The notes under the pieces are model-generated. The model was given only the letters and a program-made list of their open reading frames with translations, was not told the origin of the DNA and made no database searches. The translations under genes and the position numbers were made by a program. A stretch of DNA of 64,000 nucleotides from Bdellovibrio svalbardensis (GTDB lineage: Bacteria; Bdellovibrionota; Bdellovibrionia; Bdellovibrionales; Bdellovibrionaceae): NCBI RefSeq assembly GCF_029531655.1, contig NZ_JANRMI010000001.1, positions 310,001-374,000 on the forward strand, written 5' to 3'. Shown here one piece after another: positions 1-64,000 of this stretch. Numbering within the stretch: position 1 is the first letter of the stretch; the number at the start of each line of letters is the position of its first letter.

Positions 1-804
1 AAGACCGGCACCGTTCACCAAGCAACCGATGTTACCATCAAGTTTGATGAACGCGAGGTCGAACTTAGAGGCTTCAATTTCAGAAGGCTCTTCTTCGTTC
101 AAATCGCGCATTTCAACGATATCAGCATGTCTGTAAAGAGCATTTGAATCGAAGTTCATTTTTGCATCCAAACAAAGAACATCGCCCTCTTTAGTGACAA
201 CTAGAGGATTGATTTCTGCGATAGAGCAATCAGTAGCAACGAAAGCGTTGTAAAGACCAGCGAAGAACTTCGTAGCTTTGTTAACGATTTCTGGAGCCAT
301 ACCGATTTTGAATGCCAATTCGCGAGCTTGGAAAGGCATCAAACCTACAGCAGGATCGATGTCGACTTTGATGATCGCGTTTGGATTATGTTCAGCCACT
401 TCTTCGATGTCCATGCCGCCTTCAGAAGAGGCCATCATTGCAGCTCTTCCAGTCGCACGGTCAACCAAGCAAGCAACATAGTATTCTTTAGCGATGTTGC
501 AACCTTGTTCGATGTAAACTTTCTGAACGACTTTACCTTCAGGACCCGTTTGGTGAGTCACCAAAGTCATGCCGATCATTTTTTTAGTGAACTCAGAAAC
601 TTCGTCCAAAGACTTAGCAACTTTAACACCGCCACCTTTACCGCGACCACCAGCGTGGATTTGGGCCTTAACAACCCAAACGCTTCCACCGATTTCTTTC
701 GCAGCAGCAACTGCTTCTTCTGGAGAGTGAGCAAGCTTCCCTTTAAGGGTTGCTACTCCGAACTTTCTCAAGACTTCTTTGGCCTGATACTCATGAATAT
801 TCAT
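1..804 (-). CDS. sucC: Succinyl-CoA ligase (ADP-forming) beta subunit, 3' part cut by window edge
   Basis: The beta subunit of succinyl-CoA synthetase carries the ATP-grasp fold and converts succinyl-CoA plus ADP/GDP and phosphate to succinate, CoA and NTP in the TCA cycle. The visible N-terminal 268 codons begin [18 protein letters not shown], the standard SucC opening. They contain the Gly-rich nucleotide loop [10 protein letters not shown] near residue 55 and the conserved stretches NIAKEYYVA and [11 protein letters not shown]. The ATG is at 802-804; the C-terminal CoA-ligase part lies beyond base 1. It follows mdh by only 14 bases on the same strand, so both are probably one TCA transcript, and sucD would be expected next. 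Confidence 0.96.
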
Positions 805-818
805 TTTAATTCCTTCAA

Positions 819-1763
819 TTACTGAACAGTTTTAAGAGCTGATACGAGAGTGCGAACTGCATCCACAGACTTTTTGAATTCCTCTTGTTCTGCAGGATTC
901 AATTCGAATTTGTGAACTTTTTCGATACCTTTACCGCCGACAGTTGCAAGAACACCAACCATCAAGCCTTCGTTAACACCGAACTCGCCAGTCAACTCAA
1001 CAGCGACTGGAAGAACGCGTTTTTGATCTTTCAAGATAGCTTCTGCCATTTCAACCGCACCACGAGATGGAGCGTAGTAAGCAGAACCCGTTTTCAAGTG
1101 GCCGCCGATTTCCGCGCCAGCTTGTTTTGTTCTGGCAACGATTGCTGCGATTTTGTCTGCAGGCAATAGCTCCGTCAAAGGAATGCCAGATACGTTTGCG
1201 TGACGAACAAGAGGCATCATCGCGTCACCGTGGTTACCGATAACGATACCGTTTACGTCTTTAACTGAAACGCCAAGTTCTTCAGCGATGAATGTGCGGA
1301 AACGAGCTGAATCCAAGCATCCGCCCATGCCGATAACGCGTTCACGTGGGAAGCCCAGGATTTGTTTTGCATAAACAGCCATTACGTCCATTGGGTTACA
1401 AACAACGATAACGTAAGAGTTTGGAGCGTGTTTTTTAACGCCTTCGCAAACGTCTTTAACGATTTTTGCGTTGATACCAACGAGCTCATCACGGCTCATG
1501 CCTGGTTTACGTGGCATACCTGCAGTGATGATTACAACGTCAGAGTCAGCGATATCTTCGTACTTGTTAGTGCCTTTGATATTTGTGTCGAACATTTCGA
1601 TCGCAGAAGCTTGAGCCAAGTCCAAAGCTTTTCCGATTGCAGCACCTTCGTTAACATCTAGAACCACGACATCGCCGAGTTCCTTTTGAGCTGCCCAGTG
1701 AGCAGTTGTTGAACCTACGAAACCCGCACCGATAACGGCGATTTTTTTTCTTTTGTGAGCCAT
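819..1763 (-). CDS. mdh: Malate dehydrogenase (NAD-dependent, LDH-like type)
   Basis: Oxidises L-malate to oxaloacetate with NAD+ in the cytoplasm. The 314-residue protein has a Rossmann loop GAGFVG at residues 12-17 and Asp36 after strand beta-2, which selects NAD over NADP. The substrate loop MPRKPGMSR carries Arg85 and Arg91, as expected for malate rather than lactate. The catalytic His lies in GNHGD near residue 177. Length and motifs match the LDH-like MDH class of bacteria, not the E. coli class. The start is supported by AAGGAG upstream of the ATG. It lies directly upstream of sucC. Confidence 0.95.
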
Positions 1764-2003
1764 TTGTAAATCTCCTTAAGGCATCATGAGCTTGCACGAC
1801 AAATATCAGGCTTCGTTTTTAGCCATGTGGAAGGCTGCTTCTGGAGCTGATAGTTCTCATGCAAGCTCTTAAAATGAATGAAAAAATTTTGAACTTGCGT
1901 CGATGCCCCATTCAATATCAAATCGTAAACAGTGACAAGGGATACTGCTCTGCTCAGGACTCTGTATCTGGTGCTGGCAGGGCCTCTCTCAGAATGGGAC
2001 CCA

Positions 2004-2771
2004 ATGAGCGTTTCAACGAGTATTATACGTCTGCAAGATGTGACTGTGGCTTTTGATTCACAGGTCGTTTTGAAGTCCATTGATTTGGAAATCAAAGCCG
2101 GTGAATCATTTGTCATTGTAGGCCCCAGTGGGCAGGGTAAAACGGTCTTGTTGAAAACCATGGCAGGCTTGATAAACCCTCAGAATGGCAAAGTTTTTGT
2201 TGAACAGAAAGAGTGGTTAACGCTCAGCCCCAAAGAGCGCCTTCCCTTGCTTAAAAAGATGGGAATTTTGTTTCAAAAGAATGCACTTTTTGATTCGCTC
2301 ACATGCTTGGAGAATATTGCATTCCCGCTTCGCGAAACGACTCAACTCACCGAATGGGAAATCATTAAGAAGGCTGAATACTTCCTGGAGGCGGTGGGAA
2401 TTCCCCATGCGCGGGATCTTTTCCCGGAGGAAATTAGTGGCGGGATGCAAAAACGTCTCGGCATCGCTAGAGCACTAGCTTTAGATCCAGAGATTATTTT
2501 CTACGATGACCCCACTGCCGGCTTGGATCCGATCACATCCAAAAGAATCATTGAGCTGATTATCGATTTGAAAAAGAAAAAAGGCTCTACAGTGATTGCA
2601 ATAACAAATGACATGAATCGGGCCTATCAACTTGCAGATCGCATGGGAATGGTCGTGGATCAAGAGCTGCTGATCACTGGATCTTCCGAGAAAACAAAAC
2701 TACATCCCGATGCTCGAGTTCAGCAGTTCATCCGTGGAACGCTAACAGGCCCTCTGACGGCCATCACTTGA
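2004..2771 (+). CDS. MlaF-like ABC ATPase, first of two, with altered catalytic residues
   Basis: This is the nucleotide-binding subunit of an MCE/Mla-type phospholipid transporter in the inner membrane. The 255 residues from ATG 2004 contain Walker A GPSGQGKT and the signature ISGGMQKR. Two catalytic residues differ from the family norm. Walker B reads FYDDPTAGLDP, with Asp in place of the catalytic Glu. The switch position reads AITNDMN, with Asn in place of the H-loop His. Both are seen directly in the codons (GAT GAC, and AAT). In-frame codons upstream (from 1932) precede the natural MlaF-type N terminus, so I prefer 2004, although its RBS is weak. A second, different ATPase follows, so this subunit probably pairs with it as a catalytically weak partner. 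Confidence 0.9.
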   Translation: MSVSTSIIRLQDVTVAFDSQVVLKSIDLEIKAGESFVIVGPSGQGKTVLLKTMAGLINPQNGKVFVEQKEWLTLSPKERLPLLKKMGILFQKNALFDSLTCLENIAFPLRETTQLTEWEIIKKAEYFLEAVGIPHARDLFPEEISGGMQKRLGIARALALDPEIIFYDDPTAGLDPITSKRIIELIIDLKKKKGSTVIAITNDMNRAYQLADRMGMVVDQELLITGSSEKTKLHPDARVQQFIRGTLTGPLTAIT

Positions 2772-2804
2772 CCCGAGCTTTATTCGGAACGTAAACTTAA
2801 GAGA

Positions 2805-3536
2805 GTGATAGAATTTAAAAACCTCGTAAAAAAATTTGGCACAAGAACAGTGCTTAACGGATTAAGTCTGAATATTCGCGAGGGAGAAATCATCTTCGTG
2901 CTGGGGACATCCGGCACCGGTAAATCTGTCTTGCTAAAAAATATTGTCGGTTTGATGACCCCTGATGAAGGAGAGATCTGGATCGATGGGCAGGAAGTCT
3001 CTAAATTCACCGAAGATCAATATCTTCCGATTCGAAAAAAGTGCGGAATGGTCTTTCAGCATCCCGCTTTATTTGATTCACTGACCATCTTTGAAAATGT
3101 GGCTTTCAGTCTTCGTCGCCACTATCAACTGCCAGAGACTGAAATAACTGAAAAAGTAAAAACAGCTCTCAAACTTGTGCATCTTCATGGTGTCGAAAGT
3201 AAAAAGCCGGCGCAAATTTCCTATGGAATGCAAAAGCGGGTGAGCTTGGCCAGAACCATTGCTTTACAACCAAAAATTCTGCTGTTCGACGAGCCGACGA
3301 CGGGGCTTGATCCCGTGACAACAACGGCAGTGAACCAGTTGATTCAAGATCTTTCCAGAGAGCTGAAAACCACTTCCGTCGTGGTCAGTCACGACATGAA
3401 TTGCGCACTTTCAATCGCTGATCGCATCGTCGTTCTTGATAAAGGGCAAATTGTCGCCTTGGGAACTCCCGATGAGCTGAAACGCTCAGAAATTCCTTTG
3501 GTGCGCGACTTCCTGGCGGAGGCGCTCACAGTATGA
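2805..3536 (+). CDS. MlaF-like ABC ATPase, second of two, with degenerate signature motif
   Basis: A 243-residue ATPase of the same operon, starting at GTG 2805 (M-I-E-F-K-N-L). Walker A is GTSGTGKS, Walker B LLFDEPTTGLDP keeps the catalytic Glu, and the switch VVVSHDMN keeps His. The ABC signature is ISYGMQKR, with Tyr at the first Gly of the SGG triplet. These changes are the mirror image of those in the upstream ATPase. The stop codon overlaps the start of the next gene (ATGA at 3533-3536), which supports tight co-translation with the permease. Homology to MlaF/Ttg2A is clear; the substrate is unknown. Confidence 0.92.
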   Translation: MIEFKNLVKKFGTRTVLNGLSLNIREGEIIFVLGTSGTGKSVLLKNIVGLMTPDEGEIWIDGQEVSKFTEDQYLPIRKKCGMVFQHPALFDSLTIFENVAFSLRRHYQLPETEITEKVKTALKLVHLHGVESKKPAQISYGMQKRVSLARTIALQPKILLFDEPTTGLDPVTTTAVNQLIQDLSRELKTTSVVVSHDMNCALSIADRIVVLDKGQIVALGTPDELKRSEIPLVRDFLAEALTV

Positions 3537-4312
3537 GTTATTTTATTACGGTTCTCGATGAATTGGGCGGAACGCTCTTATTCTTTAATAAAATCATTTC
3601 GACGCTATTTAAAAAAGCCCCAAAGTCCCATGACGTATTCGAACAGATTTGGAAGGTCACCGCAGATAGCTTTCTAACGACGGCAATGGCGGGTTTCTTT
3701 GTGGGTGCTATCATGAGTGTGCAATTCGCTATGCTTATGAAAGAGTTCGGTGCTCTTGGATACTTAGGGGGACTGGCGACCAGTGCCACTTTCAGAGAAG
3801 TCGGTCCATTGTTGATCGCTTTCATGCTCAGTGGAAAAGTCGGCGCATTTACCTCAGCGGAGCTTGGCACGATGAGAGTCACCGAGCAGATCGATGCAGT
3901 TCGCTGCTTGGGCGCGGATCCTATGCAGGAGATCATCGCACCTCGCTTTATCGGCATTATCATAGCCAGTTTTTTCCTGCTGGGAGCGGGCCTTATCATG
4001 TCGGTATTTGGCGGCATGCTTTTGGGTGATCTTTTTGGCGGAGTGAATTTCGAAGAGTATTTAAGACATATTCCCACCATCGTAAGTCCAATTTCCATAT
4101 TGAGTGGCCTGGTGAAATGTTTTGCCTTTGCCGTGGTTCTGGCGACTGTTTGCACCTTTAAAGGATATAGCACAACAGGGGGGGCAAAAGGGGTAGGTAG
4201 AGCCGTGGTCTCTACCGCCGTCACGACGATGATTTGCATTGTGGTTATGGACTGGTTCACAAGCTTCCTGGGTGAGATTTTTCTGCAAATTATTCGAGGA
4301 TACCGCTCATGA
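3533..4312 (+). CDS. MlaE-like permease, first of two
   Basis: An integral inner-membrane permease of the MlaE (YrbE) family, 259 residues, with about five hydrophobic segments. Family hallmarks are visible: REVGPLLIAFMLSGKVGA, the coupling region LGTMRVTEQIDAVRCLG near residue 115, and APRF after it. It would form the membrane channel through which lipid passes between the MCE ring and the inner membrane. It overlaps the preceding ATPase and the following permease by four bases at each end. A second, divergent permease next door suggests a heterodimer, where the well-studied Mla system uses a homodimer. Confidence 0.93.
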   Translation: MSYFITVLDELGGTLLFFNKIISTLFKKAPKSHDVFEQIWKVTADSFLTTAMAGFFVGAIMSVQFAMLMKEFGALGYLGGLATSATFREVGPLLIAFMLSGKVGAFTSAELGTMRVTEQIDAVRCLGADPMQEIIAPRFIGIIIASFFLLGAGLIMSVFGGMLLGDLFGGVNFEEYLRHIPTIVSPISILSGLVKCFAFAVVLATVCTFKGYSTTGGAKGVGRAVVSTAVTTMICIVVMDWFTSFLGEIFLQIIRGYRS

Positions 4313-5028
4313 TTTCACTTCTTGCGGATACCTTTTTTGGTCTTTTTGCCCCGCCATTTCGCCGCCGTGAATTTCTGCAACAGCTCTATTTTGTGGCGAA
4401 TAGAAGTCTGATTATCATTGTTTTTTGCGTCAGTTTCGCAGCTATTGTGACCATTCTGGAGTCCTCCTTCCATATGAAGATGGTCATTCAAAATGATTCG
4501 ATGGTCCCAGGCTTTGCAGCAGTATTAATTTTGCGAGAGCTTGCGGCTGTGGTGATGGCGCTTTTGCTGGCTTCCAGAGTTGGGGCGGGATATGCCTCTG
4601 AAGTGGGAAGCATGCAAATCACTGAACAAATCGATGCCCTAAAAATGTTGGGAATTGATCCCGTTAACTATTTGGTGGTTCCAAGATTTCTGGCCTGCGT
4701 ACTTGGCGCAACCATATTAACAGTGGTTGCCAATATGTCGTGCCTTTTCTCTGCGATGCTGGTGAGCCAATCCTTATTGGGCTACACGCCGGGAATGTTC
4801 ATCGCTTCAATGCACAGATTTATCCAGTTCAGGGACATTATTTTTGCGATGATCAAAGGGGCTTGCTTCGGTGGAGTGATTCCTATCGTGGCTTGCTATT
4901 TTGGTTTTAACTGTCAGCAAGGTGCTGAGGGGGTGGGGAGAGCCACAACAAATACGGTTGTGGTCGCTTCGATTGCCATTATTGTGATTGATTTTATTTT
5001 ATCGTACACTTTTAGCCATCTCTATTAG
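4309..5028 (+). CDS. MlaE-like permease, second of two
   Basis: A second MlaE-family permease, 239 residues, clearly different from the upstream one. It has the same diagnostic stretch in another version: LLASRVGAGYASEVGSMQ then ITEQIDALKMLGIDPV, followed by VPRF. It starts at ATG 4309 inside the stop of its neighbour (ATGA). Together with two ATPases and one MCE protein it completes a predicted A-B-type transporter. A small inverted repeat begins right at its stop codon (5028-5066). Confidence 0.92.
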   Translation: MISLLADTFFGLFAPPFRRREFLQQLYFVANRSLIIIVFCVSFAAIVTILESSFHMKMVIQNDSMVPGFAAVLILRELAAVVMALLLASRVGAGYASEVGSMQITEQIDALKMLGIDPVNYLVVPRFLACVLGATILTVVANMSCLFSAMLVSQSLLGYTPGMFIASMHRFIQFRDIIFAMIKGACFGGVIPIVACYFGFNCQQGAEGVGRATTNTVVVASIAIIVIDFILSYTFSHLY

Positions 5029-5066
5029 CAAAAGGTGCCCACAAGAATGTGGCCGACACCTTTTGC
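5028..5066. repeat. Dispersed palindromic repeat, copy 1 (diverged, long hairpin)
   Basis: Arms GCAAAAGGTG (5028-5037) and CACCTTTTGC (5057-5066) enclose a second inverted repeat, CCACA-TTCT-TGTGG read on the minus strand. Read on the minus strand it is preceded by GTGAA, as in copies 2 and 3. It sits between the second permease and the MCE gene, so it may form an mRNA hairpin inside the operon. Confidence 0.75.
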
Positions 5067-5096
5067 TTCACACGGAGTGTTGAAGTAGGAGCGTTT

Positions 5097-5873
5097 ATGA
5101 AGGTTGAAACCAAGGTTGGTTTTTTGGGTTTGGTGAGCATCATCTTGATCGCTCTGTTTGCCTATTTCATGGGATTCATTTCGCCTTTTTCAAATAGCAA
5201 AGAGCTGAACGTGATGTACAACTATGCAGGCGGCATAGAAGAAGGTTCGCCTGTTCGTGTGATGGGTATCAAAGTGGGAAAAGTGAAAGCGATTACTTTT
5301 GATCCTTCCTATAAGATGCCCAATGGGGAAGAGGCAAAACTTCGCCTGACAATTACGATTGATAAAAAAGCCTGGACCAGCGTCCGTAAAGATTCCAAAT
5401 TTTTCATCAACTTAGCGGGTGTGATTGGGGAAAAGTTTCTGGAAATCTCTGCAGGCTCGGTGGATTCAGGTGAATTTTCAAATGGCGATTATGTGCGTGG
5501 TGAGGATCCACCCCGTATTGATCAGTTGATCTCTCAAGGTTACGGTTTGGCCGGAAAACTTATTGAGATCGTTGAAAAGAACCAGGGATCTGTGACAAAC
5601 GTCATCAAACAGCTCGATAACTTGACGACAAACTTCAATAAGACGCTTTTGCTCTTGGATAAAACGACGAAGAATCGCGAAGTGGCAAGATTGCTTGATA
5701 ATGCCATCAAAATCAGCGATGACATGGCATATTTGACGAATAATATGAGATCCAAAAAAGCGGAAGAGACCTATGATTTGGTTCACAAGCTTTTATTCCG
5801 CTTGGAACCGTTGGACGGACCAACCCTCAAGAAGTTCTTTCAAGAGGAAGGGGTCAGAGCCCGCGTGTTCTAA
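5097..5873 (+). CDS. MlaD-like MCE-domain protein of the lipid transporter
   Basis: A substrate-binding MCE protein anchored in the inner membrane, expected to form a periplasmic hexamer that hands lipids across the periplasm. The 258-residue protein has one N-terminal membrane helix (about residues 8-27). The MCE domain follows: VMYNYAGGIEEGSPVRVMGI, KVGKVKAI, then NLAGVIGEKFLEISAG. A long alpha-helical C-terminal tail comes after about residue 150. I chose ATG 5097 because GTAGGAG lies just upstream and the N terminus MKVETKVG is the family norm; in-frame codons from 5049 overlap the repeat. One MCE protein serving two ATPases and two permeases is the expected stoichiometry for a heteromeric transporter. 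Confidence 0.93.
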   Translation: MKVETKVGFLGLVSIILIALFAYFMGFISPFSNSKELNVMYNYAGGIEEGSPVRVMGIKVGKVKAITFDPSYKMPNGEEAKLRLTITIDKKAWTSVRKDSKFFINLAGVIGEKFLEISAGSVDSGEFSNGDYVRGEDPPRIDQLISQGYGLAGKLIEIVEKNQGSVTNVIKQLDNLTTNFNKTLLLLDKTTKNREVARLLDNAIKISDDMAYLTNNMRSKKAEETYDLVHKLLFRLEPLDGPTLKKFFQEEGVRARVF

Positions 5874-5891
5874 TAATCTCTGGGAGGTTCC

Positions 5892-6545
5892 ATGCTAGAT
5901 ATCACAGCACGTTTTGCTGCCCTTTTGCTGACGACCGCGGCTTTCGCAACATCTGCCCAAGCTGCCACACTGAGTGCCGATTCCAGCACTATCAGCACCA
6001 AAGCAACATCAATCGAGAAGTCCTACAGCCAGGATATGCGTGAGGAACGCAATTCGACTTCCATGAGTTATGCCTCCACTTTAAAGATGCGAGCGGATCT
6101 GCGCATGGGCGCCGGTATCGCAGTGGGTGGCCCACTTGGGGTTGTCGGCATGAATGCGGAGTTCAACTTTGAAGATGAGAACAGCGTGATCGCCGGATTT
6201 GGCACGGGCCCTGGTTATAATTCAATACAGCTCGCATGGAAGCATGCTTATGAGGGCGATTATATTGCTCCTTATTTCACGGCAGGCTATTCGCGCTGGT
6301 ATAATTCCAGCAACAGCGGCGATATTAATCGCTCCAGCATTCTAGACCGTGTTTTGACAGATGACGAAAAAAAGACCGGAAAATTCGGCACAGATTTTCT
6401 CAATGCGTCTTTCGGACTTCAATATAATCAGCTTTCGGGCACCTTCTTCGGCTTTTCTTGTTTCGCGGAAATAGTCGGAATGTATGAAGTTAAAAGGGCT
6501 CAATTGATTCCATCTGGAACTTTTGGAACCATTTATTACTTCTAA
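5892..6545 (+). CDS. Exported small beta-barrel-like protein, last gene of the MCE operon
   Basis: The family is not recognised. The 217-residue protein has a signal peptide ending near ATSAQA (residue 24), then alternating hydrophobic/polar strands and a C-terminal Phe (TIYYF), typical of outer-membrane barrels. GGGAGG precedes ATG 5892, and it starts 18 bases after the MCE gene. By context it could be the outer-membrane partner of the transporter, a place held by MlaA in other systems. That role is inference only; it does not look like MlaA. A strong terminator follows. Confidence 0.75.
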   Translation: MLDITARFAALLLTTAAFATSAQAATLSADSSTISTKATSIEKSYSQDMREERNSTSMSYASTLKMRADLRMGAGIAVGGPLGVVGMNAEFNFEDENSVIAGFGTGPGYNSIQLAWKHAYEGDYIAPYFTAGYSRWYNSSNSGDINRSSILDRVLTDDEKKTGKFGTDFLNASFGLQYNQLSGTFFGFSCFAEIVGMYEVKRAQLIPSGTFGTIYYF

Positions 6546-6574
6546 ATTTGCAGCATCATTTTAGAGAATTTTTT

Positions 6575-6599
6575 GGGGGCTTTAAGGCCCCCTTTTTTT
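6575..6599 (+). terminator. Rho-independent terminator of the MCE operon
   Basis: GGGGGC (6575-6580) and GCCCCC (6587-6592) form a stem with a six-base loop, followed by TTTTTTT. It lies 30 bases after the stop of the last operon gene. Confidence 0.92.
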
Positions 6600-6782
6600 A
6601 TTCAAAAAAACAAGATAGCTGATGTTCAAAAATGGATTTCGGAATGAGATCCGCCGTCTGTTTTTTATTCGCAAAATAGCTTTGTCTTAAGAAGAAAAAG
6701 TGAGTGGAGAAATAAGAGAGTGGCGACGTAGAATCCGCTCTGGGTGCGGCTTTCAGGACTGTCTATCGAAACATTTTAGACA

Positions 6783-6814
6783 TAAAAAAACCCCAGAGTT
6801 GCCTCTGGGGTTCC
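6783..6814 (-). terminator. Terminator of the KKxx-repeat gene
   Basis: CCCCAGAG and CCTCTGGGG form a GC-rich stem. On the minus strand it is followed by a run of seven T (plus-strand A run at 6784-6790). It lies about 25 bases downstream of the small lysine-rich gene. Confidence 0.9.
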
Positions 6815-6838
6815 GTGTACTAAAAGTACAGCTGCTAA

Positions 6839-6958
6839 CTACTTAGCGGCTTTTTTAGTTGCTTTTTTAGCAACTTTTTTTGTAGCTTTTTTAGCTACTT
6901 TTTTAGTAGTTTTCTTTGCAACTTTTTTAGTAGCTTTTTTTGCTGCTTTCTTTGCCAT
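6839..6958 (-). CDS. 39-residue Lys/Ala-rich histone-like repeat protein
   Basis: A very small gene with an excellent RBS (AGGAGG, six bases before ATG 6956-6958) and its own terminator. The protein is almost purely a tetrapeptide repeat: KK followed by two of A, V or T, nine times, giving 19 lysines in 39 residues. This resembles the C-terminal tails of histone H1-like bacterial proteins and basic DNA- or RNA-binding peptides. A role in nucleoid packing is an inference. TTGACG around 7047-7052 on the minus strand could be a -35 element, but no clear -10 was found. The repetitive DNA comes from the repeating codons, not from a mobile repeat. Confidence 0.85.
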   Translation of the reverse strand: MAKKAAKKATKKVAKKTTKKVAKKATKKVAKKATKKAAK

Positions 6959-7106
6959 GTGCTCCTCCTAGGATGCATTCATTGTTGTTGTTACTTACTT
7001 TGTAAAAAACCTTACTTAACCTAAGTCTTCCTAATTCGACCATCGACGTCAACAAAAAAATTGCTTGCATATTTTTTGCGAGCATCGCGGTCCATGGAGG
7101 CGGCTG

Positions 7107-7847
7107 ATGTTCATCCTTTTTTCGATATCGATGCTCGGACAAATGCTCGTTCATCGAACTCTTTTGATGATCGTGCAAGAATTTGCGATCTCTCAACACA
7201 CATTAAGGTCTCTGGCAGTCCTCAATGTGCTGTTGATGTCGATTCTTGCGCTGAGCTTTCACTCATCACCAGCAACACTCTGGCTTTTCATCGGCATTAT
7301 TTTAATATCTTTAAAGTTTTTCGCCCCTATTTTGCGTTTTTTTCTGATGCGCCGACTTTCCAGCACGCTGATCCCACTTCTTGATAGTGTGATATTGGGT
7401 CTTCAATCAGGAAAATCTTTCCGCATCAGCCTTCATGCGGCGATCGAAAATCAAAGTGGTTGGCGGAGGAATCAGCTGCGGGAAATTTACAACTCTTTGG
7501 TCACGGCGGAAAATGTCATCGCCGTGAAATCTGCTCTCCTCAAGGATTTGCAGTCGGAGCTTGGTGAAATTGATCGATCACAAAATCGCACGGTCGATCA
7601 AGTGAAGGCCCTTCGGCGGCACTTAAAAATTCAGGAAAATTTTCGACGTAGGTCTGGACAAGTCACCCAGCAAATAAAAATGCAGGCGATAATTGTCACC
7701 GCCCTTTTTCTTGCGCTGTTGTCGTTTGTAATTGCGCAATTTGGTTTCTTTGAGCACCGATTTTTAATTTTGGCATCAGTTTTGATTTTCATGACGGGTC
7801 TTTTTTGGATCTTCAATGTCGGAAGGAGCATGAAATGGAAGGTGTAG
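7107..7847 (+). CDS. TadB-like type II secretion F-domain membrane protein (short)
   Basis: A 246-residue inner-membrane protein with an N-terminal hydrophobic pair (about residues 1-85), a central soluble T2SF-like part and two C-terminal membrane helices. The phrase LLDSVILGLQSGKSFRISLH resembles the start of the TadB/GspF domain, where the polytopic platform of Tad pili begins. I chose ATG 7107 because GGAGG lies seven bases upstream; in-frame codons from 7065 have no RBS. It is shorter than usual TadB. The next gene overlaps it and looks like the matching TadC. No TadA ATPase, pilin or secretin gene is adjacent. Confidence 0.72.
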   Translation: MFILFSISMLGQMLVHRTLLMIVQEFAISQHTLRSLAVLNVLLMSILALSFHSSPATLWLFIGIILISLKFFAPILRFFLMRRLSSTLIPLLDSVILGLQSGKSFRISLHAAIENQSGWRRNQLREIYNSLVTAENVIAVKSALLKDLQSELGEIDRSQNRTVDQVKALRRHLKIQENFRRRSGQVTQQIKMQAIIVTALFLALLSFVIAQFGFFEHRFLILASVLIFMTGLFWIFNVGRSMKWKV

Positions 7848-8272
7848 CACCTCCATTGGAACTTTTATTGGCGGTGAAACGCACTTTGGAGAAAGGTCAG
7901 CCAACTAAATCGGGCATTCATCTTTATTTAAAGCGCAATGAGGGCGGTTTTGCGGTGGTGGTCGCACAATGGTTGGCACTATTACACCAAGGAAAAGAGA
8001 CGCAGTCGCTGATCTCGGGCCTTTCTTCGCAACATCGGCAGGTGCTTTTGCAGCTCTTGGAGCGCGGATTGCGCGGCGAAGCGATCTATAATGTCCTTTT
8101 GACCCTGGAAGAAGAAATTCTGGAAGCCTGTCATGAGGAACTCACAAATAAATTGGCGCGCCTTCCCTTTATTCTGTTAGTTCCGCTGCTTTTATTTCAG
8201 TTCCCAGCCTTTCTAATGCTTCTTTTTGGACCTCTGCTGCAAAATTTTTTTCACTCTTTGGGGGGCGGGTGA
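7835..8272 (+). CDS. TadC-like T2SF-type membrane protein (short)
   Basis: A 145-residue protein beginning MEGVAPPLELLLAVKRTLEK, with a soluble helical domain and one or two C-terminal membrane helices rich in Leu/Phe. The layout (amphipathic helical bundle, then LTNKLARLPFILLVPLLLF) is that of the C-terminal half of a TadC/T2SF domain. AAGGAG upstream of ATG 7835 supports the start, which lies inside the end of the TadB-like gene. It is about half the usual TadC length. Its partner and the lack of other Tad genes nearby suggest that the remaining parts are elsewhere or that this is a reduced system. Confidence 0.65.
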   Translation: MEGVAPPLELLLAVKRTLEKGQPTKSGIHLYLKRNEGGFAVVVAQWLALLHQGKETQSLISGLSSQHRQVLLQLLERGLRGEAIYNVLLTLEEEILEACHEELTNKLARLPFILLVPLLLFQFPAFLMLLFGPLLQNFFHSLGGG

Positions 8273-8299
8273 TAGAGTGGCCAAGTTGGAGGATAAGCC

Positions 8300-8512
8300 A
8301 TGGCAAAGCCCGAAAGTGAAAAGAAAGTCGCGCTTGAGAAGTTGGTCGATGAGCTGATGAAAGATCAGCCGAGTCGCCAGACGATCAAGAAGCTCACTTC
8401 TGAACTGGGGATGGCTTATTCTATTGATCCATTGACTCAAATGAATACAGTTTTGCAGTCCATGAATTCAGTCCTTCTTCCTTCCAACAGACGAAGAGAC
8501 TTAGAAAGATAG
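8300..8512 (+). CDS. Small hypothetical protein (70 aa), TadBC operon
   Basis: An unrecognised small soluble protein with a strong RBS (TGGAGG before ATG 8300), starting 27 bases after the TadC-like gene. It is highly charged and mostly helical by composition, with no signal peptide or cysteine. It ends six bases before the cystathionine beta-synthase start, so transcripts may run through from the Tad-like genes to sulfur metabolism. Confidence 0.7.
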   Translation: MAKPESEKKVALEKLVDELMKDQPSRQTIKKLTSELGMAYSIDPLTQMNTVLQSMNSVLLPSNRRRDLER

Positions 8513-8518
8513 TTTTTC

Positions 8519-9565
8519 ATGTCACATGTTCTAGATTCTATTTTGGAAACCGTTGGCGAGACCCCGATGGTGGCGCTTCACAACGTCGTTAAGGGTTCAA
8601 AACATAAATTTTTCGCCAAAATCGAATATTTTAATCCAGGCGGGAGCATTAAAGACCGCGTTGCCGTAAAAATCATCGAAGAAGCTGAAAAGCGCGGTGA
8701 GTTGAAACCCGGTGGAACTATTGTTGAGGCGACTTCTGGTAATACAGGTGTTGGATTGGCATTGGCGGCAGCAGTTAAAGGCTACAAATGCATTATCGTC
8801 ATGCCTCAAAAAATGAGCGAAGAGAAGCGTGCCCTTTTGCGTGCCTACGGGGCCCAGGTTGTGATCACTCCGATGGTTGATCCAGATCATCCAATGAGTC
8901 ACTACAATGTCTCTAAACGAATCGTCGCAGAAATCCCAGGCGGATTTTTAGCTAATCAGTTCTTCAATCCCGACAACGTAGCCCAACATTATCAAACGAC
9001 AGGTCCAGAAGTTTGGAAGCAAATGGATGGAAAGATCGACATGCTCGTGGCGGGTGCGGGTACTGGCGGAACACTTTCTGGTTGCGCCCAATATCTTAAA
9101 GAACACAAACCTAGCGTTAAAGTGGTCTGCGCGGACCCGGTCGGCAGCATTCTTTACGATTTGTACTACCATAAAAAGATCGTTGATCCTCCAGGTTCAT
9201 ATAAAGTCGAAGGCATTGGCGAGGACATGCTTCCTGGCAATGTTCACTTGGAGAAATATGACGGATTTGTCCGCGTGAATGACCAAGAGGCATTCGATAT
9301 GACTCGTCGATTGGTGGCTGAAGAGGGTCTTTTGGTCGGTCCATCCAGTGCAACTGCCTTGGTGGGAGCGATCAAGTTCTCTGAGAAGTTTGAAACGCCA
9401 CTAAATATCGTAGTGGTATTCGCAGATAGCGGCCGTCAGTATTTGAGCAAGGCATTTAACGATCAATGGATGGTTGAAAATGGTCTTCTGAAGGAAGAGC
9501 AGATCAAGGATTCATTCAATCGCGTGATCTCTGCTGAAGAAGCTTTGAAACAATATTCTAAGTAA
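8519..9565 (+). CDS. Cystathionine beta-synthase-type PLP enzyme
   Basis: A fold-type II PLP enzyme that joins serine (or O-acetylserine) with homocysteine or sulfide. The PLP lysine is Lys45 in PGGSIKDR, the phosphate/substrate loop is TSGNTG at 72-77, and the distal Gly-rich PLP loop is AGTGGT. The stretch VEGIGEDMLP is closer to cystathionine beta-synthases than to plain cysteine synthase. The next gene is a cystathionine gamma-lyase, so cystathionine formation is the best reading. The 348-residue protein lacks the N-terminal heme domain and the C-terminal CBS domains of animal enzymes. The start is six bases after the previous stop, with only a weak RBS. Confidence 0.85.
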   Translation: MSHVLDSILETVGETPMVALHNVVKGSKHKFFAKIEYFNPGGSIKDRVAVKIIEEAEKRGELKPGGTIVEATSGNTGVGLALAAAVKGYKCIIVMPQKMSEEKRALLRAYGAQVVITPMVDPDHPMSHYNVSKRIVAEIPGGFLANQFFNPDNVAQHYQTTGPEVWKQMDGKIDMLVAGAGTGGTLSGCAQYLKEHKPSVKVVCADPVGSILYDLYYHKKIVDPPGSYKVEGIGEDMLPGNVHLEKYDGFVRVNDQEAFDMTRRLVAEEGLLVGPSSATALVGAIKFSEKFETPLNIVVVFADSGRQYLSKAFNDQWMVENGLLKEEQIKDSFNRVISAEEALKQYSK

Positions 9566-9603
9566 AACAGGCGCTCCCAAGGAGCGGAAGTAACAGGTGT
9601 ATT

Positions 9604-10773
9604 ATGAAAAAAACAACTCAAGATCTCGGTTTCGCAACAAGAGCCATCCATGCAGGTCAGTCTCCTGATCCAACAACGGGAGCGATTATGACTCCTGTTT
9701 ATATGACCTCGACCTATGTACAAGAATCTCCAGGTGTTCATAAAGGGTGGGAGTATTCTCGTACCCATAACCCTACACGTCGCGCCTATGAAAATTGCAT
9801 GGCAAGTTTGGAAAACGGCAAATTTGGTTTTGCTTTTGCCTCAGGCTGTGCGGCCACAACGACGATCCTTCATATGTTGAAGGGTGGCGAGCATGTGATC
9901 GCGATGGATGATATGTACGGCGGCACATTCCGTTTGTTTGATAAAATCCTCAGACACGATGGCATGGAGTTTTCTTTCGTTGATTTGACGAAGTTTGAGA
10001 ATTTTGAAAAGGCTATCAAACCAAATACGAAACTGGTTTGGTTGGAAACTCCGACAAATCCGACTTTGAAATTGGTCGATATCAAAAAAATCGCAGCTTT
10101 GGCGAAATCAAAAGGGATTTTGGTGGCCGTAGATAATACGTTCATGAGCCCTTACTTCCAAAAACCATTGGATTTGGGTGCGGATATCGTGGTTCATTCT
10201 GCGACAAAATATATTGGCGGCCATAGTGATGTGGTTGGCGGCATCGCGGTGACTTCTCGTGAAGATATCGCTGAAAAATTGCAGTTCTTGACCAACTCCA
10301 TGGGGGGCATTCAAGCTCCGTTCGATGCTTTCTTGTGCTTGAGAAGTTTGAAAACTTTGCCTCTTCGTATGAAGGCTCATCAGGAAAATGCGATGGCCGT
10401 GGCGAAATTCTTGGAGTCGCACCCGAAAGTGGAAAAAGTGATCTATCCAGGCTTGGCGAGTCACCCCCAGCATGCTTTGGCTAAAGAGCAAATGTCTGGT
10501 TTTGGCGGCATGATCACGTTCTATATCAAGGGGGGCATGGATTCTGCCCGTAAATTCCTTGAAAACGTGAGTGTTTTTGCCCTGGCTGAGAGCTTAGGTG
10601 GTGTTGAGAGCTTGATTGAGCACCCGGCAATTATGACGCACGCCTCCGTTCCTCCTGAAAACCGCAAGGCTCTAGGGATCGATGATTCTTTGATCCGCCT
10701 CTCTGTAGGGGTGGAAGATCTTCAAGATCTTCTAAATGATCTAAAATCTGCCTTTGATAAAGCCACTGTTTGA
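9604..10773 (+). CDS. Cystathionine gamma-lyase / Cys-Met metabolism PLP enzyme
   Basis: A 389-residue member of the Cys/Met metabolism PLP family. The PLP lysine is in HSATKYIGGHSD (about residue 204). YSRTHNPTR near residue 51 contacts the PLP phosphate of the neighbouring subunit, and TPTNPTLKL contains the cofactor-binding Asn region. Next to a cystathionine beta-synthase it most likely cleaves cystathionine to cysteine, 2-oxobutyrate and ammonia, completing reverse transsulfuration. Cystathionine gamma-synthase or another lyase of the same family cannot be excluded from sequence alone. The gap to the upstream gene is 38 bases. Confidence 0.85.
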   Translation: MKKTTQDLGFATRAIHAGQSPDPTTGAIMTPVYMTSTYVQESPGVHKGWEYSRTHNPTRRAYENCMASLENGKFGFAFASGCAATTTILHMLKGGEHVIAMDDMYGGTFRLFDKILRHDGMEFSFVDLTKFENFEKAIKPNTKLVWLETPTNPTLKLVDIKKIAALAKSKGILVAVDNTFMSPYFQKPLDLGADIVVHSATKYIGGHSDVVGGIAVTSREDIAEKLQFLTNSMGGIQAPFDAFLCLRSLKTLPLRMKAHQENAMAVAKFLESHPKVEKVIYPGLASHPQHALAKEQMSGFGGMITFYIKGGMDSARKFLENVSVFALAESLGGVESLIEHPAIMTHASVPPENRKALGIDDSLIRLSVGVEDLQDLLNDLKSAFDKATV

Positions 10774-10798
10774 TTGCAAGGCTATTCTGCCTTTGCTG

Positions 10799-10827
10799 TT
10801 GACATCATAGGGGCCAAAAGATAAACA
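10799..10827 (+). promoter_or_regulatory. Probable sigma70-type promoter of tRNA-Phe
   Basis: A perfect -35 hexamer TTGACA (10799-10804), a 17-base spacer and a partial -10 TAAACA (10822-10827). Transcription would begin close to 10835, just upstream of the tRNA at 10854. Confidence 0.6.
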
Positions 10828-10853
10828 TTTGGTCTCTTTGCACAACAAAGAAT

Positions 10854-10929
10854 GCCCTGGTAGCTCAGTCGGTAGAGCAGAGGATTGAAAATCCTTGTGT
10901 CGGCGGTTCAATTCCGTCTCAGGGCACCA
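10854..10929 (+). tRNA. tRNA-Phe (GAA), CCA encoded
   Basis: A 76-base cloverleaf. Acceptor arm GCCCTGG pairs with TCAGGGC with one G-U; the discriminator is A and the CCA is encoded. The D-arm is TAGCTCAGTCGGTAGAGCA, the anticodon loop is TTGAAAA with GAA at 34-36, and the T-loop is GTTCAATTC. It has its own promoter-like site and is followed by a terminator. Confidence 0.97.
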
Positions 10930-10943
10930 TTTTTCTAATAAAA

Positions 10944-10969
10944 AACCCGCCACAAGCGGGATTTTTTTT
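10944..10969 (+). terminator. Terminator after tRNA-Phe
   Basis: CCCGC (10946-10950) and GCGGG (10956-10960) with loop CACAA, followed by eight T. Confidence 0.92.
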
Positions 10970-10982
10970 GCCTAAAATCCAA

Positions 10983-11020
10983 AAAATAAAACCCACATCC
11001 CATGAAGATGTGGGTTTTTT
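10983..11020. terminator. Bidirectional terminator between tRNA-Phe and the 161-aa gene
   Basis: ACCCACATC (10991-10999) pairs with GATGTGGGT (11007-11015). T runs lie on both strands (TTTTTT after the stem on plus, A-rich tract before it for minus). It closes the converging minus-strand gene ending at 11054 and backs up the tRNA terminator. Confidence 0.9.
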
Positions 11021-11053
11021 ATTTGCGGGAAGGGCTGCTATCACAAATTTGGT

Positions 11054-11539
11054 CTAATTCGGCATGGGCTCTTCATCGTGACAATTTGGAACAGTGTACG
11101 GCTTCTTGAACCAAAGATACTCACGCTGTTCTTTGAGAGTTGTCTTGTACACATTAACCAGGACCGTGAGGGGATATTCACCAGCGACCACATGAGGTGT
11201 GCAAACCGTTCTTTCATGAGTTTGATCGCATTGATCTTGTTGGAGTGAATATCTGATTGGGGTCGAAAGGAGCTCGTGACCTACGACAACAAATTTTGTT
11301 GGACCATGGTTGCCGACCCGAGTTTCAACGATATCGACAGGTTTCTTTGTTCTGAGCATGTCACCGCTTTTACAAACAAAAGTATAGTCAATTGAGCGGC
11401 CCATATAAACCGTTGGAGCAGCAATTCGGTAAGGCCCTCTTGCAGCAAAGATTTCCTCCCAAGAAGAGTTGGGATTGATGGAGGCGAACACAGACGACGC
11501 CATTAAAAGCATAGTGATTGAAAGCAAAAGTGATTTCAT
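11054..11539 (-). CDS. Exported hypothetical protein, 161 aa
   Basis: The family is not recognised. It has a clear signal peptide (MKSLLLSITMLLMASSVFAS, cleavage near residue 19), then a soluble beta-rich domain of about 140 residues with four cysteines, in VCKSG, DQCDQ, RTVCTPH and PNCHD, which could form two disulfides. This fits a periplasmic or secreted protein. It stands alone with a terminator downstream and a 170-base gap upstream that shows no further gene. Confidence 0.78.
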   Translation of the reverse strand: MKSLLLSITMLLMASSVFASINPNSSWEEIFAARGPYRIAAPTVYMGRSIDYTFVCKSGDMLRTKKPVDIVETRVGNHGPTKFVVVGHELLSTPIRYSLQQDQCDQTHERTVCTPHVVAGEYPLTVLVNVYKTTLKEQREYLWFKKPYTVPNCHDEEPMPN

Positions 11540-11709
11540 TTTACAAATTCTCCTAAAGTTTATTTAAAATATTTATGGAAGCAGTTCATAGTATTCTCTG
11601 AGCTCAAAGAGATGACTTAAGCTGCATTGGGTGCTGGGGCTTGTACAAGTTACCAGTCGGTAAAAAGTGTACTGACTGTTCCAAGAGTTTTCAGAATGAT
11701 TTCTAGTGA

Positions 11710-12288
11710 CTACTTTTTAGAGACATAGACGTTGTCGGCAATATAGAAACGCAAGGGCCAAGCAGCGGCTTCGCCTGCATAATCGACGCCGATGCGGGGA
11801 CGAGCAATGATGTTCTTTGCAGAGACTTTGAAATTATCATCACTCACAAAGAGGGGCGATTTTTTCTTCCACAGGCAAACGCCATCGAGAGCTTTGGTGA
11901 TGTGATAGTGCTTACAAAGTTTCCCCGGACCATTGGTTTTAATGTTCTTCTTTTTGATGTCAGGATCTGAGGGAAGGGGCTCGAGGCCACGAATGAGAAC
12001 GGCCTCGGGATGTTCACTGGTGCGTGTGACGAAGTTCAGACAAAAATACATTCCATAAATCATATAGACATAAGAATGACCGCCATCCATATACATGGAC
12101 TTGGTACGGGGAGTTTTTTTATTCCCAAAAGTATGACAGGCGGGATCGATCACTCCAAGATAAGCTTCAGTTTCGACGATGCGTGCGCGAAACTCCTGAC
12201 CAGTTGTTTGGATATGCAGAACTTTCCCCAGCAGTGATTTGGCCACTGAGGTGGTGTCGTTAAAATAAAATTCTTGGGGAAGGATCAT
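11710..12288 (-). CDS. mpg: DNA-3-methyladenine glycosylase (AAG/MPG type)
   Basis: A base-excision repair enzyme that removes alkylated and deaminated purines. The 192-residue protein has the AAG family order: ARIVETEAYLG (catalytic Glu region, about residues 35-45), DPACHTFGNKKTPRTKSMY, then SYVYMIYGMYFCLNFVT and AVLIRGLEPL. Length is normal for bacterial AAG proteins. The start ATG overlaps the stop of pgeF (ATGA at 12285-12288), so it ends a co-translated chain of minus-strand genes. Confidence 0.93.
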   Translation of the reverse strand: MILPQEFYFNDTTSVAKSLLGKVLHIQTTGQEFRARIVETEAYLGVIDPACHTFGNKKTPRTKSMYMDGGHSYVYMIYGMYFCLNFVTRTSEHPEAVLIRGLEPLPSDPDIKKKNIKTNGPGKLCKHYHITKALDGVCLWKKKSPLFVSDDNFKVSAKNIIARPRIGVDYAGEAAAWPLRFYIADNVYVSKK

Positions 12289-12995
12289 GGGTTTTGACAG
12301 ATGAAACTGATCTGTCGACCCGCTTTTTCTTTGTCTCGTCGGTGGGAATGAAAGTCCTGATTACTAAAGGTATCGATATGTAAATCAAAGACGCGCTCGG
12401 CCTCAATTCCTTTGGATTGTAATTGTGCTTTCACAACCTGATTCAAATCCAGCAGGCATTTTTGATCTGATATTTTTTCAACGAAAAGTGATCGCTGTGC
12501 TTCAGTTAAGGTGCCGAGACTGGTCAAAATTTGATCGCGAACATCGTTACCAACTTCAAAACTTTTCTTTTGAATATGGGGGCCGATCACCACGTCGAGC
12601 TCTTGAGCCTTGGCTCCCTGTGAAATCAGCGAATCAATGGTCTTCATGAGGATCTTGTTGGCAACACCTCGCCAACCCGCATGAACACCGGCAATCAAGC
12701 CCGTCGGTTGGTGATACAAGAAAGCGGGGACGCAATCTGCGGTGATCACACAAAGAGCTAAGTTTTTTGAGCGAGTGTAGTGGGAGTCCGCAATAACCTG
12801 ATAATCAAGTGAGGTGTCTTTTGATTCCACAACAGCGTCGCTGTGAATTTGTTTTACCCGAGTGAAATCAAAATGCGGATACGCGGCTTTCAAATTCGGA
12901 AGTTGTGATTCAACTCCACCAAAAAGCATTGTCAGGTGGGGGGTGCGAATCTCATAACCAAAGGGAGTCTGCTGGAGATTCACAATAAACCCCAT
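12285..12995 (-). CDS. pgeF: PgeF/YfiH-family protein (laccase domain, peptidoglycan editing factor)
   Basis: A member of the YfiH/DUF152 multicopper-fold family. In E. coli the protein removes peptides carrying L-Ser in place of L-Ala from UDP-MurNAc; relatives have purine nucleoside phosphorylase activity. The metal/active-site residues are present: His in VKQIHSDAV, Cys in ITADCVPAF and His in GVHAGWRGVA. It is 236 residues long, starts at ATG 12995 overlapping the end of rluD, and is followed by mpg. The rluD-pgeF order is widespread among bacteria. Confidence 0.9.
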   Translation of the reverse strand: MGFIVNLQQTPFGYEIRTPHLTMLFGGVESQLPNLKAAYPHFDFTRVKQIHSDAVVESKDTSLDYQVIADSHYTRSKNLALCVITADCVPAFLYHQPTGLIAGVHAGWRGVANKILMKTIDSLISQGAKAQELDVVIGPHIQKKSFEVGNDVRDQILTSLGTLTEAQRSLFVEKISDQKCLLDLNQVVKAQLQSKGIEAERVFDLHIDTFSNQDFHSHRRDKEKAGRQISFICQNP

Positions 12996-13990
12996 TTTTT
13001 AATAAGACTTAAAATATCCTCGGGCCAATCCTGTTGAAAGAACATCTGCTCGCCGGTTTTAGGATGAGTAAAACCCAGTTCCGCCGCGTGAAGCAGAAAG
13101 CGTGGCAGTTTTCTAAGATCTTCCTGAATGCCTTTTTGTTCAATGGTTCTGATTTTTTTATCAGCGCCATACAGAACATCTCCTGCGATCGGCAGTGCAT
13201 TCTCTGACAGATGCACGCGAATTTGGTGAGTGCGACCTGTTTCAAGTTTCAATTTCAGGTAAGTCAGTCCACTTTTTCGCGCAAGAACGTCGTAGTGAGT
13301 AACCGCCCACTTTCCAATCAAAGGTGGCTCCTCTTGATCGATTAATGGCTGGCGATCTTCGCCGATCACAGAGGCATAACGTTTTCGATCCACCGGATGC
13401 CGGGCCAAATAGCTTTTGATCGTACCGCTTAAAGTTCGAGCTGTTCCAATGGCGACCGCATAGTAAATGCGATGAGTGCTGCGTTCTTTGAACTGGCTGG
13501 TTAAAGATTCATGAGCCTTATCGTTCTTGGCGACGACAATGATTCCGCTGGTTTCTTTATCCAAACGGTGAACGATACCAGGTCGTTCTTCACCAAATTT
13601 CATGGAGAGATCATCAGTATGGGAAATCAGCGCATTCACCAGGGTGTCGTGCGCGTGCCCAGCGGCGGGGTGGACAACCAAGCCCGCAGGTTTATTGATC
13701 ACGATGACATCTTCATCTTCAAAAAGAACATCCAACTTTAGATCATAGGGCTGGAGCTCCGTCGGCGTCGGTTCTGGAAGATTGATTTGGATTTGATCGC
13801 CAAGCTTTACTTTTGCGGAGGCCTTTTCGACTTTGCCGTTCAAGAGAACCCGCGCATTATCAATAAGATGGGCAGCGCGAGATCTGTTTTCGATTTCTGG
13901 AATGAAAGCCAAAGCCTTATCAAGGCGAAGCCCAGCCATCTCTTCAGTAGCAGCTATATTTAAACTTTTCACGGGGGATTTATTTTCCAA
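12980..13990 (-). CDS. rluD: 23S rRNA pseudouridine synthase, RluD type
   Basis: Isomerises uridines in 23S rRNA (helix 69 for RluD) to pseudouridine. The 336-residue protein has an N-terminal S4 RNA-binding domain (about residues 15-75) and the catalytic motif HRLDKETSG (about residue 140), with the catalytic Asp. RTHQIRVH is found near residue 255. Start ATG 13990 overlaps the end of the J-like gene by 11 bases. The neighbouring pgeF is the usual partner. Confidence 0.93.
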   Translation of the reverse strand: MENKSPVKSLNIAATEEMAGLRLDKALAFIPEIENRSRAAHLIDNARVLLNGKVEKASAKVKLGDQIQINLPEPTPTELQPYDLKLDVLFEDEDVIVINKPAGLVVHPAAGHAHDTLVNALISHTDDLSMKFGEERPGIVHRLDKETSGIIVVAKNDKAHESLTSQFKERSTHRIYYAVAIGTARTLSGTIKSYLARHPVDRKRYASVIGEDRQPLIDQEEPPLIGKWAVTHYDVLARKSGLTYLKLKLETGRTHQIRVHLSENALPIAGDVLYGADKKIRTIEQKGIQEDLRKLPRFLLHAAELGFTHPKTGEQMFFQQDWPEDILSLIKKWGLL

Positions 13991-14606
13991 GTGAGGCTTT
14001 GAAAATCTTCATGTAAGAGTCAGCGACTTTCTTGTCGTCCAGACCCAAAGCACGAGCGATTTGCACAACGTATCCACGTACGAAGACAACCGCCGGAAGA
14101 TTTCCTGGTTCTACTTTCTCAATTGCAGTGACATACCAAGAATTGATCTTGGTGATTTCACTCATGCGTTCCACAGAGATTTGCTTGTACTCGCGAACTT
14201 TCTTTAGATAGTCGCCAGTCCAATTATCTTGAGCCTGAATTTCTTTTTCGAAAGCAGGATCCTTCTTGTAAGCAGCTTCCTTTTTCTCCGTTTTTGAATC
14301 CGGATAAACTTGTTTGCTGGCTTCTACGATAGAATGATAAGTCAGGTCGTTTAAAGAGGCACGACCGCTCAACAATCTTTGATCATAGATGTTGCGAAGG
14401 ATTTTGTTGCCAAGGACTTGATAGGCTTCCTCGATCATAACCAGAAGCTCACGAGCCTCTTGTTCAGAGAAGATTGTATAGATCGCAGGGTTGTCGCCAG
14501 AGTATGTATTGCGGGCGCGCTCATAGGCCGCACTCACCTCGTGTTGAGGTGCTGCTGACGTGAGTTCTAGAAGTTCGTAATAGTTATATCGCGCTGTCGC
14601 TTGCAT
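13980..14606 (-). CDS. Degenerate J-domain + RodZ-type HTH protein
   Basis: A 208-residue soluble protein of unusual make-up. Residues 1-75 follow a J-domain pattern (YYELLEL at the start, AYQVLGNKILRNIYDQRL at the end), but the HPD tripeptide that stimulates DnaK is missing; GDNP lies at that place. Residues about 130-205 look like the helix-turn-helix of RodZ: YLKKVREYKQISVERMSEIT then AIEKVEPGNLPAVVFVRGYV. No membrane helix is present, unlike RodZ. It lies directly downstream of a ParA/MinD ATPase (seven-base gap), so a role in positioning or morphology is plausible, but this is inference. Confidence 0.8.
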   Translation of the reverse strand: MQATARYNYYELLELTSAAPQHEVSAAYERARNTYSGDNPAIYTIFSEQEARELLVMIEEAYQVLGNKILRNIYDQRLLSGRASLNDLTYHSIVEASKQVYPDSKTEKKEAAYKKDPAFEKEIQAQDNWTGDYLKKVREYKQISVERMSEITKINSWYVTAIEKVEPGNLPAVVFVRGYVVQIARALGLDDKKVADSYMKIFKASLGK

Positions 14607-14612
14607 TGCCTA

Positions 14613-15593
14613 TTATACTACGGCGCGAAGTTCCTCAGGATCAATAAGTTGTTTGCAGGTAGCTAAAAATTGTCCCGCCAAAGGAGTGAAGGGTTGCGCT
14701 ACAAGTACATGCTCACGGCCCTTTACGGACTGCCACACTGCATTGTCGTAATCAATTCCGGCAACGTAATCCAGACCTAAGTCGTAGTATTTATTGCAGA
14801 CACTCTTCATTGAGTGACCTAATTCCGCATTCGCTTGGCTGCGAGACGAGTTCACAATCAAACGCACTGGCGAAGATGTGAGAGCTTCAAAGAAGTCATA
14901 GTGAAGACCTGTTTGGTCTTTGAGGTATGAACGGAAAGAGAAAGGTTTCGCCAATGTTCTTTGGCGGTGACTGCGCAGAGTGGAGATCATATCCCCATAA
15001 GCATCCGGAGTCGCATTTTGCTTTAAAGAATCGCAAACATAGGCTTCGATAAATCTGTAAGTCTTTTCGATGCTGGTTGGTTCTGGAGTCGTGACCAGGA
15101 ATTTTTCGTCGGCCGCTCTGAAAAGATTCAGATGTGGTTCCAAAGCCCCCGCACCCAAATCAACGATCACATAGTCGGCGCGCAAAGACTTCATTTGTGG
15201 AATCAGGTTTGAAATTTGATCCATTGTGAAATCGATGGGTGTCCAAGAATCCCAGAATCCCTGAATGTAGGACAGATTTGAAAACTGAGTTGGAATAACG
15301 ATGTCTTGAAGAGTTTTAACACCTTCAAAGAAATGGCGAATGTTCATGTGTGAAGGATTCACGCCGAGTGCCGTGTGAATATTGGCTCCGCTCAGATCAA
15401 GATCTACGATAACAACAGAGTGACCCAGTTTTGACAGAGTGATGCCAAGGCTTGATGAAACGAAGGTCTTCCCCACGCCACCTTTGCCGGAAGCGACAAC
15501 CCAAATTTTGGCATTGTGATCACCGTCAGACGAAGTTTTGAACGGTCGTACATTTTCGATGCAAAGCTCATTTTCAGCGTCAAAGTCTTCCAT
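14613..15593 (-). CDS. ParA/MinD-family P-loop ATPase
   Basis: A 326-residue deviant-Walker ATPase. SGKGGVGKTFVSSSLG near residue 36 has the signature Lys and Walker A, VVIVDLDLSGAN carries the A' aspartates, and DYVIVDLGAG is the Walker B region. A 30-residue N-terminal leader and an inserted arginine-rich region (LRSHRQRTLAKPFSF) set it apart from chromosomal ParA. The shape is nearest to MinD/FlhG-type spatial regulators. The J-like/RodZ-HTH gene follows, and tsaB and rseP lie upstream. Cargo (pole, flagellum, division site or motility complex) cannot be told from the sequence. Confidence 0.87.
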   Translation of the reverse strand: MEDFDAENELCIENVRPFKTSSDGDHNAKIWVVASGKGGVGKTFVSSSLGITLSKLGHSVVIVDLDLSGANIHTALGVNPSHMNIRHFFEGVKTLQDIVIPTQFSNLSYIQGFWDSWTPIDFTMDQISNLIPQMKSLRADYVIVDLGAGALEPHLNLFRAADEKFLVTTPEPTSIEKTYRFIEAYVCDSLKQNATPDAYGDMISTLRSHRQRTLAKPFSFRSYLKDQTGLHYDFFEALTSSPVRLIVNSSRSQANAELGHSMKSVCNKYYDLGLDYVAGIDYDNAVWQSVKGREHVLVAQPFTPLAGQFLATCKQLIDPEELRAVV

Positions 15594-15611
15594 GGCCGAT
15601 CCTCATTAAAT

Positions 15612-16316
15612 CTACTTGAGTGGAGAAATCAAAATACCTTTTTTTGTCTCTTCGGCTTCAGAGGCGCGAATATAAAGGGGAACAAACGATTTCCAGTCTA
15701 AAGTGTGTCCCTTTGATGCACGTCTTTCAGCCAGCAATCCCAAAGTTTTTGCATGAGGGTGGTCGGGGTAACTTGGGTCGCGTTGCATTTTTGCAGCTAG
15801 TTCAGTTGGAAAATATTCGTGATAGGTCTCCCAGCCATCGCCGACAACCAGGACGTCGCGGTCAATGTGCTTCGAGAGTTCACGCACCGGAATGGCTTCT
15901 GGACCTTTGATGTAAGTGGGTTCATCGCCACTCATATCGAACAGTCCAAGATAGACCATGTTTTTGTAAGCATTGATAATTGATAGAACCGGATACTTTG
16001 ATCCACGGGCTTGTTCAGCAAGCAGCACCAAAGAGTCGATAGTGACCAGTGGTTTGTTGAAGCTGTATGAGAAGGTCTTGCCTGCGTTTGCCGCCACACG
16101 AATGCCTGTGAAGCTGCCCGGCCCCTGGCCGACAGCAAAGGCATCAATGTCTTCCAATTTGAGGTTGGATCTTTTCAGGCACTCGTCCACGAAGGGACTG
16201 ATGATTTCGCTATGGGATTTTTGTCGCAGAGAAATTTCCTCTGCGACCACTTTTCCGTCAATCACAACCGCCACACCGCCAATTTGGGTGCTGGTTTCCA
16301 TAGCTAATATTTTCAT
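15612..16316 (-). CDS. tsaB: tRNA threonylcarbamoyladenosine biosynthesis protein TsaB
   Basis: Part of the TsaBDE complex that makes t6A37 on ANN-decoding tRNAs. The 234-residue protein starts KILAMETSTQIGGVAVV, an ASKHA fold opening, and has the family segment DAFAVGQGPGSFTGIRV near residue 60. It lacks the metal-binding HxxxH of TsaD, as expected for TsaB. Start ATG 16316 overlaps the stop of rseP (ATGA). Confidence 0.93.
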   Translation of the reverse strand: MKILAMETSTQIGGVAVVIDGKVVAEEISLRQKSHSEIISPFVDECLKRSNLKLEDIDAFAVGQGPGSFTGIRVAANAGKTFSYSFNKPLVTIDSLVLLAEQARGSKYPVLSIINAYKNMVYLGLFDMSGDEPTYIKGPEAIPVRELSKHIDRDVLVVGDGWETYHEYFPTELAAKMQRDPSYPDHPHAKTLGLLAERRASKGHTLDWKSFVPLYIRASEAEETKKGILISPLK

Positions 16317-17989
16317 ATACCGAATAAGCGCGTGAAGTCGTTGAACAAGGCAAAGATCATCAAGCTCATAAGAAGAGCCATTCCGACTTGCTGTGCGACT
16401 TCCATTTTTCTAAGACTGAGCGGCGCCCCTTTCACAACCTCGATGATATAGAACACAAGATGTCCGCCATCAAGGACTGGAACGGGAAGTAGATTTAAAA
16501 TAAACAGGTTCACTGAAATGATCGCCATCATTTGCAGGAACTGTGTGATACCCATTTTATAAGTTTCACTGGCAGCCTGACCGATCGACAAAACACCGCC
16601 GATATTTTTCGGAGAGATCTTGGCCTCAAACAGACGAACGAAGCTCATCACCGTCATTACGGAAACGTCCCAAGTTCTTTGCGTTCCGCGAACCAGAGCG
16701 TCGATTGGGTTTGTGGTTTTTACCACCATCAATTCCGGCATTGCGATGTTCACAACCGGTGCGATGCCGATCGTATAACGCTTTTCTTCAGTTCCATTGG
16801 CGGTCATTTGCGTAGTCATTTTAGGCGTGATTTTCATCTCAACCTTTTGACCCTCGCGAACAACCGTCAGAGCGACAGGATTTTTTCCATCGAATGATTT
16901 GATGTTATTAAGAACATCTTCCCATTTTGTCAAAGTCACGCCATTGATCGAAGTTAAGCGATCCATCGTGCGCAGACCCGCAGCCGCGGCAGGAGAAGCC
17001 TCCACAACTTTACCCAGGTAAAGTTCAGAGCTTTCAAGTCCCAGGCTTTGCAAAGAATATGTTTTAATTGATTCAAGGGGAGCCATTGTGATGGTGAGAG
17101 GTTTTTCTGCCTTATCACCTTCGCGCGTTCCCATCACTTCAAGAGTCAAAGTTTCTTTCGGACTGAGCTTTGCCAGAACGGGTTCAAGCTCTCTCCAGTA
17201 AGTTACTTTTTGTCCGTTGATTGCAGTCAGAGTGTCGCCAGTGCGAAGTCCCATGGCATATAATGGAGAATTTCCTGGAACTCCCACAGTGGTTCCCGCC
17301 GACATTGGAGTCAGACCGTCAATCACCGCGACATAGTTATAGCTGCTAAGAACATTTGGATTTGGCTCGGACTTCGCTTCGACAGCAATTTTTGAATCTT
17401 CTTTAGAGCCCTGATGTTGAACCACAACATCCAAGTGAAGAGCGCGATCTTCCTTGAGACTCATGATCTTTTGCAGATCTTCCCAAGTATTGATGGCTTT
17501 ATTATTCACGGACACCAAGCGGTCACCAGAGCGGAAGCCAGCTTCATAAGCCGCCGTTTTCGGTGCGATGTCACCAAGGATGGGTGTCTTCGCATCTTCA
17601 CCAATGATCGCTACTGTGAAAAAGATGGCGATTGCGAAGAAGAAGTTCATCAAGGGTCCCGCAAGGACTACGGCGATTCTTTGCCACACAGTCTTGTGAG
17701 TGAAAGAAAACTTCTTATCTTCTTCAGTAATTGAATCACCCGGCTGCTCGCCGAACATCTTAACGTAACCGCCAAGAGGTATGATCGAAAGAGCGTAAGT
17801 AGTGTCGCCCTTTTTATACTTCAGGATTTTTTTACCAAAGCCCAAACTGAAAACTTCAACTCTGACTCCGCACCAACGTGCGACCAGGAAGTGTCCTAGC
17901 TCATGAATAAAGATGAGAACCCCAAGTAAAATAACAAAGGGAACAATTGCAGAAAGACCTTGGTTTACGAAATTTAGAATCATATCCAT
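16313..17989 (-). CDS. rseP: Site-2 intramembrane metalloprotease RseP, with three PDZ-like domains
   Basis: Cleaves membrane-bound anti-sigma factors or signal peptide remnants within the inner membrane. The zinc site HELGH is at residues 29-33 in the first membrane helix, and the third ligand region NLLPVPVLDGGHLV is close to the C terminus. At 558 residues it is about 100 longer than the E. coli protein. Between the catalytic helices there appear to be three PDZ-like units (about residues 130-200, 225-310 and 320-395). The repeated phrases are AGFRSGDRLVSVNN, MGLRTGDTLTAING and AGLRTMDRLTSING. It follows cdsA, and the usual dxr between them is absent. Confidence 0.93.
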   Translation of the reverse strand: MDMILNFVNQGLSAIVPFVILLGVLIFIHELGHFLVARWCGVRVEVFSLGFGKKILKYKKGDTTYALSIIPLGGYVKMFGEQPGDSITEEDKKFSFTHKTVWQRIAVVLAGPLMNFFFAIAIFFTVAIIGEDAKTPILGDIAPKTAAYEAGFRSGDRLVSVNNKAINTWEDLQKIMSLKEDRALHLDVVVQHQGSKEDSKIAVEAKSEPNPNVLSSYNYVAVIDGLTPMSAGTTVGVPGNSPLYAMGLRTGDTLTAINGQKVTYWRELEPVLAKLSPKETLTLEVMGTREGDKAEKPLTITMAPLESIKTYSLQSLGLESSELYLGKVVEASPAAAAGLRTMDRLTSINGVTLTKWEDVLNNIKSFDGKNPVALTVVREGQKVEMKITPKMTTQMTANGTEEKRYTIGIAPVVNIAMPELMVVKTTNPIDALVRGTQRTWDVSVMTVMSFVRLFEAKISPKNIGGVLSIGQAASETYKMGITQFLQMMAIISVNLFILNLLPVPVLDGGHLVFYIIEVVKGAPLSLRKMEVAQQVGMALLMSLMIFALFNDFTRLFGI

Positions 17990-18087
17990 CCGAATATTCT
18001 AGGGGACACGGATGGGATGGAGCTAGGAAATTACAAATTTATTGTGCAGGCGCTCGACTTTTCTCTTGTGAGCGCACATCTGTTAAT

Positions 18088-18921
18088 TCACGACAAAAGG
18101 TGAGATAGGATCACAACACCAAAGAAGATCACTGGACTTGCGAATAGGACGCCATCAATTCGATCTAGCACTCCGCCATGACCAGGCATGATCTTTCCTG
18201 AATCTTTGACGTCGGCAATGCGCTTTAGCAAAGATTCAAAGAAGTCTCCAAATTGACCGACAAATCCTGAGACAGCAGCGAGTCCTAAAATGAAACCCAC
18301 TGGGTAGTTGTTCAAAAGATAGTTCCAGCAAATGAATCCCGCAATGACAGAACCAATGATTCCACCGATGGAACCTTGCCAGGTTTTCTTCGGAGAAACA
18401 GAAGGCATGACCTTGTGCTTGCCAATCAACACACCAAACACATAAGCCATCGTATCACCGGCGAAAACTACAGCGAGCAAAAAGATAAACCAAGAAAGAC
18501 CCTGCATCACTTCCAGCAGGCGAAAAACAAAAGCGGGAAAAAGACCCAGGTAAACCAAACCCAAAACGGACTTCGCTTGAAAATCCGCAATGCGGGGAAG
18601 GTCGCCTTTTTTGTGAAGTGTGAGAAGGCTCAAGATGCAAAGAAGAACAACGGCCAATGCGAATACAAAAATACCAAGATTCAAAGCCACACTGGTCAAA
18701 CCAAAGGTGACCAAAGTCAAAACCATGAATGAAATTTTTAAAAACCAAGAAGATTCTTTTTTAAAGAGGATGCCCACAAGTTCCCAAGAACCGACGGCCA
18801 CGGCCAAAGAAATAAGAATTTTGATGCCGTTAACACCCATGTAGAAATAAAGGCCAATGATAATAGCAAGAGCAACAAGTGCCGAGATTGCTCTAGTTAG
18901 AAAGCTTTTCCAAGTTGTCAT
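18088..18921 (-). CDS. cdsA: Phosphatidate cytidylyltransferase
   Basis: Makes CDP-diacylglycerol from CTP and phosphatidic acid, the branch point of phospholipid synthesis. The 277-residue polytopic protein has about eight membrane helices. It carries the family segment SPKKTWQGSIGG (about residue 175) and the C-terminal signature DVKDSGKIMPGHGGVLDRID. I chose ATG 18921; an in-frame ATG at 18939 is possible but has no RBS. The start lies inside the uppS coding region, so the two overlap by 29 bases. Confidence 0.92.
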   Translation of the reverse strand: MTTWKSFLTRAISALVALAIIIGLYFYMGVNGIKILISLAVAVGSWELVGILFKKESSWFLKISFMVLTLVTFGLTSVALNLGIFVFALAVVLLCILSLLTLHKKGDLPRIADFQAKSVLGLVYLGLFPAFVFRLLEVMQGLSWFIFLLAVVFAGDTMAYVFGVLIGKHKVMPSVSPKKTWQGSIGGIIGSVIAGFICWNYLLNNYPVGFILGLAAVSGFVGQFGDFFESLLKRIADVKDSGKIMPGHGGVLDRIDGVLFASPVIFFGVVILSHLLS

Positions 18922-19624
18922 TTGTAGAGACCTTGCCATAGCGGCGTTGTCTCACGGAAAAAGCACTTAGGGCTTCCTCAAGATGAGATTCTGTGAAGTT
19001 AGGCCACAGAACTTCCGTGAAGTAGAATTCAGAATAAGCAGCCTGCCAAAGAAGGAAGTTTGAAAGTCTTTGTTCGCCACTTGTTCTAACAATCAAATCA
19101 GGATCTGGAGTCGGATAAGTGCTCAATGAAGTGCTTATCATTGCCTCATCAATATCGTCAGGGGACAGTTCGCCAGCGGCAACGCGCTCTGCGATCTCAC
19201 GCACAGCCAGCGTGATTTCTTGACGAGAACCATAGCTCAAGGCAAAGACCAAATTAAGGCCTGTGCACTGAGCTGTAGCTTCGCCAGCTTGAAGAATGGC
19301 TTTGTAAACATCTGCAGGGACGCGTGACAGATCACCAATCACTGAAAAGCGAATATTCTCTTTCACAAGATTTTCAGTTTCACGATCAAGATAGCGGCGA
19401 AGAATCTTCATTAAGAAAGAAACTTCAGCTTGAGGACGGAACCAGTTTTCAGAGGAGAAGGCATAAAGAGTGAGGTTTTTAATGCCTCGGCGAGAGCAAG
19501 CCGTGATGATTTTCTTCGCGACTCGCGTGCCCTTAATGTGTCCGAACGTGCGCGGTTTGCGCTTGAGCTGAGCCCATCGACCGTTACCATCCATAATGAT
19601 TGCAATATGCTTCGGCAGAGTCAT
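18893..19624 (-). CDS. uppS: Isoprenyl transferase (undecaprenyl diphosphate synthase)
   Basis: Condenses isopentenyl units into C55 undecaprenyl diphosphate, the lipid carrier for peptidoglycan. The 243-residue protein has IAIIMDGNGRWA with the catalytic Asp12, YAFSSENWFRP near residue 67, and RTSGEQRLSNFLLWQAAYSE near residue 190. It sits between frr and cdsA in the classical order. The start has a 13-base gap to frr. Confidence 0.95.
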   Translation of the reverse strand: MTLPKHIAIIMDGNGRWAQLKRKPRTFGHIKGTRVAKKIITACSRRGIKNLTLYAFSSENWFRPQAEVSFLMKILRRYLDRETENLVKENIRFSVIGDLSRVPADVYKAILQAGEATAQCTGLNLVFALSYGSRQEITLAVREIAERVAAGELSPDDIDEAMISTSLSTYPTPDPDLIVRTSGEQRLSNFLLWQAAYSEFYFTEVLWPNFTESHLEEALSAFSVRQRRYGKVSTNDNLEKLSN

Positions 19625-19637
19625 GGGCTCCTAGAAC

Positions 19638-20204
19638 CTAGATAGTCAAAATTGACTTTTCTTTTTCTTCAGCGATTTGGTCAACTTTTTTGATAAAGTC
19701 GTCAGTTGCTTTTTGGATGTCTGTTTCAGCTTTTTTCGCCTCGTCTTCGCTCAAAGGCGCCTTTTTATCTGCCTTCATCTTTTTGATTTCGTCATTGGCA
19801 TCACGACGAGCCATACGAACAGCAACGCGTGCTTCTTCAGCGATTTTTTTAACTTGTTTCGCCAAATCTTTACGACGTTCTTCAGTAAGGTCAGGAACTT
19901 TCAAACGAATCACTTTACCGTCATTCATTGGCGCCATGCCAAGCTCAGACTTAACGATCGCTTGCTCGATGTCTTTAAGAATAGAAACTTCCCAAGGTGC
20001 GATAAGGAATGATTTCGCATCTGGTGTAGAGATGGAAGCAACCTGTGAAAGTGGAGATGGAGTTCCGTAGTAGTTAACACGGATATTATCCAACATTGAA
20101 ACTTGCGCACGACCCGTGCGGATCTTTTTAAGCTCTTCACCCAAAGCATTGACTGCTTTTTCCATTTGAGTCTGAGCGTTCTTTTTTACATCAGCGATAG
20201 CCAT
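19638..20204 (-). CDS. frr: Ribosome recycling factor
   Basis: With EF-G, it splits post-termination ribosomes. It is 188 residues (usual length 185) with the conserved ELKKIRTGRAQVSMLDNIRV near residue 25, YYGTPSPLSQVASIS, and ERRKDLAKQVKKIAEEARVA in the long helical domain. It follows pyrH by 11 bases. Confidence 0.97.
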   Translation of the reverse strand: MAIADVKKNAQTQMEKAVNALGEELKKIRTGRAQVSMLDNIRVNYYGTPSPLSQVASISTPDAKSFLIAPWEVSILKDIEQAIVKSELGMAPMNDGKVIRLKVPDLTEERRKDLAKQVKKIAEEARVAVRMARRDANDEIKKMKADKKAPLSEDEAKKAETDIQKATDDFIKKVDQIAEEKEKSILTI

Positions 20205-20215
20205 AGATGAATCTC

Positions 20216-21860
<1,645 letters not shown>

Positions 21861-21956
21861 TAGGAAGACTCCTTAGCTTGTTTGCTCTCTGGATCTGCCA
21901 GAGTAGACAATTAAATTAAGATTTTTTTGAAGGGACATGTCCAGCTTGCGCGGGAC

Positions 21957-21983
21957 AAAAAGAAGGGTGGTCAAGCCACCCTT
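21957..21983 (-). terminator. rpsB-tsf intergenic terminator/attenuator
   Basis: AAGGGTGG (21963-21970) and CCACCCTT (21976-21983) form a stem with loop TCAAG. On the minus strand it is followed by CTTTTTG. Placed between rpsB and tsf, it probably lowers read-through into the downstream genes. No clear tsf promoter was identified in the 100 bases after it. Confidence 0.78.
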
Positions 21984-22001
21984 TCTTCACTCATCTGCTG
22001 A

Positions 22002-22934
22002 CTATTCAGCAGATTCGTCTTTGTTCTCAAGCTCAGCTTGGATTTCAACTTCTTCTGCTGTACCAGCAGCAACAAGTTTACGACCTTTGCTTGCTTTAAC
22101 AACCGCAGGGCCTGCAGCTTTTTTAGGAGCTTCTTTCGCAGCGCCAGCTTTAGCAGCAGTTTTACGCTTAGGAGCTTCTTCTTTGCCTTCAGCTTTTGCT
22201 TCTTTAGCTACGTCAGACTGTTTGTCTGTCATAGTGCGGATTTTTTGCTCATAAAGTTTCGCGCCTTCCAAGTATGCTTCAGCAACTAGGTTTGCGAACA
22301 ATTTGATAGAGCGAATAGCATCGTCATTTCCTGGAATTGGGAAATCGATAGATTCTGGGTCAGAGTTAGTATCAGCGATACCGATAACAGCCATACCCAA
22401 ACGTTTAGCTTCAGCAACCGCGATGTGTTCTTTTGGAAGATCCACTACGAACATTGCAGAAGGCATTTCTTTCATATCGCGAATACCGTTAAGGAATTCA
22501 GAAAGACGAAGATATTCTTTTTCGATTTTTGCGCGCTCTTTTTTAGTAAGGTAGTTGAACTCGCCTTTTTCTTTCATGGTGTCTACTTTGCGAAGACGAT
22601 CGATAGAAGATTTGATCGTTTCGAAGTTAGTCATCATGCCGCCCAACCAACGTTTAGTAACGTAGTGTTGACCACATTTAGCAGCAGCTTCTTGAACTGG
22701 TTCGATAGCTTGCTTTTTAGTTCCAACGAAGATCATGCGACCACCGTTAGCAGCGATTTCTTTTACGTATTCAGCAGCTTTGTTAGCGCGAACAACAGTC
22801 TTTTGAAGGTCGATAATATGAATACCGCCTCTAGCTGTGTATACGTAAGGTTTCATTTTTGGGTTCCAACGCTGTGTTTGGTGTCCGAAGTGGACTCCAG
22901 CGTCTAGCATTTCTTTCATGGTAACTTGTGCCAT
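22002..22934 (-). CDS. rpsB: 30S ribosomal protein S2, with C-terminal Ala/Lys/Glu extension
   Basis: Small-subunit ribosomal protein. The core matches S2: TMKEMLDAGVHFGHQTQRWN at the N terminus, GGIHIIDLQKTV, KRWLGGMMTNF, and AIPITAIP-region equivalents such as VIGIADTNSDPESIDFPIPG. ATG 22934 has GGAAG upstream and gives MAQVTM. The 310-residue product has about 65 residues after the usual end (from about residue 245), rich in Ala, Lys and Glu and probably disordered. It heads the rpsB-tsf-pyrH-frr-uppS-cdsA-rseP run. Confidence 0.95.
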   Translation of the reverse strand: MAQVTMKEMLDAGVHFGHQTQRWNPKMKPYVYTARGGIHIIDLQKTVVRANKAAEYVKEIAANGGRMIFVGTKKQAIEPVQEAAAKCGQHYVTKRWLGGMMTNFETIKSSIDRLRKVDTMKEKGEFNYLTKKERAKIEKEYLRLSEFLNGIRDMKEMPSAMFVVDLPKEHIAVAEAKRLGMAVIGIADTNSDPESIDFPIPGNDDAIRSIKLFANLVAEAYLEGAKLYEQKIRTMTDKQSDVAKEAKAEGKEEAPKRKTAAKAGAAKEAPKKAAGPAVVKASKGRKLVAAGTAEEVEIQAELENKDESAE

Positions 22935-23265
22935 GTTAGTACTTCCTTTCTGGTTATTCCTCCTCAAGTGCAGAGCCAGCTTCTTTTTCTCGCCGGAAGA
23001 CCCCCTTTTTCAGTACTTGGGGGACCAGTTGATGCTCTTGAGTGTGTTATTGTTGGTCTCACGGGATATCACAGCGTCCCACTCTGAGCAAGCAGTCTTT
23101 GTCAAACCCCGCACCGAGAGGGCTTAGGGGCGAACCTGTCTCGTCTTGAGGAGGTTGTATTACATCTTCTGGACTAATGTAAAAACTTGTTTAGACGTAA
23201 GGCGTTAGCCGCGATACTATTTGAGGTGCAATACAATCCCTAAGTTTGAACGTGATCGGAAGGGT
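22935..23265. other. Long divergent intergenic region between rpsB and the histidine kinase
   Basis: No gene is seen in these 331 bases. On the minus strand it holds the rpsB leader. TTTACA near 23176 and TAATAC near 23157 could be a promoter (spacer only 15), giving a leader of about 200 bases. Within the leader CCCCC (23001-23005) and GGGGG (23019-23023) can pair around a 13-base loop. A structured leader would fit feedback control by S2, but that is inference. The kinase promoter is not obvious. Confidence 0.5.
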
Positions 23266-24603
23266 ATGAGGCAACGGCTTGGACTCGCAAAAAATAATCC
23301 CGAGATCAGGAAGATCTTTGATGAGCAATCATTTGAAATCTGCGCAAGAGTGGATCGGTCTTTTGCATTTTTGATGGGATTTCAATGGCTTGCAGCCATT
23401 TTGGTGGCATGGCTGGTCTCTCCCAACACTTGGTTGAGTGGTGTTGATCGAGTGCAGGAAAGCCTGGTTCTAGCATTTGTATTCGGCGGAATGTTCTCTC
23501 TCCCGGCCATATTCGCGTCCTACTTGGTTCCAGGGGAAAAAGCCACGCGCTACATAGTCGCAATCGGACAAATGCTTTTCTCTATCCTATTTATCCATTT
23601 AACGGGCGGCAGAATTGAAACCCATTTCCACGTCTTCGTCTCGTTGGCCTTTGTGGCCTTTTATAAAGATGTGGGTGTTCTGTGGGCGGCGGGGGCCATC
23701 ATCCTGGCAGATCATATGATCCGTGGGGCCATCATGCCTCTCTCGGTCTATGGAGACATGAATAGCACCTATTGGCGTTGGATTGAACACGGTCTGTGGA
23801 TCGCTTTCGAGAACATCGTGTTGTGGTTGGGTATACTTAAGGTTCGCGAAGAGCTGTGGGATATGGCGCGCTCAAAGTATGAGTTGATTCAAGCTAAGGA
23901 CGAAGCGCAAAGGGCATCGGTTTTAAAATCCTCATTTATCAGTAATATGAGCCATGAAATTCGCACTCCACTTAACAGCATTATTGGTTTTGCAGATGTT
24001 TTGAATGATTCAGAACTCAATCAGGAACACAAAGAATACGCGAGCACCATCCATCGCTGTTCTGAATCTCTGTTGGTCTTAATTAATGATATTCTGGATA
24101 TTTCCAAAATTGAAAATGGTCTTCTGGAAATAGATCGTCATCGTTTCAATGTTCATAAACTGCATGATGATGTTCAGAAAATGTTTTTAGTTCGGTGCCG
24201 CGAAAAGGGGCTTCACCTTGAAGTTAAATTGGATGAATCCATTCCCAAAATCGCAATCGGTGATTCGCATCGCATTCGTCAAGTCTTGGTGAATTTAATT
24301 GGAAATGCAGTGAAGTTTACCGATCGAGGTGGCGTGTTCGTGCAGGTGGAAAAAGACCAAGATCTTGAGCACACCTACAAGTGGAAAGTTCAGGATACAG
24401 GGGTCGGTATTGCGCCGGAAAGCCAGCACCAACTATTCAGAGCCTTTGTTCAAGGAAACGCCTCGGTGTCGCGCAATTATGGTGGCTCAGGCTTGGGCTT
24501 ATTGATTTCAAAGAATCTAATCGAGCTGATGGGTGGGCGAATTTCTTTCGATAGTCAGCCTGGCGAAGGCTCGACTTTTTCATTTACTCTGAAGCTGGAA
24601 TAA
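23266..24603 (+). CDS. Membrane sensor histidine kinase with HxH-containing transmembrane domain
   Basis: A 445-residue kinase. Residues 30-195 form about six membrane helices, with THFHVF (His120, His122) and a further His150 (LADHMIRG), a pattern seen in a family of bacterial membrane sensor kinases. A HisKA domain follows with phospho-acceptor His230 in NMSHEIRTPLNSIIG. The ATPase domain comes next: N box LVNLIGNAVKFTDRGG, G1 DTGVGI, G2 GGSGLGL. No receiver domain or adjacent response regulator is seen, so it is an orphan. ATG 23266 is chosen for the GGAAGG before it; in-frame upstream codons (TTG 23221) are possible. The ligand is unknown. Confidence 0.88.
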   Translation: MRQRLGLAKNNPEIRKIFDEQSFEICARVDRSFAFLMGFQWLAAILVAWLVSPNTWLSGVDRVQESLVLAFVFGGMFSLPAIFASYLVPGEKATRYIVAIGQMLFSILFIHLTGGRIETHFHVFVSLAFVAFYKDVGVLWAAGAIILADHMIRGAIMPLSVYGDMNSTYWRWIEHGLWIAFENIVLWLGILKVREELWDMARSKYELIQAKDEAQRASVLKSSFISNMSHEIRTPLNSIIGFADVLNDSELNQEHKEYASTIHRCSESLLVLINDILDISKIENGLLEIDRHRFNVHKLHDDVQKMFLVRCREKGLHLEVKLDESIPKIAIGDSHRIRQVLVNLIGNAVKFTDRGGVFVQVEKDQDLEHTYKWKVQDTGVGIAPESQHQLFRAFVQGNASVSRNYGGSGLGLLISKNLIELMGGRISFDSQPGEGSTFSFTLKLE

Positions 24604-24628
24604 AAAAAGGGCGCAGTGGGCGCCCTTT
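24602..24628. terminator. Terminator between the kinase and the FAD oxidoreductase
   Basis: AAAGGGCGC (24606-24614) pairs with GCGCCCTTT (24620-24628), loop AGTGG. The T run is strong on the minus strand (seven), serving the gene ending at 24660, and weak on plus, where it may also stop the kinase transcript. Confidence 0.85.
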
Positions 24629-24659
24629 GAAATTGAAAATCCAGTGGGGTTTTTCCGAT

Positions 24660-25823
24660 TTACATCGAAGCTTCTTCGAGTTCGCTACCATGATCGGCTG
24701 AAACGTCCTCAGCGACTTGATTTGTGTGTAAGTCATCAACCTTGAAACCCAATGAAGCAACAATCATTTCAGCTTGCAGCAAAGAACCAACAAGATTTTT
24801 TTGTTCGTTCACTGTCGCGGAGGCAATCCAAAGATTTTCCAAGCTTGGAACAGTCATGTTCGCACTGAGTTTTATATCGCCATTGCCGGCAACGATAGGA
24901 GCAACAAAGATTCTTTCCAGCTTGATATCATTTAAGGCTTCAGGGTAAGCGCGTTTGATTTGGCGTTTAATTTTCTTCAAAGTCAGACCAACCACTTCGC
25001 TGTCTTCAGTCAATTCAGACTCAATGAAAGTCATCCATTGCGATGCTTGAAGGGTTTGACCTTCAACTTCAACCGCCGGAAGAAATCTTCCCGTGCAAGG
25101 ACCAATTTCGTCTTGAGTTGTACCATTTAGAACATGCATTGTTGTTGCGTCTGTCACGGCTTTGCTGTGGCAGATATCAAGGCAAAGTGCAGTCCAGTAA
25201 GTATTTTTAGACAGCTTAGAGCGAGCACGGATTGAAATCGCATCTTCCGGAAGAAGAAGGGCCAAATCTTTTACAGTGCCAGCAAAAATAAAATTATGCG
25301 CATACAAAGTTTTAGAACCGTTGATAGTCAGGTGCGTGACCTTTTCGCCTTCTTGATGAAACTTTGTCACATAAGAGCGCGGCAAGAAATCACCTTTGAA
25401 TTTTTGCAACAACAGGGGAGTCCACTGATGCGGTTCGACAGCGAGGTCGATTTTTTTGCTTGAAGTGAAGTAATTCAACTCTTCGTAGAAAGCGGGAGGA
25501 TTTTCTCCGAAGCCCAGGAAAGTTTTAAATCCACCGGCTTCATAAGTGATCGGTGCTTCTTCTGAAACATCAGAAGCAATTTTGGTGTCTAAAAGAGTCT
25601 CTAGAAAGCGCAAAGCTTTTTCTGATAATACAGAATCAGGGACAAAACGAAGACCATTGTTGATAGGGCCTGTAGGGAAATTGATTTGTCTATTTGCGCC
25701 ACCAGCAACGTCAGCTCCATCCAACAACGCGATATTGCTGGTTTCACGGCTAAGTGCTGCCGCGATGCTGAGTCCTGTTAATCCGCTTCCGATAATTGCA
25801 TAGTCATAGATATGTTGAGCCAT
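24660..25823 (-). CDS. FAD-dependent oxidoreductase (amine-oxidase/protoporphyrinogen-oxidase-like)
   Basis: A 387-residue flavoprotein. The dinucleotide fold is YAIIGSGLTGLSIAAALS at residues 7-24, followed by IALLDGADVAGG. The C-terminal FAD contact is LENLWIASATVNEQKNLVG. It resembles NAD(P)-binding amine-oxidase-type proteins, but the substrate cannot be named. ATG 25823 is chosen for GGAAGG upstream and because the fold then starts at the usual place; an in-frame codon at 25865 adds 14 unlikely residues. The tail after residue 365 is acidic and probably flexible. Confidence 0.8.
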   Translation of the reverse strand: MAQHIYDYAIIGSGLTGLSIAAALSRETSNIALLDGADVAGGANRQINFPTGPINNGLRFVPDSVLSEKALRFLETLLDTKIASDVSEEAPITYEAGGFKTFLGFGENPPAFYEELNYFTSSKKIDLAVEPHQWTPLLLQKFKGDFLPRSYVTKFHQEGEKVTHLTINGSKTLYAHNFIFAGTVKDLALLLPEDAISIRARSKLSKNTYWTALCLDICHSKAVTDATTMHVLNGTTQDEIGPCTGRFLPAVEVEGQTLQASQWMTFIESELTEDSEVVGLTLKKIKRQIKRAYPEALNDIKLERIFVAPIVAGNGDIKLSANMTVPSLENLWIASATVNEQKNLVGSLLQAEMIVASLGFKVDDLHTNQVAEDVSADHGSELEEASM

Positions 25824-25876
25824 GCAAATACCTTCCTCAAAAGGGCTGGGGTTTGCAAGCCTCAAAGATGGAAAAC

Positions 25877-26710
25877 TTAGCTAACGCATTTAATCAAAAG
25901 ACGGAGAACGGCGCGCACTGCGGGTTTGAGCCAAGAGTGCTTATCCAGTAAGCAAGCAATGCGAGGAGAGATCTTGTAGTAAGCAAGAATGAAGCGGCGA
26001 CCGACTAAAGAATTTTTCAGAGTAAAATCTCGGAAAACGCGCAGTTCTTGAACTTCAAGTGCCTGAGGGCCAAACGCAGAGGTTGCAATGAAGCAACGAG
26101 GGCGTTCTTTGTCCGACATTTTTAAGAACTGTTTTACGATATTTGGGTTTTTAGCCGTTCGCGTGAATGATTCAGCCTTTTTTATAATATCAGGATAAAT
26201 AGGGGTGAACTGAATGAACATCGCCAGTTGTTTTGCCGCGTTCATCATCCGATCCTGGTACTTATCGTGAGTATCATAGATGCGCATGAGATCCCAGTAG
26301 ACTGACGCGACCACAGTCAGCTCCGTCGTCCGCGCACTTTCTTTGAAAGCTTCGGGGCGAAGACGATCACCTTTTTTTACTTCAAAAACGATGTCCAAAA
26401 TTTTTAGATATTTTTCATAGGAAATCGCTGCTTCAGAGTAAAGCTTTGAGCCCATGCACATGCGGGCTTTTTTAATCAACTGAACACGGCTTTTCCATAG
26501 TTGTAAACGATGCTGCTCACGAGCGCGTTCCTGCGCCATCAATACGCCACCGCTGCTTGTTGCAGCAGTTCGTTGAAGATCGGAAATACAACCAGCACAC
26601 ACTTGTGGTGGTAAATTGCTTTCGCCCGCCGCCTGAAGTTTGGAAACCAAATCAGGTGCCAGAGGGTGAAGCTCAGTAACTTGTATTCCGCAGCGCGGGC
26701 ATTGAACCAT
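25877..26710 (-). CDS. Zinc-ribbon/helical-repeat protein with CFI-box-like C terminus
   Basis: The exact family is not known to me. The 277-residue protein starts with a CxxC pair (VQCPRCG) and a second pair (CAGC near residue 38), together a likely zinc site. A middle helical part follows (TPR-like, SEAAISYEKYLKIL). Near residue 205 is CFIATSAFG, then VQELRVFRDFTLKNSLVGRR and AYYKISPRIACLL. This resembles the CFI-box C-terminal region found in several bacterial lineages. No signal peptide. It stands between an oxidoreductase and priA, so context says little. Confidence 0.72.
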   Translation of the reverse strand: MVQCPRCGIQVTELHPLAPDLVSKLQAAGESNLPPQVCAGCISDLQRTAATSSGGVLMAQERAREQHRLQLWKSRVQLIKKARMCMGSKLYSEAAISYEKYLKILDIVFEVKKGDRLRPEAFKESARTTELTVVASVYWDLMRIYDTHDKYQDRMMNAAKQLAMFIQFTPIYPDIIKKAESFTRTAKNPNIVKQFLKMSDKERPRCFIATSAFGPQALEVQELRVFRDFTLKNSLVGRRFILAYYKISPRIACLLDKHSWLKPAVRAVLRLLIKCVS

Positions 26711-26793
26711 TAACTAAAATCCTTACCGCAATGTAGCCCTACTCCAGCGACGCTTGAAAGTAGACCAGCCTAGATTCTAAAAAAGCTTCTGAC

Positions 26794-28869
26794 TTAAAGC
26801 AAATTCATTGGATCAATGTCGACCAAGATCTTCACCCCGGAAGGTACCCACTCTTGGTCACCCAGAAGCTGTCTCGAAAATGGATTGGCGACGTTATTCT
26901 GACTTGTCTTCAAAAGAAGATGATAGCGAAATTGTCCGCGCAATTTTGAAAGTGGAGCCTCGGCAGGCCCCAAAACTTCCATAGACGAATACTGAGGGAA
27001 TTGAGTCTTCAAACTCTGGGCTCTTCTGGCTAAAAGTCTTGCTGCCTCTTCAACTTTTCCAAGATGGGGACCTTGAATTCTGAACCCAACAAGGCGGCCG
27101 ACTGGCGGATAATTGAGGGCTCCTCGGATACTGAGTTCGTTATTTGCGAAGCCTTCATAATCGTGATTGCGTGCGAAAGTGATACTTTCGTGTTCCGTAT
27201 TGAAGGTCTGAATGATCACATAGCCCGGACTTTCGCCCTCTTTAACGTGACGTCCACTCCGACCACTCATTTGTGTGATCAACTGAAAGCTTCGTTCAGT
27301 GGCGCGGAAATCAGGAAGATTGAAGCCAACGTCTGCCAGTACAAGGCCGACAAGCTTCAGCTTGGGAAAATCCAAGCCCTTGGCAATCATCTGTGTGCCG
27401 ACCAAAATATCAATCGCGCCGGTCTCCATGTCAGAAATGAGATCTTCCAAATCCGCTCTGCTTTGAATTTCATCACGATCGGCGCGAGCAATTCTTTTTC
27501 CAGGGAAAAGGCGTGAAAGATCTTTTTCCAAAAGTTCGGTACCAAGGCCGATGGCTTCCATCTCGCCCTCTTTGCAGTCAGGACAACGCGCCTTCATGTT
27601 TTCGTGATAGTCGCAATAGTGGCAGATCAAGTGAGAGCCGGCATGCAAGGTCAGCGAGATATCACAGTTCGGACATTCCCGAGTGTGTCCGCAAGCAGGG
27701 CACACCACCATCTGCGCCACGCCCCGGCGATTGAGGAACAAAGCCGCTTGATCACCTTGATCGAGCACTTCGTTCATTTTTTCAAACAGGGCAGGGCTTA
27801 GCCAAAAAGGCAGGTGAGAGTATTTTTCGATGATCAATTTTTGCTGGTCATCGTCCGCTTTCTGCTGGCGCAGATCAATCACTTCGATAGTGGGAAGGGC
27901 GCGACCCGCGACGCGATTTTTCAGAGTATGAAGATGATATTTTCCCTCTTGGGCGTTTTTCCAGGTTTCCAAACTGGGCGTTGCCGAGCCAAGAACGACG
28001 GGGCAATTCATCATCTTACCCATCATAACAGCGGCATCCCGGCCATTGTATTTTAATTTTTCATCTTGCTTGAAGCTCGGCTCGTGTTCCTCATCGACAA
28101 TGATCAGCCCTAAATCTTCGATGGGACAAAACAGTGCAGAGCGGGCGCCGATAAGAATAGATTTTTTCCCATCGACCATGTCCCACCACTGATTGGTTTT
28201 CTCGCGCTCAGTAAGCTGAGAATGCATGGCTGCAATTTTATCGCCGAACCTGCGGGCGAAACGCTGCACGAGCTGTGGGGTGAGGGATATCTCTGGGACC
28301 AGAACTAAACCGCGCTTACCCTCTTTTAGAACCTTATCCAGCAGACGCAGATAAACTTCGGTTTTACCCGATCCGGTAACACCGAACAGAAGATGAGTTG
28401 AAAAGCCCGAATATTTCGAGATGCTTTCGAAGCAGGTACGTTGCTCGTCGGTGAGGTTTAACTCGGTGTCGGCGTCCAGTTGTGGAATCACCGGAGCGCG
28501 TTTGCTGGCGCGTTGCTTTTCAGTTTTTCGCAGTGGCGGAAAGGCCGATTGAACAACCTGACCTACGGGATGAAGATAGTAATTCCCCAACCATTCCAGC
28601 CAATTTACAAATGGAGCGGGAAGCGGGCGATACTCTTCATCGATGGAATCAATGCTTTTGATTTTAAATTCAGAGGCAGTTGCCGTGGGTGCAGCGGGGC
28701 CTAATACAAGACCCTTCACTTTTCTTTTTCCAAGTGGAACGTTGACAAGCTGACCGCGCTGCAAAGGTTCTGCATAACTATACGTTAGAGCCTCCGGAAG
28801 GGGGGCATCTACGGCGACTTTCCAAAGAGACTGGCTACCCTCCGACTTCGTCGGAGTAGGGTCGGTCAT
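26794..28869 (-). CDS. priA: Primosomal protein N' (replication restart helicase PriA)
   Basis: Loads the replicative helicase at stalled forks. The 691 residues have an N-terminal DNA-binding domain (residues 1-110), Walker A GVTGSGKTEVYL (about residue 165), DEEH box IIVDEEHEPSFKQ, a zinc region with cysteines paired in VCPACGHTRECPNCD and CHYC/CPDC (about residues 385-430), and motifs GTQMIAKGLDFP and SGRSGRH. Start ATG 28869 overlaps the stop of the upstream exported-protein gene. A small hairpin (28840-28856) lies inside the first codons. Confidence 0.96.
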   Translation of the reverse strand: MTDPTPTKSEGSQSLWKVAVDAPLPEALTYSYAEPLQRGQLVNVPLGKRKVKGLVLGPAAPTATASEFKIKSIDSIDEEYRPLPAPFVNWLEWLGNYYLHPVGQVVQSAFPPLRKTEKQRASKRAPVIPQLDADTELNLTDEQRTCFESISKYSGFSTHLLFGVTGSGKTEVYLRLLDKVLKEGKRGLVLVPEISLTPQLVQRFARRFGDKIAAMHSQLTEREKTNQWWDMVDGKKSILIGARSALFCPIEDLGLIIVDEEHEPSFKQDEKLKYNGRDAAVMMGKMMNCPVVLGSATPSLETWKNAQEGKYHLHTLKNRVAGRALPTIEVIDLRQQKADDDQQKLIIEKYSHLPFWLSPALFEKMNEVLDQGDQAALFLNRRGVAQMVVCPACGHTRECPNCDISLTLHAGSHLICHYCDYHENMKARCPDCKEGEMEAIGLGTELLEKDLSRLFPGKRIARADRDEIQSRADLEDLISDMETGAIDILVGTQMIAKGLDFPKLKLVGLVLADVGFNLPDFRATERSFQLITQMSGRSGRHVKEGESPGYVIIQTFNTEHESITFARNHDYEGFANNELSIRGALNYPPVGRLVGFRIQGPHLGKVEEAARLLARRAQSLKTQFPQYSSMEVLGPAEAPLSKLRGQFRYHLLLKTSQNNVANPFSRQLLGDQEWVPSGVKILVDIDPMNLL
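28840..28856 (-). repeat. Small hairpin family, copy D (inside priA 5' end)
   Basis: CTCCGA and TCGGAG enclose CTTCG (CGAAG on the coding strand). This is the same layout as copies at 29740, 44690 and 46002, here within codons 5-10 of priA, so it could affect translation initiation. Confidence 0.55.
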
Positions 28870-29720
28870 CGATACCTCGTATAGAACTCAATGATAGCGT
28901 CTTTAGCGGGCATTTTCTCAAGACCATCGAGTTTCAGGTTTGTATCCAATGAAGTCGGCTGGAAAAAGCTCACAGCCGTATTAGGGCGAGAAGCCACGCT
29001 GATTAAGCGAATATTGACGGTGTTATTGCCCCAGCGGATTGTGCGCGCGCGAGGATAATAGAGACCTTTGGCAAATTGATTGTAATTATCTGCCGTCATC
29101 TCAACTTGGCTTGGTAGGCGAAGTTTGCGAATGACGAATTGATCCTGTTCGATCCAAATTCCCGGATTGCCACTTTCTTGATCGACAGGCGTTGCTGTGC
29201 CCAACGCATAATTTGGCACGCCACCGGTGCGTGAGTAGCGAACCCATGATTCCGGTTCATATTTGAAATCTGTTCCTGATTTCGCAATGGCTTTTTTGTT
29301 GTAGGCCCCGTTTGGAATAATTTTGTAGTGGGCTAAGGTGTTCGCAAGATTTTCTGAGCTTCTAAAGTTTAAGAATTTCTCCAGGAATTCTTCAGGAAGT
29401 TTATCTGCCTTGCGATTGTTGTTAACTTGGCTCCAGCGCTGGCCACCGGTGTAGATGAACTGCAATTTGAAAGTGTTCTGCAATTCTTTAGTGCCCGTGA
29501 CTGTCAGACGCATGGTGCGATCGCTGTCGATAAGCCAGGTTTCTTTCAAATGAAGGGTGTCTTCACCATTTGCAAACTGCACTTCTTGCTCGACGGCGTA
29601 GATTCCAGATCCTGCGTTTTCTGCGGTCTTTTGCAAGATCGTACGTGTTGGAATGATGTAAGCAGAAGCAAGAAGAGGTGCTAAGACCAAAGCAGCTGTT
29701 GTCATCCAGATTTTTTTCAT
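28866..29720 (-). CDS. Exported hypothetical protein, 284 aa, upstream of priA
   Basis: It has a signal peptide (ending LLASAYI, cleavage near residue 19) and then an all-beta domain with alternating hydrophobic residues (TLHLKETWLIDSDRTMRLTV, KLQFIYTGGQRW). The pattern is reminiscent of LolA/LolB-like lipoprotein carriers or DUF-type periplasmic proteins, but I cannot assign a family. It is co-translated with priA (ATGA overlap at 28866-28869), an odd pairing that is probably positional only. Confidence 0.75.
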   Translation of the reverse strand: MKKIWMTTAALVLAPLLASAYIIPTRTILQKTAENAGSGIYAVEQEVQFANGEDTLHLKETWLIDSDRTMRLTVTGTKELQNTFKLQFIYTGGQRWSQVNNNRKADKLPEEFLEKFLNFRSSENLANTLAHYKIIPNGAYNKKAIAKSGTDFKYEPESWVRYSRTGGVPNYALGTATPVDQESGNPGIWIEQDQFVIRKLRLPSQVEMTADNYNQFAKGLYYPRARTIRWGNNTVNIRLISVASRPNTAVSFFQPTSLDTNLKLDGLEKMPAKDAIIEFYTRYR

Positions 29721-29739
29721 AAGAACCTCTTTTATCTAC

Positions 29740-29758
29740 GCTCCAATTTCGTTGGAGC
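29740..29758 (-). repeat. Small hairpin family, copy C (between galU and the 284-aa gene)
   Basis: GCTCCAA and TTGGAGC enclose TTTCG (CGAAA on the minus strand). It lies in the 44-base gap after galU. No T run follows, so it is not a standard terminator; it could stabilise the galU 3' end. Confidence 0.6.
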
Positions 29759-29764
29759 CATTAA

Positions 29765-30646
29765 TTAGAAACGTTTAACGAGTTCCTGAATATAAGCTTT
29801 TAAATCTTTATTAAGCTCGGGATTTTTCAATGCAAGTTCAATATTCGCTTGAAGGTATCCCAACTTATCGCCGGCATCATAGCGGTCTGCCGTGAAAGTC
29901 ATCGCATTCAAACCCTTAACCTGGCAAAGAAGCTTCATGCTGTCGGTCAGCTGAATTTCTCCGTTCAATGTTGGCTTGGCATTTTGCAGGATATCCATAA
30001 TCGCATTATCAAATACATAACGACCAGGCAGAGCCCAACGACTGGAAGTTTGCTCAGGCTTTGGTTTTTCAATCAAAGAAGTGACTTTGAAAAATCCGGA
30101 TCTTTGCTCTTCAACTTCGGCGATACCGTACTTTGAAACATCTTTTTCACCAACCTTCATAACTGAGATCGTAGAAACATTTGTTTGCTCAAATGATTTT
30201 ACAAGTTGTGACGTTACGCTGTCTTCGCCGTTTGCTTCCATAGTGATTTCGTCGCCCAAAAGCACGGCGAAAGGTTCTTTGCCGATAATAGGAAGTCCAC
30301 AAAGGACGGCATGGCCTAAGCCCATCGCTTGTTTTTGGCGAATACTGATGATGTTTGCTTTGTCGCGAATCTTGGTGACTCGCTCAAGAAGTTTTTCTTT
30401 GCCGTCTTTGGCCAACTTGTCTTCAAGCTCGTACGAAGTATCAAAGAAGTCTTCAATGGCATGCTTTCCACGCCCTGCGATCAGGACGATGTCTTCGATC
30501 CCGGCCTTCACGGCTTCTTCGACCACATAGAGAATGATGGGAGCGTCCACGATTGTGAGCATCTCCTTAGGAACTGTTTTTGTGGCCGGAAGGAATCGAG
30601 TCCCTAGACCTGCTGCTGGAATAATGGCTTTTTTTACTTTTGACAT
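29765..30646 (-). CDS. galU: UTP-glucose-1-phosphate uridylyltransferase
   Basis: Makes UDP-glucose for surface polysaccharide and lipid synthesis. The 293-residue protein begins KKAIIPAAGLGTRFLPATKT, the nucleotidyltransferase loop, followed by KEMLTIVDAPIILYVVEEA. The substrate motif GLGHAVLCG is near residue 105, LLGDEI near residue 130, and EKPKPEQTSSRWALPGRYVF near residue 190. Length and order match GalU. Confidence 0.95.
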   Translation of the reverse strand: MSKVKKAIIPAAGLGTRFLPATKTVPKEMLTIVDAPIILYVVEEAVKAGIEDIVLIAGRGKHAIEDFFDTSYELEDKLAKDGKEKLLERVTKIRDKANIISIRQKQAMGLGHAVLCGLPIIGKEPFAVLLGDEITMEANGEDSVTSQLVKSFEQTNVSTISVMKVGEKDVSKYGIAEVEEQRSGFFKVTSLIEKPKPEQTSSRWALPGRYVFDNAIMDILQNAKPTLNGEIQLTDSMKLLCQVKGLNAMTFTADRYDAGDKLGYLQANIELALKNPELNKDLKAYIQELVKRF

Positions 30647-30777
30647 CCCTATATAAATCTCAAACGTTTCATTCTAAGACAAGTCATATTGAGTCTTGTC
30701 TTAACATGAGAACAGGGTTGTGTTTTATCAACAAGAATCCGATGAGCATGTTAGTCTAGAGTTCGGGGGAACAGTCC

Positions 30778-32034
30778 ATGAAAGTACGTTTTAATAAAAC
30801 GACCTTGCGTGCGTTTGGAGCATTCGTCGCTTCTGGCATTCTTGTCGTGTCGTTTCAAAACTGCGGAAAAGCGGGTTTTGACTCGTCACTGGACGGCGAA
30901 TTGAGCTCGGGAGCCGTCGATGCGGCGCTCTCAGCGAAATATGGATCTAATGTTGGCAGCAAAGTAGCTACCATTCCCTTTGCTTTTGACGGTGGATTTG
31001 ACCAAATCACATATAATTCTTGTGCAGAATCGACTCTTGCCGGCAATACGGCCTTCTTTTCACTAAAAGCAGGTGCTTACGAAACGATGGGCATAAAGCT
31101 CACTGATGATTTCTTCAATTATGTGAGTGAGGCCAACGGTTTTAAGCCAAATTATCCTGCAACAACGATCAGCACCGCCCAATATGCTGAGTATCTGGCA
31201 GATTCCCCGATCAATAAGGATGCAATTCCAAATGCAGCGATCCGCTCCAGATCGAATCTGTTTAACGTCTACTCAGCAAATACGACGGTGACTCTGGGAT
31301 CAGACGTTATCGGAATGGTCAGTAATCTGACGGACTCTTTGGTGATGGACTCGGTCACGACAAAATCGAACTCATACACTCGTTATTTCCCGTTTTCTCC
31401 TGATAACAGAAATGTTGAAGCAACCTTGTATTTTAATAAAGACCAGGGCGTTGCTGAAGGTTTCCGTAAGGTCCTCATTGGTGACGGTGTTCTTTCATTC
31501 ACTTACTTGAGTAGTGCAGCGGATCCGAATTTAATCCGCGGGCCAAGCAGTGCCTCGCCAGCGAAAACAGCATACGGCAAGGGATACAATCTTTCGTTTA
31601 GCAGAACAAACACATATGGGAACTCGCCAGCTAACGTACTGACTGCGATCACTGAAACGAATCTTCAGAACGGTCAAGGTGTGGCTGCGTGGAATTGCAG
31701 CCGCAGATATAAAGTATTTAGAAGAGCCGATGTGGCGTCATGTCCTCCGTTGACTGACGCAAATATGGCCGATGCAGCTGTACGTCGTGAGTTGGATATT
31801 GCTCGCCGTCAATTGCGCGGAGATCAATGGGATATCAATCCGATTCTTCGCTGTGCAATCCCTAAGGATAACGTCTCTTGCTACAATGAAGAGCTCGTCA
31901 ACGGTGCGCCTGCAGGCGTAGAGTATACTGACGGAGCCGCTTGCTTTAATCCATTGGTGCAAGCGGGTAATTATGGCGGAACGATTCCAGTTAAAAGATG
32001 CGCCAACTATATCACGGTTTGCACGCGTTTCTAG
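30778..32034 (+). CDS. Predicted lipoprotein with atypical lipobox, 418 aa
   Basis: The N terminus has basic residues, a hydrophobic stretch and VVSFQNC with Cys29, followed by GKAGFD. The lipobox residues before Cys (F-Q-N) differ from the usual L-A/S-G/A pattern, but position and context fit a signal-peptidase-II site. The remaining 390 residues are soluble, with paired cysteines near the end (SCPP, RCAIPK, SCYN, ACFN, RCANYITVC), suggesting a disulfide-rich periplasmic or surface domain. The family is not recognised. GGGGAACAG before the ATG is the RBS. Confidence 0.75.
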   Translation: MKVRFNKTTLRAFGAFVASGILVVSFQNCGKAGFDSSLDGELSSGAVDAALSAKYGSNVGSKVATIPFAFDGGFDQITYNSCAESTLAGNTAFFSLKAGAYETMGIKLTDDFFNYVSEANGFKPNYPATTISTAQYAEYLADSPINKDAIPNAAIRSRSNLFNVYSANTTVTLGSDVIGMVSNLTDSLVMDSVTTKSNSYTRYFPFSPDNRNVEATLYFNKDQGVAEGFRKVLIGDGVLSFTYLSSAADPNLIRGPSSASPAKTAYGKGYNLSFSRTNTYGNSPANVLTAITETNLQNGQGVAAWNCSRRYKVFRRADVASCPPLTDANMADAAVRRELDIARRQLRGDQWDINPILRCAIPKDNVSCYNEELVNGAPAGVEYTDGAACFNPLVQAGNYGGTIPVKRCANYITVCTRF

Positions 32035-33137
32035 TTTCTGGCAACGCGCGCTGCAAGTTGTTCCTGCATATGATACGGATAAGATTTGATGTAATTTAAA
32101 GGGTCGACCATTCGGCCCTTATTTTTTACCGCAAAATGTAAATGGGCTCTGGTGCAATAACCCGTGCATCCCACTTCGGCAATTTTATCTCCCGCCGCAA
32201 CCTTCAAGCCTTGGCGAATTTTTCTATCAATTTTGTAGAGATGATCGTAAGCCGTTTCCATTCCGTTGGAATGAAGCAGGACAATATAGTTTCCAGCGGC
32301 ATGGTTGTTACCGTATCTGACGACCACACCTTTTCTGGCAGCCAAGACGGCTTCACCCACGGGCAGCTCGAAATCCACACCCAAATGAGGCTGGCGTCTG
32401 CCCGTGATCGGGTGCAGACGATTCGGTTGGAAGGTGCTCGCAATTTTTAGGTAATTGACAGGAGCATAGAGTGGGCGTTTTTCCAGAAGATCATCGCTGT
32501 TGAAGAAGACCCCGCCATCACTATTGCGCACGAAGCGCTTATGCACATCCCGGCCATCAATCTCCAGGGAGGTCTGCATGATTTCACCGTAAGTAATGAA
32601 GTGTCCGCCCTCATATTTCTTTTGTACCGTGAACCAATAACGAGCGCCGCGCTTTAGATGCTTGGCCGTGCGGATATCAAAAACATAAGCATCGGTGAAA
32701 CGGCTCGCTACAAAATTGCTGTCCACTTTGGCAAGAACACTTCCCAGAATAGATCCATGAATACGCCCTTCAATGCGCTCCAAGGTGACCTTGTAATTAG
32801 GGGAGTAGGGCGTCGCAGTGACTTTGCCATTGGCTTTCAAAATCTTGAAGGCCGCCCGGGTTTGGGAGTCATACATGCGAAGCTCCGTTTCGCCTTTTTC
32901 TTTGCGCACCAGATATTTAGTATCCAAAGTGAGGAACAGGCTGCGAAGTTTGGCGCTGCTACCCAAAACAATCTCGCGCTCGCGAGCGGAAAAGCCGTTT
33001 TTCATCAGGATTGAAATCAGCGTGTCACCGGAACGGATGGGTTTTGCAGTAAAGTTGTTGGCGGCGGCCTGGACCGATGGGTAGTATGTGCATGCAACAA
33101 CAATGGCACACACAATTCGTGCGAGGTGAATCATCAT
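32031..33137 (-). CDS. M23 metallopeptidase with LysM/OapA-like domain
   Basis: An exported murein endopeptidase, 368 residues. Signal peptide up to about AAAN (residue 25); a LysM/OapA-like unit follows (PIRSGDTLISILMKNGFS). The C-terminal LytM domain holds the zinc ligands HLGVDFE (His and Asp) and AHLHFAV, with YDHLYKI between, so it appears catalytically intact. It is expected to cut peptide cross-links in self or prey peptidoglycan. The start codon shares bases with the start codon of the divergent barrel gene (33135-33138), and its stop overlaps the end of the convergent lipoprotein gene. Confidence 0.88.
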   Translation of the reverse strand: MMIHLARIVCAIVVACTYYPSVQAAANNFTAKPIRSGDTLISILMKNGFSAREREIVLGSSAKLRSLFLTLDTKYLVRKEKGETELRMYDSQTRAAFKILKANGKVTATPYSPNYKVTLERIEGRIHGSILGSVLAKVDSNFVASRFTDAYVFDIRTAKHLKRGARYWFTVQKKYEGGHFITYGEIMQTSLEIDGRDVHKRFVRNSDGGVFFNSDDLLEKRPLYAPVNYLKIASTFQPNRLHPITGRRQPHLGVDFELPVGEAVLAARKGVVVRYGNNHAAGNYIVLLHSNGMETAYDHLYKIDRKIRQGLKVAAGDKIAEVGCTGYCTRAHLHFAVKNKGRMVDPLNYIKSYPYHMQEQLAARVARN

Positions 33138-33957
33138 GCTCCGTCCTTTGAGCTTATTAAAACTTCCTGTTTTATTTCTTGTTTATCTTAGCGTGAACAC
33201 AGCCTCTGCCCAAGTTTATAAGTCCTCAGCGTCGACTGCGACCGGTGGAACTGGACGTGCGGCCATAGAGCCGGGCGATGTTCTTTTGTTAAATCCCGCG
33301 ACGTTGCCACATCTCAAGGGACGTTTTCTTGTGGGTTCATTTGCGAAGGACGACCTTGTTGCCAGCTTGAGTGACAATACTGAAGAAAGCGCTTTGCCCG
33401 CGGGCTTTTCATTCGTGCAAAAAAAATCGGACACATCCTTTGGTGAATTAAAGCAGCAAGATCTGGCTGTGACTTTGGCAGAATTCATCGTCAACAAATG
33501 GTCGGTCGGATTGACGATTCACTATTTGGAACAAAAAATTCCTAACGCTTCTTACACGCAAACGAACGCTGACTTGGGATTTATGTACACGCCAAAGGCG
33601 AATATTGGCTTGGGTTTGGTCGTTTATAATGCGTTCGGAGAGAAAGACACCGTTCCCAAAGAGTTTCGTGAAAAAACCTCAGTCGTCGGTGGGGTGAACT
33701 ATATTTACCGAGATTCGATGCGATTCCGCTTCGATGCGAGCTCCGAGTCGTTTTTTGGGGTCGGTTTGGAGACTTATTTGAATAAATTCCTTATTACCCG
33801 CTTTGGTTACTCGGATGATACGGACGATAAAAGACAGCTTTTGAGCGCCGGATTCGGTTTTAATGGACCTAGGTTCCAAATCAACTACGCCTACCAGGGA
33901 AATACGCAAAAGTCGGGGGATTACAGGCATTCGGTTGACTTGGTGATTCCGTTTTGA
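33136..33957 (+). CDS. Outer-membrane beta-barrel-like protein, 273 aa
   Basis: Signal peptide (MLRPLSLLKLPVLFLVYLSV, cleavage near NTASAQ). The mature part consists of alternating strands (TVTLAEFIV-type, FRFDASSESFFGVGLETYL, LLSAGFGFNGPRFQINYAYQ) and ends in VDLVIPF, a typical barrel-assembly signal with terminal Phe. It resembles FadL/PorV-like small barrels only in general style. It is divergent from the M23 peptidase, with overlapping start codons; its RBS (GAGGTG) lies inside that gene. Confidence 0.78.
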   Translation: MLRPLSLLKLPVLFLVYLSVNTASAQVYKSSASTATGGTGRAAIEPGDVLLLNPATLPHLKGRFLVGSFAKDDLVASLSDNTEESALPAGFSFVQKKSDTSFGELKQQDLAVTLAEFIVNKWSVGLTIHYLEQKIPNASYTQTNADLGFMYTPKANIGLGLVVYNAFGEKDTVPKEFREKTSVVGGVNYIYRDSMRFRFDASSESFFGVGLETYLNKFLITRFGYSDDTDDKRQLLSAGFGFNGPRFQINYAYQGNTQKSGDYRHSVDLVIPF

Positions 33958-33994
33958 TAACTAACTCTCTCTGTCAAAATCTTCGGGGGTTAAC

Positions 33995-34123
33995 ATGGCT
34001 TCTAAAACTAAAAAAACTGAGTACATTCGCGAGAAGAAAAAATCTACTAGCGGCAAAAAGCGTAAAGCTGCTGTTCGCACAAACGGAACTACGAAGTCTG
34101 CAAAGACTCTTTTCAAAGACTAG
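33995..34123 (+). CDS. 42-residue basic protein
   Basis: A small gene with GGGGGT upstream of ATG 33995 and a strong terminator after the stop. The product, starting MASKTKKTEYIREKKKS, is very rich in Lys, Arg, Ser and Thr and lacks hydrophobic stretches, so it is probably a nucleic-acid- or ribosome-associated peptide. A longer reading frame over the same bases (33954-34136) has no RBS and was discarded. Confidence 0.7.
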   Translation: MASKTKKTEYIREKKKSTSGKKRKAAVRTNGTTKSAKTLFKD

Positions 34124-34170
34124 TCTAAAAGACTAATTTCGTAGAGATTTTAAGTATTTAGAAATAAAAA

Positions 34171-34200
34171 AGCCTTTGGTCATTTGGCCAAAGGCTTTTT
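34171..34200 (+). terminator. Terminator after the 42-residue gene
   Basis: AGCCTTTGG (34171-34179) and CCAAAGGCT (34188-34196) followed by TTTTT. An A tract precedes it, so it can also serve the converging TonB-like gene on the minus strand. Confidence 0.92.
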
Positions 34201-34259
34201 CCTTTTGTATTTTCACTCGAAACTTCAATGAGATTTTCGAGTGATTTTCTGTCGGATTT

Positions 34260-35702
34260 CTATCGCTGGCTCACGGCCGTTCTTAAACGACCGCCATCTT
34301 CCTGCATTCCACCTTTAAGGTCCCAACGGAATGGAAGTTCAACCCAACCTTCTTGGCCTGGGTAAAAACGCCATTTCTTCAGGGCGTTCAAAGTTTTCAT
34401 GTCTAAATTCTGGAAGCCTGTTGATTTTCTCAACTGGAATCTTGTCACGTAGCCTTCTTTAGTCACATACGCCACATAAGTCAGTTGACCAGCATCACCG
34501 CGACGACGTTCTTCGCGATCATATTGTGGACGTGGATTGCCAGGCATTTGGCGAAGTTGATCAAGACTGCGGACTCCAGTTGGTGATCCTGCCACTTGAG
34601 TTCCCGCTGCATTTGAACCGTTATTGCCAGCTCCAGCACCTTGTTCTTGCCCGCGACCATTGCCGCCGCCGCCAAGTCCCGCTTTTCTAGCATTAGCTGC
34701 TGCGGCTGCACGAGCTGCATTTTCACGAGCTGCCGCCTCGTGAGCGGCCAGGGCTGCAGCGTTTGCGCGCTCAGAAGCAATCGCTGAAGCAATTGCTTTG
34801 GCGTTGTTCTTACGCATCGATTGTTGAAGAGCGGCGAAGCGTGCCGCATCTTCCTTATTTTGATCATCAATAGATTTCAATTCATCATCTTGCTCGGCCG
34901 CTAAAGCAGAGGCCATCGCATCCATCTTCGATTTCTCACTGGCAAGAGCTTGTTTGTGAGATCTATCAATATTTGCGAAGTCCTCATTGAAATCTTCATT
35001 TAAGTCAGAGCGAACGTTTGCTTTTGCAAAGTCACCCTGATCAAGTTCTGGAGCTTCGATATCATCAATCGTCATGGGAACTGCTTTGAAGTTGGTCTTA
35101 GGTGCGATACTGCGAGCGGCTTTTGCTCCCGCGATTTGAGCTTTCGGTGAAGCAGCTTTGTTCGCTTTAGTCGCCTTCGCCATTTTTGTCGCCTTAGCAT
35201 GCTTCGAGGCGACGATTACATCACCCGGGCCACCAACATCTTTCGCTGCAGCCGCCGGTGCTGGAGCGGGAGTGGAAGGAGTGGGTTTTGACTCAGCAAT
35301 AACAGGAGTGCCTCCTTGCGTGGGAGTCACTTTGGCGCCGCGAGCTTGGAGGCGAGGAGCAGGTGTATCTTCAAGTTCAATAGTGATTGTTTCGGTTTTA
35401 ACTTCTTCCACCAATGGCACGCTCATCATAGCAATCGCTAAAATCGCAGCCGCATGGATGGCCATCGACATCGTCATATAGCGAGAAGTCTTGCTTTGTT
35501 CGGGTTCGGTGTGGGCCATTCTCCAAGTATGATAATCCATTGCCGAGGAACCTTGGTTGATGGGATGGTCCGCGGAAGCCTTTGGGGTGTTGATAGCCTG
35601 CTGGTTGGCTTGCTTTTCTTCGCTGAAATTCATCGAAGGCATTTCAAACAGACTTAGCTGATTTTCGTGGTTTTCTTCACCACTCTTTAGATCAAAACCC
35701 AT
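34260..35702 (-). CDS. TonB-like envelope-spanning protein, 480 aa
   Basis: Residues 1-75 are cytoplasmic and polar. One membrane helix follows (MSMAIHAAAILAIAMMSVPL, about 78-97), then a long linker rich in Pro, Ala and Lys with a highly charged Ala-rich helical part (about residues 230-350). A C-terminal TonB-type domain (from about 405: LTYVAYVTKEGYVTRFQLRK, LKKWRFYPG) completes it. It would transmit inner-membrane energy to outer-membrane receptors. The N-terminal extension before the helix is unusually long for TonB. No ExbB/ExbD gene is close by. Confidence 0.85.
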   Translation of the reverse strand: MGFDLKSGEENHENQLSLFEMPSMNFSEEKQANQQAINTPKASADHPINQGSSAMDYHTWRMAHTEPEQSKTSRYMTMSMAIHAAAILAIAMMSVPLVEEVKTETITIELEDTPAPRLQARGAKVTPTQGGTPVIAESKPTPSTPAPAPAAAAKDVGGPGDVIVASKHAKATKMAKATKANKAASPKAQIAGAKAARSIAPKTNFKAVPMTIDDIEAPELDQGDFAKANVRSDLNEDFNEDFANIDRSHKQALASEKSKMDAMASALAAEQDDELKSIDDQNKEDAARFAALQQSMRKNNAKAIASAIASERANAAALAAHEAAARENAARAAAAANARKAGLGGGGNGRGQEQGAGAGNNGSNAAGTQVAGSPTGVRSLDQLRQMPGNPRPQYDREERRRGDAGQLTYVAYVTKEGYVTRFQLRKSTGFQNLDMKTLNALKKWRFYPGQEGWVELPFRWDLKGGMQEDGGRLRTAVSQR

Positions 35703-36046
35703 AAATACTCCTCTGGCATAAGAGGAAGCATTATCAATTCCTAGGCCATGTGCAGAGGGCCTAGGTTTCAGCTGATAGGGATGGGACAGGTAATTAATTC
35801 AGGGATGTTCGGGCGTTTGTCAGTCAGACGTCTGTTTCAAAATGGTTTCAAAAATCGATCAAATTTGTTCCGTGATATTCCGGCATATCAGTAAAGATTT
35901 GAGATCAAATGTATTTGATTTGGTCGAGGATTGTAAAAACTTAATAAAACAACAAAGTCAAAGACGTAAAGGGCATATGAAGAGTGTTCGATAAGGTGGT
36001 GTGAGTTTTTTAACAAGTATCAACTTTTAGAGAGCGAGGCCTGTAC
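35703..36046. other. Intergenic region upstream of the chemoreceptor
   Basis: No gene is seen. It separates the divergent TonB-like gene and the chemoreceptor. AT-rich stretches lie at 35870-35950. A flagellar-sigma-like promoter candidate is at 35967-35994 (separate entry). Confidence 0.6.
35967..35994 (+). promoter_or_regulatory. Candidate sigma28 (FliA-type) promoter of the chemoreceptor gene
   Basis: TAAA at 35967-35970, a 16-base spacer and TTCGATAA at 35987-35994. The E. coli consensus is TAAA-N15-GCCGATAA, so the CGATAA half is perfect and the spacing is off by one. It is 52 bases before ATG 36047. Confidence 0.45.
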
Positions 36047-37654
36047 ATGCTTAAGTTAAACTTGCGTCTGAAATTGCTTATTTTGAACATAAGTATTGCG
36101 ATGGTCGCTGTCCTGGTGGCCGCCATGGCCTACTGGGGTGGTCACCAAACTCAAGAGAAGTACGAATCTGTGGCCCGAGGTGTTCTGGATGATGTTATTG
36201 CGGTCGATCAGACATTTTTGGATTTTAGAGAAACGCGCATAGGCCTTAGATCACTGGGAATTGAAGGCGTTACGGCTCAGCAGGGAGCTGCCGCCAAAAA
36301 ACAAGCGGTGGATGCTGTCGCCAGCGTGGATGCTCAGTTGGCAAAACTAAATCGTTCGGATCTATCACCAAATCAAAAAAAACTTGTTGATGAGGTTAGT
36401 ACATCTTGGGCTTCTTTCAAGAAGACAGGGGTTGAGATCTTTGCGCTTTATGACAGTGGGACACCTCAAGACAGAACCCGTCTTATAGGAATCTTTTTTA
36501 AAGAATGTCCGGAAGCTGCTACGGAGTTTTTAGGACGTATTGAAAAGCTCAGAAATTTTTTAGCTGAAGAGCAGAAAGTATGGGTCGCAGAGGCCCGCGC
36601 TACAGCTGACTTCAACAATCGGCTGCTTGCAATTATATCGATTATTGGAGTTATCTTAGGATTGTCATGTGCGGTGTTGTACGCTGCTAAGTTATCTAAA
36701 GAACTTCATCGTGTGACAGAAGATTTAGCCGGAGGATCAAAACAGGTCGCGGAAGCTGCAGGTCAGATTGCCACCACATCGACGACTCTATCTCAATCTT
36801 CAGTGAATCAAGCTGGCTCATTGCAAGAGTCTGTATCAACCATTGAAGAGCTGACGGCGACAGTAAAGTTGAATTCAGAGAACGCAAAGCAAGCTTCTGT
36901 TTTGGCGAGCTCGACACGCGATATGGCTTTGAAAGGCGAGCGAGATATCAAGGCACTTATTGAATCCATCAATAGTGTTTCTATGGATTCCAAGAAAATT
37001 GCTGAGATCACCACGGTGATTGACGATATCGCCTTTCAGACAAATTTGTTGGCATTGAATGCGGCTGTTGAAGCTGCTCGGGCCGGAGAGCAAGGGAAAG
37101 GCTTTGCGGTAGTTGCTGAAGCGGTAAGAAATTTAGCCCAGAGAAGTGCAGAGTCAGCAAAGAATATTGCTTCTTTGATTGATGCCAGCGTAGAGCGCAT
37201 TGGAAAGAGCGCCCAGCAGGCAAATCAAAGCGGTGAAGTGCTTACAGAGATTGTTAATTCAGTGAAGAAAGTTTCCGACCTCAATGGAGAGATTGCAACG
37301 GCAAGTGAAGAGCAATCAAATGGCATTGTTCAAATCAGCAAGGCCATGAATCAATTAGACGGCGTCACACAACAAAATGCAGCTGCATCTGAAGAAGCGG
37401 CCGCAACAGCAGAAGAACTTTCAGCGCAATCAGCGGTGTTGTTGAAAAACGTGCGTTCGCTGGATGAATTGGTTACAGGGGAAAGTCATATTGAGATTGA
37501 TTCATCACCGCAGGCAATGAATCACGCATCTTCCCAGGGTGCGAAGGTCGTTAGTTTTAGAAAGAGCTCTTCTCAGGTAGCTAAATCTCAGTTCGTAATT
37601 CCTTTTGACGATGCTGAGGCTTCTCGCAAAGTGGGTACGACAAAGTGGTTTTAA
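36047..37654 (+). CDS. Methyl-accepting chemotaxis protein
   Basis: A chemoreceptor of 535 residues. Membrane helix one is at about 10-28, a helical-bundle periplasmic sensor follows to about 185, and membrane helix two is at about 190-212. The long signalling coiled coil has the hairpin tip [20 protein letters not shown] near residue 340, which binds CheA/CheW. There is almost no HAMP unit between the second helix and the signalling domain. The tail has no obvious CheR-binding pentapeptide. A sigma28-like promoter lies upstream. Confidence 0.94.
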
Positions 37655-37690
37655 AACAGATCTCCAAGAGCGCCTGACTCGCCGAGTGAA

Positions 37691-37715
37691 GCAAAAGGTG
37701 CCAGGCACCTTTTGC
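37691..37715. repeat. Dispersed palindromic repeat, copy 2
   Basis: Arms GCAAAAGGTGCC and GGCACCTTTTGC with one central A form a perfect 12-base inverted repeat. GAGTGAA precedes it, as in copy 3. It lies between the convergent chemoreceptor and nagZ genes. Confidence 0.85.
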
Positions 37716-37727
37716 GGGTGGGCGTCT

Positions 37728-38840
37728 TTACTCCGGTAGAAGTCCTTCTGGCATCACACCGTTGGCAATGGCGGTCGCCACCTTCAAATTATCGGGGCTG
37801 CCAATAATTTTGATCGCTTCCTCAAGAGGAAGGGGATCAGGATGTGAGATTTTGATTTTTTTGAAATCAAGAATCTTTCGGTGAGTCGCTTCGAGTTCTG
37901 CTTTATCTAATGAGCCCTGTGCAACGGCTCCCAAAATCGCTTCAACAGCTTGAGGTGGAACTTCCGGTTCATTGCAGTACAAAAGTAGCTCTGCACCGGC
38001 TTTGAGCGCACGCACCGGGATTTCCTCGACGCCAAAGTGAGCTGACATTGCCTTCATTCCTAAATCATCTGTGATGACAAGGCCGCGATAGCGGCATTCT
38101 TCTCTGATAATCTTTTTGATGAAGATCTCTGATAAAGTTACCGGCCAATCAGGGTCAATCTTCGGGAATTTAATATGCGAAGTCATGACCATGTCGACGC
38201 GGGATTTGAAAGTTTTTTTGAAAGGGATTAGTTCAAGGCTTTCAAGACGCTCCAGATCCAAATTCTCAACTGGTAAATCATAATGACTGTCTACGATCGT
38301 GTTGCCATGACCAGGGAAGTGCTTTGCACAAGTGATGATGTCAGCTTTGATATAGCCACGCACCAAGGCTGAAGCATGGCGTGCCACTTTTTCCGGATCA
38401 TCGCTGATCGAGCGATCGCCGATGACTGTGTTTGCTGAATTCGTAAAAATATCTACGCACGGTGCGAAGTCCAAGTTGATACCAACCGCTTTTAGCTCTT
38501 GTCCCATGCGATTTGCAAAGTGGAAAGAAGCTGTGGGTGCATCAAGCTCGCCCAGACGTCTTAGTGGTGGCCAGATGGTGAATGGAGCTTTAAGACGATG
38601 AACACGGCCGCCCTCCATATCAATGCCAATGAAAAGCGGTGCTTTATCTGCTTGTTGAAAACGGAGGGATTGAATTTCTGCGCAGAGATCGCGAACTTGT
38701 TTTGGATCTGCGACATTGCGGCCGAAAAGACAGATGCCGCCAATATTATTCTCTACGATGAATTGTTTTTCATCTTTGGTAAGGGCATGACCGGAGATGC
38801 CGATAAACATGTGCTGACCAATGATTGAATTAATGCTCAT
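37728..38840 (-). CDS. nagZ: Beta-N-acetylhexosaminidase (NagZ family, GH3)
   Basis: Removes GlcNAc from GlcNAc-(anhydro)MurNAc murein fragments, in the cytoplasm for recycling. The 370-residue protein has the GH3 NagZ stretch KHFPGHGNTIVDSHYDLP, with the catalytic Asp/His pair near residue 190, and the nucleophile Asp in VITDDLGMKAMS (about residue 257). No signal peptide is seen. It belongs functionally with namZ, murU and amgK found 7-10 kb further on. Confidence 0.92.
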   Translation of the reverse strand: MSINSIIGQHMFIGISGHALTKDEKQFIVENNIGGICLFGRNVADPKQVRDLCAEIQSLRFQQADKAPLFIGIDMEGGRVHRLKAPFTIWPPLRRLGELDAPTASFHFANRMGQELKAVGINLDFAPCVDIFTNSANTVIGDRSISDDPEKVARHASALVRGYIKADIITCAKHFPGHGNTIVDSHYDLPVENLDLERLESLELIPFKKTFKSRVDMVMTSHIKFPKIDPDWPVTLSEIFIKKIIREECRYRGLVITDDLGMKAMSAHFGVEEIPVRALKAGAELLLYCNEPEVPPQAVEAILGAVAQGSLDKAELEATHRKILDFKKIKISHPDPLPLEEAIKIIGSPDNLKVATAIANGVMPEGLLPE

Positions 38841-38864
38841 GGAGTATTCCTTTACTAACTGAAT

Positions 38865-39725
38865 TTACTGGCTGTCTTTTTCAGGTTGAGCTTTCAGGTT
38901 GATTCCTTCGCCTTGAGGAACACCCATTTGCTTTCCGGGTTGAACTGCAGGTTTTGATTTTTGGGATTGCGCGATCACGTTTTGCTGGCCGGTGGGTACT
39001 GATGCAAAAAGTGTTTTTAAGATCGTGCTGCTGTAAGGCTGTCCGGTGGTGGCATCATTGGGAGTCGCAACAAGCTCCGTTGTCACTCCTTGCCCCATGG
39101 CGTTGGTGCCAAGAACTTCACCGCGTTCGTTGACGTAACTCAAGAACTTGCTGTCTTTGAAGGTGTTCAAGATCTTGAAAGCTTTAAAGCCGTTGTAGGT
39201 TTCTTCTTTGCCCACCAAGGCTTGGCCTTTGTAAATGCCACCATCTTCTTCGGCTATGGCTTGATACTCATACTTTGTTTCCGAGCGCAGGCCATCTTTG
39301 CTTTTGAGCATCAGGTAAACCAAGAAAGTGGAAAGGAAAGTTCCTTTGGGAATCTTCTTTTCAAAACGCTGAATCTTACCGTTGGTTTTAACTACAGCAC
39401 TGAGGTTTCCTGCCTTGAAACGAGCGTCGATGGTTTTGACTTCTTTGCCCGCAAGACTTGTGTATTCGTAAGAGATAGGAGCCAGTTCAGAATCGGCAAC
39501 GGCCTTCAAACTTTCGGTAACTTCCGAAGAGCCTTTTCCTGTTTTCAGAATGTACGTGGATAGGAACTGTTTTTTCTTAGCGTCGAATTCATAACGGCTG
39601 ACGATATAGCCGATGTGTTGGTCCCCGGCTAGAATCTTGGAATATCCTTCGAAAAGCACATCAGCATGGGAGCTGAGTGGCAAAAGCAGGATAGATAAAA
39701 TGAATGCAAAATACGTACGGACCAT
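38865..39725 (-). CDS. Exported hypothetical protein, 286 aa
   Basis: Signal peptide ending near PLSSHA (residue 21), then a beta-rich domain (LFEGYSKILAGDQHIGYIVS, YILKTGKGSSEVTESLKAVA). The C-terminal 60 residues are rich in Gln, Pro and Lys and probably disordered. The repeating antiparallel pattern recalls DUF3108-type periplasmic proteins, but I cannot confirm this. It starts just upstream of nagZ (24-base gap), so it may be transcribed with it. Confidence 0.75.
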   Translation of the reverse strand: MVRTYFAFILSILLLPLSSHADVLFEGYSKILAGDQHIGYIVSRYEFDAKKKQFLSTYILKTGKGSSEVTESLKAVADSELAPISYEYTSLAGKEVKTIDARFKAGNLSAVVKTNGKIQRFEKKIPKGTFLSTFLVYLMLKSKDGLRSETKYEYQAIAEEDGGIYKGQALVGKEETYNGFKAFKILNTFKDSKFLSYVNERGEVLGTNAMGQGVTTELVATPNDATTGQPYSSTILKTLFASVPTGQQNVIAQSQKSKPAVQPGKQMGVPQGEGINLKAQPEKDSQ

Positions 39726-39899
39726 AGTCGAGTTCCCTTCGTAGAACTATGCAAGAAAGTCTGTCATCTCACTATAGAACAGTCAAAGTTTTCGAGGTCG
39801 AGGTGATTTTCACTTTTGCTTCGCCAAGAGCAAGGGTCTTGCCTCTGGGGACTCTATGCGCGACAATGTTTACACACAAATGCACTTTGATTGAGGCTC

Positions 39900-42119
39900 A
39901 TGCTTAAGAACAACCACAGTACTTTCATTTTGAGTTTGAAAAGTCGCAAGGGCCAAGTTGCTCTATTCGTGGCGTTGATTTTTCAAATTCTGTTTTTGTT
40001 CTTCGCAATGGTCATCAATGTCGGTCTTTTGGTTCATCATAAAATCAACCTGCAGAATTCCGTGGATCTTGCGGCATACTATGGGGCCGCGAAACAGGCA
40101 GAGAATCTGAACGCGATCGGACATATGAATTATCAGATTCGTCAAAGCTGGAAGTTGTTGGCTTGGCGGTATCGGATGTTGGGGAGTGGCGGTGAGTTCG
40201 AGTACCACCCGTTTAAAAAGCCAAATCCGCCTCACTTGGATGAGTCCCAAGCGTATGAAGGTATTGCGAATGAAAACACAGATCCAATTCGCAATGGATT
40301 TCAAGAGGCTCCAGCATTTTGTATTACTTATATTCCCTTTAAACCTATGCCAAAGGATGAAAACACCTGCAAGTACATGGCCTCAAGAAGCGGTGTGAAA
40401 CTTTTCCGACCACCAAAGCATTTTGGTTTTTTGCAAGTTACGGCGACAGTAACATCGATTTCCAATCGACTTCTGGATCGAGCTCAAGAGCGATGTCGCG
40501 CATTCGGTTCATATAACTATCTTATGCTGGGGAAGTTTGTCGTTGCATATAACGCCGATCAACGCGATCGCATGATTGTGATTAACGAACTTTCCAGAAC
40601 AATGAGCTCTAGTGTCGAAGATTTTTATGACCTGGATGGAGAAAGTGTTAGCACCGGAGTAAAGAATACTTTTCAAAATAATCTGACAGCACCGAATCGA
40701 AGCGCGGTTACTTCTTTCAAAATGCATAATTCGTTGGGCGACCCCAAGTGTGGCGTTACTGGCAACAGTGACCGCCCGGTTAAGTGGTTGAGTCCTATAA
40801 AAATTTATCCCGGATTTTCCTATATCGATACAAAGTGTGATCGTCAGCGAATCGATACTGTTGGCAAAGAGTTCAATGCATCCAGAGATGAAGACGATAA
40901 GGGTGTACCTATTCACTACAAAGATGGAACTGTTGATCCAAGTCTTGCGAGCGGTATCAATGAACTCCTTCCTTACATTGGGTATCGCTCAAACTTAGTT
41001 GATACTTATAATTTTTCTTTGGGTGTTGAAAAGAACCCTTGGTGCATGGCCTATGTAGGAGTTTCTGCGGAGACTCAGCCAGTGATTCCATTTTCTCCAT
41101 TTGGTAAAGTTACTTTGAAAGCGCGTTCCTTCGTTAAGCCATTTGGTGGGCGGATTGGTCCTTGGTATTCAGATCGGTGGAGTCGCCGCGACATGGACGC
41201 TCAGAATTCAGATGGTAATAATAGAACAGATGACTTGATCCCACCTCGTGTTTCGGATCTTGCCAGTTTGACGACGGGAATGGCTGATCCAAAAGTTTTA
41301 AAATGGCGTGCAGCAAATTATAGTCGGTATGTTGGCGATCCTTACGGATTGAAGTCAGCAATGATGATTGGTAATTATGGAAAAAGTATTTATGAATTGG
41401 ATCCGGCCTGGGCTCCACTTCCTCAGGGCAACAGTCCCAATGCAGACATGGGATCAAACGTAGATATTTACAATGGATCCAATCCTCCGAACTTTGCTGA
41501 TTGGGACGCATTGCCTTTTAACTACGCGCAAACCACTGGCGACATTCTTGCTTGGGCAAAGGATCAACCATCAAAGATGCGACTTCTTGAAATGTCAGCC
41601 GTGGCTCCCAATGCATTTGACATCGCATATTATTCGATTGAGCCAGACTTCTATCACAACTATTTCACCAGAATGCGGGATGGATTCATTAGGAAGGTCG
41701 GCTCTTCAGTCGCAAAAAGTTTCAGACCCGATATTGGCTATCATAAAGGTTTTAGAGTTGGTGCTTATAACTTCGATGAGTTTTCTGTAAAAGATCAAAT
41801 TGCGGAAGTCGGGGGGATTGTTGAATCAATGCTACCGATTAAAAGTAAATTTACTTACTCGGTGTTAAATTGGAAGAATTTATTGACGGGTTGGGGAAGT
41901 AAAAACCTCAAAGACTACTCTCTCAATCCGGGAACCTTCGGCAATTGCACATCGGAGCCTGTTGGCGGAGTCCCGAATCCAGGTAATTGCGTGGTTGGCG
42001 GGTCTACAGGGTATTCGGTGAAGATGGTGTCTTCTGACTACTTAAGTTCAGAGTTGCAGCTTGGCGGCGAGAATACGGGTAAAGGAAAGATCTTAAACTT
42101 ACCACCGAGCGACTTTTAA
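39900..42119 (+). CDS. TadG/TadE-like exported protein, 739 aa
   Basis: The N terminus has the Tad minor-pilin layout: SRKGQVALFVALIFQILFLF, one membrane helix ending near residue 35, then NLQNSVDLAAYYGAAKQAEN, the pattern of TadE/TadG proteins processed or anchored at the inner membrane. The long remaining part (about 650 residues) is soluble, with scattered Cys pairs and many aromatic residues; no domain is recognised. I prefer ATG 39900; a TTG nine bases earlier is possible. Two Gly-rich exported proteins follow in the same direction, so they may form one surface system. Confidence 0.75.
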   Translation: MLKNNHSTFILSLKSRKGQVALFVALIFQILFLFFAMVINVGLLVHHKINLQNSVDLAAYYGAAKQAENLNAIGHMNYQIRQSWKLLAWRYRMLGSGGEFEYHPFKKPNPPHLDESQAYEGIANENTDPIRNGFQEAPAFCITYIPFKPMPKDENTCKYMASRSGVKLFRPPKHFGFLQVTATVTSISNRLLDRAQERCRAFGSYNYLMLGKFVVAYNADQRDRMIVINELSRTMSSSVEDFYDLDGESVSTGVKNTFQNNLTAPNRSAVTSFKMHNSLGDPKCGVTGNSDRPVKWLSPIKIYPGFSYIDTKCDRQRIDTVGKEFNASRDEDDKGVPIHYKDGTVDPSLASGINELLPYIGYRSNLVDTYNFSLGVEKNPWCMAYVGVSAETQPVIPFSPFGKVTLKARSFVKPFGGRIGPWYSDRWSRRDMDAQNSDGNNRTDDLIPPRVSDLASLTTGMADPKVLKWRAANYSRYVGDPYGLKSAMMIGNYGKSIYELDPAWAPLPQGNSPNADMGSNVDIYNGSNPPNFADWDALPFNYAQTTGDILAWAKDQPSKMRLLEMSAVAPNAFDIAYYSIEPDFYHNYFTRMRDGFIRKVGSSVAKSFRPDIGYHKGFRVGAYNFDEFSVKDQIAEVGGIVESMLPIKSKFTYSVLNWKNLLTGWGSKNLKDYSLNPGTFGNCTSEPVGGVPNPGNCVVGGSTGYSVKMVSSDYLSSELQLGGENTGKGKILNLPPSDF

Positions 42120-42203
42120 TCTAACCGTCTCATTCTGATACAAATCTAAATAATTTTAAGATTGTCTGACTTTTGTCCGAAAAGCAGGACATAGGGGAAT
42201 CTT

Positions 42204-43676
42204 ATGAAAAAGTTAGGTGTGTGTTTACTCACTGCTTTTATTTTTGGTGTGTTTGCGACATCACCGTATGCTTTTGGTGACGAATCCGCCACAAAGGCAC
42301 CCGTAACAGATAAGTCTGATATTCAGAGCGCACGTGAAGCCGCTGATGGCGGCTATGACAAAGAGGCAGGTGACGTTAAAGCAATGCTTGCTGAAATCAA
42401 CCAATTGGCGGTGAGCATTACTGAAGCGCAGGCGCAGATTCCAAGAGCTGCAATTAAAAAGGCTCTAGGTCATGCAGGATATTACAGTATGTATCACGGT
42501 ACGTGTACTTCTACCCAATCCACAGCGGGCGATATTTGCCGTGAGAGAACCAGTCCCCAGCTTCAAAATACGTTGAACTCCATTAATACTGTGGCGAGTA
42601 TGATTACCGGTGTAGCGGTTAAGGATTCATGCAGTACTTTTGCGAAAATTGCTAAACTTGGTCAGATGGGATTAACTGCTTACACTGCTGCATGTTCAGC
42701 TGCTCGAGCTGCATGTGAGGCCTCTTGTTCTACAGTTAAATCAAATTTAGACTCGTTAATTAATTCAAAGATAGAAACATTTTCTACATGTATTCCTCAA
42801 GGGCTTAACGCCGATTTAATAGCAAACAAGGTTTTGTGCGAAAAATATTCTGCTCAAGTAAATTCTTTGATTTCAAAAATTAACCCAATTCTAACATCGG
42901 ACGCAAAAAAAGAAGATGTGAAATCTGTTGCTATGAAGAATATTGCTTGCACATATGACTATGCAAATATGATCGTCTCTGCGGGAACTGGTATCGCATC
43001 GATGATCGCCGGACTTAAGCAAGGTCAAAGTTGCGATGAGGAATCCAATGGTACAGCGGGAACGACTGCGGCTGCGGATTTGCGAGCGACTTGTGAAAAA
43101 GCTGAGAATGCACAGATGCCAGAGTGTCTGTGCTTAGCGAATCCACGTCTTCCTGGCTGCGCGAATGCTTTGCAAAAAGCAGGTGACTCGTCCACTTCAA
43201 ACTTCTCTGCGTTATCTTCACCAAATGCTGGCGCGGGATCAGATAGATCCGGAGCAGGTTTAGATCTTTCTGGCGGCGATTCAGGTCGGGATCCGGCAAG
43301 TGATTTTAATAAGTCTGCAGATTCCGCCGGTGGCGTTGGTGCACCAACAGGAGGTGGCGCTGGTTTCGGCGGCAGTGGTGGTGGCTTCGGTGGCGGTGGA
43401 GCTGCAGGAGCTGGTGGATCTGACAAGAAAGGTTTGAATGCCAATATTCTTGGCGGATCTAGTGGCGGCGGTGGTGGAGGTGGAAGTTGGGGATCCGGCG
43501 GTTCTTCTTCTGACTCCAAACTTCGCCCTTATCTTCCAGGTGGAGAAAAAGACCCAAATAAAATGGCGGGTCAGCAGAATTGGACCAAAGAAGTTACAGG
43601 TCAAGGTGGCAAGTCGAACTGGGAAAAAGTTCGTGACCGTTATCGCGATAACAACTCGACACTGTTAAATAACTAA
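42204..43676 (+). CDS. Exported Cys-containing Gly-rich protein, 490 aa
   Basis: Signal peptide (MKKLGVCLLTAFIFGVFATS, cleavage near YAFGD). Residues 30-300 are mostly helical, with many cysteines (ACSAARAACEASCS near residue 160; CEKAENAQMPECLCLANPRL near residue 297). Residues 340-440 form a Gly-rich low-complexity region, and the end is basic (NWEKVRDRYRDNN). No family is recognised. RBS AGGGGAA precedes the ATG. It sits 84 bases after the TadG-like gene. Confidence 0.75.
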   Translation: MKKLGVCLLTAFIFGVFATSPYAFGDESATKAPVTDKSDIQSAREAADGGYDKEAGDVKAMLAEINQLAVSITEAQAQIPRAAIKKALGHAGYYSMYHGTCTSTQSTAGDICRERTSPQLQNTLNSINTVASMITGVAVKDSCSTFAKIAKLGQMGLTAYTAACSAARAACEASCSTVKSNLDSLINSKIETFSTCIPQGLNADLIANKVLCEKYSAQVNSLISKINPILTSDAKKEDVKSVAMKNIACTYDYANMIVSAGTGIASMIAGLKQGQSCDEESNGTAGTTAAADLRATCEKAENAQMPECLCLANPRLPGCANALQKAGDSSTSNFSALSSPNAGAGSDRSGAGLDLSGGDSGRDPASDFNKSADSAGGVGAPTGGGAGFGGSGGGFGGGGAAGAGGSDKKGLNANILGGSSGGGGGGGSWGSGGSSSDSKLRPYLPGGEKDPNKMAGQQNWTKEVTGQGGKSNWEKVRDRYRDNNSTLLNN

Positions 43677-43686
43677 AGGGCGCATT

Positions 43687-44667
43687 ATGAAAAAGCAAAT
43701 CACTTCCGGTGTTATTACTTTAAGTTTAATATTTTCGCCCTTGTTAGCTTATTCGGCAACGGGTGTTGAGGATGGGAAAACTGTTTCAGGTACCAGAGAT
43801 AATCAACCAAGCGTAAAAGATGGTGCAGATAAATCCAAGAGTGGAAATGGTTTTGCTCAGGCCGTAAATATGGTAACTGGGGGCGCTCAAGTAGTTATGG
43901 GCGGTGTGATGATTCAGCAAGGCTTTGCATCTACTCCAGCCACTAATTGGTCGTTAGTTGCCATGGGTACGATGGTACTCAGTATGGGGCTTACAAATTT
44001 AGCTCAAGGTAAAGATCACGGTGGCGCTGCTGGTTCGGCTGGAGTTACAGGATTTCAAACGGACGGCTTTGGGGGGCTTACGGAGACCGGCAACACAAAT
44101 GATCCTTATGTGAATGCCGCGACTAAAGATCCAAACTATAAAGCCATCGGATCCACATTAAAAACTCTTGAAGCTCAAGGTGTCTATAATCCAAAAACCG
44201 GTGCTTTTAAAATTGGGGATAAAACCTACAAGTCTTCTGACTTTAGCTCAGCTGGAGCTATGGCCGCAGCAGGCTTTCCGAAAGGGATGATCGACGGCGC
44301 GATGGCGGCAAATGCAGAAGCGGAAAGGAAAGCCCTCGCGAAACTTGAGAAAGTTAAAATTGGTGCTTCAACTGCAGCCAATGGCTACGAAGAAGGTGGC
44401 GGCGGAGGCGGTGGCGCTCCGGTTGGTGATGGCAGTGGGGGAATGGATGATGGTTCTGGTGCCTATGCAGGTGCGGGCGGTGCTGGTCATGGAAAAACAG
44501 GCCTTGAGCGCGATCCTTCAAGTCTTGCCGGCATGTCGAAGAACTATAATGGCGAACCTATCGGGGTTGCTGCTGACAGTATTTTCTTGATGATGAGTCG
44601 TCGTTATAAAGTCAAAGAAAGCCAAGAATCATTCTTTGGTCCTGCTGACTTGGCTTTGCAAAAGTAA
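43687..44667 (+). CDS. Exported Gly-rich protein, 326 aa
   Basis: Signal peptide (LSLIFSPLLAYSAT, cleavage near residue 25). A hydrophobic stretch follows at about 55-105 (VTGGAQVVMGGVMIQQGFAS, then WSLVAMGTMVLSMGLTNLAQ), which may be two membrane hairpins. A helical middle, a Gly-rich segment (about 235-270) and a charged C terminus with SIFLMMSRRYKVKE complete it. It begins ten bases after the previous stop and is almost certainly co-transcribed. The shared plan with its neighbour (signal peptide, Gly-rich region, basic C-terminal motif) suggests one functional unit. Confidence 0.75.
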   Translation: MKKQITSGVITLSLIFSPLLAYSATGVEDGKTVSGTRDNQPSVKDGADKSKSGNGFAQAVNMVTGGAQVVMGGVMIQQGFASTPATNWSLVAMGTMVLSMGLTNLAQGKDHGGAAGSAGVTGFQTDGFGGLTETGNTNDPYVNAATKDPNYKAIGSTLKTLEAQGVYNPKTGAFKIGDKTYKSSDFSSAGAMAAAGFPKGMIDGAMAANAEAERKALAKLEKVKIGASTAANGYEEGGGGGGGAPVGDGSGGMDDGSGAYAGAGGAGHGKTGLERDPSSLAGMSKNYNGEPIGVAADSIFLMMSRRYKVKESQESFFGPADLALQK

Positions 44668-44689
44668 TTTTCTTGAGTTGGTGGCACAG

Positions 44690-44706
44690 CTCCGGTGAAG
44701 CCGGAG
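44690..44706 (+). repeat. Small hairpin family, copy A
   Basis: CTCCGG and CCGGAG enclose TGAAG, 23 bases after the exported-protein operon. There is no T run after it. Confidence 0.6.
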
Positions 44707-44799
44707 TGTAGCTGCCAAATCTCCCTCCAATCCAAAATAGAAAAAGATACCCAAGATTCAATTTCTCGTTAGACTAATGAGGAAAAGGAATCTGTTGTT

Positions 44800-45996
44800 A
44801 TGAAGTTGGGTGTTGAAGTTCTATTGAGTGATGTGAAGCGTTTAAAATCTCTTAAGGGCAAACGTGTGGGTTTGATTTGTCATCCGGCCAGCGTTGATGC
44901 GGAACTTAAGCACAGCCTCGATCTTCTTTCCAAAAAAATTAAATTGTCTTGTGCCTTCGGTCCTCAGCACGGTGTGCGTGGTGATAAACAAGATAACATG
45001 ATCGAGAGCCCAAACTTCATTGATCCCGTCCATCAGATTCCTATCTTCAGTCTTTACGGCGAAGTTCGTCGTCCCACTGCAGAGATGATGTCACACTTTG
45101 ATGTTCTGCTTTTTGATCTTCAAGATTTGGGTTGCCGAATCTATACGTTTATCACGACGTTATTGTATGTGATGGAAGAGTGCGCGAAGACTCAAAAGAA
45201 AATCATCATTCTTGATCGTCCTAATCCAGCGGGTCGCGTGATCGAAGGATTCCGTATGCGCCCAGGTTGGGAATCTTTTGTCGGAGCAGCTCCGATTCCA
45301 ATGCGACATGGTCTGACAGTCGGTGAGTTGGCGTTGTACTTCAAAGATTTCTATCAGCTCGATCTTGAACTTGATGTTGTTAAGATGAAAGGCTATGCGC
45401 CTAATAAGGCTCCGGGTTTTGGCTGGGATGTGAAAAGACCTTGGGTGAATCCATCTCCGAATGCGGCTTCCTTGAACATGGCTCGTGCTTATCCAGGAAC
45501 GGTACTGATCGAAGGAACCACACTTTCAGAGGGGCGCGGAACGACCCGAGCATTGGAAGTAATCGGGGCCTCTGATTTGGATTACACAAAGATTTTGGCA
45601 GAGATGAAAAAGAAAGCACCGCAGTGGCATAAAGGCGTGATTTTGCGCGAATGCTATTTCGAGCCGACTTTCCATAAGCATCAAGGCAAACTTTGTCATG
45701 GCTTCCAGTTCCATACAGACTGCGAGTCCTACAACCACGCGCAGTTTAAGCCCTTCCGATTAGTGGCTTTGATGTTGAAAGTGATCCGTGAACTTTATCC
45801 TGATTATCCAATTTATCGTGATTTCGCTTACGAGTATGTTCACAACAAACTTGCTTTTGATGTCATTAATGGCGGACCTGAATTGAAAAACTGGATTGAG
45901 AAGAAGAATGCCAAGCCAGCGGACCTAGATAAAGAACTTCTAAAAGACGAGAAGTCTTGGGCTAAAGAGAGCAAAAAATATTTGCTCTACAAATAA
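44800..45996 (+). CDS. namZ: Exo-beta-N-acetylmuramidase NamZ family (DUF1343)
   Basis: A GH171/DUF1343 enzyme, in characterised members cutting terminal MurNAc from muropeptide glycans. The 398 residues open KLGVEVLLSDVKRLKSLKGK and show the family stretches GPQHGVRGDKQDN (about residue 54), VLLFDLQDLGCRIYTFITTL (about 106-125) and LDRPNPAGR (about 143). YPGTVLIEGTTLSEGRGTTR lies near residue 230. No signal peptide is visible, unlike many characterised homologues, so action on imported fragments is likely. It converges with murU, which acts later on the same sugar. Confidence 0.88.
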   Translation: MKLGVEVLLSDVKRLKSLKGKRVGLICHPASVDAELKHSLDLLSKKIKLSCAFGPQHGVRGDKQDNMIESPNFIDPVHQIPIFSLYGEVRRPTAEMMSHFDVLLFDLQDLGCRIYTFITTLLYVMEECAKTQKKIIILDRPNPAGRVIEGFRMRPGWESFVGAAPIPMRHGLTVGELALYFKDFYQLDLELDVVKMKGYAPNKAPGFGWDVKRPWVNPSPNAASLNMARAYPGTVLIEGTTLSEGRGTTRALEVIGASDLDYTKILAEMKKKAPQWHKGVILRECYFEPTFHKHQGKLCHGFQFHTDCESYNHAQFKPFRLVALMLKVIRELYPDYPIYRDFAYEYVHNKLAFDVINGGPELKNWIEKKNAKPADLDKELLKDEKSWAKESKKYLLYK

Positions 45997-46001
45997 CCCT
46001 T

Positions 46002-46020
46002 ACTCCGGCGAAACCGGAGT
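46002..46020. repeat. Small hairpin family, copy B (between convergent namZ and murU)
   Basis: ACTCCGG and CCGGAGT enclose CGAAA. It occupies most of the 30-base gap between the two stops, so it may serve as a shared 3' end structure, although no T run is present. Confidence 0.65.
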
Positions 46021-46026
46021 GCTGAC

Positions 46027-47022
46027 CTATATCAGCAGAACATTTTCAGCTTGAGTGCCGGGGGGGATTTGAACTCCCTCGCCAATCACAACGTTCTTTA
46101 AGTTGCAATTTTCAGGAAGGCGACTTCCTTCCGCGCAGCAGACGAACCCTTGAAATTTAGATTCAGTATTGATGCTGGCCTCGTTTGAGAAGTGCAGGTG
46201 AGCGCCTTCCAAACTTTGAGAAATCATTTTTGAATTCGCATATCTGTCGAAGACACGTTCAAGAGCCGTTTTTTCAGGAGAGGCCAGGGGATTCAGAAGG
46301 AAGCTGATGCATTTTTCTGAAGCCTCCAGGAAATCTGTGGGATTGCCTGTTTCAAACCAAGTTGCTTCAAAAGGGAAGCATTGAACGGACTCACCATTGG
46401 CAATCGCGGCGGCCATCACATCATAAAGAATGTTTGAAGCTCCTGTTGTCGGAATGTACTGGAAGATTCTTTCGGAAAGAATCTGTACTCCGATGAAATG
46501 CCAGGCTTTCTTTGTGCCATCAATTGCTGTCTTGCCGAAGCCTTTGACTTGATTGGCTCCATCAACCCACACACCACCAAATTGAGTTCCCACTCCGTGA
46601 TGTTCCATAACCATCAATGTTGCGATCGCGCCAGAGGCCTTATGTTGAGCGACAGCTTTTTTGACGACATCTGAATCTGTCGGAAGAATGACTTCATCTG
46701 AATTCATCATGATAAAATCACCACCGCCGCTGAAATGCGCTCGTGCTTTACCAAGACCGCCACCATTGCCAAGGATTTCACCGACCTCATTAGAAAAATG
46801 CAACTCTTTAGCGTTGTGGGGAATTCTGTGGAAAAGACTGTGGATTTTTTCAGGAAGATGGAAAGTATTAACGACCAGTTTGTTGATTGGCAGATCGTTC
46901 AAAAAACCCAGTGAGTGTGAAGCCAAAGGTAAGTTTAAAAACGGAATGGCGGGCTTTGGCAAAGTCAAAGTGTAGGGGCGAAGGCGTGTGCCCTCACCCG
47001 CAGCAAGCAACATCACATTCAT
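46027..47022 (-). CDS. murU: MurNAc-1-phosphate uridylyltransferase, MurU type
   Basis: A nucleotidyltransferase of 331 residues: VMLLAAGEGTRLRPYTLTLP opens the fold, with LPKPAIPFLNLPLA next and MNSDEVIL as the metal-binding turn near residue 108. A C-terminal extension with a partial left-handed-helix pattern follows. Its immediate co-translated partner is a kinase with the AmgK signature (overlap of four bases). The pair is therefore read as MurU/AmgK, which turn MurNAc into UDP-MurNAc by salvage. A mannose-1-phosphate guanylyltransferase-like role is the alternative if context is ignored. Confidence 0.82.
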   Translation of the reverse strand: MNVMLLAAGEGTRLRPYTLTLPKPAIPFLNLPLASHSLGFLNDLPINKLVVNTFHLPEKIHSLFHRIPHNAKELHFSNEVGEILGNGGGLGKARAHFSGGGDFIMMNSDEVILPTDSDVVKKAVAQHKASGAIATLMVMEHHGVGTQFGGVWVDGANQVKGFGKTAIDGTKKAWHFIGVQILSERIFQYIPTTGASNILYDVMAAAIANGESVQCFPFEATWFETGNPTDFLEASEKCISFLLNPLASPEKTALERVFDRYANSKMISQSLEGAHLHFSNEASINTESKFQGFVCCAEGSRLPENCNLKNVVIGEGVQIPPGTQAENVLLI

Positions 47023-48038
47023 AGAGATTCGTACTTTCTTTCAAGAGCGCCAGAATCGATCAGCACATCACCGAAAACTTTGTATTCCGGGAATTCATTG
47101 ATGGCCTTCATGACTCGGCGAAGAGTTCCTGAAAGATACTTAAGGTAACGTTTGTCTTCACGCTGGTGATAGAAGCTTGCGAAACTGCCGCAGGCCTTGA
47201 AGCAACGTTGAATAGACTGAAGTTCATAAATGCGATCAAAATGTTCACGCGAGAAGTCTTTGGGCAAATAAGGTTTAGACTGCTCAAGATAGTAATTGAT
47301 CAAACTTTTTGCCATGGAGTCGTTCATGTCGACGTACGAATCACGCATCAAGCTGACTAGGTCATACTGAATAGGACCAAGGCGCGCATCTTGGAAATCG
47401 ATCACGACCATTTGGTCCAATTTCAACATCAAGTTGCGTGAATGATAGTCGCGGTGTGCAATGCGTTTCGGTTCTGCGTGAAGCTTTGAGCAGATATCCA
47501 GAAAGATGTCTGAGATCTCTTTGTTACGTTGCTCGCTGAATGGGAACTTCAAAACTCCAGAAAGCAGATTGTCTTTTCCGTAGTTCATTTCCCACAAAAA
47601 CTTTTCAGTATCGAATTGAATCTTAAAGGCTGTGCAGTCGGATTTATCCAGGGTTGCCGGGTGATGGATCTTAACGATCTCATCAATCGCCATTTTGTAG
47701 AAGTCCATGGAGGACTCTTGATTTTGGCTTTCCCAGAATTTTCTTTCCAAAGTGTAGTCGCCAAGGTCTTCAAGAAGAACAAGTCCTTCTTGCGGACTCA
47801 TGGAGACAACTTGAGGAACGTGTACGCCATTTTTTGCAAAATGATTCAGGACACTCAGGAATGGATAGTTATTTGGATCAAAAGGCTCCCAGCGCATGAG
47901 CACCCAGGATTGATTGTCCAAAACGACGCGGTAATAGCGACGATTCGAAGCATCTCCTGCAAGGGAAAAAACTTTGTAGGCATTTGAGCCTAGGGAGCGA
48001 TCTAAGAAAGGAACTAAAAATTCATCATGAGTGACCAT
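47019..48038 (-). CDS. amgK: Anomeric MurNAc/GlcNAc kinase, AmgK type
   Basis: An aminoglycoside-phosphotransferase-fold kinase of 339 residues. The diagnostic N-terminal phrase LAGDASNRRYYRV matches AmgK, which phosphorylates MurNAc at C1. Catalytic motif HRDYHSRNLML (about residue 200) and metal motif VIDFQDARLGP (about residue 218) are intact. I chose ATG 48038 (GAGAA upstream); in-frame GTG codons at 48053 and 48059 are possible. It overlaps murU and follows the degenerate AAA+ gene by 39 bases. Confidence 0.87.
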   Translation of the reverse strand: MVTHDEFLVPFLDRSLGSNAYKVFSLAGDASNRRYYRVVLDNQSWVLMRWEPFDPNNYPFLSVLNHFAKNGVHVPQVVSMSPQEGLVLLEDLGDYTLERKFWESQNQESSMDFYKMAIDEIVKIHHPATLDKSDCTAFKIQFDTEKFLWEMNYGKDNLLSGVLKFPFSEQRNKEISDIFLDICSKLHAEPKRIAHRDYHSRNLMLKLDQMVVIDFQDARLGPIQYDLVSLMRDSYVDMNDSMAKSLINYYLEQSKPYLPKDFSREHFDRIYELQSIQRCFKACGSFASFYHQREDKRYLKYLSGTLRRVMKAINEFPEYKVFGDVLIDSGALERKYESL

Positions 48039-48077
48039 AAGAAAAATTCTCACAGACACTCATGGGATTTTCAAGTT

Positions 48078-48947
48078 TTATGCGTCTATCGGGCCATCTT
48101 TCATAAAGAACAGCTCGAGAACTTCTTTGAGTCCTTGAGTCGTCAATGGAGCGCGATCGACCTCAAAGCAGTTTACAGAAAGTTCGTCGATCAAACCTGC
48201 AGACAATGTTTCGACAGTTTCAAGCTCTCCGGCGTTCATTTTCGAGCTGGTGATGATCAAAGGTTCATCGGCAGAACGCTCTTCTGCAAGGTATTCCATC
48301 AATAGTTCTTGTTCGGCAGCATTCAAAGTTTCAACGTTTTCGATAAAGATCGTCATTCCACCCAATTTTGCAATGTCATAGGATGAGTGAAGTTGTCCTT
48401 TGATGTCATTGAAAGGAACAAAAGCCCAACGGCCGGTCATTTCATGTAGAAGTAGAGCCACTTTTTTGTTGGTGGTTTCCGTGCGTCCCTCTAAATGAAT
48501 AAGGTTTGAAATCAAATCGAAACTTAGACCTTTGGCGAGGTCCGTATCTTCTTTGATGAGATCATCTATTGAGGGCATTTCTTCCGCGAACAAATGCACG
48601 TTATCCAGATTTAGGTTCGCTTTGCTGATTTCAGCAAGATTGGCTTCGCGTTGATCGAGATACCACTTGTACATCGCTGGTTCCAAAACCATGCGAATTA
48701 ACTGAGTCACCCCTTGGCGTTTTTCCTGATTCAAGTCGTCTGCAGAAGGAACAACGGCGGTCCCCAAAAGCGCGCCGTTGACCTTGATAGGAACATGCAA
48801 ATCACGCCCCCGCGTGTAAGCATCTTCTTCTGATTGAAGCTCTGAAAGATCCATCAACTGACGAATCTGTAAACCCTTCCCATAGCGGTTTGATAAAATC
48901 TGCTTCAAGCGATTCACGAATGAACTATCTAACGTTGAGTTCTGCAT
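48078..48947 (-). CDS. Degenerate sigma54-activator-like protein heading amgK-murU
   Basis: A 289-residue protein. Residues 1-95 look like a GAF/PocR-type sensor. The second half resembles the AAA+ core of sigma54 activators, reading GGMTIFIENVETLNAAEQEL where such proteins have the GGTLFLDEI Walker B. No Walker A is visible, no GAFTGA loop is visible, and there is no C-terminal Fis-type HTH. It should therefore not hydrolyse ATP or open sigma54 promoters by itself. It is the first gene of the amgK-murU run and is next to a complete sigma54 activator, which suggests a sensor or partner protein. Confidence 0.72.
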   Translation of the reverse strand: MQNSTLDSSFVNRLKQILSNRYGKGLQIRQLMDLSELQSEEDAYTRGRDLHVPIKVNGALLGTAVVPSADDLNQEKRQGVTQLIRMVLEPAMYKWYLDQREANLAEISKANLNLDNVHLFAEEMPSIDDLIKEDTDLAKGLSFDLISNLIHLEGRTETTNKKVALLLHEMTGRWAFVPFNDIKGQLHSSYDIAKLGGMTIFIENVETLNAAEQELLMEYLAEERSADEPLIITSSKMNAGELETVETLSAGLIDELSVNCFEVDRAPLTTQGLKEVLELFFMKDGPIDA

Positions 48948-49180
48948 AGACCACGTATCCCCTTACTCTCGAAAGCCTATTATACAAAGGCAATGCCAAG
49001 ACTTCGCAGTATTAAGATTCCTTAGAGGTTTCATGTAGATAGTGGGGCTTGGTGTCTAATAAAGTAGCGATTCGGAGGGGCTCAAAATCCCACCAATTTT
49101 AGTTCAACAAGGTAATTAATTTAGGGTAGGCGCCCCGAAAGGTCACCGCATCCAGGGCAGCCTTCGACACGGTGAGTGAA

Positions 49181-49205
49181 GCAAAAGGTGCCTGGCACCT
49201 TTTGC
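49181..49205. repeat. Dispersed palindromic repeat, copy 3
   Basis: Arms GCAAAAGGTGCC and GGCACCTTTTGC with one central T. It is identical to copy 2 except for the centre and is preceded by GTGAGTGAA. Confidence 0.85.
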
Positions 49206-49223
49206 GGATTCGAGGGTGAAAAA

Positions 49224-49261
49224 AGAAAAAACCCACAATTCTGCTGAACTGTGGGTTTTTA
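49224..49261. terminator. Bidirectional terminator below the sigma54 activator
   Basis: AAACCCACA (49229-49237) and TGTGGGTTT (49250-49258) with a 12-base loop, and A/T tracts on both sides. It ends the activator transcript on the minus strand. Confidence 0.88.
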
Positions 49262-49281
49262 AATTTAGTTTTTTGGGCTGA

Positions 49282-50838
49282 TTAACGAGCTAGTTTGCGT
49301 TTATCAAGGCCGTATTTCTCAACCTTCATAATCAAACCAGCGCGACTGATGCCAAGTTCTTTCGCAAGTTTGGATTTATTCCAACCTGTGCGGCGTAGAC
49401 CCTCGCGGATCATCTCGCGTTCAAGATCTTCCAAGGCGTCTTTCAACTTACCTTGCAAACGAGAACCTTGAACCTTGTTCTTTTCGCCAGCTTCCAAAAC
49501 TTTTGGAGAAAGAAGTTCCGCCATCAATTTTGTTTCTTCGCCAGAAAGAACACAAAGTCTTTCGATTTCATTTTGCAATTCACGCACGTTACCTGGCCAT
49601 GGATAGTCATACAACTTTTCCAAAGCACGTTTCGTCAACTGGCGTTTTGGTCCGCCTTGTTGTTCGTGAATTTTATTAAGGAAGAAATCCGTCAAGAAAG
49701 GAATGTCTTCTTTTCTTTCTCTAAGTGGTGGCACGCGAATGTTGATAACATTCAAGCGATAGTACAAGTCCTCACGGAACGTACCTTGCTCAACCATCTC
49801 CTTCAAATTTCTATTCGTCGCCGCCACGATACGTACGTCAACTTTTCTGGATTCAGTTGCGCCCACTGGCATGAAAGTGCCTTCTTGCAATACACGAAGA
49901 AGCTTAACTTGCATTTGTGGTGATGTATCACCGATCTCATCCAGGAAGAATGTTCCTTTGTCGGCCATTTCGAAAAGACCTTTTTTGTCTTTCAAAGCGC
50001 CGGTGAAAGAACCCTTCATGTGACCGAATAGTTCTGATTCTAAAAGATTATCATTGAAGGCAGAACAGTTCTGAATGATGAATGGCTTGTCTTTGCGGTT
50101 GGAGTTGTAGTGGATCGATTTCGCGATCAACTCTTTACCTGTACCGTTTTCCCCTTGTACAAGCACTGTAGAATCAGCGCCTTTGATTTTGTCCATCAAA
50201 GCGTACAAAGATTGCATTGGTTTAGATTTACCGATCATGTTGTCGTATTTAAATCTGTTACCCAACTCTTTATTAAGCTCTTTAATGCGATCTTCACGTG
50301 AAGAGATTTCCAAGTGAAGAGTCACGATCTCCTGAGCCACCAGTTCACAAATCTCAGTGAAGTGAGTGCGGTCTTGATCATCAAGGAACTTCAATTTGCC
50401 CAAGCATTTTTCGATCACTTCGCCAGACATGCCAAAAGCAGCCAGACGGTCGCGGATCTCTTGCAAGCGGGAAGTGAAGTTTGAATCGCGGAAGAAGCCC
50501 ATCGCAACAACAGTACCCACGCAATCATTTTCAATCATGATTGGGAACACGCCGACGTCAAAACCAACCATATCCCATTTACGGATGCTGAAACGGTTTT
50601 GTGAAGTGCGAAGATCATCCAAAGATTTAGATACAAGTTCAGCAATGCTTGATTGACCAGCTTCTTTGTTTACAAGAGCTGCGATAGCTGGATTATTGAA
50701 ACCCGCTTTATCAGAGTCATAGCCCTTAAGCATTCCACGCTCATCAGTGAATACCACATCGATATTCCACCAAGCGCTGAGGATATGTTTGAGCTTCTTG
50801 ATCACGTGTATGTGTTCAAACTCATCCCAATTAATCAT
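49282..50838 (-). CDS. Sigma54-dependent transcriptional activator (NtrC-type AAA+)
   Basis: A 518-residue regulator. The N-terminal sensor (1-170) resembles PocR/GAF ligand domains (MINWDEFEHIHVIKKLKHIL, IENDCVGTVVAMGFF). The AAA+ core from about 205 to 440 has Walker A GENGTGKE, Walker B GTFFLDEIGD and sensor LREDLYYRLNVI. The sigma54-contact loop reads GSFTGA in place of GAFTGA, a known tolerated variant. A C-terminal Fis-type HTH (LGISRAGLIMKVEKYGL) binds DNA. There is no receiver domain, so a small ligand or partner protein should control it. GGGACGG precedes ATG 50838. Confidence 0.93.
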   Translation of the reverse strand: MINWDEFEHIHVIKKLKHILSAWWNIDVVFTDERGMLKGYDSDKAGFNNPAIAALVNKEAGQSSIAELVSKSLDDLRTSQNRFSIRKWDMVGFDVGVFPIMIENDCVGTVVAMGFFRDSNFTSRLQEIRDRLAAFGMSGEVIEKCLGKLKFLDDQDRTHFTEICELVAQEIVTLHLEISSREDRIKELNKELGNRFKYDNMIGKSKPMQSLYALMDKIKGADSTVLVQGENGTGKELIAKSIHYNSNRKDKPFIIQNCSAFNDNLLESELFGHMKGSFTGALKDKKGLFEMADKGTFFLDEIGDTSPQMQVKLLRVLQEGTFMPVGATESRKVDVRIVAATNRNLKEMVEQGTFREDLYYRLNVINIRVPPLRERKEDIPFLTDFFLNKIHEQQGGPKRQLTKRALEKLYDYPWPGNVRELQNEIERLCVLSGEETKLMAELLSPKVLEAGEKNKVQGSRLQGKLKDALEDLEREMIREGLRRTGWNKSKLAKELGISRAGLIMKVEKYGLDKRKLAR

Positions 50839-50967
50839 AGTTCCGTCCCTTCAAGTTTTGACTGTAAAAAAGTGTCGAATCTTTTATCGTCAACTAACTA
50901 GACGAACTTTAGCTTTGCTGTCTAAAAATCATGCAAACCCCGACTTTTAAATTAATGCTTAAACCAG

Positions 50968-50988
50968 AGTGTTTCAGCCTGAAACACT
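50968..50988. promoter_or_regulatory. Perfect 10-base inverted repeat upstream of the sigma54 activator
   Basis: AGTGTTTCAG and CTGAAACACT around a single C. It lies 130 bases before the activator start, a usual distance for an upstream activation site. A second palindrome, AGGTACG-G-CGTACCT then TTTTT, follows at 50994-51012. The role as operator is inference. Confidence 0.5.
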
Positions 50989-50993
50989 TGGGG

Positions 50994-51012
50994 AGGTACG
51001 GCGTACCTTTTT
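50994..51012 (+). terminator. Short palindrome with T run
   Basis: AGGTACG and CGTACCT around one G, then TTTTT. It could be a weak terminator on the plus strand or a second binding site; no plus-strand gene precedes it. Confidence 0.3.
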
Positions 51013-51087
51013 GAGGCTCGTAGCGTTAGATAAGTCTGGTGAGTGTCTAGTTTTAGATGGGAGACTGTCTAGAGAATGTTCTGAGGT

Positions 51088-51114
51088 CTCTGACTGTCAG
51101 GACGACAGTCAGAG
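51088..51114. other. 11-base perfect hairpin below the MsbA-like gene
   Basis: CTCTGACTGTC (51088-51098) and GACAGTCAGAG (51104-51114) with loop AGGAC. It is 23 bases beyond the stop of the exporter gene. No T run is seen on either strand, so it may be an RNA-stabilising hairpin or a Rho-dependent end. The rest of 50839-51137 shows no gene. Confidence 0.6.
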
Positions 51115-51137
51115 GATTGTATAGCCGTCGGACGGTA

Positions 51138-52856
51138 TTAACTGTGTTGCAGGCTGTGGAAACGGTGGTATTCGCCTTCGTTTTTCAGAAGTTCGTGGTG
51201 TGTGCCGATTTCTACGATTTGGCCGCCTTTAAGGACGACGATCTTGTCAGCTTTTTGGATTGTTGAAAGACGATGAGCAATAACAAGTGCTGTGCGGCCT
51301 TCCATCAAATGATCCAAACCCTTTTGAACTTCGATTTCGCTGGCAGTATCAAGAGCACTGGTTGCTTCATCAAGGATCAACAAGGGAGCATCTTTAAACA
51401 TCGCACGAGCGATGCTCACGCGTTGTTTTTCGCCACCAGAAAGAAGATTCCCACGATCGCCGACGCGGCTTTGATAGCCATTTGGCATCTTCATGATGAA
51501 GTCATTTGCGTTAGCCAATGTCGCCATTTTTACGACGTCTTTTTTATCGCGTGAAAGATTTCCTGCTCCGATATTGTTCTCAATGGTGTCGCTGAATAGG
51601 AAGACGTCTTGAGTTACCAGCGCGATATTACGGCGTAGTTCTGTGAGCTCAATGTCGCGAATGTTGACGTCATCAAAAAGAATTTCACCTGAAGTGGAAT
51701 CAAAGAAGCGTTCAAGAAGATTAACGATCGTTGACTTGCCGCTACCGCTTGCGCCAACCAAAGCGACGATCTCGCCGCGCTTAATTTCCAGATCAACATT
51801 TTTCAAGATCATTTCGCGACCATAAGAGAATGAAACATTCTTGTAAGTGATCTTGTTCCACTGCTGCGGGAATGGTTTGTTTTCGATACTTTCAGGGACT
51901 TCGTTTGGATCATCGAGAACGTGGAAAATACGTTTAGCCACGGCAACGACAGATTGAATGCGCACATAAGACTCTTGGAACTTCTTAATAGGAGCATTCA
52001 ACATCAGCAAAGAGGCGATGAAGCCGACAAAAGTACCAGGAGTCGCACGACCCGCTTTTACTTCCCAAGTTTCATAAAGAAGCACGCCCATGACGATCGC
52101 TGAAGCCAGAATCTCTGTCACAGGGCCCATGATTTCAGTGCGCGCATGAACGATCTTACGAGTCTCAAGATATTCTTTAGACTCATTGATAAGGCGGTTG
52201 CCCATGACTTTTTCAAGATTGAAAGACTGGATGATGCGAACACCGTCGATGCTTTCTTTGATTGTCGAAGTCATCTTTTGCAGCAGTGTTTGGCCAATTG
52301 GCGTGTACTTACGCAAGCTGCGTGAAGTTGATTTCAAGAAAGCTCCAATGATTGGAACCAAAATCATCGTCGCCAAAGTCAGCTTCCAGTCGATGATCAA
52401 CAAGTTGCCCAAAAGGAAGATGAAAAGAAGCGGATGAAGGAAGATATCCGCAACCATGCGAAGTCCATCTTGAATTGCGCCGATGTCATTCAAGATCAAG
52501 CTGATCAATCCACCAGAGCCCGTTGCATAGGTATTGTGGAATGAAAGATTTAGCTTCATGAATTTTTGCTGCAATTTTTGACGAAGCGCTTGAGTGATAC
52601 ACTCTGCTACATAGTTCATAAGATAAATATGGAAGTAGCGTGCAACGCCCGCGATCACTGCTAGCAACATGGCCCAAGGAACCAATTGAAGAACCAGATC
52701 GAACTCAGCTTTTGCCAGGTTGTCGAAAAGAGGTTTGATCAAAAGAGCCATTCGCGCAGACGCAGCAGCGTGAATAACTCCGGCGACAGCAACGATTACG
52801 ATAGTTTTTTTGTAAGGTTTTGCTTCGCTAAGGAGTCTTTTAATTTCAGTTACCAT
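51138..52856 (-). CDS. MsbA-like lipid/ABC exporter (fused membrane and ATPase domains)
   Basis: A 572-residue type-IV ABC exporter half-transporter. Residues 1-310 hold six membrane helices. The ATPase has Walker A GASGSGKSTIVNLLERFF, signature LLSGGEKQRVSIARA, Walker B LLILDEATSALD and switch VIAHRLSTI, all canonical. The size and the phrase TATGSGGLISLILNDIGAIQ suit an MsbA-type lipid A flippase, although drug exporters share it. It follows uvrA and PBP1A on the same strand (nine-base gap to uvrA). Confidence 0.9.
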   Translation of the reverse strand: MVTEIKRLLSEAKPYKKTIVIVAVAGVIHAAASARMALLIKPLFDNLAKAEFDLVLQLVPWAMLLAVIAGVARYFHIYLMNYVAECITQALRQKLQQKFMKLNLSFHNTYATGSGGLISLILNDIGAIQDGLRMVADIFLHPLLFIFLLGNLLIIDWKLTLATMILVPIIGAFLKSTSRSLRKYTPIGQTLLQKMTSTIKESIDGVRIIQSFNLEKVMGNRLINESKEYLETRKIVHARTEIMGPVTEILASAIVMGVLLYETWEVKAGRATPGTFVGFIASLLMLNAPIKKFQESYVRIQSVVAVAKRIFHVLDDPNEVPESIENKPFPQQWNKITYKNVSFSYGREMILKNVDLEIKRGEIVALVGASGSGKSTIVNLLERFFDSTSGEILFDDVNIRDIELTELRRNIALVTQDVFLFSDTIENNIGAGNLSRDKKDVVKMATLANANDFIMKMPNGYQSRVGDRGNLLSGGEKQRVSIARAMFKDAPLLILDEATSALDTASEIEVQKGLDHLMEGRTALVIAHRLSTIQKADKIVVLKGGQIVEIGTHHELLKNEGEYHRFHSLQHS

Positions 52857-52865
52857 TGACCTATC

Positions 52866-55844
52866 TTACCTATGACTTTCCACGTAACGCTTCAGATACT
52901 GACCGGTGAGGCTTTTTTTAGCCTTGATGATGTCATCCGGAGAGCCTTGAGCGACTATTGTTCCGCCTTTTTTACCTGCTTCAGGACCGAGGTCAATCAC
53001 ATAATCGGACCCACGGATCACATCCAGATTGTGCTCAACCACGACGACGCTGCCGCCAGTCTCAATAAGCTTGTTCAGAACCCTCATAAGCAGCTCTACC
53101 TCGCGGAAATGCAAGCCGGTAGTGGGTTCATCCAGGATATACAAGGTCGACTTCTGGTGGACCTGAGAAAGCTCTTTGGCGATCTTCAGACGCTGAGACT
53201 CACCACCGCTCAAAGAGTTGGCTGGCTGCCCCAAAGCGAGGTAATCCAGGCCGACTTCTTTAAGGACACTGAGAGGTTTTCGAATATTTGGATGCGCCAC
53301 GAAGAAATTCATGGCCTCGCTGACGGTCATCGCAAGTATTTCGGAAACATTCTTTCCTTTGTACTGAATTTCAAGAATTTCGGGACGGTATTTTTTACTG
53401 TCACAGACATCGCAGGGAATGACGACGTTATCCATGAACATCATGTCGATCTCTTCGTAACCAGTCCCTTTACAAGCTGGGCAACGACCGCCATCGACAT
53501 TCAAACTGAAGGTCCCCGGAGTGTAGCCGCGGGCTTTCGCTTCGGGCACAGTTGCCATGATGGTGCGAATTGCATCGAAAGCCTTCAAATAAGTGATCGG
53601 CGAGCTTCTCGCTGATTTCCCGATGGGCGACTGATCGATGAGCAAAACGTTTTTGATATGCTCAACCCCTTCAAGGGCCGCATATTCTTGTGATGGAATG
53701 TATTCAATATCAAGGGCGCGCGCCAGGGCTGGATACAAAGTCTTAGAAATCAAAGTTGATTTTCCGGAGCCGCTCACGCCCGTGACTGTGACCAGACGAT
53801 TGAGCGGAATAATCACATCCAGATTTTTTAGATTGTGACCTTTCGCCCCTTTAAGCTCGAGCTTGACCTTGTAAGACTCAACATCCACCGGGCGAATGAT
53901 TCTTAGGGGCGTTGAGCTCTTATTTAAAAGGTAAGGAACAGTGACTGATTTATCGAACTTGTAAAAATCATTGGTTGTTCCAGAGTAAACAACCTGTCCG
54001 CCGAGATAACCAGAGCCAGGTCCCATCTCAATGATGTTTTCGCTGGCCTTGATCACATCATGATCATGTTCAACGATAACCAGGGTGTTTCCCAGCTCTT
54101 TGAGGTCTTTTAGAATTGAAATCAGGCGGTCATTGTCACGAGGATGTAAGCCAACGGTCGGTTCATCCAGAACATACAAGGCTTGGGAAAGACCCATGCC
54201 CAGCTGGTTTGCCAAAATCAAACGTTGATACTCTCCACCGGAAAGTGTGCGAGTTTCGCGACCCAATGAAAGATAATGAACTCCAACACGCATGAGGAAT
54301 TCGAGTCGCGCGCGAATCTGTTTCAGAACTTCATTGGCCACTTCAAGTTGATGTGGAGCCAGCTGCAGCTTTTGGAAAAATTGGTGAAGATCTTCAATCG
54401 TCATGTTTGAAAGCTGATTGATATTGGAGTTATCAATCAAAACATGATTGGCTTCGACACGCAGGCGGGCACCTTTGCATGTGGGACAAATAAATGGACT
54501 GCGGAAGCGCGAGATAAAGACGCGCACATGCATTTTATATTTAATTTGATCGAGATATTCGAACAAGCCACGCACGCCAAAGAAATCTTTATTGCCATTC
54601 CAGATCACATCACGGTGATCTTTAGGCAGTTCTTTCCAGGGAGTGTGCGTGTCGATTTTAGCTTTCTTACAATAAGCCAAAAGTTGTTTCTTTTCATGAG
54701 CAGCACTGGGCATCCAGAAGGGACTCAAGGCACCTTGGGCCAAGCTCATGTTAGGATTAGGAATAACCTTTTCCTCGTCGATATCCAGAATATTGCCGAA
54801 ACCCTTGCAGGTCGGGCAGGCTCCGATCGGTGAGTTGAAGCTAAAAAGCTTCGAACTCAACGCTGGAGGGGTGTATCCACAAACAGGACAAGAAGACTCT
54901 TCGCTGATCTGAAGGCGCTGACCTTCAGTCGTCAGCACTGTGGCCTTGCGGGAAATAAAATTAGTATTGTATTTGATGCTGGCTTCGTAAGCCTGAGTCA
55001 TGGAGTCAGCGATACGACCGCGTTCTTCTTCGTTGAAGCTCATGCGATCGATAACCAAATAAAAGCTTTCTTTAGGAAGACCTTTTTTAATAGCCGCAGC
55101 ATCGCCGATTTCGACGACAGTGCCCATGTCTTCAGAAGTTACACCACCGACACCGGTGCCAGAGCCCATGCCAACAACAGGAGTTGGCATTTCAACTGCG
55201 GCAACTTTCTTTGTCGCTTTTTTTCCTGCCGTCTTTTTCGCCGCTTTGCTGGAGGACTTTACAGGCTCGCTGACTTTTGGAATATAAATTCTTAAGTAGC
55301 CGTCCTGCAAAAGAAGCGAGTGAAGTTTCTTTCCTTCAGCCACGCGTCCCTCGGCGCTGATTTCAACCAAAAGATAGCCACGTTTTCCAGAAAAGTTCTT
55401 AATCACCTTATCAGTCGCTTCGGTGACACTCTCTTTTTCGGTCAGGCAGTGATGAGTGGGGCAATAGGATCTGCCGATCTTTTCATAAAGCAGACGAAGG
55501 TAATCAATGATTTCAGTCGTTGTGCCCACTGTTGAGCGCGAGCTCTTGATTGTGTTCTTTTGTTCAATAGAGATAGCAGGAGGAATGTTGTTAATGCCCT
55601 CGATGTCAGGCTTTGGCGCCTTATTCAAGAATTGGCGGGCATAGTTCGACATGCTTTCGATAAAACGACGCTGACCTTCCGCAAAGAGAGTCTCAAAGGC
55701 CAAGGAGGATTTCCCTGACCCACTCGGGCCACAAATCACCGTCATAGAACCGACAGGAATTTTGACCTCGATGTTTTTGAGATTATTCTGCTTCACCCCC
55801 CAGAGGTGAATATTGTGTTCGCGGTCTTTGACGTCGTCTTTCAC
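52866..55844 (-). CDS. uvrA: Excinuclease ABC subunit A
   Basis: The damage-recognition ATPase of nucleotide excision repair. The 992 residues contain two ABC units with Walker A GPSGSGKSSLAFETL (about residue 36) and GVSGSGKSTLISKTLY (about residue 685), two LSGGE signatures, and zinc cysteines in CPVCGYTP/CPTCKG and CPACKG...CDVC. It is longer than E. coli UvrA (940). Around residues 190-260 there is an inserted Lys/Ala-rich tract (SSKAAKKTAGKKATKKVA) followed by a Gly-rich bridge. It lies between PBP1A and the exporter in one apparent operon. Confidence 0.95.
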   Translation of the reverse strand: MKDDVKDREHNIHLWGVKQNNLKNIEVKIPVGSMTVICGPSGSGKSSLAFETLFAEGQRRFIESMSNYARQFLNKAPKPDIEGINNIPPAISIEQKNTIKSSRSTVGTTTEIIDYLRLLYEKIGRSYCPTHHCLTEKESVTEATDKVIKNFSGKRGYLLVEISAEGRVAEGKKLHSLLLQDGYLRIYIPKVSEPVKSSSKAAKKTAGKKATKKVAAVEMPTPVVGMGSGTGVGGVTSEDMGTVVEIGDAAAIKKGLPKESFYLVIDRMSFNEEERGRIADSMTQAYEASIKYNTNFISRKATVLTTEGQRLQISEESSCPVCGYTPPALSSKLFSFNSPIGACPTCKGFGNILDIDEEKVIPNPNMSLAQGALSPFWMPSAAHEKKQLLAYCKKAKIDTHTPWKELPKDHRDVIWNGNKDFFGVRGLFEYLDQIKYKMHVRVFISRFRSPFICPTCKGARLRVEANHVLIDNSNINQLSNMTIEDLHQFFQKLQLAPHQLEVANEVLKQIRARLEFLMRVGVHYLSLGRETRTLSGGEYQRLILANQLGMGLSQALYVLDEPTVGLHPRDNDRLISILKDLKELGNTLVIVEHDHDVIKASENIIEMGPGSGYLGGQVVYSGTTNDFYKFDKSVTVPYLLNKSSTPLRIIRPVDVESYKVKLELKGAKGHNLKNLDVIIPLNRLVTVTGVSGSGKSTLISKTLYPALARALDIEYIPSQEYAALEGVEHIKNVLLIDQSPIGKSARSSPITYLKAFDAIRTIMATVPEAKARGYTPGTFSLNVDGGRCPACKGTGYEEIDMMFMDNVVIPCDVCDSKKYRPEILEIQYKGKNVSEILAMTVSEAMNFFVAHPNIRKPLSVLKEVGLDYLALGQPANSLSGGESQRLKIAKELSQVHQKSTLYILDEPTTGLHFREVELLMRVLNKLIETGGSVVVVEHNLDVIRGSDYVIDLGPEAGKKGGTIVAQGSPDDIIKAKKSLTGQYLKRYVESHR

Positions 55845-55852
55845 ATGATCCT

Positions 55853-58540
55853 TTACTCAGAGAGATCCTGTTTGTAGAAGTCCGTAGCTTCTTCTGATTT
55901 ACCAGAAGCGGCTGTCGGCTCAGTTCCTTCAACAAACGCTTGGCGAAGAATATTTTTCGTCGAAGCATTTGCCAGTTTTCCTGTTTCACTGTCGATATTC
56001 GCAAATACGATACCGTCAGGAACTGGGAAAGTCATCTGAGGAAGTCCCTCGTGAGCAGCTTTCATGTAATCTATCCAGATTGGCAATGCGGAGCGACCAC
56101 CAACCTCGCCTTTGCCCAGGCTTTTCTCTTTGTCAAAACCCACCCAAACACCCGTGGCAATTTGTGGGCTGTAGCCGATGAACCATGCGTCATAGTAGTT
56201 GTTCGTCGTACCAGTTTTACCAGCCACTTCGCGACCCAAAGAACGTGCGCGAGCGCCGGTTCCTTTTTTATCTTCAATAACACCTCTTAAAAGAGATGTC
56301 ATAACGAAAGCCGTTGTTGGTTTGATCAACTGATCTGCATCTTCAAAGAAGATATTCTGTGCAAGAGCAGCTTTTTTTGGTTCTTTCTTTTTGAACTCTT
56401 CAAGCTTTGCCGGATCTTTGGCAATGGCGAGGTACTCTTTTCGGCGATTTTCGAAATCGTCGTCGTAAGTTTTAAGTTCTTTCTCCATGCGCGCATCCAA
56501 AGAAATTGTTTCCATCAACGTTTTACCGTTTTTGTCTTCAACTTTGTGGATTAACAAAGGTCGTGTGCGTTTACCTAAACGACCGAGTTCAGAGAAAACT
56601 TTCGTCATTTCATATAAAGTGACGCTGCTTGATCCAAGAACCAATGTGAAGTCAGGATTTAACGGAGAATAAATTCCCAAACGATGTGCGTATTCAGTGG
56701 CCCAAGGAACGCCCACGTCTTCGATGACCTTCACGGCTGGAATATTTAGGGATTGTGAAAGTGCATTGCGAACAATGATATCACCACCGAAACTTTTTGA
56801 GTGATTCGCTGGCTTCCAAACTTTCGGATCTCCTTGACCTTCTTCATCACCACCGGAACTGTTGCCACCTTCTTCATAAACCAAGGGAGCGTCCATGATG
56901 GGAGTTGAAGGATTGTAGCCCTTGTCGAGTGCCGCCGTGTAAACGATGGACTTGAACGAAGAACCTGTTTGACGGGGAGCCTGGATAGCTCTGTTGAACT
57001 CACTTTTTCCAAAGCTGGTTCCGCCAACCATCGCAAGAACATCTTCTGATTGCTGGTCGATTGAAAGCAAGGCACCTTCAACCAGAGGCTCTTGATCCAA
57101 CTCAAGATCTACGTACTTTCCAAAATCCGGCAGCTTCGCAGGAGTCACGTTTTTCTTTTTGCTTTGTCCGATGATACGAGTCGGAGAGAATTTATCGCCG
57201 ACGACGCGAACCAAGATCACATCACCTTTTTTCAACGCATCAGAAGGTTTTTTGATGGTTGATAAATCATAACGTTTGTCAGAGTCCGGTTTGCGGGCCC
57301 AAGTCATGGTATCAAAATCAATCAAACCCTGAGAGTCAGGGAACTGAACATAAACCAATCCCAAAGAATCATCGATATCCTGCACGACACCCTGAACGGT
57401 GTCGCGAAGCTTGATGTAGGTAGGAAGAAGCGGGTGCTCTTTTGCTGCCTTCTCATCGCGCTTAGGTACGATGTCCGCGAATTTTCCCTCGGGCAAAATA
57501 ATACGCTCGGGGGTCGAATCGCCGACTAACTTTGCGCGGGTGTCTTTGAGGAATGTTTCGACATCCTTTTGATCAGCGATATTTTTAAGCGGACCGCGAT
57601 AGCCTTGGCGTTTATCAAGACTCTTGAGGCCTGCCATCACTGAATCTTGGGCTGCCAATTGCTTGGTGAGATCCAAACTTGTGTAGATGCGAAGACCTTT
57701 ATCCAAAACCATGTCTTCACCAAGTTGAGCCACTAGAAGCTGGCGAACTGTTTCAAGGAAGAAGGGAGCATACTCTTCATAGTTTTCCCGCACATAAACC
57801 TTAACAGGCTCTTTGCCGGCTTTGTCAGCTTCTTCTTTGGTGATGAAACCAACATCAGCCATACGATGCAAAACGTACATTTGACGTTCTTTGGCTCTAA
57901 GAGGATTTCTGACCGGGCTGTATCCACTTGGAGCTTGTGGAAGACCTGCCAGGATGGCCATCTCAGACAAAGTTAGTTTTGAAACTGGTTTGCGATAGTA
58001 AGTTTGTGCAGCTTGTTCCACACCGTAGGCACCTTGACCAAAATAAATTTGATTCAAGTACAGGAACAGGATGTCTTGTTTGCTCAAGTTCTTTTCCATC
58101 TCAAGAGCAAGAAGGATGTCGCGCATTTTTCGAGTTAAAGTTTTCTCAGAGGAAAGAAGCAATGTCTTGGCAACCTGTTGAGTGATCGTCGATCCCCCTT
58201 GAACCGAACGACCTGCTCTTAAGTTTGCCAAAGCAGCTCTGAAAATTGCTTGAGGATTGATACCTTTATGCTGGAAGAATTGGTCATCTTCCGCCGCCAA
58301 GAAGGCATTAACCAGATTTTTAGGAATCTTTTCGTAGGGAACCAAAGTGCGACGTTCACGGAAGAATTCGCCGATCTTTTTTCCATTGCGGTCATAGACC
58401 TGACTGACCAAGAGAGGTTCATAGTCTTTGACGGTGATAAGTTGCGGTAAGCTTGACTTAACTGATTGATAAACGAGAAACAATCCGAAGATACCAATGA
58501 GGCCAAGAGCAGCAATGAACAGGATGATTTTCTTTAGCAC
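55853..58540 (-). CDS. Bifunctional penicillin-binding protein 1A
   Basis: Polymerises and cross-links peptidoglycan at the inner membrane. One N-terminal anchor helix is followed by a GT51 domain with AAEDDQFFQHKGINPQAIFR (catalytic Glu) and GGSTITQQVAKTLLLSSEKT. A transpeptidase has the nucleophile in TGSSFKSIV (SxxK), SQSLN (SxN) and GKTGTTNNYYDAWF (KTG). A large insert between the domains fits the PBP1A OB-like/ODD region. I chose GTG 58540 because AAGGAG lies nine bases upstream and the anchor helix then starts at once; an in-frame TTG 58561 adds seven residues. The product is 895 residues. Confidence 0.93.
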   Translation of the reverse strand: MLKKIILFIAALGLIGIFGLFLVYQSVKSSLPQLITVKDYEPLLVSQVYDRNGKKIGEFFRERRTLVPYEKIPKNLVNAFLAAEDDQFFQHKGINPQAIFRAALANLRAGRSVQGGSTITQQVAKTLLLSSEKTLTRKMRDILLALEMEKNLSKQDILFLYLNQIYFGQGAYGVEQAAQTYYRKPVSKLTLSEMAILAGLPQAPSGYSPVRNPLRAKERQMYVLHRMADVGFITKEEADKAGKEPVKVYVRENYEEYAPFFLETVRQLLVAQLGEDMVLDKGLRIYTSLDLTKQLAAQDSVMAGLKSLDKRQGYRGPLKNIADQKDVETFLKDTRAKLVGDSTPERIILPEGKFADIVPKRDEKAAKEHPLLPTYIKLRDTVQGVVQDIDDSLGLVYVQFPDSQGLIDFDTMTWARKPDSDKRYDLSTIKKPSDALKKGDVILVRVVGDKFSPTRIIGQSKKKNVTPAKLPDFGKYVDLELDQEPLVEGALLSIDQQSEDVLAMVGGTSFGKSEFNRAIQAPRQTGSSFKSIVYTAALDKGYNPSTPIMDAPLVYEEGGNSSGGDEEGQGDPKVWKPANHSKSFGGDIIVRNALSQSLNIPAVKVIEDVGVPWATEYAHRLGIYSPLNPDFTLVLGSSSVTLYEMTKVFSELGRLGKRTRPLLIHKVEDKNGKTLMETISLDARMEKELKTYDDDFENRRKEYLAIAKDPAKLEEFKKKEPKKAALAQNIFFEDADQLIKPTTAFVMTSLLRGVIEDKKGTGARARSLGREVAGKTGTTNNYYDAWFIGYSPQIATGVWVGFDKEKSLGKGEVGGRSALPIWIDYMKAAHEGLPQMTFPVPDGIVFANIDSETGKLANASTKNILRQAFVEGTEPTAASGKSEEATDFYKQDLSE

Positions 58541-58620
58541 TTGAGGGGGCTCCTTTAACAAGCCCCCATACTATCAGTGCAGATCGAATGGGTCTAGGGA
58601 CACTGGTCCGAAGGCGAGGC

Positions 58621-60036
58621 CTATTTTGTAGCACCTGATCTTCTTGAACCACCACCCGATTTAGATGAGGCAGAACTACCGCAGTACTGATCAACGGAAG
58701 CCTGCGCTTCCTCGATATTCTCTTGAAGACCGCCAATTTCAGATCCGACTTGTTTCACAGTTTTGGTCGAATCTTCGCTTGGAGCAGGACCAAGCTGTGC
58801 CAGCTCGTTATTCAAACGGTTGAGTTTCTCAGACAAGCTCTGATTTTTAGTGGCAATTGTTTGCAAGTTTGACTGCATTTTCTGCTGAGCCGCGAGCATT
58901 TTGGTCTGGTTGGTCTGCATGAGTTTCAGAACCTTTTGAGTAGCTGCGTCTTCTTCAGTTTTCGCGTCTTGCTCCATTTCAGCCAATTGGGAACTTGCAG
59001 TATTCATGCTGTTGGTAAGTTCTTCTGCTGACTGTTGTGTGTCTGTGATCGCTTTATTGATTTGGTCTTGCTCTTGTTTTTTAGACTTATTCAGAGCAAC
59101 ACGCTGTTGTTGGAAGGAATCCATACAGTCGTTATATGTACTGATCAGGTCTTGCTTTTTTTGCTTGGCTTTAGCGATGTAATTGCCGCTGCCGCTGGAT
59201 ACGATCGCATCATAAGCCTTTTTCGCATCATTAACGGCCTTTTGGCAGGCACGTTTACCTGAAGCATCTGACATGGCGATCAGCTTAAGGGCTTGATCCT
59301 GTTGAGAAGAAATCAACTGACCACGCAGACTTAGCAAATCTGTACTCTTTTTACGAAGTTCTTCCTTGGCTTGGTTTTGACTCGCCTGGAAGTCGGCAAT
59401 CTGTTTGCGTTTTCTTTCCTTCATCTCAAGCTTTTGCTTGTCGAGTTCCTCTTGAGCCTTGTTCAGCTCATCTTGCAGATCTTGAATTTGCTTATTGAAA
59501 TCATCTTCAATAGTCGCTTTCTCGTCATTGAGCTTCGCGAGATCTTCTTTCGTGCTGTCGATGTCCTTATTAAGACTGTCTTTTCTGTTGAAATATGTTT
59601 TACCGGCCATTTGCGGGCAGCCTTTGCCGCCGGCACCCAAAGCGCTCACTAAAGAGCCGTACTGATTACCGATAGCACTCATGTATTGTCCTGCAGTAGC
59701 AAAGGCACTCGAGCCCCCCACTTCGGCGCAGGCATCTACCTTTTCAGCGCAATCAGAACCCATGTCAGCTTCGCTGCAAGTTTTTGCGAGGTCCTTTTTG
59801 GCATTGGAAAGATCTTTTTTCGCATCAATACAAAGTCTTGCATCTTGATTGCTGCAGTTATTTTTGCAGGCGTTGACTGCCTTGATATTTGTTTCGCCAG
59901 CATAATCATAATCACATTGTGATATACAGGCAGATCCAGCACTTGCGGGGAGCGTGATGAATTGAGATGTCACAAGAGACAATGCGAAGAAAATTTTGAC
60001 AGTCGTCGTATTTGTATAGTTCGAAATGCGATTCAT
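58621..60036 (-). CDS. Exported Cys-rich coiled-coil protein, 471 aa
   Basis: Signal peptide near residues 10-33 (SLVTSQFITLPASAGS). Residues 34-140 carry about a dozen cysteines in pairs (SACISQCDYDYAGE, NACKNNCSN, DSCAEKV-like DCAEKVDACAEVGG), probably disulfide-bonded. Residues 150-450 form long coiled coils rich in Lys, Gln, Glu and Asp (LQDELNKAQEELDKQKLEMK). The end is Ser/Gly/Arg-rich. No known family is recognised. The Cys-rich head plus helical body recalls the 490-residue protein at 42.2 kb, so the two may belong to one lineage-specific group. Confidence 0.75.
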   Translation of the reverse strand: MNRISNYTNTTTVKIFFALSLVTSQFITLPASAGSACISQCDYDYAGETNIKAVNACKNNCSNQDARLCIDAKKDLSNAKKDLAKTCSEADMGSDCAEKVDACAEVGGSSAFATAGQYMSAIGNQYGSLVSALGAGGKGCPQMAGKTYFNRKDSLNKDIDSTKEDLAKLNDEKATIEDDFNKQIQDLQDELNKAQEELDKQKLEMKERKRKQIADFQASQNQAKEELRKKSTDLLSLRGQLISSQQDQALKLIAMSDASGKRACQKAVNDAKKAYDAIVSSGSGNYIAKAKQKKQDLISTYNDCMDSFQQQRVALNKSKKQEQDQINKAITDTQQSAEELTNSMNTASSQLAEMEQDAKTEEDAATQKVLKLMQTNQTKMLAAQQKMQSNLQTIATKNQSLSEKLNRLNNELAQLGPAPSEDSTKTVKQVGSEIGGLQENIEEAQASVDQYCGSSASSKSGGGSRRSGATK

Positions 60037-60142
60037 TTGAACTCCTCCCCGATGCAGTTTGATGATGCAATTGCAGTACCATTTATCGGCACTTGTGGAG
60101 AGAAAGTTTACGGCTCAATTTGAGACAGAGACGTGGGGGCAG

Positions 60143-60168
60143 AAAGGGAGTGTGGTCACACTCCCTTT
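60143..60168. terminator. Long palindrome between mscL and the coiled-coil gene
   Basis: AAAGGGAGTGTG and CACACTCCCTTT around two central bases, 14 bases below the mscL stop. T runs are short, so terminator function is probable but not certain. Confidence 0.65.
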
Positions 60169-60181
60169 AAAAGAAACATAA

Positions 60182-60658
60182 TTACATACTTCTGCTGGGG
60201 GCCGAGGCCTTATCAGAGTACATGGTCGAGGTCTGAAGGCTTCCACAGTGAGAACATTTACGGGCTTTCAAAGGGATGGCGGATAAGCATTCTGGGCACT
60301 CTTTGGTATCAGGAGCTTTCGCTTCTTCCTTTTTTTGCAATCTATTAATCGCCTTGATCAGCATGAAGATCGCAAAAGCCACAATCAGGAAATCAATGAC
60401 CGCATTGATAAAAAGACCATAGTTCAAAGTCGCTACGCCCTCTTTTTTGGCCGCTTCTAAAGTAGCATAAGTGCCGCCATTGAAAGCGACGAACATGTTT
60501 GAAAAATCAACTTTCCCCATTGCCAGACTAATCACGGGCATTAGCACATCACCGACGAAAGAGGTTACAATCTTAGTGAAGGCAGCACCAATGATGATAC
60601 CGACCGCCAAATCCAAAACATTGCCTCTCATGATAAAGGTCTTAAATTCCTTCAACAT
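60182..60658 (-). CDS. mscL: Large-conductance mechanosensitive channel with zinc-ribbon tail
   Basis: A safety-valve channel of the inner membrane. The 158-residue protein opens [20 protein letters not shown], with helix one following and helix two near residues 78-100 ([18 protein letters not shown]). After the usual end there is a four-cysteine zinc ribbon, [19 protein letters not shown] (about residues 118-136). ATG 60658 has GGAAC upstream and gives the standard N terminus; earlier in-frame codons do not. It may protect cells during osmotic change. Confidence 0.94.
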
Positions 60659-60877
60659 AGTACAGAGTTCCTTTCTCAATACGTCGAGCCGTCTGATGGC
60701 TGACTCGGTTATTGTAATGACTAACACTAAGAGTGTGGTCGAAAAAATGATCTCGAGTCAAATAACAACATCTCCATAATAACACCGCGGACATTCCAGG
60801 CGATTCATGACAAAAAAGAGATGAGATCTGGTGAGTTTCTTGATAGATTTCCAAAGGTGGTTAAAGAGGTTTAGAGG

Positions 60878-61132
60878 ATGCAAAAAGGTTTTAATTCAGA
60901 CATCAATGTACGCGGACAGAAATATCATGTGCAAACAGAGGACTGGGGTGCGCAAAACCCATTCTTGGTGAGCCGTATTTTTTGTAACGGTGCTGTGATG
61001 AAAACCATCAAGATTCCTCATGACCAAGTCCTGAAAGTAGGCTCTTCTCATAGAGAAGAAGCGATCAAATTAGCCCTTCATCGCCAGCACTCCACCATCA
61101 TCGACACTCTGATGGCTGGAGGAATGCCTTAA
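60878..61132 (+). CDS. Small conserved hypothetical protein, 84 aa
   Basis: Starts MQKGFNSDINVRGQKYHVQT, then EDWGAQNPFLVSRIFCNGAV. The beginning (a beta-hairpin with YHVQTED) resembles a family of short proteins spread in delta-type proteobacteria and relatives, of unknown function. Start ATG 60878 has AGAGG upstream. It precedes ftsE by 63 bases on the same strand, so it could be co-transcribed with division genes. Confidence 0.78.
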   Translation: MQKGFNSDINVRGQKYHVQTEDWGAQNPFLVSRIFCNGAVMKTIKIPHDQVLKVGSSHREEAIKLALHRQHSTIIDTLMAGGMP

Positions 61133-61195
61133 AATAATAAAAACCTCGACTGAAGGCGAGTATTCAAGAACCCACATCTTCCATAAGATGATGGG

Positions 61196-61858
61196 ATGAT
61201 TGAATTTTCCCACGTATATAAGACATATCCCGGCCCGGTTCACGCTCTTAAAAATATCGATCTGAATATCGACAAAGGTGAATTCGTATTTCTTACCGGT
61301 CCTAGCGGTGCAGGGAAGACAACTCTATTTAAGATGATATCCGCTTATGATATTGCGACTTCCGGCGGCGTGAAAGTTGCGGGCTACGATTTGTCAGAGA
61401 TTAAAGACGGTCAGGTGCCTTACTTCCGTCGAAAAATCGGGGTGATCTTTCAGGATTTCAAACTTCTTAAGGACCGAACGATCTTTGAAAATGTCGCTTT
61501 ACCACTAATCATCCGTGGCGACAAACCGATGGCGATTTCTCGTCGAGTCTCTGAAGTTTTAGAACAAGTTGGATTGGCCCATAAGCATGACCAATACCCT
61601 GAGTTCATTTCGGGTGGGGAACAACAGCGAACTGCTATTGCCCGCGCCATCATTCATCAACCGGGTGTTTTGATTGCCGATGAGCCGACAGGAAACTTGG
61701 ACCCTCGCCTGAGTGAAGAGATCATGGATCTTTTGGAGCGAGTTTGCGCTCAAGGAACGACAGTCTTCGTGGCTACACATGATCACGATATGGTGAAGCG
61801 ACGTAAAAAGCGAACCTTAGAACTTCGAGATGGAATGATCGTGGGGGATACTAAATGA
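61196..61858 (+). CDS. ftsE: Cell division ATP-binding protein FtsE
   Basis: Cytoplasmic ATPase of the FtsEX complex, which controls amidase activators at the septum. The 220 residues have MIEFSHVYKTYPGPVHALKN, Walker A GPSGAGKTTLFKMIS, signature ISGGEQQRTAIARAI, Walker B VLIADEPTGNLDP and switch VATHDHDMV, all canonical. There is no clear RBS; a small hairpin (CATCTT-CCAT-AAGATG at 61174-61189) lies just before ATG 61196. It overlaps ftsX (ATGA). Confidence 0.95.
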   Translation: MIEFSHVYKTYPGPVHALKNIDLNIDKGEFVFLTGPSGAGKTTLFKMISAYDIATSGGVKVAGYDLSEIKDGQVPYFRRKIGVIFQDFKLLKDRTIFENVALPLIIRGDKPMAISRRVSEVLEQVGLAHKHDQYPEFISGGEQQRTAIARAIIHQPGVLIADEPTGNLDPRLSEEIMDLLERVCAQGTTVFVATHDHDMVKRRKKRTLELRDGMIVGDTK

Positions 61859-62751
61859 AACCTCCACAAAAAAATATAGCACTCAAGCTTTCAACTTTAG
61901 TGGTCGTCACGGCTTGTTTTGTAGTGATGGGTGCCGCGCTCTTGATCTCGCAAAACTTTAAAAATATTCTGACGATGTGGGGGGAAGACGTGCAAATGAC
62001 AGTCTATCTTTCCCAGGATCTTTCGCAGCAAGGCCGGGAAGGTCTTGAAAGTTTTCTTAAAGAAACGGGCAAGGTTGGTGAGATTCGCTACGTCACGCAA
62101 GAAAGTGCCCTCGGTGATTTCCGCACTCAGCTTGCTAGCTATGCGCCAGATATGAGCCAAGATGAAGAACTCTTGAAGCTTATCCCCGCGAGTCTTCAAG
62201 TAAGTCTGGCTCCTTCCGTTGCGACTCAAGATCAGATGCAAGTTCTGCAAAATCTTGCTGCGGATTTAAAGAAAAAAGAAGGCGTCGATGAGGTCAGCTA
62301 CGGGCAGGATTGGGTTGAAAAATACGGAGCCTTGGTAGCGGCAGTTGAAATCACGATGAAACTTCTGGGCCTGGTTATTTTGGCGGCTTCTTTGTTTGTG
62401 ATGTCCAATGCCATCAGAGCCTCAGTTCAATCGCGCCGAGATGAAATCGTCGTGCTTGAGATGATTGGGGCTACGAACTCGATGATCCGCAAACCTTTCC
62501 TTAAGGAAGGGGCCTTGTTGGGAGTGATTTCGTCGGTCCTCGCCGTGAGTCTATGCTTCGGGACATATCTGTTTTTCAAAAACTTGTTGATCACAAAATT
62601 GAGCTTCCTGCAGTTAGGTCAGCATCTTACTTTCATTCAACCTATTGCCATTGTGATCTTAATTGCGGGTGGAACAGCCTTAGGTGCATTTGGTTCTTAT
62701 CTTTGTGTCAGAAGAATTAACGACGGCTGGGCCGCGAGTCAGAGGTCCTAG
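61855..62751 (+). CDS. ftsX: Cell division membrane protein FtsX
   Basis: Membrane partner of FtsE, 298 residues. Helix one lies at about 12-32, followed by the periplasmic extracellular domain (VYLSQDLSQQGREGLESFLK), which binds the amidase activator. Helices two to four follow (near 170-195, 220-245 and 265-285), with RDEIVVLEMIGATNSMIRKPF near residue 195. It is placed between ftsE and an EnvC-like gene, the usual partner set. Confidence 0.94.
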   Translation: MKPPQKNIALKLSTLVVVTACFVVMGAALLISQNFKNILTMWGEDVQMTVYLSQDLSQQGREGLESFLKETGKVGEIRYVTQESALGDFRTQLASYAPDMSQDEELLKLIPASLQVSLAPSVATQDQMQVLQNLAADLKKKEGVDEVSYGQDWVEKYGALVAAVEITMKLLGLVILAASLFVMSNAIRASVQSRRDEIVVLEMIGATNSMIRKPFLKEGALLGVISSVLAVSLCFGTYLFFKNLLITKLSFLQLGQHLTFIQPIAIVILIAGGTALGAFGSYLCVRRINDGWAASQRS

Positions 62752-62752
62752 T

Positions 62753-63904
62753 TTGAAATGGCAACAGGCCCTCGTGGCCGTCTTCTTTTTTGCTTCGTTA
62801 GTTTCATCCGCCAGCGCGCAGGGTTCTGTGCCTTTTGGCGCAAAAGCTTCAGTGCCTGTCGACGCGGACGCGTTGGCTAAAGACTTTGAAGTCAATAAGA
62901 AGAAGATCGAAGACGCAGAGATCAAACAGCGTCAGGTCCTGTCGGGTCTTTTTGAAATCAATAAGAAAATTAAAAAAACAGTCACCGAGCGCGGAGCTTT
63001 TTCCCAGCAGCGCGCTTTGATTGAAGTCAATATTAAGAACCTCACTCAAAAGGTCGAGGAGCTTGAGGGTAAAGCGAAATCTCAGCGGGCCCTTTTGGCG
63101 GAACGCTTGAGGGCCATTTATAAGCTCGGCGGACCTTCAGTCGCTCGTTATGTATTCTCATCAAACAGCTCGTCCTCTTTGGAGCGCAATCTCAAAATCT
63201 TAGGCATTGTGGCTGAACGAGACCTGGAGCTTATTAAGAACTACCGATTGGACCTAAAAGACCTTCAATCGAAGAAGAAGATCCTGGCCCAGCGATTGGA
63301 AAGTTTAAAATCGATAGAAGAGAAGATCTCCAGCCAGGAAAAGAAGCTAATTGCTGAACAAAACCTTAAGAACAAACTTTTAGACGGTATCCGCAAGAGC
63401 AAGCTTTTCGCTCTCAAGCAGATCAATGGGCTTCGCGAAAAGTCGACCCAGCTGAATATCGACGATGCCGGAGTCTTCGATCTTTTGTTCAAGCCATCTT
63501 TCCTGGATCAAAAAGGGGAGTTGCCTCATCCCATTCTTGGGGTCGTGACTCGCAAATTTGGACTTATGAAAGGCCAGGATCAGCCGTACACTTTATCAAA
63601 TAAAGGTATTTTCATTTCTGCCGCAAAGGGCAGTCCGATCAAATCAGTCTTCGAAGGAAAAGTTTCTTTCGTTGGTGAGATCCCTGGATTTGGAACGACA
63701 TTAATTGTCGACCACGGAGATCATTACTACACGGTTTACGGTCATGCAGAAGAAGTGAAGGTAAATGTTGGGGATGAGATCACTCAGTCCCAAGTTATTG
63801 CCGCCGCAGGAGTTCCCTCTGGTGATGATCCTGCTGGAATTTATTTTGAGATTAGACATTTTTCAGAACCCTACGACCCGCAGCTGTGGATGAAAGGACT
63901 TTAA
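62753..63904 (+). CDS. envC: EnvC-like murein hydrolase activator (degenerate LytM)
   Basis: A periplasmic activator of cell-wall amidases, 383 residues. I chose TTG 62753, which follows the ftsX stop by one base, has AGAGGT upstream and gives a signal peptide ending VSSASAQ. Two long coiled coils (about residues 45-255) precede a LytM domain. At the first zinc-ligand place (HxGxD in active enzymes) the sequence reads NKGIFIS, so His and Asp are lost, while YGHAEEV and YFEIRHF remain. This is the degenerate state seen in EnvC, which activates rather than cuts. An upstream in-frame ATG (62684) would lie inside ftsX. Confidence 0.9.
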   Translation: MKWQQALVAVFFFASLVSSASAQGSVPFGAKASVPVDADALAKDFEVNKKKIEDAEIKQRQVLSGLFEINKKIKKTVTERGAFSQQRALIEVNIKNLTQKVEELEGKAKSQRALLAERLRAIYKLGGPSVARYVFSSNSSSSLERNLKILGIVAERDLELIKNYRLDLKDLQSKKKILAQRLESLKSIEEKISSQEKKLIAEQNLKNKLLDGIRKSKLFALKQINGLREKSTQLNIDDAGVFDLLFKPSFLDQKGELPHPILGVVTRKFGLMKGQDQPYTLSNKGIFISAAKGSPIKSVFEGKVSFVGEIPGFGTTLIVDHGDHYYTVYGHAEEVKVNVGDEITQSQVIAAAGVPSGDDPAGIYFEIRHFSEPYDPQLWMKGL

Positions 63905-63908
63905 CTAC

Positions 63909-64000
63909 ATGCAATCACTGAAACGCTATTGGAAAACCTATATCTTGGGATTTATTTTAATCCTGACGATCTTCATCATGGCAGAAACAGGTTTTCAAGT
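63909..64000 (+). CDS. Start of a membrane-anchored gene, cut by the window edge
   Basis: Only 30 codons are visible: ATG 63909 after AAAGGAC, then MQSLKRYWKTYILGFILIL with a single hydrophobic helix, as in a signal anchor. It starts four bases after envC and so belongs to the ftsEX-envC operon. In many bacteria a C-terminal processing protease (S41, CtpA) follows here; that identity is a guess by context. Confidence 0.55.
   Translation, partial: MQSLKRYWKTYILGFILILTIFIMAETGFQ

Follow-up and report, generated by a model that had tools for sequence, protein, structure and literature searches.

Among lipid transporters of the MCE type, E. coli MlaFEB is twofold symmetric (PMC7790496), and mycobacterial Mce1 places a YrbE1A/YrbE1B permease heterodimer on a homodimer of the ATPase MceG (PMC9882608). 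The first-pass annotation of the locus described here held that characterised Mla systems are symmetric. This stands for the ATPases; it does not for the permeases, as Mce1 already has a heterodimeric one (PMC9882608), and permease asymmetry alone is therefore not new. Within an ABC dimer, each ATP site consists of Walker A, Walker B, the Q-loop and the H-loop from one subunit and the signature from the other (PMC7756269). Degenerate sites have a recognised pattern, with Asp replacing the catalytic Glu together with changes to the H-loop and to the signature of the partner (PMC7756269).

The window, a stretch of 64,000 nucleotides from Bdellovibrio svalbardensis, contains in its first part (2004-6545) a compact plus-strand operon of six genes, A1, A2, P1, P2, M and O. 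Together these encode two unlike MlaF-type ATPases, two unlike MlaE permeases, one MCE protein and one predicted 8-stranded barrel of outer-membrane type:

A1, 2004..2771, plus strand: MlaF-like ABC ATPase; Walker A and the ISGGM signature are intact, the Walker B Glu is replaced by Asp169 and the switch His by Asn202
A2, 2805..3536, plus strand: MlaF-like ABC ATPase; Walker A, Walker B and His196 intact; signature ISYGM, with Tyr140 for Gly
P1, 3533..4312, plus strand: MlaE-family permease
P2, 4309..5028, plus strand: second, divergent MlaE-family permease
M, 5097..5873, plus strand: single-MCE-domain protein with an N-terminal TM helix; the ORF as listed begins at 5049
O, 5892..6545, plus strand: signal-peptide-like N-terminus, predicted 8-stranded outer-membrane beta-barrel, YYF end; candidate outer-membrane partner
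Terminator-like hairpin with a T-run, 6575..6592, plus strand: strong, after O

The A2/P1 and P1/P2 gene pairs each share a 4-nt overlap. The gene bounding the operon on the opposite strand encodes malate dehydrogenase (819-1763), and the hairpin probably marks the end of the operon. Downstream, a terminator scan revealed a run of short hairpin-like AGCTTTTTT-type repeats on the minus strand (6830-6950). Read on that strand they would be Lys/Ala-rich, possibly a histone-like protein.

Pfam searches of the operon gave two matches to ABC_tran, two to MlaE and one to MlaD. The MlaE permease domain PF02405 was present in both P1 (E 1.9e-58) and P2 (E 2.8e-63), in keeping with the first-pass description of two different MlaE permeases accompanying the ATPases, and the MCE/MlaD domain PF02470 was present in M (E 1.7e-17). 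The NCBIfam MlaF model was the top match for A1 and the second for A2, both under its equivalog cut-off. Searches of the PDB matched A1 and A2 to MlaF chains, with MceG as the best match of A1, and P1 and P2 to solved MlaE chains; the only MlaE-type permease chains found there were MlaE and YrbE1A/B. The list of operon ORFs and Pfam revealed no MlaB (STAS) gene, and neither MlaC nor MlaA was present among the operon genes.

The two ATPases differ in their catalytic motifs. A1 contains Walker A GPSGQGKT, signature EISGGM, Walker B IIFYDDPTAGLDP and H-loop AITNDM; the corresponding motifs of A2 are GTSGTGKS, QISYGM, ILLFDEPTTGLDP and VVSHDM. Residue alignment with E. coli MlaF placed Asp169 of A1 in the column of the catalytic Glu170 and Asn202 in that of His203. 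For A2, alignment with the A. baumannii and P. aeruginosa MlaF chains placed Tyr140 in the column of the first Gly of the signature SGG, and Glu163 and His196 were canonical when aligned to solved MlaF chains. These alignments bore out, at the positions given, the first-pass reading of A1 (Walker B Asp, switch Asn, good ISGGM) and of A2 (intact Walker B and His, broken ISYGM). As A1 has a flawless signature without the His, and A2 a flawless Glu and His without the signature, a complete site would form only when A1 faces A2.

To place these motifs in context, orthologous loci were collected from relatives, a genome-wide scan and phylum samples. The 144 loci yielded 104 distinct A1/A2 pairs from Bdellovibrionota, 100 of which had every motif readable. 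The predicted good site was represented by 12 columns, namely Walker A G/G/G/K/S, the Q-loop Q, the Walker B D and E and the H-loop H of A2, and S, G and G of the A1 signature. All 12 were identical in all 100 pairs. The A1 D-loop, which faces this site, was likewise AGLDP in 100/100, and the D-loop of A2 was variable.

The predicted bad site showed a different picture. Its A1 H-loop residue was Asn in 91 pairs, Ser in 7 and His in 2 (non-His in 98/100), and the first Gly of its A2 signature was replaced by Tyr in 90 and by Phe in 10 (aromatic in 100/100). The least constant defect was that of the A1 Walker B, with Asp in 81 pairs and Glu in 19. The A1 defects first described therefore hold for the H-loop (Asn or Ser) but are not universal for the Walker B Asp; nearly constant are the loss of the switch His in A1 and the aromatic substitution in the A2 signature. 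Sporadic losses affected the second Gly of the A2 signature (3/100) and the second Gly of the A1 Walker A (2/100). The Q-loop Gln and the Walker A Lys of A1 were both kept in 100/100 pairs, the latter indicating that ATP binding is retained. In deep-branching families (L268, L270 and L276), the A1 Walker A reads GPGACGKS or GPSNSGKS and the A2 signature SFA, GFS or SFS; here the degenerate site is further decayed and the good site is intact.

This comparison of the Walker B, H-loop and signature columns across Bdellovibrionota shows the changes to be phylum-wide, and conservation of the motifs in 100 distinct pairs rules out strain-specific noise or chance. The idea of complementary defects within one site also survived it: across the 100 pairs, all changed catalytic residues map to one site and the other is invariant. 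Catalytic Glu, H-loop His and partner signature are thus altered in the same predicted composite site, with the Glu change in only 81 of the 100 pairs, and the opposite site is canonical. Single-ATPase MCE systems of the same phylum (S1 and S2, used as single-permease controls) had canonical ATPases in all members aligned, and the solved MlaF and MceG chains aligned had canonical motifs.

Our data suggest that the product of the operon is very probably a lipid ABC transporter whose ATPases, A1 and A2, form a heterodimer with a single degenerate site. The one-sided pattern is predicted by such an obligate heterodimer and not by two homodimers. In particular, the perfect A1 signature, despite the loss of A1's own His, implies that it serves the nucleotide of another subunit. 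Counting against this reading, the His is still present in 2 of the 100 A1 proteins and the Walker B Glu in 19. From these sequences we infer a functional asymmetry between the two ATPases, their assembly as a heterodimer and the pairing of P1 with P2; occlusion of the degenerate site, the lipid substrate with its direction of movement and the role of the barrel are conditional in the same way.

In the proposed transporter, the A1:A2 ATPase heterodimer and the P1:P2 permease pair would carry a ring of M on top, giving an MCE-type lipid ABC transporter (MlaFEDB-like, type VIII). Both pockets would bind ATP. The hydrolysing pocket would comprise Walker A, Walker B and the His of A2 with the signature of A1. 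The degenerate pocket, comprising Walker A and B of A1 with the signature of A2, would be without the switch His, usually without the catalytic Glu and without one signature Gly. ATP would stay bound there, hydrolysed little if at all, and the pocket would serve as a clamp like those of TM287/288, TAP and CFTR. One hydrolysis event per cycle would then drive lipid movement.

An alternative that retains the A1:A2 heterodimer is that both sites hydrolyse well enough, the substitutions being tolerated drift of no mechanistic meaning. A Walker B Asp does still allow slow hydrolysis in known cases (PMC7756269), and 19 of the 100 A1 proteins keep the Glu. However, across the divergence of a whole phylum 98/100 pairs lack the switch His and 100/100 have an aromatic signature residue, and drift would be expected in the other site too, which never changes. 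We consider this explanation quite unlikely. A still less probable one, which we rate as very unlikely, is that the operon encodes two symmetric transporters, A1:A1 and A2:A2, each with its own permease and sharing the MCE protein. The presence of two ATPases and two permeases would fit, as would the occasional encoding of A1 apart from A2. Yet in an A1 homodimer the His, and mostly the Glu as well, would be missing from both sites although the signature is conserved in 100/100; in an A2 homodimer both sites would pair a Tyr or Phe signature with a catalytic Glu and His that never vary. Only across A1 and A2 do the invariant residues complete one site, and the operon has a single MCE gene. Finally, it is highly improbable that A1 is a non-transport pseudo-ATPase regulator standing in for MlaB while A2 homodimers do the work: the missing MlaB/STAS gene, the lost catalytic residues of A1 and its location away from the core genes in some genomes agree with this, but Walker A, Q-loop, D-loop and signature of A1 are almost fully conserved, which would be needless outside an ATP sandwich, and A2 homodimers would have two altered signatures.

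A1 and A2 tend to be found in the same genomes. The gene order A1-A2-P1-P2 was seen from Bdellovibrio down to the deepest families in the sample, followed by M wherever the contig extends far enough. Among genomes of the order or class, A1 and A2 each had matches in 71, and 70 genomes had both. The A1-only exception (G298) has an orphan-like A1, and the assembly of the A2-only genome (G078) is 89% complete. Genomes of the order without A1 were generally without an A2-grade match too, and those examined for MlaE had mostly one to three such genes, compared with the usual five. The best 80 loci of the genome-wide scan carried labels consistent with Bdellovibrionota, except for a few vague or evidently mislabelled MAGs; the system may also occur in other phyla. 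No relatives were visible on plasmids, where tblastn with A2 returned only generic ABC ATPases, the best of the matches listed having ~44% identity.

A1 and A2 are separated in several genera by unrelated genes, which frequently lie on the opposite strand (L041:4851-6595, L126:7751-10856, L051, L052, L053, L134 and L139). Some genomes encode A1 elsewhere, such that A1 and A2 are not always co-transcribed. Where other genes split them, A1 would need its own expression; its motif state is unchanged.

Phylogenetic trees resolved A1, A2, P1 and P2 as one clade each. The A2 clade (SH-aLRT 99) had the S1 ATPases as nearest relatives, and A1 formed a separate clade with its orphan relatives. A recent tandem duplication giving A1 and A2 was rejected, as these genomes encode another MlaF-like ATPase to which A2 is closer than it is to A1. 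On a trait-masked, unrooted tree of A1 and A2, 5 changes were required for each of three traits: Walker B E/D, H-loop N/S/H and signature Y/F. A1 proteins with a Walker B Glu clustered mainly in a single clade that does not belong to the window's order. P1 and P2 were each monophyletic (100 and 99) and did not join YrbE1A, whose branch is very long; the deep branching of P1, P2, the S permeases, MlaE and YrbE1A lacks resolution because of long branches.

The orphan A1 paralogues (L071, L077-L080, L082, L084, L086, L091 and L092) have no adjoining permease or MCE gene. They keep the Walker B Asp and have an H-loop His. Several lie opposite a divergently transcribed protein of ~190 aa, and the two such proteins tested had no Pfam match. 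These paralogues are possible alternative partners of A2.

Other MCE systems of the same genome were also noted. A third system (L095:5560-8058, minus strand; contig C7 of G000, about 96.5-99.1 kb) has a single ABC ATPase in which nearly all catalytic motifs are lost: Walker A AEEGAGKS, Q-loop Gln to Asp, signature VPGR, Walker B DD, D-loop GLGQ and H-loop Tyr. Its ORF is intact, shows 77-92% identity within the genus and is about as well conserved as the permease of that system, which suggests that this MCE system works with a pseudo-ATPase. In the canonical single-ATPase system, the MCE protein (L093:8857-10212) has 452 aa and a long extension past the MCE domain. Its C-terminus looks beta-rich, reminiscent of Veillonella-type MlaD with its outer-membrane barrel (PMC10665443).

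M most likely begins at ATG 5097 and not at GTG 5049, as judged by the conserved MKxETKVG and by AGTAGGAG just upstream of 5097. Its structure model shows a single TM helix and a single MCE domain, followed by a helical stretch of ~110 C-terminal residues at low confidence. The model is weak past residue 160, and a claim that M forms a periplasm-spanning needle was dropped because the C-terminal half is too uncertain (pLDDT about 52-73).

For O, the only Pfam match was OMP_b-brl, sub-threshold. The model is a well-formed 8-stranded barrel (strand pLDDT mostly >92), preceded by a signal-like helix at the N-terminus and ending in Phe; its Foldseek matches were barrels of OprF, OmpA and the OmpX/Ail type, at E 1.6e-05 to 7e-04. 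O recurs downstream of M in the family and part of the order; BLAST did not find it in more distant loci. The first-pass proposal of a barrel-like protein ending the operon as a possible outer-membrane partner thus gains a predicted 8-stranded barrel, but one that is missing from many relatives of the operon. By analogy with the Veillonella barrel (PMC10665443), a barrel of this size is probably too narrow for lipid passage, making an anchoring or docking role as likely as that of a conduit.

Taken across the phylum, we think it somewhat better than an even chance that these loci define a class of obligately asymmetric MCE lipid transporters with 1:1 ATPases, 1:1 permeases, an MCE ring and a separate outer-membrane barrel. 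One ATP site would be permanently non-hydrolytic, and the envelope lipid conveyor would run on one hydrolysis per cycle. Within the open-access literature (preprints and subscription papers being mostly outside this scope), neither an MCE transporter with two ATPases nor a study of Bdellovibrio MCE systems came to light. No solved structure of an MCE transporter with asymmetric ATPases was found, and the main text of the Bdellovibrio BarSeq paper makes no mention of the operon genes.

Degenerate ATP sites are best known from the exporters CFTR, TAP and TM287/288, and the reason for one disabled site is debated. An independent case, with a different ABC fold and separate ATPase subunits, in a group that includes cultivable Bdellovibrio, would provide a clean comparative test of the purpose of asymmetry. 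Unlike in symmetric MlaFEDB, each ATP site and each permease half could be mutated on its own, which would be of use to MCE biologists.

The operon shares with MlaFEDB of E. coli, A. baumannii and P. aeruginosa (type VIII ABC) an MlaE-fold permease, an MlaF-like ATPase and an MCE protein with an N-terminal TM helix. It is not an E. coli-type MlaFEDB system proper, in which one ATPase gene and one permease gene give MlaF and MlaE homodimers with two canonical sites: its ATPases are unlike, as are its permeases, MlaB, MlaC and MlaA are missing from it, and a barrel gene stands at its end. With Mce1 (YrbE1A/YrbE1B/MceG/Mce1A-F) it shares a predicted heterodimeric MlaE-type permease and MCE proteins with helical C-termini. 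However, it is not a mycobacterial Mce-type system, where a heterodimeric YrbE permease and six different MCE proteins share one homodimeric ATPase; the Bdellovibrio operon has one MCE gene and two ATPases. Veillonella-type MlaEFD is a minimal MCE system without MlaA or MlaC that is genetically tied to a beta-barrel (PMC10665443). There the barrel is the C-terminus of MlaD and has 10 strands, whereas O is a separate protein, predicted to have 8 strands, beside duplicated ATPases and permeases.

The closest parallel for the ATP sites lies with TM287/288, TmrAB, TAP1/2 and CFTR, in which one site has an altered Walker B Glu, H-loop and partner signature and the other is canonical (PMC7756269). 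The likeness to TM287/288 and CFTR proposed at the outset agrees with the one-sided degenerate motifs of the 100 pairs. Those proteins are type I exporters with fused TMD and NBD, whereas A1 and A2 are ATPase-only proteins that would act on an MlaE-type permease carrying an MCE ring. The sequence comparison thus supports a CFTR/TM287-288-like split of labour between ATP sites, now in a predicted MCE transporter.

What the first reader, a model, noticed from the sequence alone, without database searches (positions are those of the whole stretch)
39900..44667. Three-gene operon: TadG-like protein plus two Gly-rich exported proteins, no recognised family
A Tad minor-pilin-like protein with a 650-residue soluble domain is followed by two exported proteins. 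These share a plan: signal peptide, helical Cys-containing or hydrophobic part, Gly-rich low-complexity block, and a basic C-terminal motif (NWEKVRDRY; SIFLMMSRRYK). No ATPase, pilin or secretin is nearby. The layout suggests a surface or envelope assembly specific to this lineage, perhaps using Tad machinery encoded elsewhere. This is the best candidate for an undescribed system in the window.
Basis: partly seen in the sequence, partly recalled or inferred. Interest (0 to 1): 0.66.

Follow-up and report, generated by a model that had tools for sequence, protein, structure and literature searches.

The report
Bdellovibrio pilus-tip-like predation operon
Three neighbouring genes of a predatory bacterium make a large pilus-tip-like protein and two exported proteins that end in the same tail, and a published mutant that most likely hits the third gene can no longer grip its prey, so this may be a previously unnamed part of the prey-attachment machinery.

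Summary
The three-gene operon is real (P1 39900-42119, P2 42204-43676, P3 43687-44667, all +). P1 is a TadG/KilN-type protein: a PF13400 N-terminus plus a confidently modelled ~650-residue domain with no PDB relative found. It is not a small-lineage oddity: 328 of 368 Bdellovibrionota genomes have it. The genome carries a Tad/Kil cluster ~236 kb away with RcpC and three small pilin-like genes, but no TadG was seen there; P1 is the genome's only PF13400 protein over cut-off. P2 (helical, 12 conserved Cys) and P3 match no family. They share a homologous ~40-residue C-terminal module, found in only four proteins of this genome (P2, P3, two P2 paralogues). In 44 of 52 scorable order-level loci P2 and P3 lie beside P1. 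Mapping to B. bacteriovorus HD100 makes P1-P2-P3 most likely Bd0148-Bd0149-Bd0150; Bd0150::tn is a published class I mutant (no attachment, killing or rounding). Best reading: an orphan Tad/Kil tip subunit with two accessory exported proteins, working in prey attachment. The Tad link and the role of the shared tail are inferred. A Bdellovibrio Tad tip was predicted in 2025, but I could not see which genes. Novelty: new variant of a known kind.

The parts
39756..39802 (.). Conserved non-coding block between the divergent gene c4 and P1 (AAAGTCTGTCATCTC...GTCAAAGTTTTCGAGGTCGAG), probably regulatory
   Evidence: Nearly invariant down the 21-row genus alignment (window plus 20 loci, L097 skipped for want of the anchor; L101 and L103 only partly); its 21-base core occurs once in the window, 0 expected
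39839..39867 (+). Candidate core promoter TTGCCT-N17-GACAAT upstream of P1
   Evidence: By eye from the alignment; the consensus scan did not list it, so weak
39900..42119 (+). P1: orphan TadG/KilN-like protein (739 aa from ATG; 742 aa from the TTG at 39891)
   Evidence: PF13400 2.2e-8, all 32 aligned homologues match it; AlphaFold2 mean pLDDT 89.4, pTM 0.90, helix 13-99, second long helix 182-238, then beta; 328 of 368 phylum genomes
39951..40091 (+). PF13400 Tad domain of P1 (residues 21-67); Gly21 invariant
42204..43676 (+). P2: exported, Cys-rich helical protein, Gly-rich linker, C-terminal module (490 aa)
   Evidence: No family; C171, C249, C319 invariant and C101, C112, C143, C164, C175, C277, C297, C308, C310 at 90% or more of 34 sequences; model helical at 37-328, disordered 329-434, C-terminal helix 472-483
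43545..43661 (+). Shared C-terminal module in P2 (about residues 448-486)
   Evidence: hhalign 93.1%, E 3.1e-7 against P3
43687..44667 (+). P3: exported Gly-rich protein with the shared C-terminal module (326 aa); most likely orthologue of Bd0150
   Evidence: No family above cut-off in 33 of 33 members; order-wide; mapping
44506..44625 (+). Shared C-terminal module in P3 (about residues 274-313)
   Evidence: own-genome search finds four carriers at E 1.2e-17 or lower
38865..39725 (-). c4: divergent exported protein, conserved neighbour (DUF3108 only below cut-off)
   Evidence: its cluster lies in 52 of 60 fetched loci

Best explanation
The operon encodes an envelope complex used to attach to prey. 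P1 is a large TadG/KilN-type minor pilin, the probable backbone of a Tad (Kil-type) pilus tip: it is held in the inner membrane by its N-terminal helix, probably cut after Gly21 and loaded onto a Tad pilus together with the small minor pilins encoded in the Tad cluster 236 kb away, so that its ~650-residue domain faces the prey. P2 and P3 are exported through the inner membrane by signal peptides, fold (P2 probably with disulfides) and are tethered through flexible Gly-rich linkers by a common C-terminal docking helix to one shared receptor, for which P1 or an envelope partner is the obvious candidate. Shown here: gene order and conservation, the Tad domain, a confident P1 model, the shared tail, and a Tad cluster in which no TadG was seen. 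Shown in print if the locus mapping is right: P3 (Bd0150) is needed for attachment. Inferred: pilus incorporation, tip exposure, and the P1-P2-P3 complex.
For: P1 is the only protein over the PF13400 cut-off in the genome. A Tad cluster at G000:C1 ~104.5-113 kb has RcpC and, read by eye, a secretin, CpaE/CpaF-like and TadB-like proteins and three small pilin-like ORFs (88, 222, 173 aa) with G|xxxx[E/D] starts, but no TadG. RcpC is in 59 of 59 and P1 in 59 of 59 genomes (own plus 58 relatives). The P1 model (two long helices, beta scaffold, short helices; no PDB match at E 0.001 or better) agrees with the published description of KilN4 (PMC12075869, passages and sections 15-16 read), which also reports a predicted Tip in B. 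bacteriovorus. P2 and P3 adjoin P1 in 44 of 52 scorable loci. The shared tail is statistically solid and confined to four proteins of the genome. Mapping: in the genome of HD100 length, UvrA is bd0159 (PMC3593177 Table 1); counting back gives P1-P2-P3 as Bd0149-0151 without, or Bd0148-0150 with, one extra tag. The published Bd0149 change G256V (PMC11323537) fits P2 (Gly, GGT at 256), not P1 (Asn), and not P3 from its first start (Trp). Hence Bd0150 is most likely P3; Bd0150::tn lacks attachment, killing and rounding, in the same class as TadC Bd0470 and PilT (PMC6561027 Table 2). P3 is followed by a convergent gene in HD100, so polarity is unlikely.
Against: P1 is not in the Tad locus in this genome, nor evidently in the 19 outer loci with a P1 ORF: one has a T2SSF pair about 4.5 kb away, and two have a CpaF-like ATPase about 4-8 kb away. 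P1 and RcpC are both universal in the 59 genomes, so co-occurrence discriminates nothing. No complex, processing or localisation was tested. P1 lacks the acidic residue at +5 of canonical pilins. In HD100-derived strains, flp1, flp2 and flp4 deletions keep prey adhesion (PMC5430801), whereas Bd0150::tn loses it, so P3 may act outside the Tad pilus. Eight of 52 loci have P1 without P2/P3 beside it. Bd0150 is not among the five mutants reported as complemented. The Tn-seq used a 109J host-independent strain. The locus-tag mapping is by counting plus one residue, not by an annotated record.
Confidence: 0.5

Rival explanations
1. The operon is part of peptidoglycan turnover: an inner-membrane-anchored periplasmic assembly (P1 with P2/P3 and c4) that captures or senses muropeptides for the neighbouring recycling enzymes.
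For: Within the order the neighbourhood is NagZ, c4, often OppB/OppC, then P1-P3, NamZ or AnmK, a MurU-like and an AmgK-like gene. c4 is divergent from P1 and its cluster lies in 52 of 60 fetched loci. A conserved block, probably regulatory, lies between them.
Against: In 19 outer loci none of these recycling genes was recognised next to P1. PF13400 and the long N-terminal helix are pilin-like. The probable P3 mutant fails at attachment (PMC6561027).
Confidence: 0.22
2. P2 and P3 are surface or matrix adhesins of their own, anchored by the shared C-terminal tail to an outer-membrane receptor; P1 is a separate envelope protein that happens to be co-transcribed.
For: P2/P3 pairs, P2 alone or P3 alone occur away from P1 (L098, L121, L204, L206-L214), with tandem P2-like arrays beside flagellar rod genes. 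P1 is phylum-wide, mostly without P2/P3 in the outer loci read. A Bd0149 change occurs in biofilm-forming host-independent strains (PMC11323537).
Against: Strong co-conservation of order and spacing within the order.
Confidence: 0.22
3. P2 is a secreted pore-forming or toxin-like helical protein delivered to prey by the tip.
For: The best Foldseek rows of the P2 model are ClyA chains (E 0.069, TM 0.20-0.30).
Against: Not significant; helical bundles match each other by chance; rmsd about 10; the model has mean pLDDT 67; the 12 conserved Cys have no counterpart that I recall in ClyA.
Confidence: 0.04

Closest known systems
Kil/Tad pilus Tip complexes of Myxococcus xanthus (KilL-KilM-KilN; TadE/F/G-like)
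   Same: Large TadG-type protein with a long N-terminal helix and a C-terminal domain of no known PDB fold; predator; role in prey contact (PMC12075869, passages and sections 15-16 read).
   Different: P1 is encoded far from the Tad cluster and from its small minor pilins, and is followed by two signal-peptide proteins with a shared tail, which the passages I read of the Kil tips do not mention.
TAD operon bd0109-bd0119 of B. bacteriovorus
   Same: Same organism group; the Tad cluster of this genome corresponds to it.
   Different: P1-P3 are outside it; the passages read (PMC5430801) name TadA, TadB, RcpA, RcpC and Flp1-4, and no TadG.
Bd0150 class I predation mutant (hypothetical gene)
   Same: Most likely the HD100 name of P3.
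   Different: Listed in the text read (PMC6561027) as a hypothetical, without family, operon or partner.

Membership tests
TadG/KilN minor pilin (Tad/Kil tip backbone) | N-terminal Tad (PF13400) hydrophobic domain | tested here: met
   2.2e-8 over cut-off; 32 of 32 homologues
TadG/KilN minor pilin (Tad/Kil tip backbone) | Gly directly before the hydrophobic helix (prepilin-peptidase type site) | tested here: met
   Gly21 invariant in 66 of 66 aligned sequences; cleavage itself not tested
TadG/KilN minor pilin (Tad/Kil tip backbone) | Long first helix plus large modular C-terminal domain | tested here: met
   Model with helix 13-99 and a 650-residue domain, pLDDT 89.4; compared with KilN4 only by its published description
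TadG/KilN minor pilin (Tad/Kil tip backbone) | Encoded with TadE/TadF in a tad locus | tested here: not met
   P1 is about 236 kb from the Tad cluster. So it is called TadG-like, not a TadG
TadG/KilN minor pilin (Tad/Kil tip backbone) | A Tad machine in the same genome | tested here: met
   RcpC in 59 of 59 genomes; cluster read
TadG/KilN minor pilin (Tad/Kil tip backbone) | Forms a heteromeric tip with TadE/F-like pilins on a pilus | not testable with these tools
   Only single-chain prediction was offered; no experiment
TadG/KilN minor pilin (Tad/Kil tip backbone) | Structural relative among solved structures | tested here: inconclusive
   No Foldseek match at E 0.001 or better; best VIA Z 4.5
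Known families for P2 and P3 | Any Pfam or NCBIfam family over its curated cut-off | tested here: not met
   (30 P2 and 33 P3 homologues scanned against Pfam; NCBIfam only on the window proteins)

The most novel reading that the evidence does not exclude
P2, P3 and the P2 paralogues are swappable exported modules that dock through one private C-terminal tail onto the TadG-like tip (or its base), so that the predator's Tad pilus carries non-pilin cargo, with different P2-type heads to grip or breach different prey. That would be a tail-tagged tip-loading system, which I know from no other Tad pilus.
Probability: 0.18. Interest if true: 0.82.

Novelty: new variant of a known kind. Interest (0 to 1): 0.62.

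Why it matters
How Bdellovibrio first grips its prey is an open question; Flp pili are needed for predation, yet flp mutants still adhere (PMC5430801). This analysis ties a phylum-wide TadG-like protein, two family-less exported proteins with a common docking tail, and a published attachment mutant into one operon. That gives directly testable genes (delete each, remove the tails, pull down P1) and a candidate for the missing TadG of the Bdellovibrio Tad/Kil pilus.

Tried and rejected
Foldseek and VIA on the P1 model found no relative. Foldseek on the P2 model gave only non-significant helical bundles, ClyA first; kept as a weak rival only. A second TadG-like place in the genome (C4:156220, E 0.08) lies in a locus that, read by eye, is a type II secretion cluster and was not over the PF13400 cut-off, so it was dropped. 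The promoter and terminator scan found fewer sites than shuffles (5 against 7.6; 3 against 5.0). The conserved upstream block was not found in the Tad, P2-paralogue or flanking HD100 loci scanned, apart from P1 itself; one looser copy appears in L073, a P1 locus.

Literature searches for HD100 tags Bd0140-Bd0145 gave no Bdellovibrio paper, and Bd0148 with Bdellovibrio gave none. Searches for TadG or minor pilin with Bdellovibrio gave the two Kil papers that I used. Papers searched only for tags or motAB, without use: PMC10225642, PMC3818213, PMC3464611. That motAB1 is Bd0144/0145 and that HD100 is 3,782,950 bp are recalled, not from a call.

Dropped rows: four loci without a P1 ORF were left out: L062, where my ORF picker preferred an antisense ORF although one search finds P1 there, and L098, L104 and L121, which hold only P2/P3. 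Four further loci truncated by contig ends were set aside (56 with P1, 52 scored). No 20-kb locus was fetched for G003 and G014 (short contigs). L097 was skipped. L243 had no P1 ORF (19 of 20 used). P2 BLAST counts are inflated in places by Gly-rich matches.
Full report
OBSERVATION. Three ORFs lie head to tail on the + strand: P1 39891/39900-42119, P2 42204-43676, P3 43687-44667, with gaps of 84 and 10 nt. P1 carries a Pfam Tad domain (PF13400, 2.2e-8, residues 21-67). P2 and P3 have no family over a cut-off in Pfam or NCBIfam, nor in Pfam for 30 P2 and 33 P3 homologues scanned one by one. The Gly-rich blocks are the two strongest among the 55 window ORFs of 150 aa or more. P2 has 15 Cys, P3 none; 12 P2 Cys columns are invariant or nearly so across 34 sequences.

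CONSERVATION. P1 is found in 59 of 59 genomes (own plus 58 relatives, 34 genera), P3 in 50 of 59 and P2 in 40 of 59 by single-sequence search (some P2 hits rest on Gly-rich sequence). With profiles on 60 fetched loci, 56 have a P1 ORF; of 52 not cut off by contig ends, 44 have both P2 and P3 beside P1 (38 in the order P1-P2-P3, the others reordered, duplicated or on the other strand) and 8 have neither. A profile of 66 P1 sequences matches 328 of 368 Bdellovibrionota genomes at E 1e-10 or better, 224 of 234 among good assemblies. So P1 is phylum-wide. In 20 loci from outer lineages (19 with a P1 ORF), P2- and P3-like proteins follow P1 in only one (L249; E 0.0017 and 2.3e-5). There [KQ]PFG[GS]R[IV]GP and a C-terminal GYS.K motif are still visible by eye in the four P1 proteins printed. 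The 79 named loci are labelled Bdellovibrionales or close relatives (Bdellovibrionota, Oligoflexia, Pseudobdellovibrionaceae), apart from a few with vague labels and one filed as Streptomyces.

STRUCTURE OF P1. The AlphaFold2 model from 66 sequences has mean pLDDT 89.4 and pTM 0.90: one helix 13-99, a second long helix 182-238, beta strands 273-445, then short helices. No solved structure matches at E 0.001 or better; the best VIA Z is 4.5. PMC12075869 (passages and sections 15-16 read) describes KilN4, a TadG-type protein of the M. xanthus Kil tip, as a pilin-like fold plus a domain of two long helices and a large beta scaffold with no PDB relative, and states that potential Tip complexes were found in B. 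bacteriovorus. The gene numbers are in a figure and a supplement that I could not see.

TAD MACHINERY. PF13400 is over its cut-off only at P1 in this genome. RcpC/CpaB lies at C1:106326. Around it I read three small pilin-like ORFs (88, 222, 173 aa; starts RG|QFVIE, RG|IISVD, KG|MAIFE), CpaB, a secretin, a CpaE/CpaF-like protein and a TadB-like protein (names by eye). No TadG was seen there. RcpC is in 59 of 59 genomes, so presence and absence cannot discriminate. P1 starts KG|QVALF, with Gly21 invariant, without an acid at +5.

SHARED TAIL. Profile-profile comparison aligns the ends of P2 (448-486) and P3 (274-313) with probability 93.1 and E 3.1e-7 (repeated on tails alone with 91.5). The common plan is DP....(hydrophobic)AG, then a G-containing spacer, then S-[NI]-[WF]..(hydrophobic)..RY. 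In the whole genome only P2, P3 and two tandem P2 paralogues at C3:314.6-317.3 kb carry it (E 1.2e-17 or lower; the next hit has E 1.2). In several Bdellovibrio such P2-like arrays lie beside flagellar rod genes and aspartokinase (names by eye). The P2 model is helical at 37-328, disordered through the Gly-rich block, with a short C-terminal helix 472-483 at the tail. So a flexible linker ending in a docking helix is the natural reading; the receptor is unknown.

NEIGHBOURHOOD. NagZ, c4 (exported; DUF3108 only below cut-off), NamZ, and the MurU- and AmgK-like genes flank the operon (for the Pfam matches; MurU and AmgK are names by eye from sequence and order). Outer families of the order add OppB and OppC beside NagZ, and AnmK downstream. 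This is a peptidoglycan-recycling neighbourhood, and the main rival rests on it; in the outer loci the association was not seen. Between c4 and P1 lies a block of about 47 bp that is nearly invariant in the genus.

LINK TO PUBLISHED MUTANTS. G006 has one contig of 3,782,950 bp, the HD100 length (recalled). Its Tad cluster fits bd0110-bd0113 of PMC5430801 (passages). P1-P2-P3 lie at 131949-136742 and UvrA at 145762 (UvrA by similarity to the window ORF and by position). PMC3593177 Table 1 names uvrA bd0159 (a second uvrA is bd2442). Counting back gives P1-P2-P3 as Bd0149-0151, or Bd0148-0150 if one small tag lies between (one search shows a 44-aa ORF there). PMC11323537 reports Bd0149 c.767G>T, G256V. 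Residue 256 is Gly (GGT) in P2, Asn in P1, and Trp in P3 from its first start (Gly only from two later starts). With the recalled motAB1 = Bd0144/0145 all this agrees on P2 = Bd0149 and P3 = Bd0150. PMC6561027 Table 2 lists Bd0150 (hypothetical) as class I: no attachment, killing or rounding, in a 109J host-independent background. It is not among the five complemented mutants. In HD100 the next gene after P3 is convergent, so polar effects are unlikely.

MECHANISM. Most likely P1 is an orphan TadG/KilN-type tip subunit, and P2/P3 are exported accessory proteins tethered by a common tail, working in prey attachment. Shown: operon, conservation, Tad domain, P1 fold, shared tail, and a Tad cluster without a visible TadG. 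Likely but indirect: P3 needed for attachment. Inferred: incorporation in the Tad pilus, and docking of P2/P3 on P1. Against: P1 is outside the Tad locus, and flp deletions do not lose adhesion (PMC5430801), which leaves room for an attachment role apart from the pilus.

NOVELTY. P1 belongs to a known kind (TadG-like), in an unusual place. The two-partner arrangement with a private docking tail was not found in the papers that I searched; a predicted Bdellovibrio tip is in print.

Noticed in passing
39756-39802: About 47 bp non-coding block nearly invariant across the genus (21 rows) between c4 and P1; the window copy lacks one base and is followed by an insertion of about 33 nt.
   Followed up: partly
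L204:8628-11497; L206:6297-12236; L207:4662-7959; L210:3896-8645: Tandem arrays of two to four P2-like paralogues with the same C-terminal module, beside flagellar rod genes and aspartokinase in several Bdellovibrio.
   Followed up: partly
L097:9309-11572 (G023): P1 is split into two overlapping ORFs in a single-contig genome: a real disruption, a frameshift event or a sequencing error.
   Followed up: no
44800-45996 in the window; L261/L262 in the HD100-length genome: NamZ follows P3 on the same strand in the window but is convergent in the HD100-length genome.
   Followed up: no
L240, L241, L247, L248, L250, L253-L257 (downstream of P1): In outer lineages P1 is often followed by a protein with a Lys/Ala-rich start and usually an acidic end, and then in several by an HD-domain protein.
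   Followed up: no
L177: A contig filed as Streptomyces griseus MAG carries the Bdellovibrio-type P1-P2-P3 and is probably mislabelled.
   Followed up: no
48078-48947 and 49282-50838: Two neighbouring sigma-54-activator-type genes of unequal completeness lie downstream of the recycling genes.
   Followed up: no
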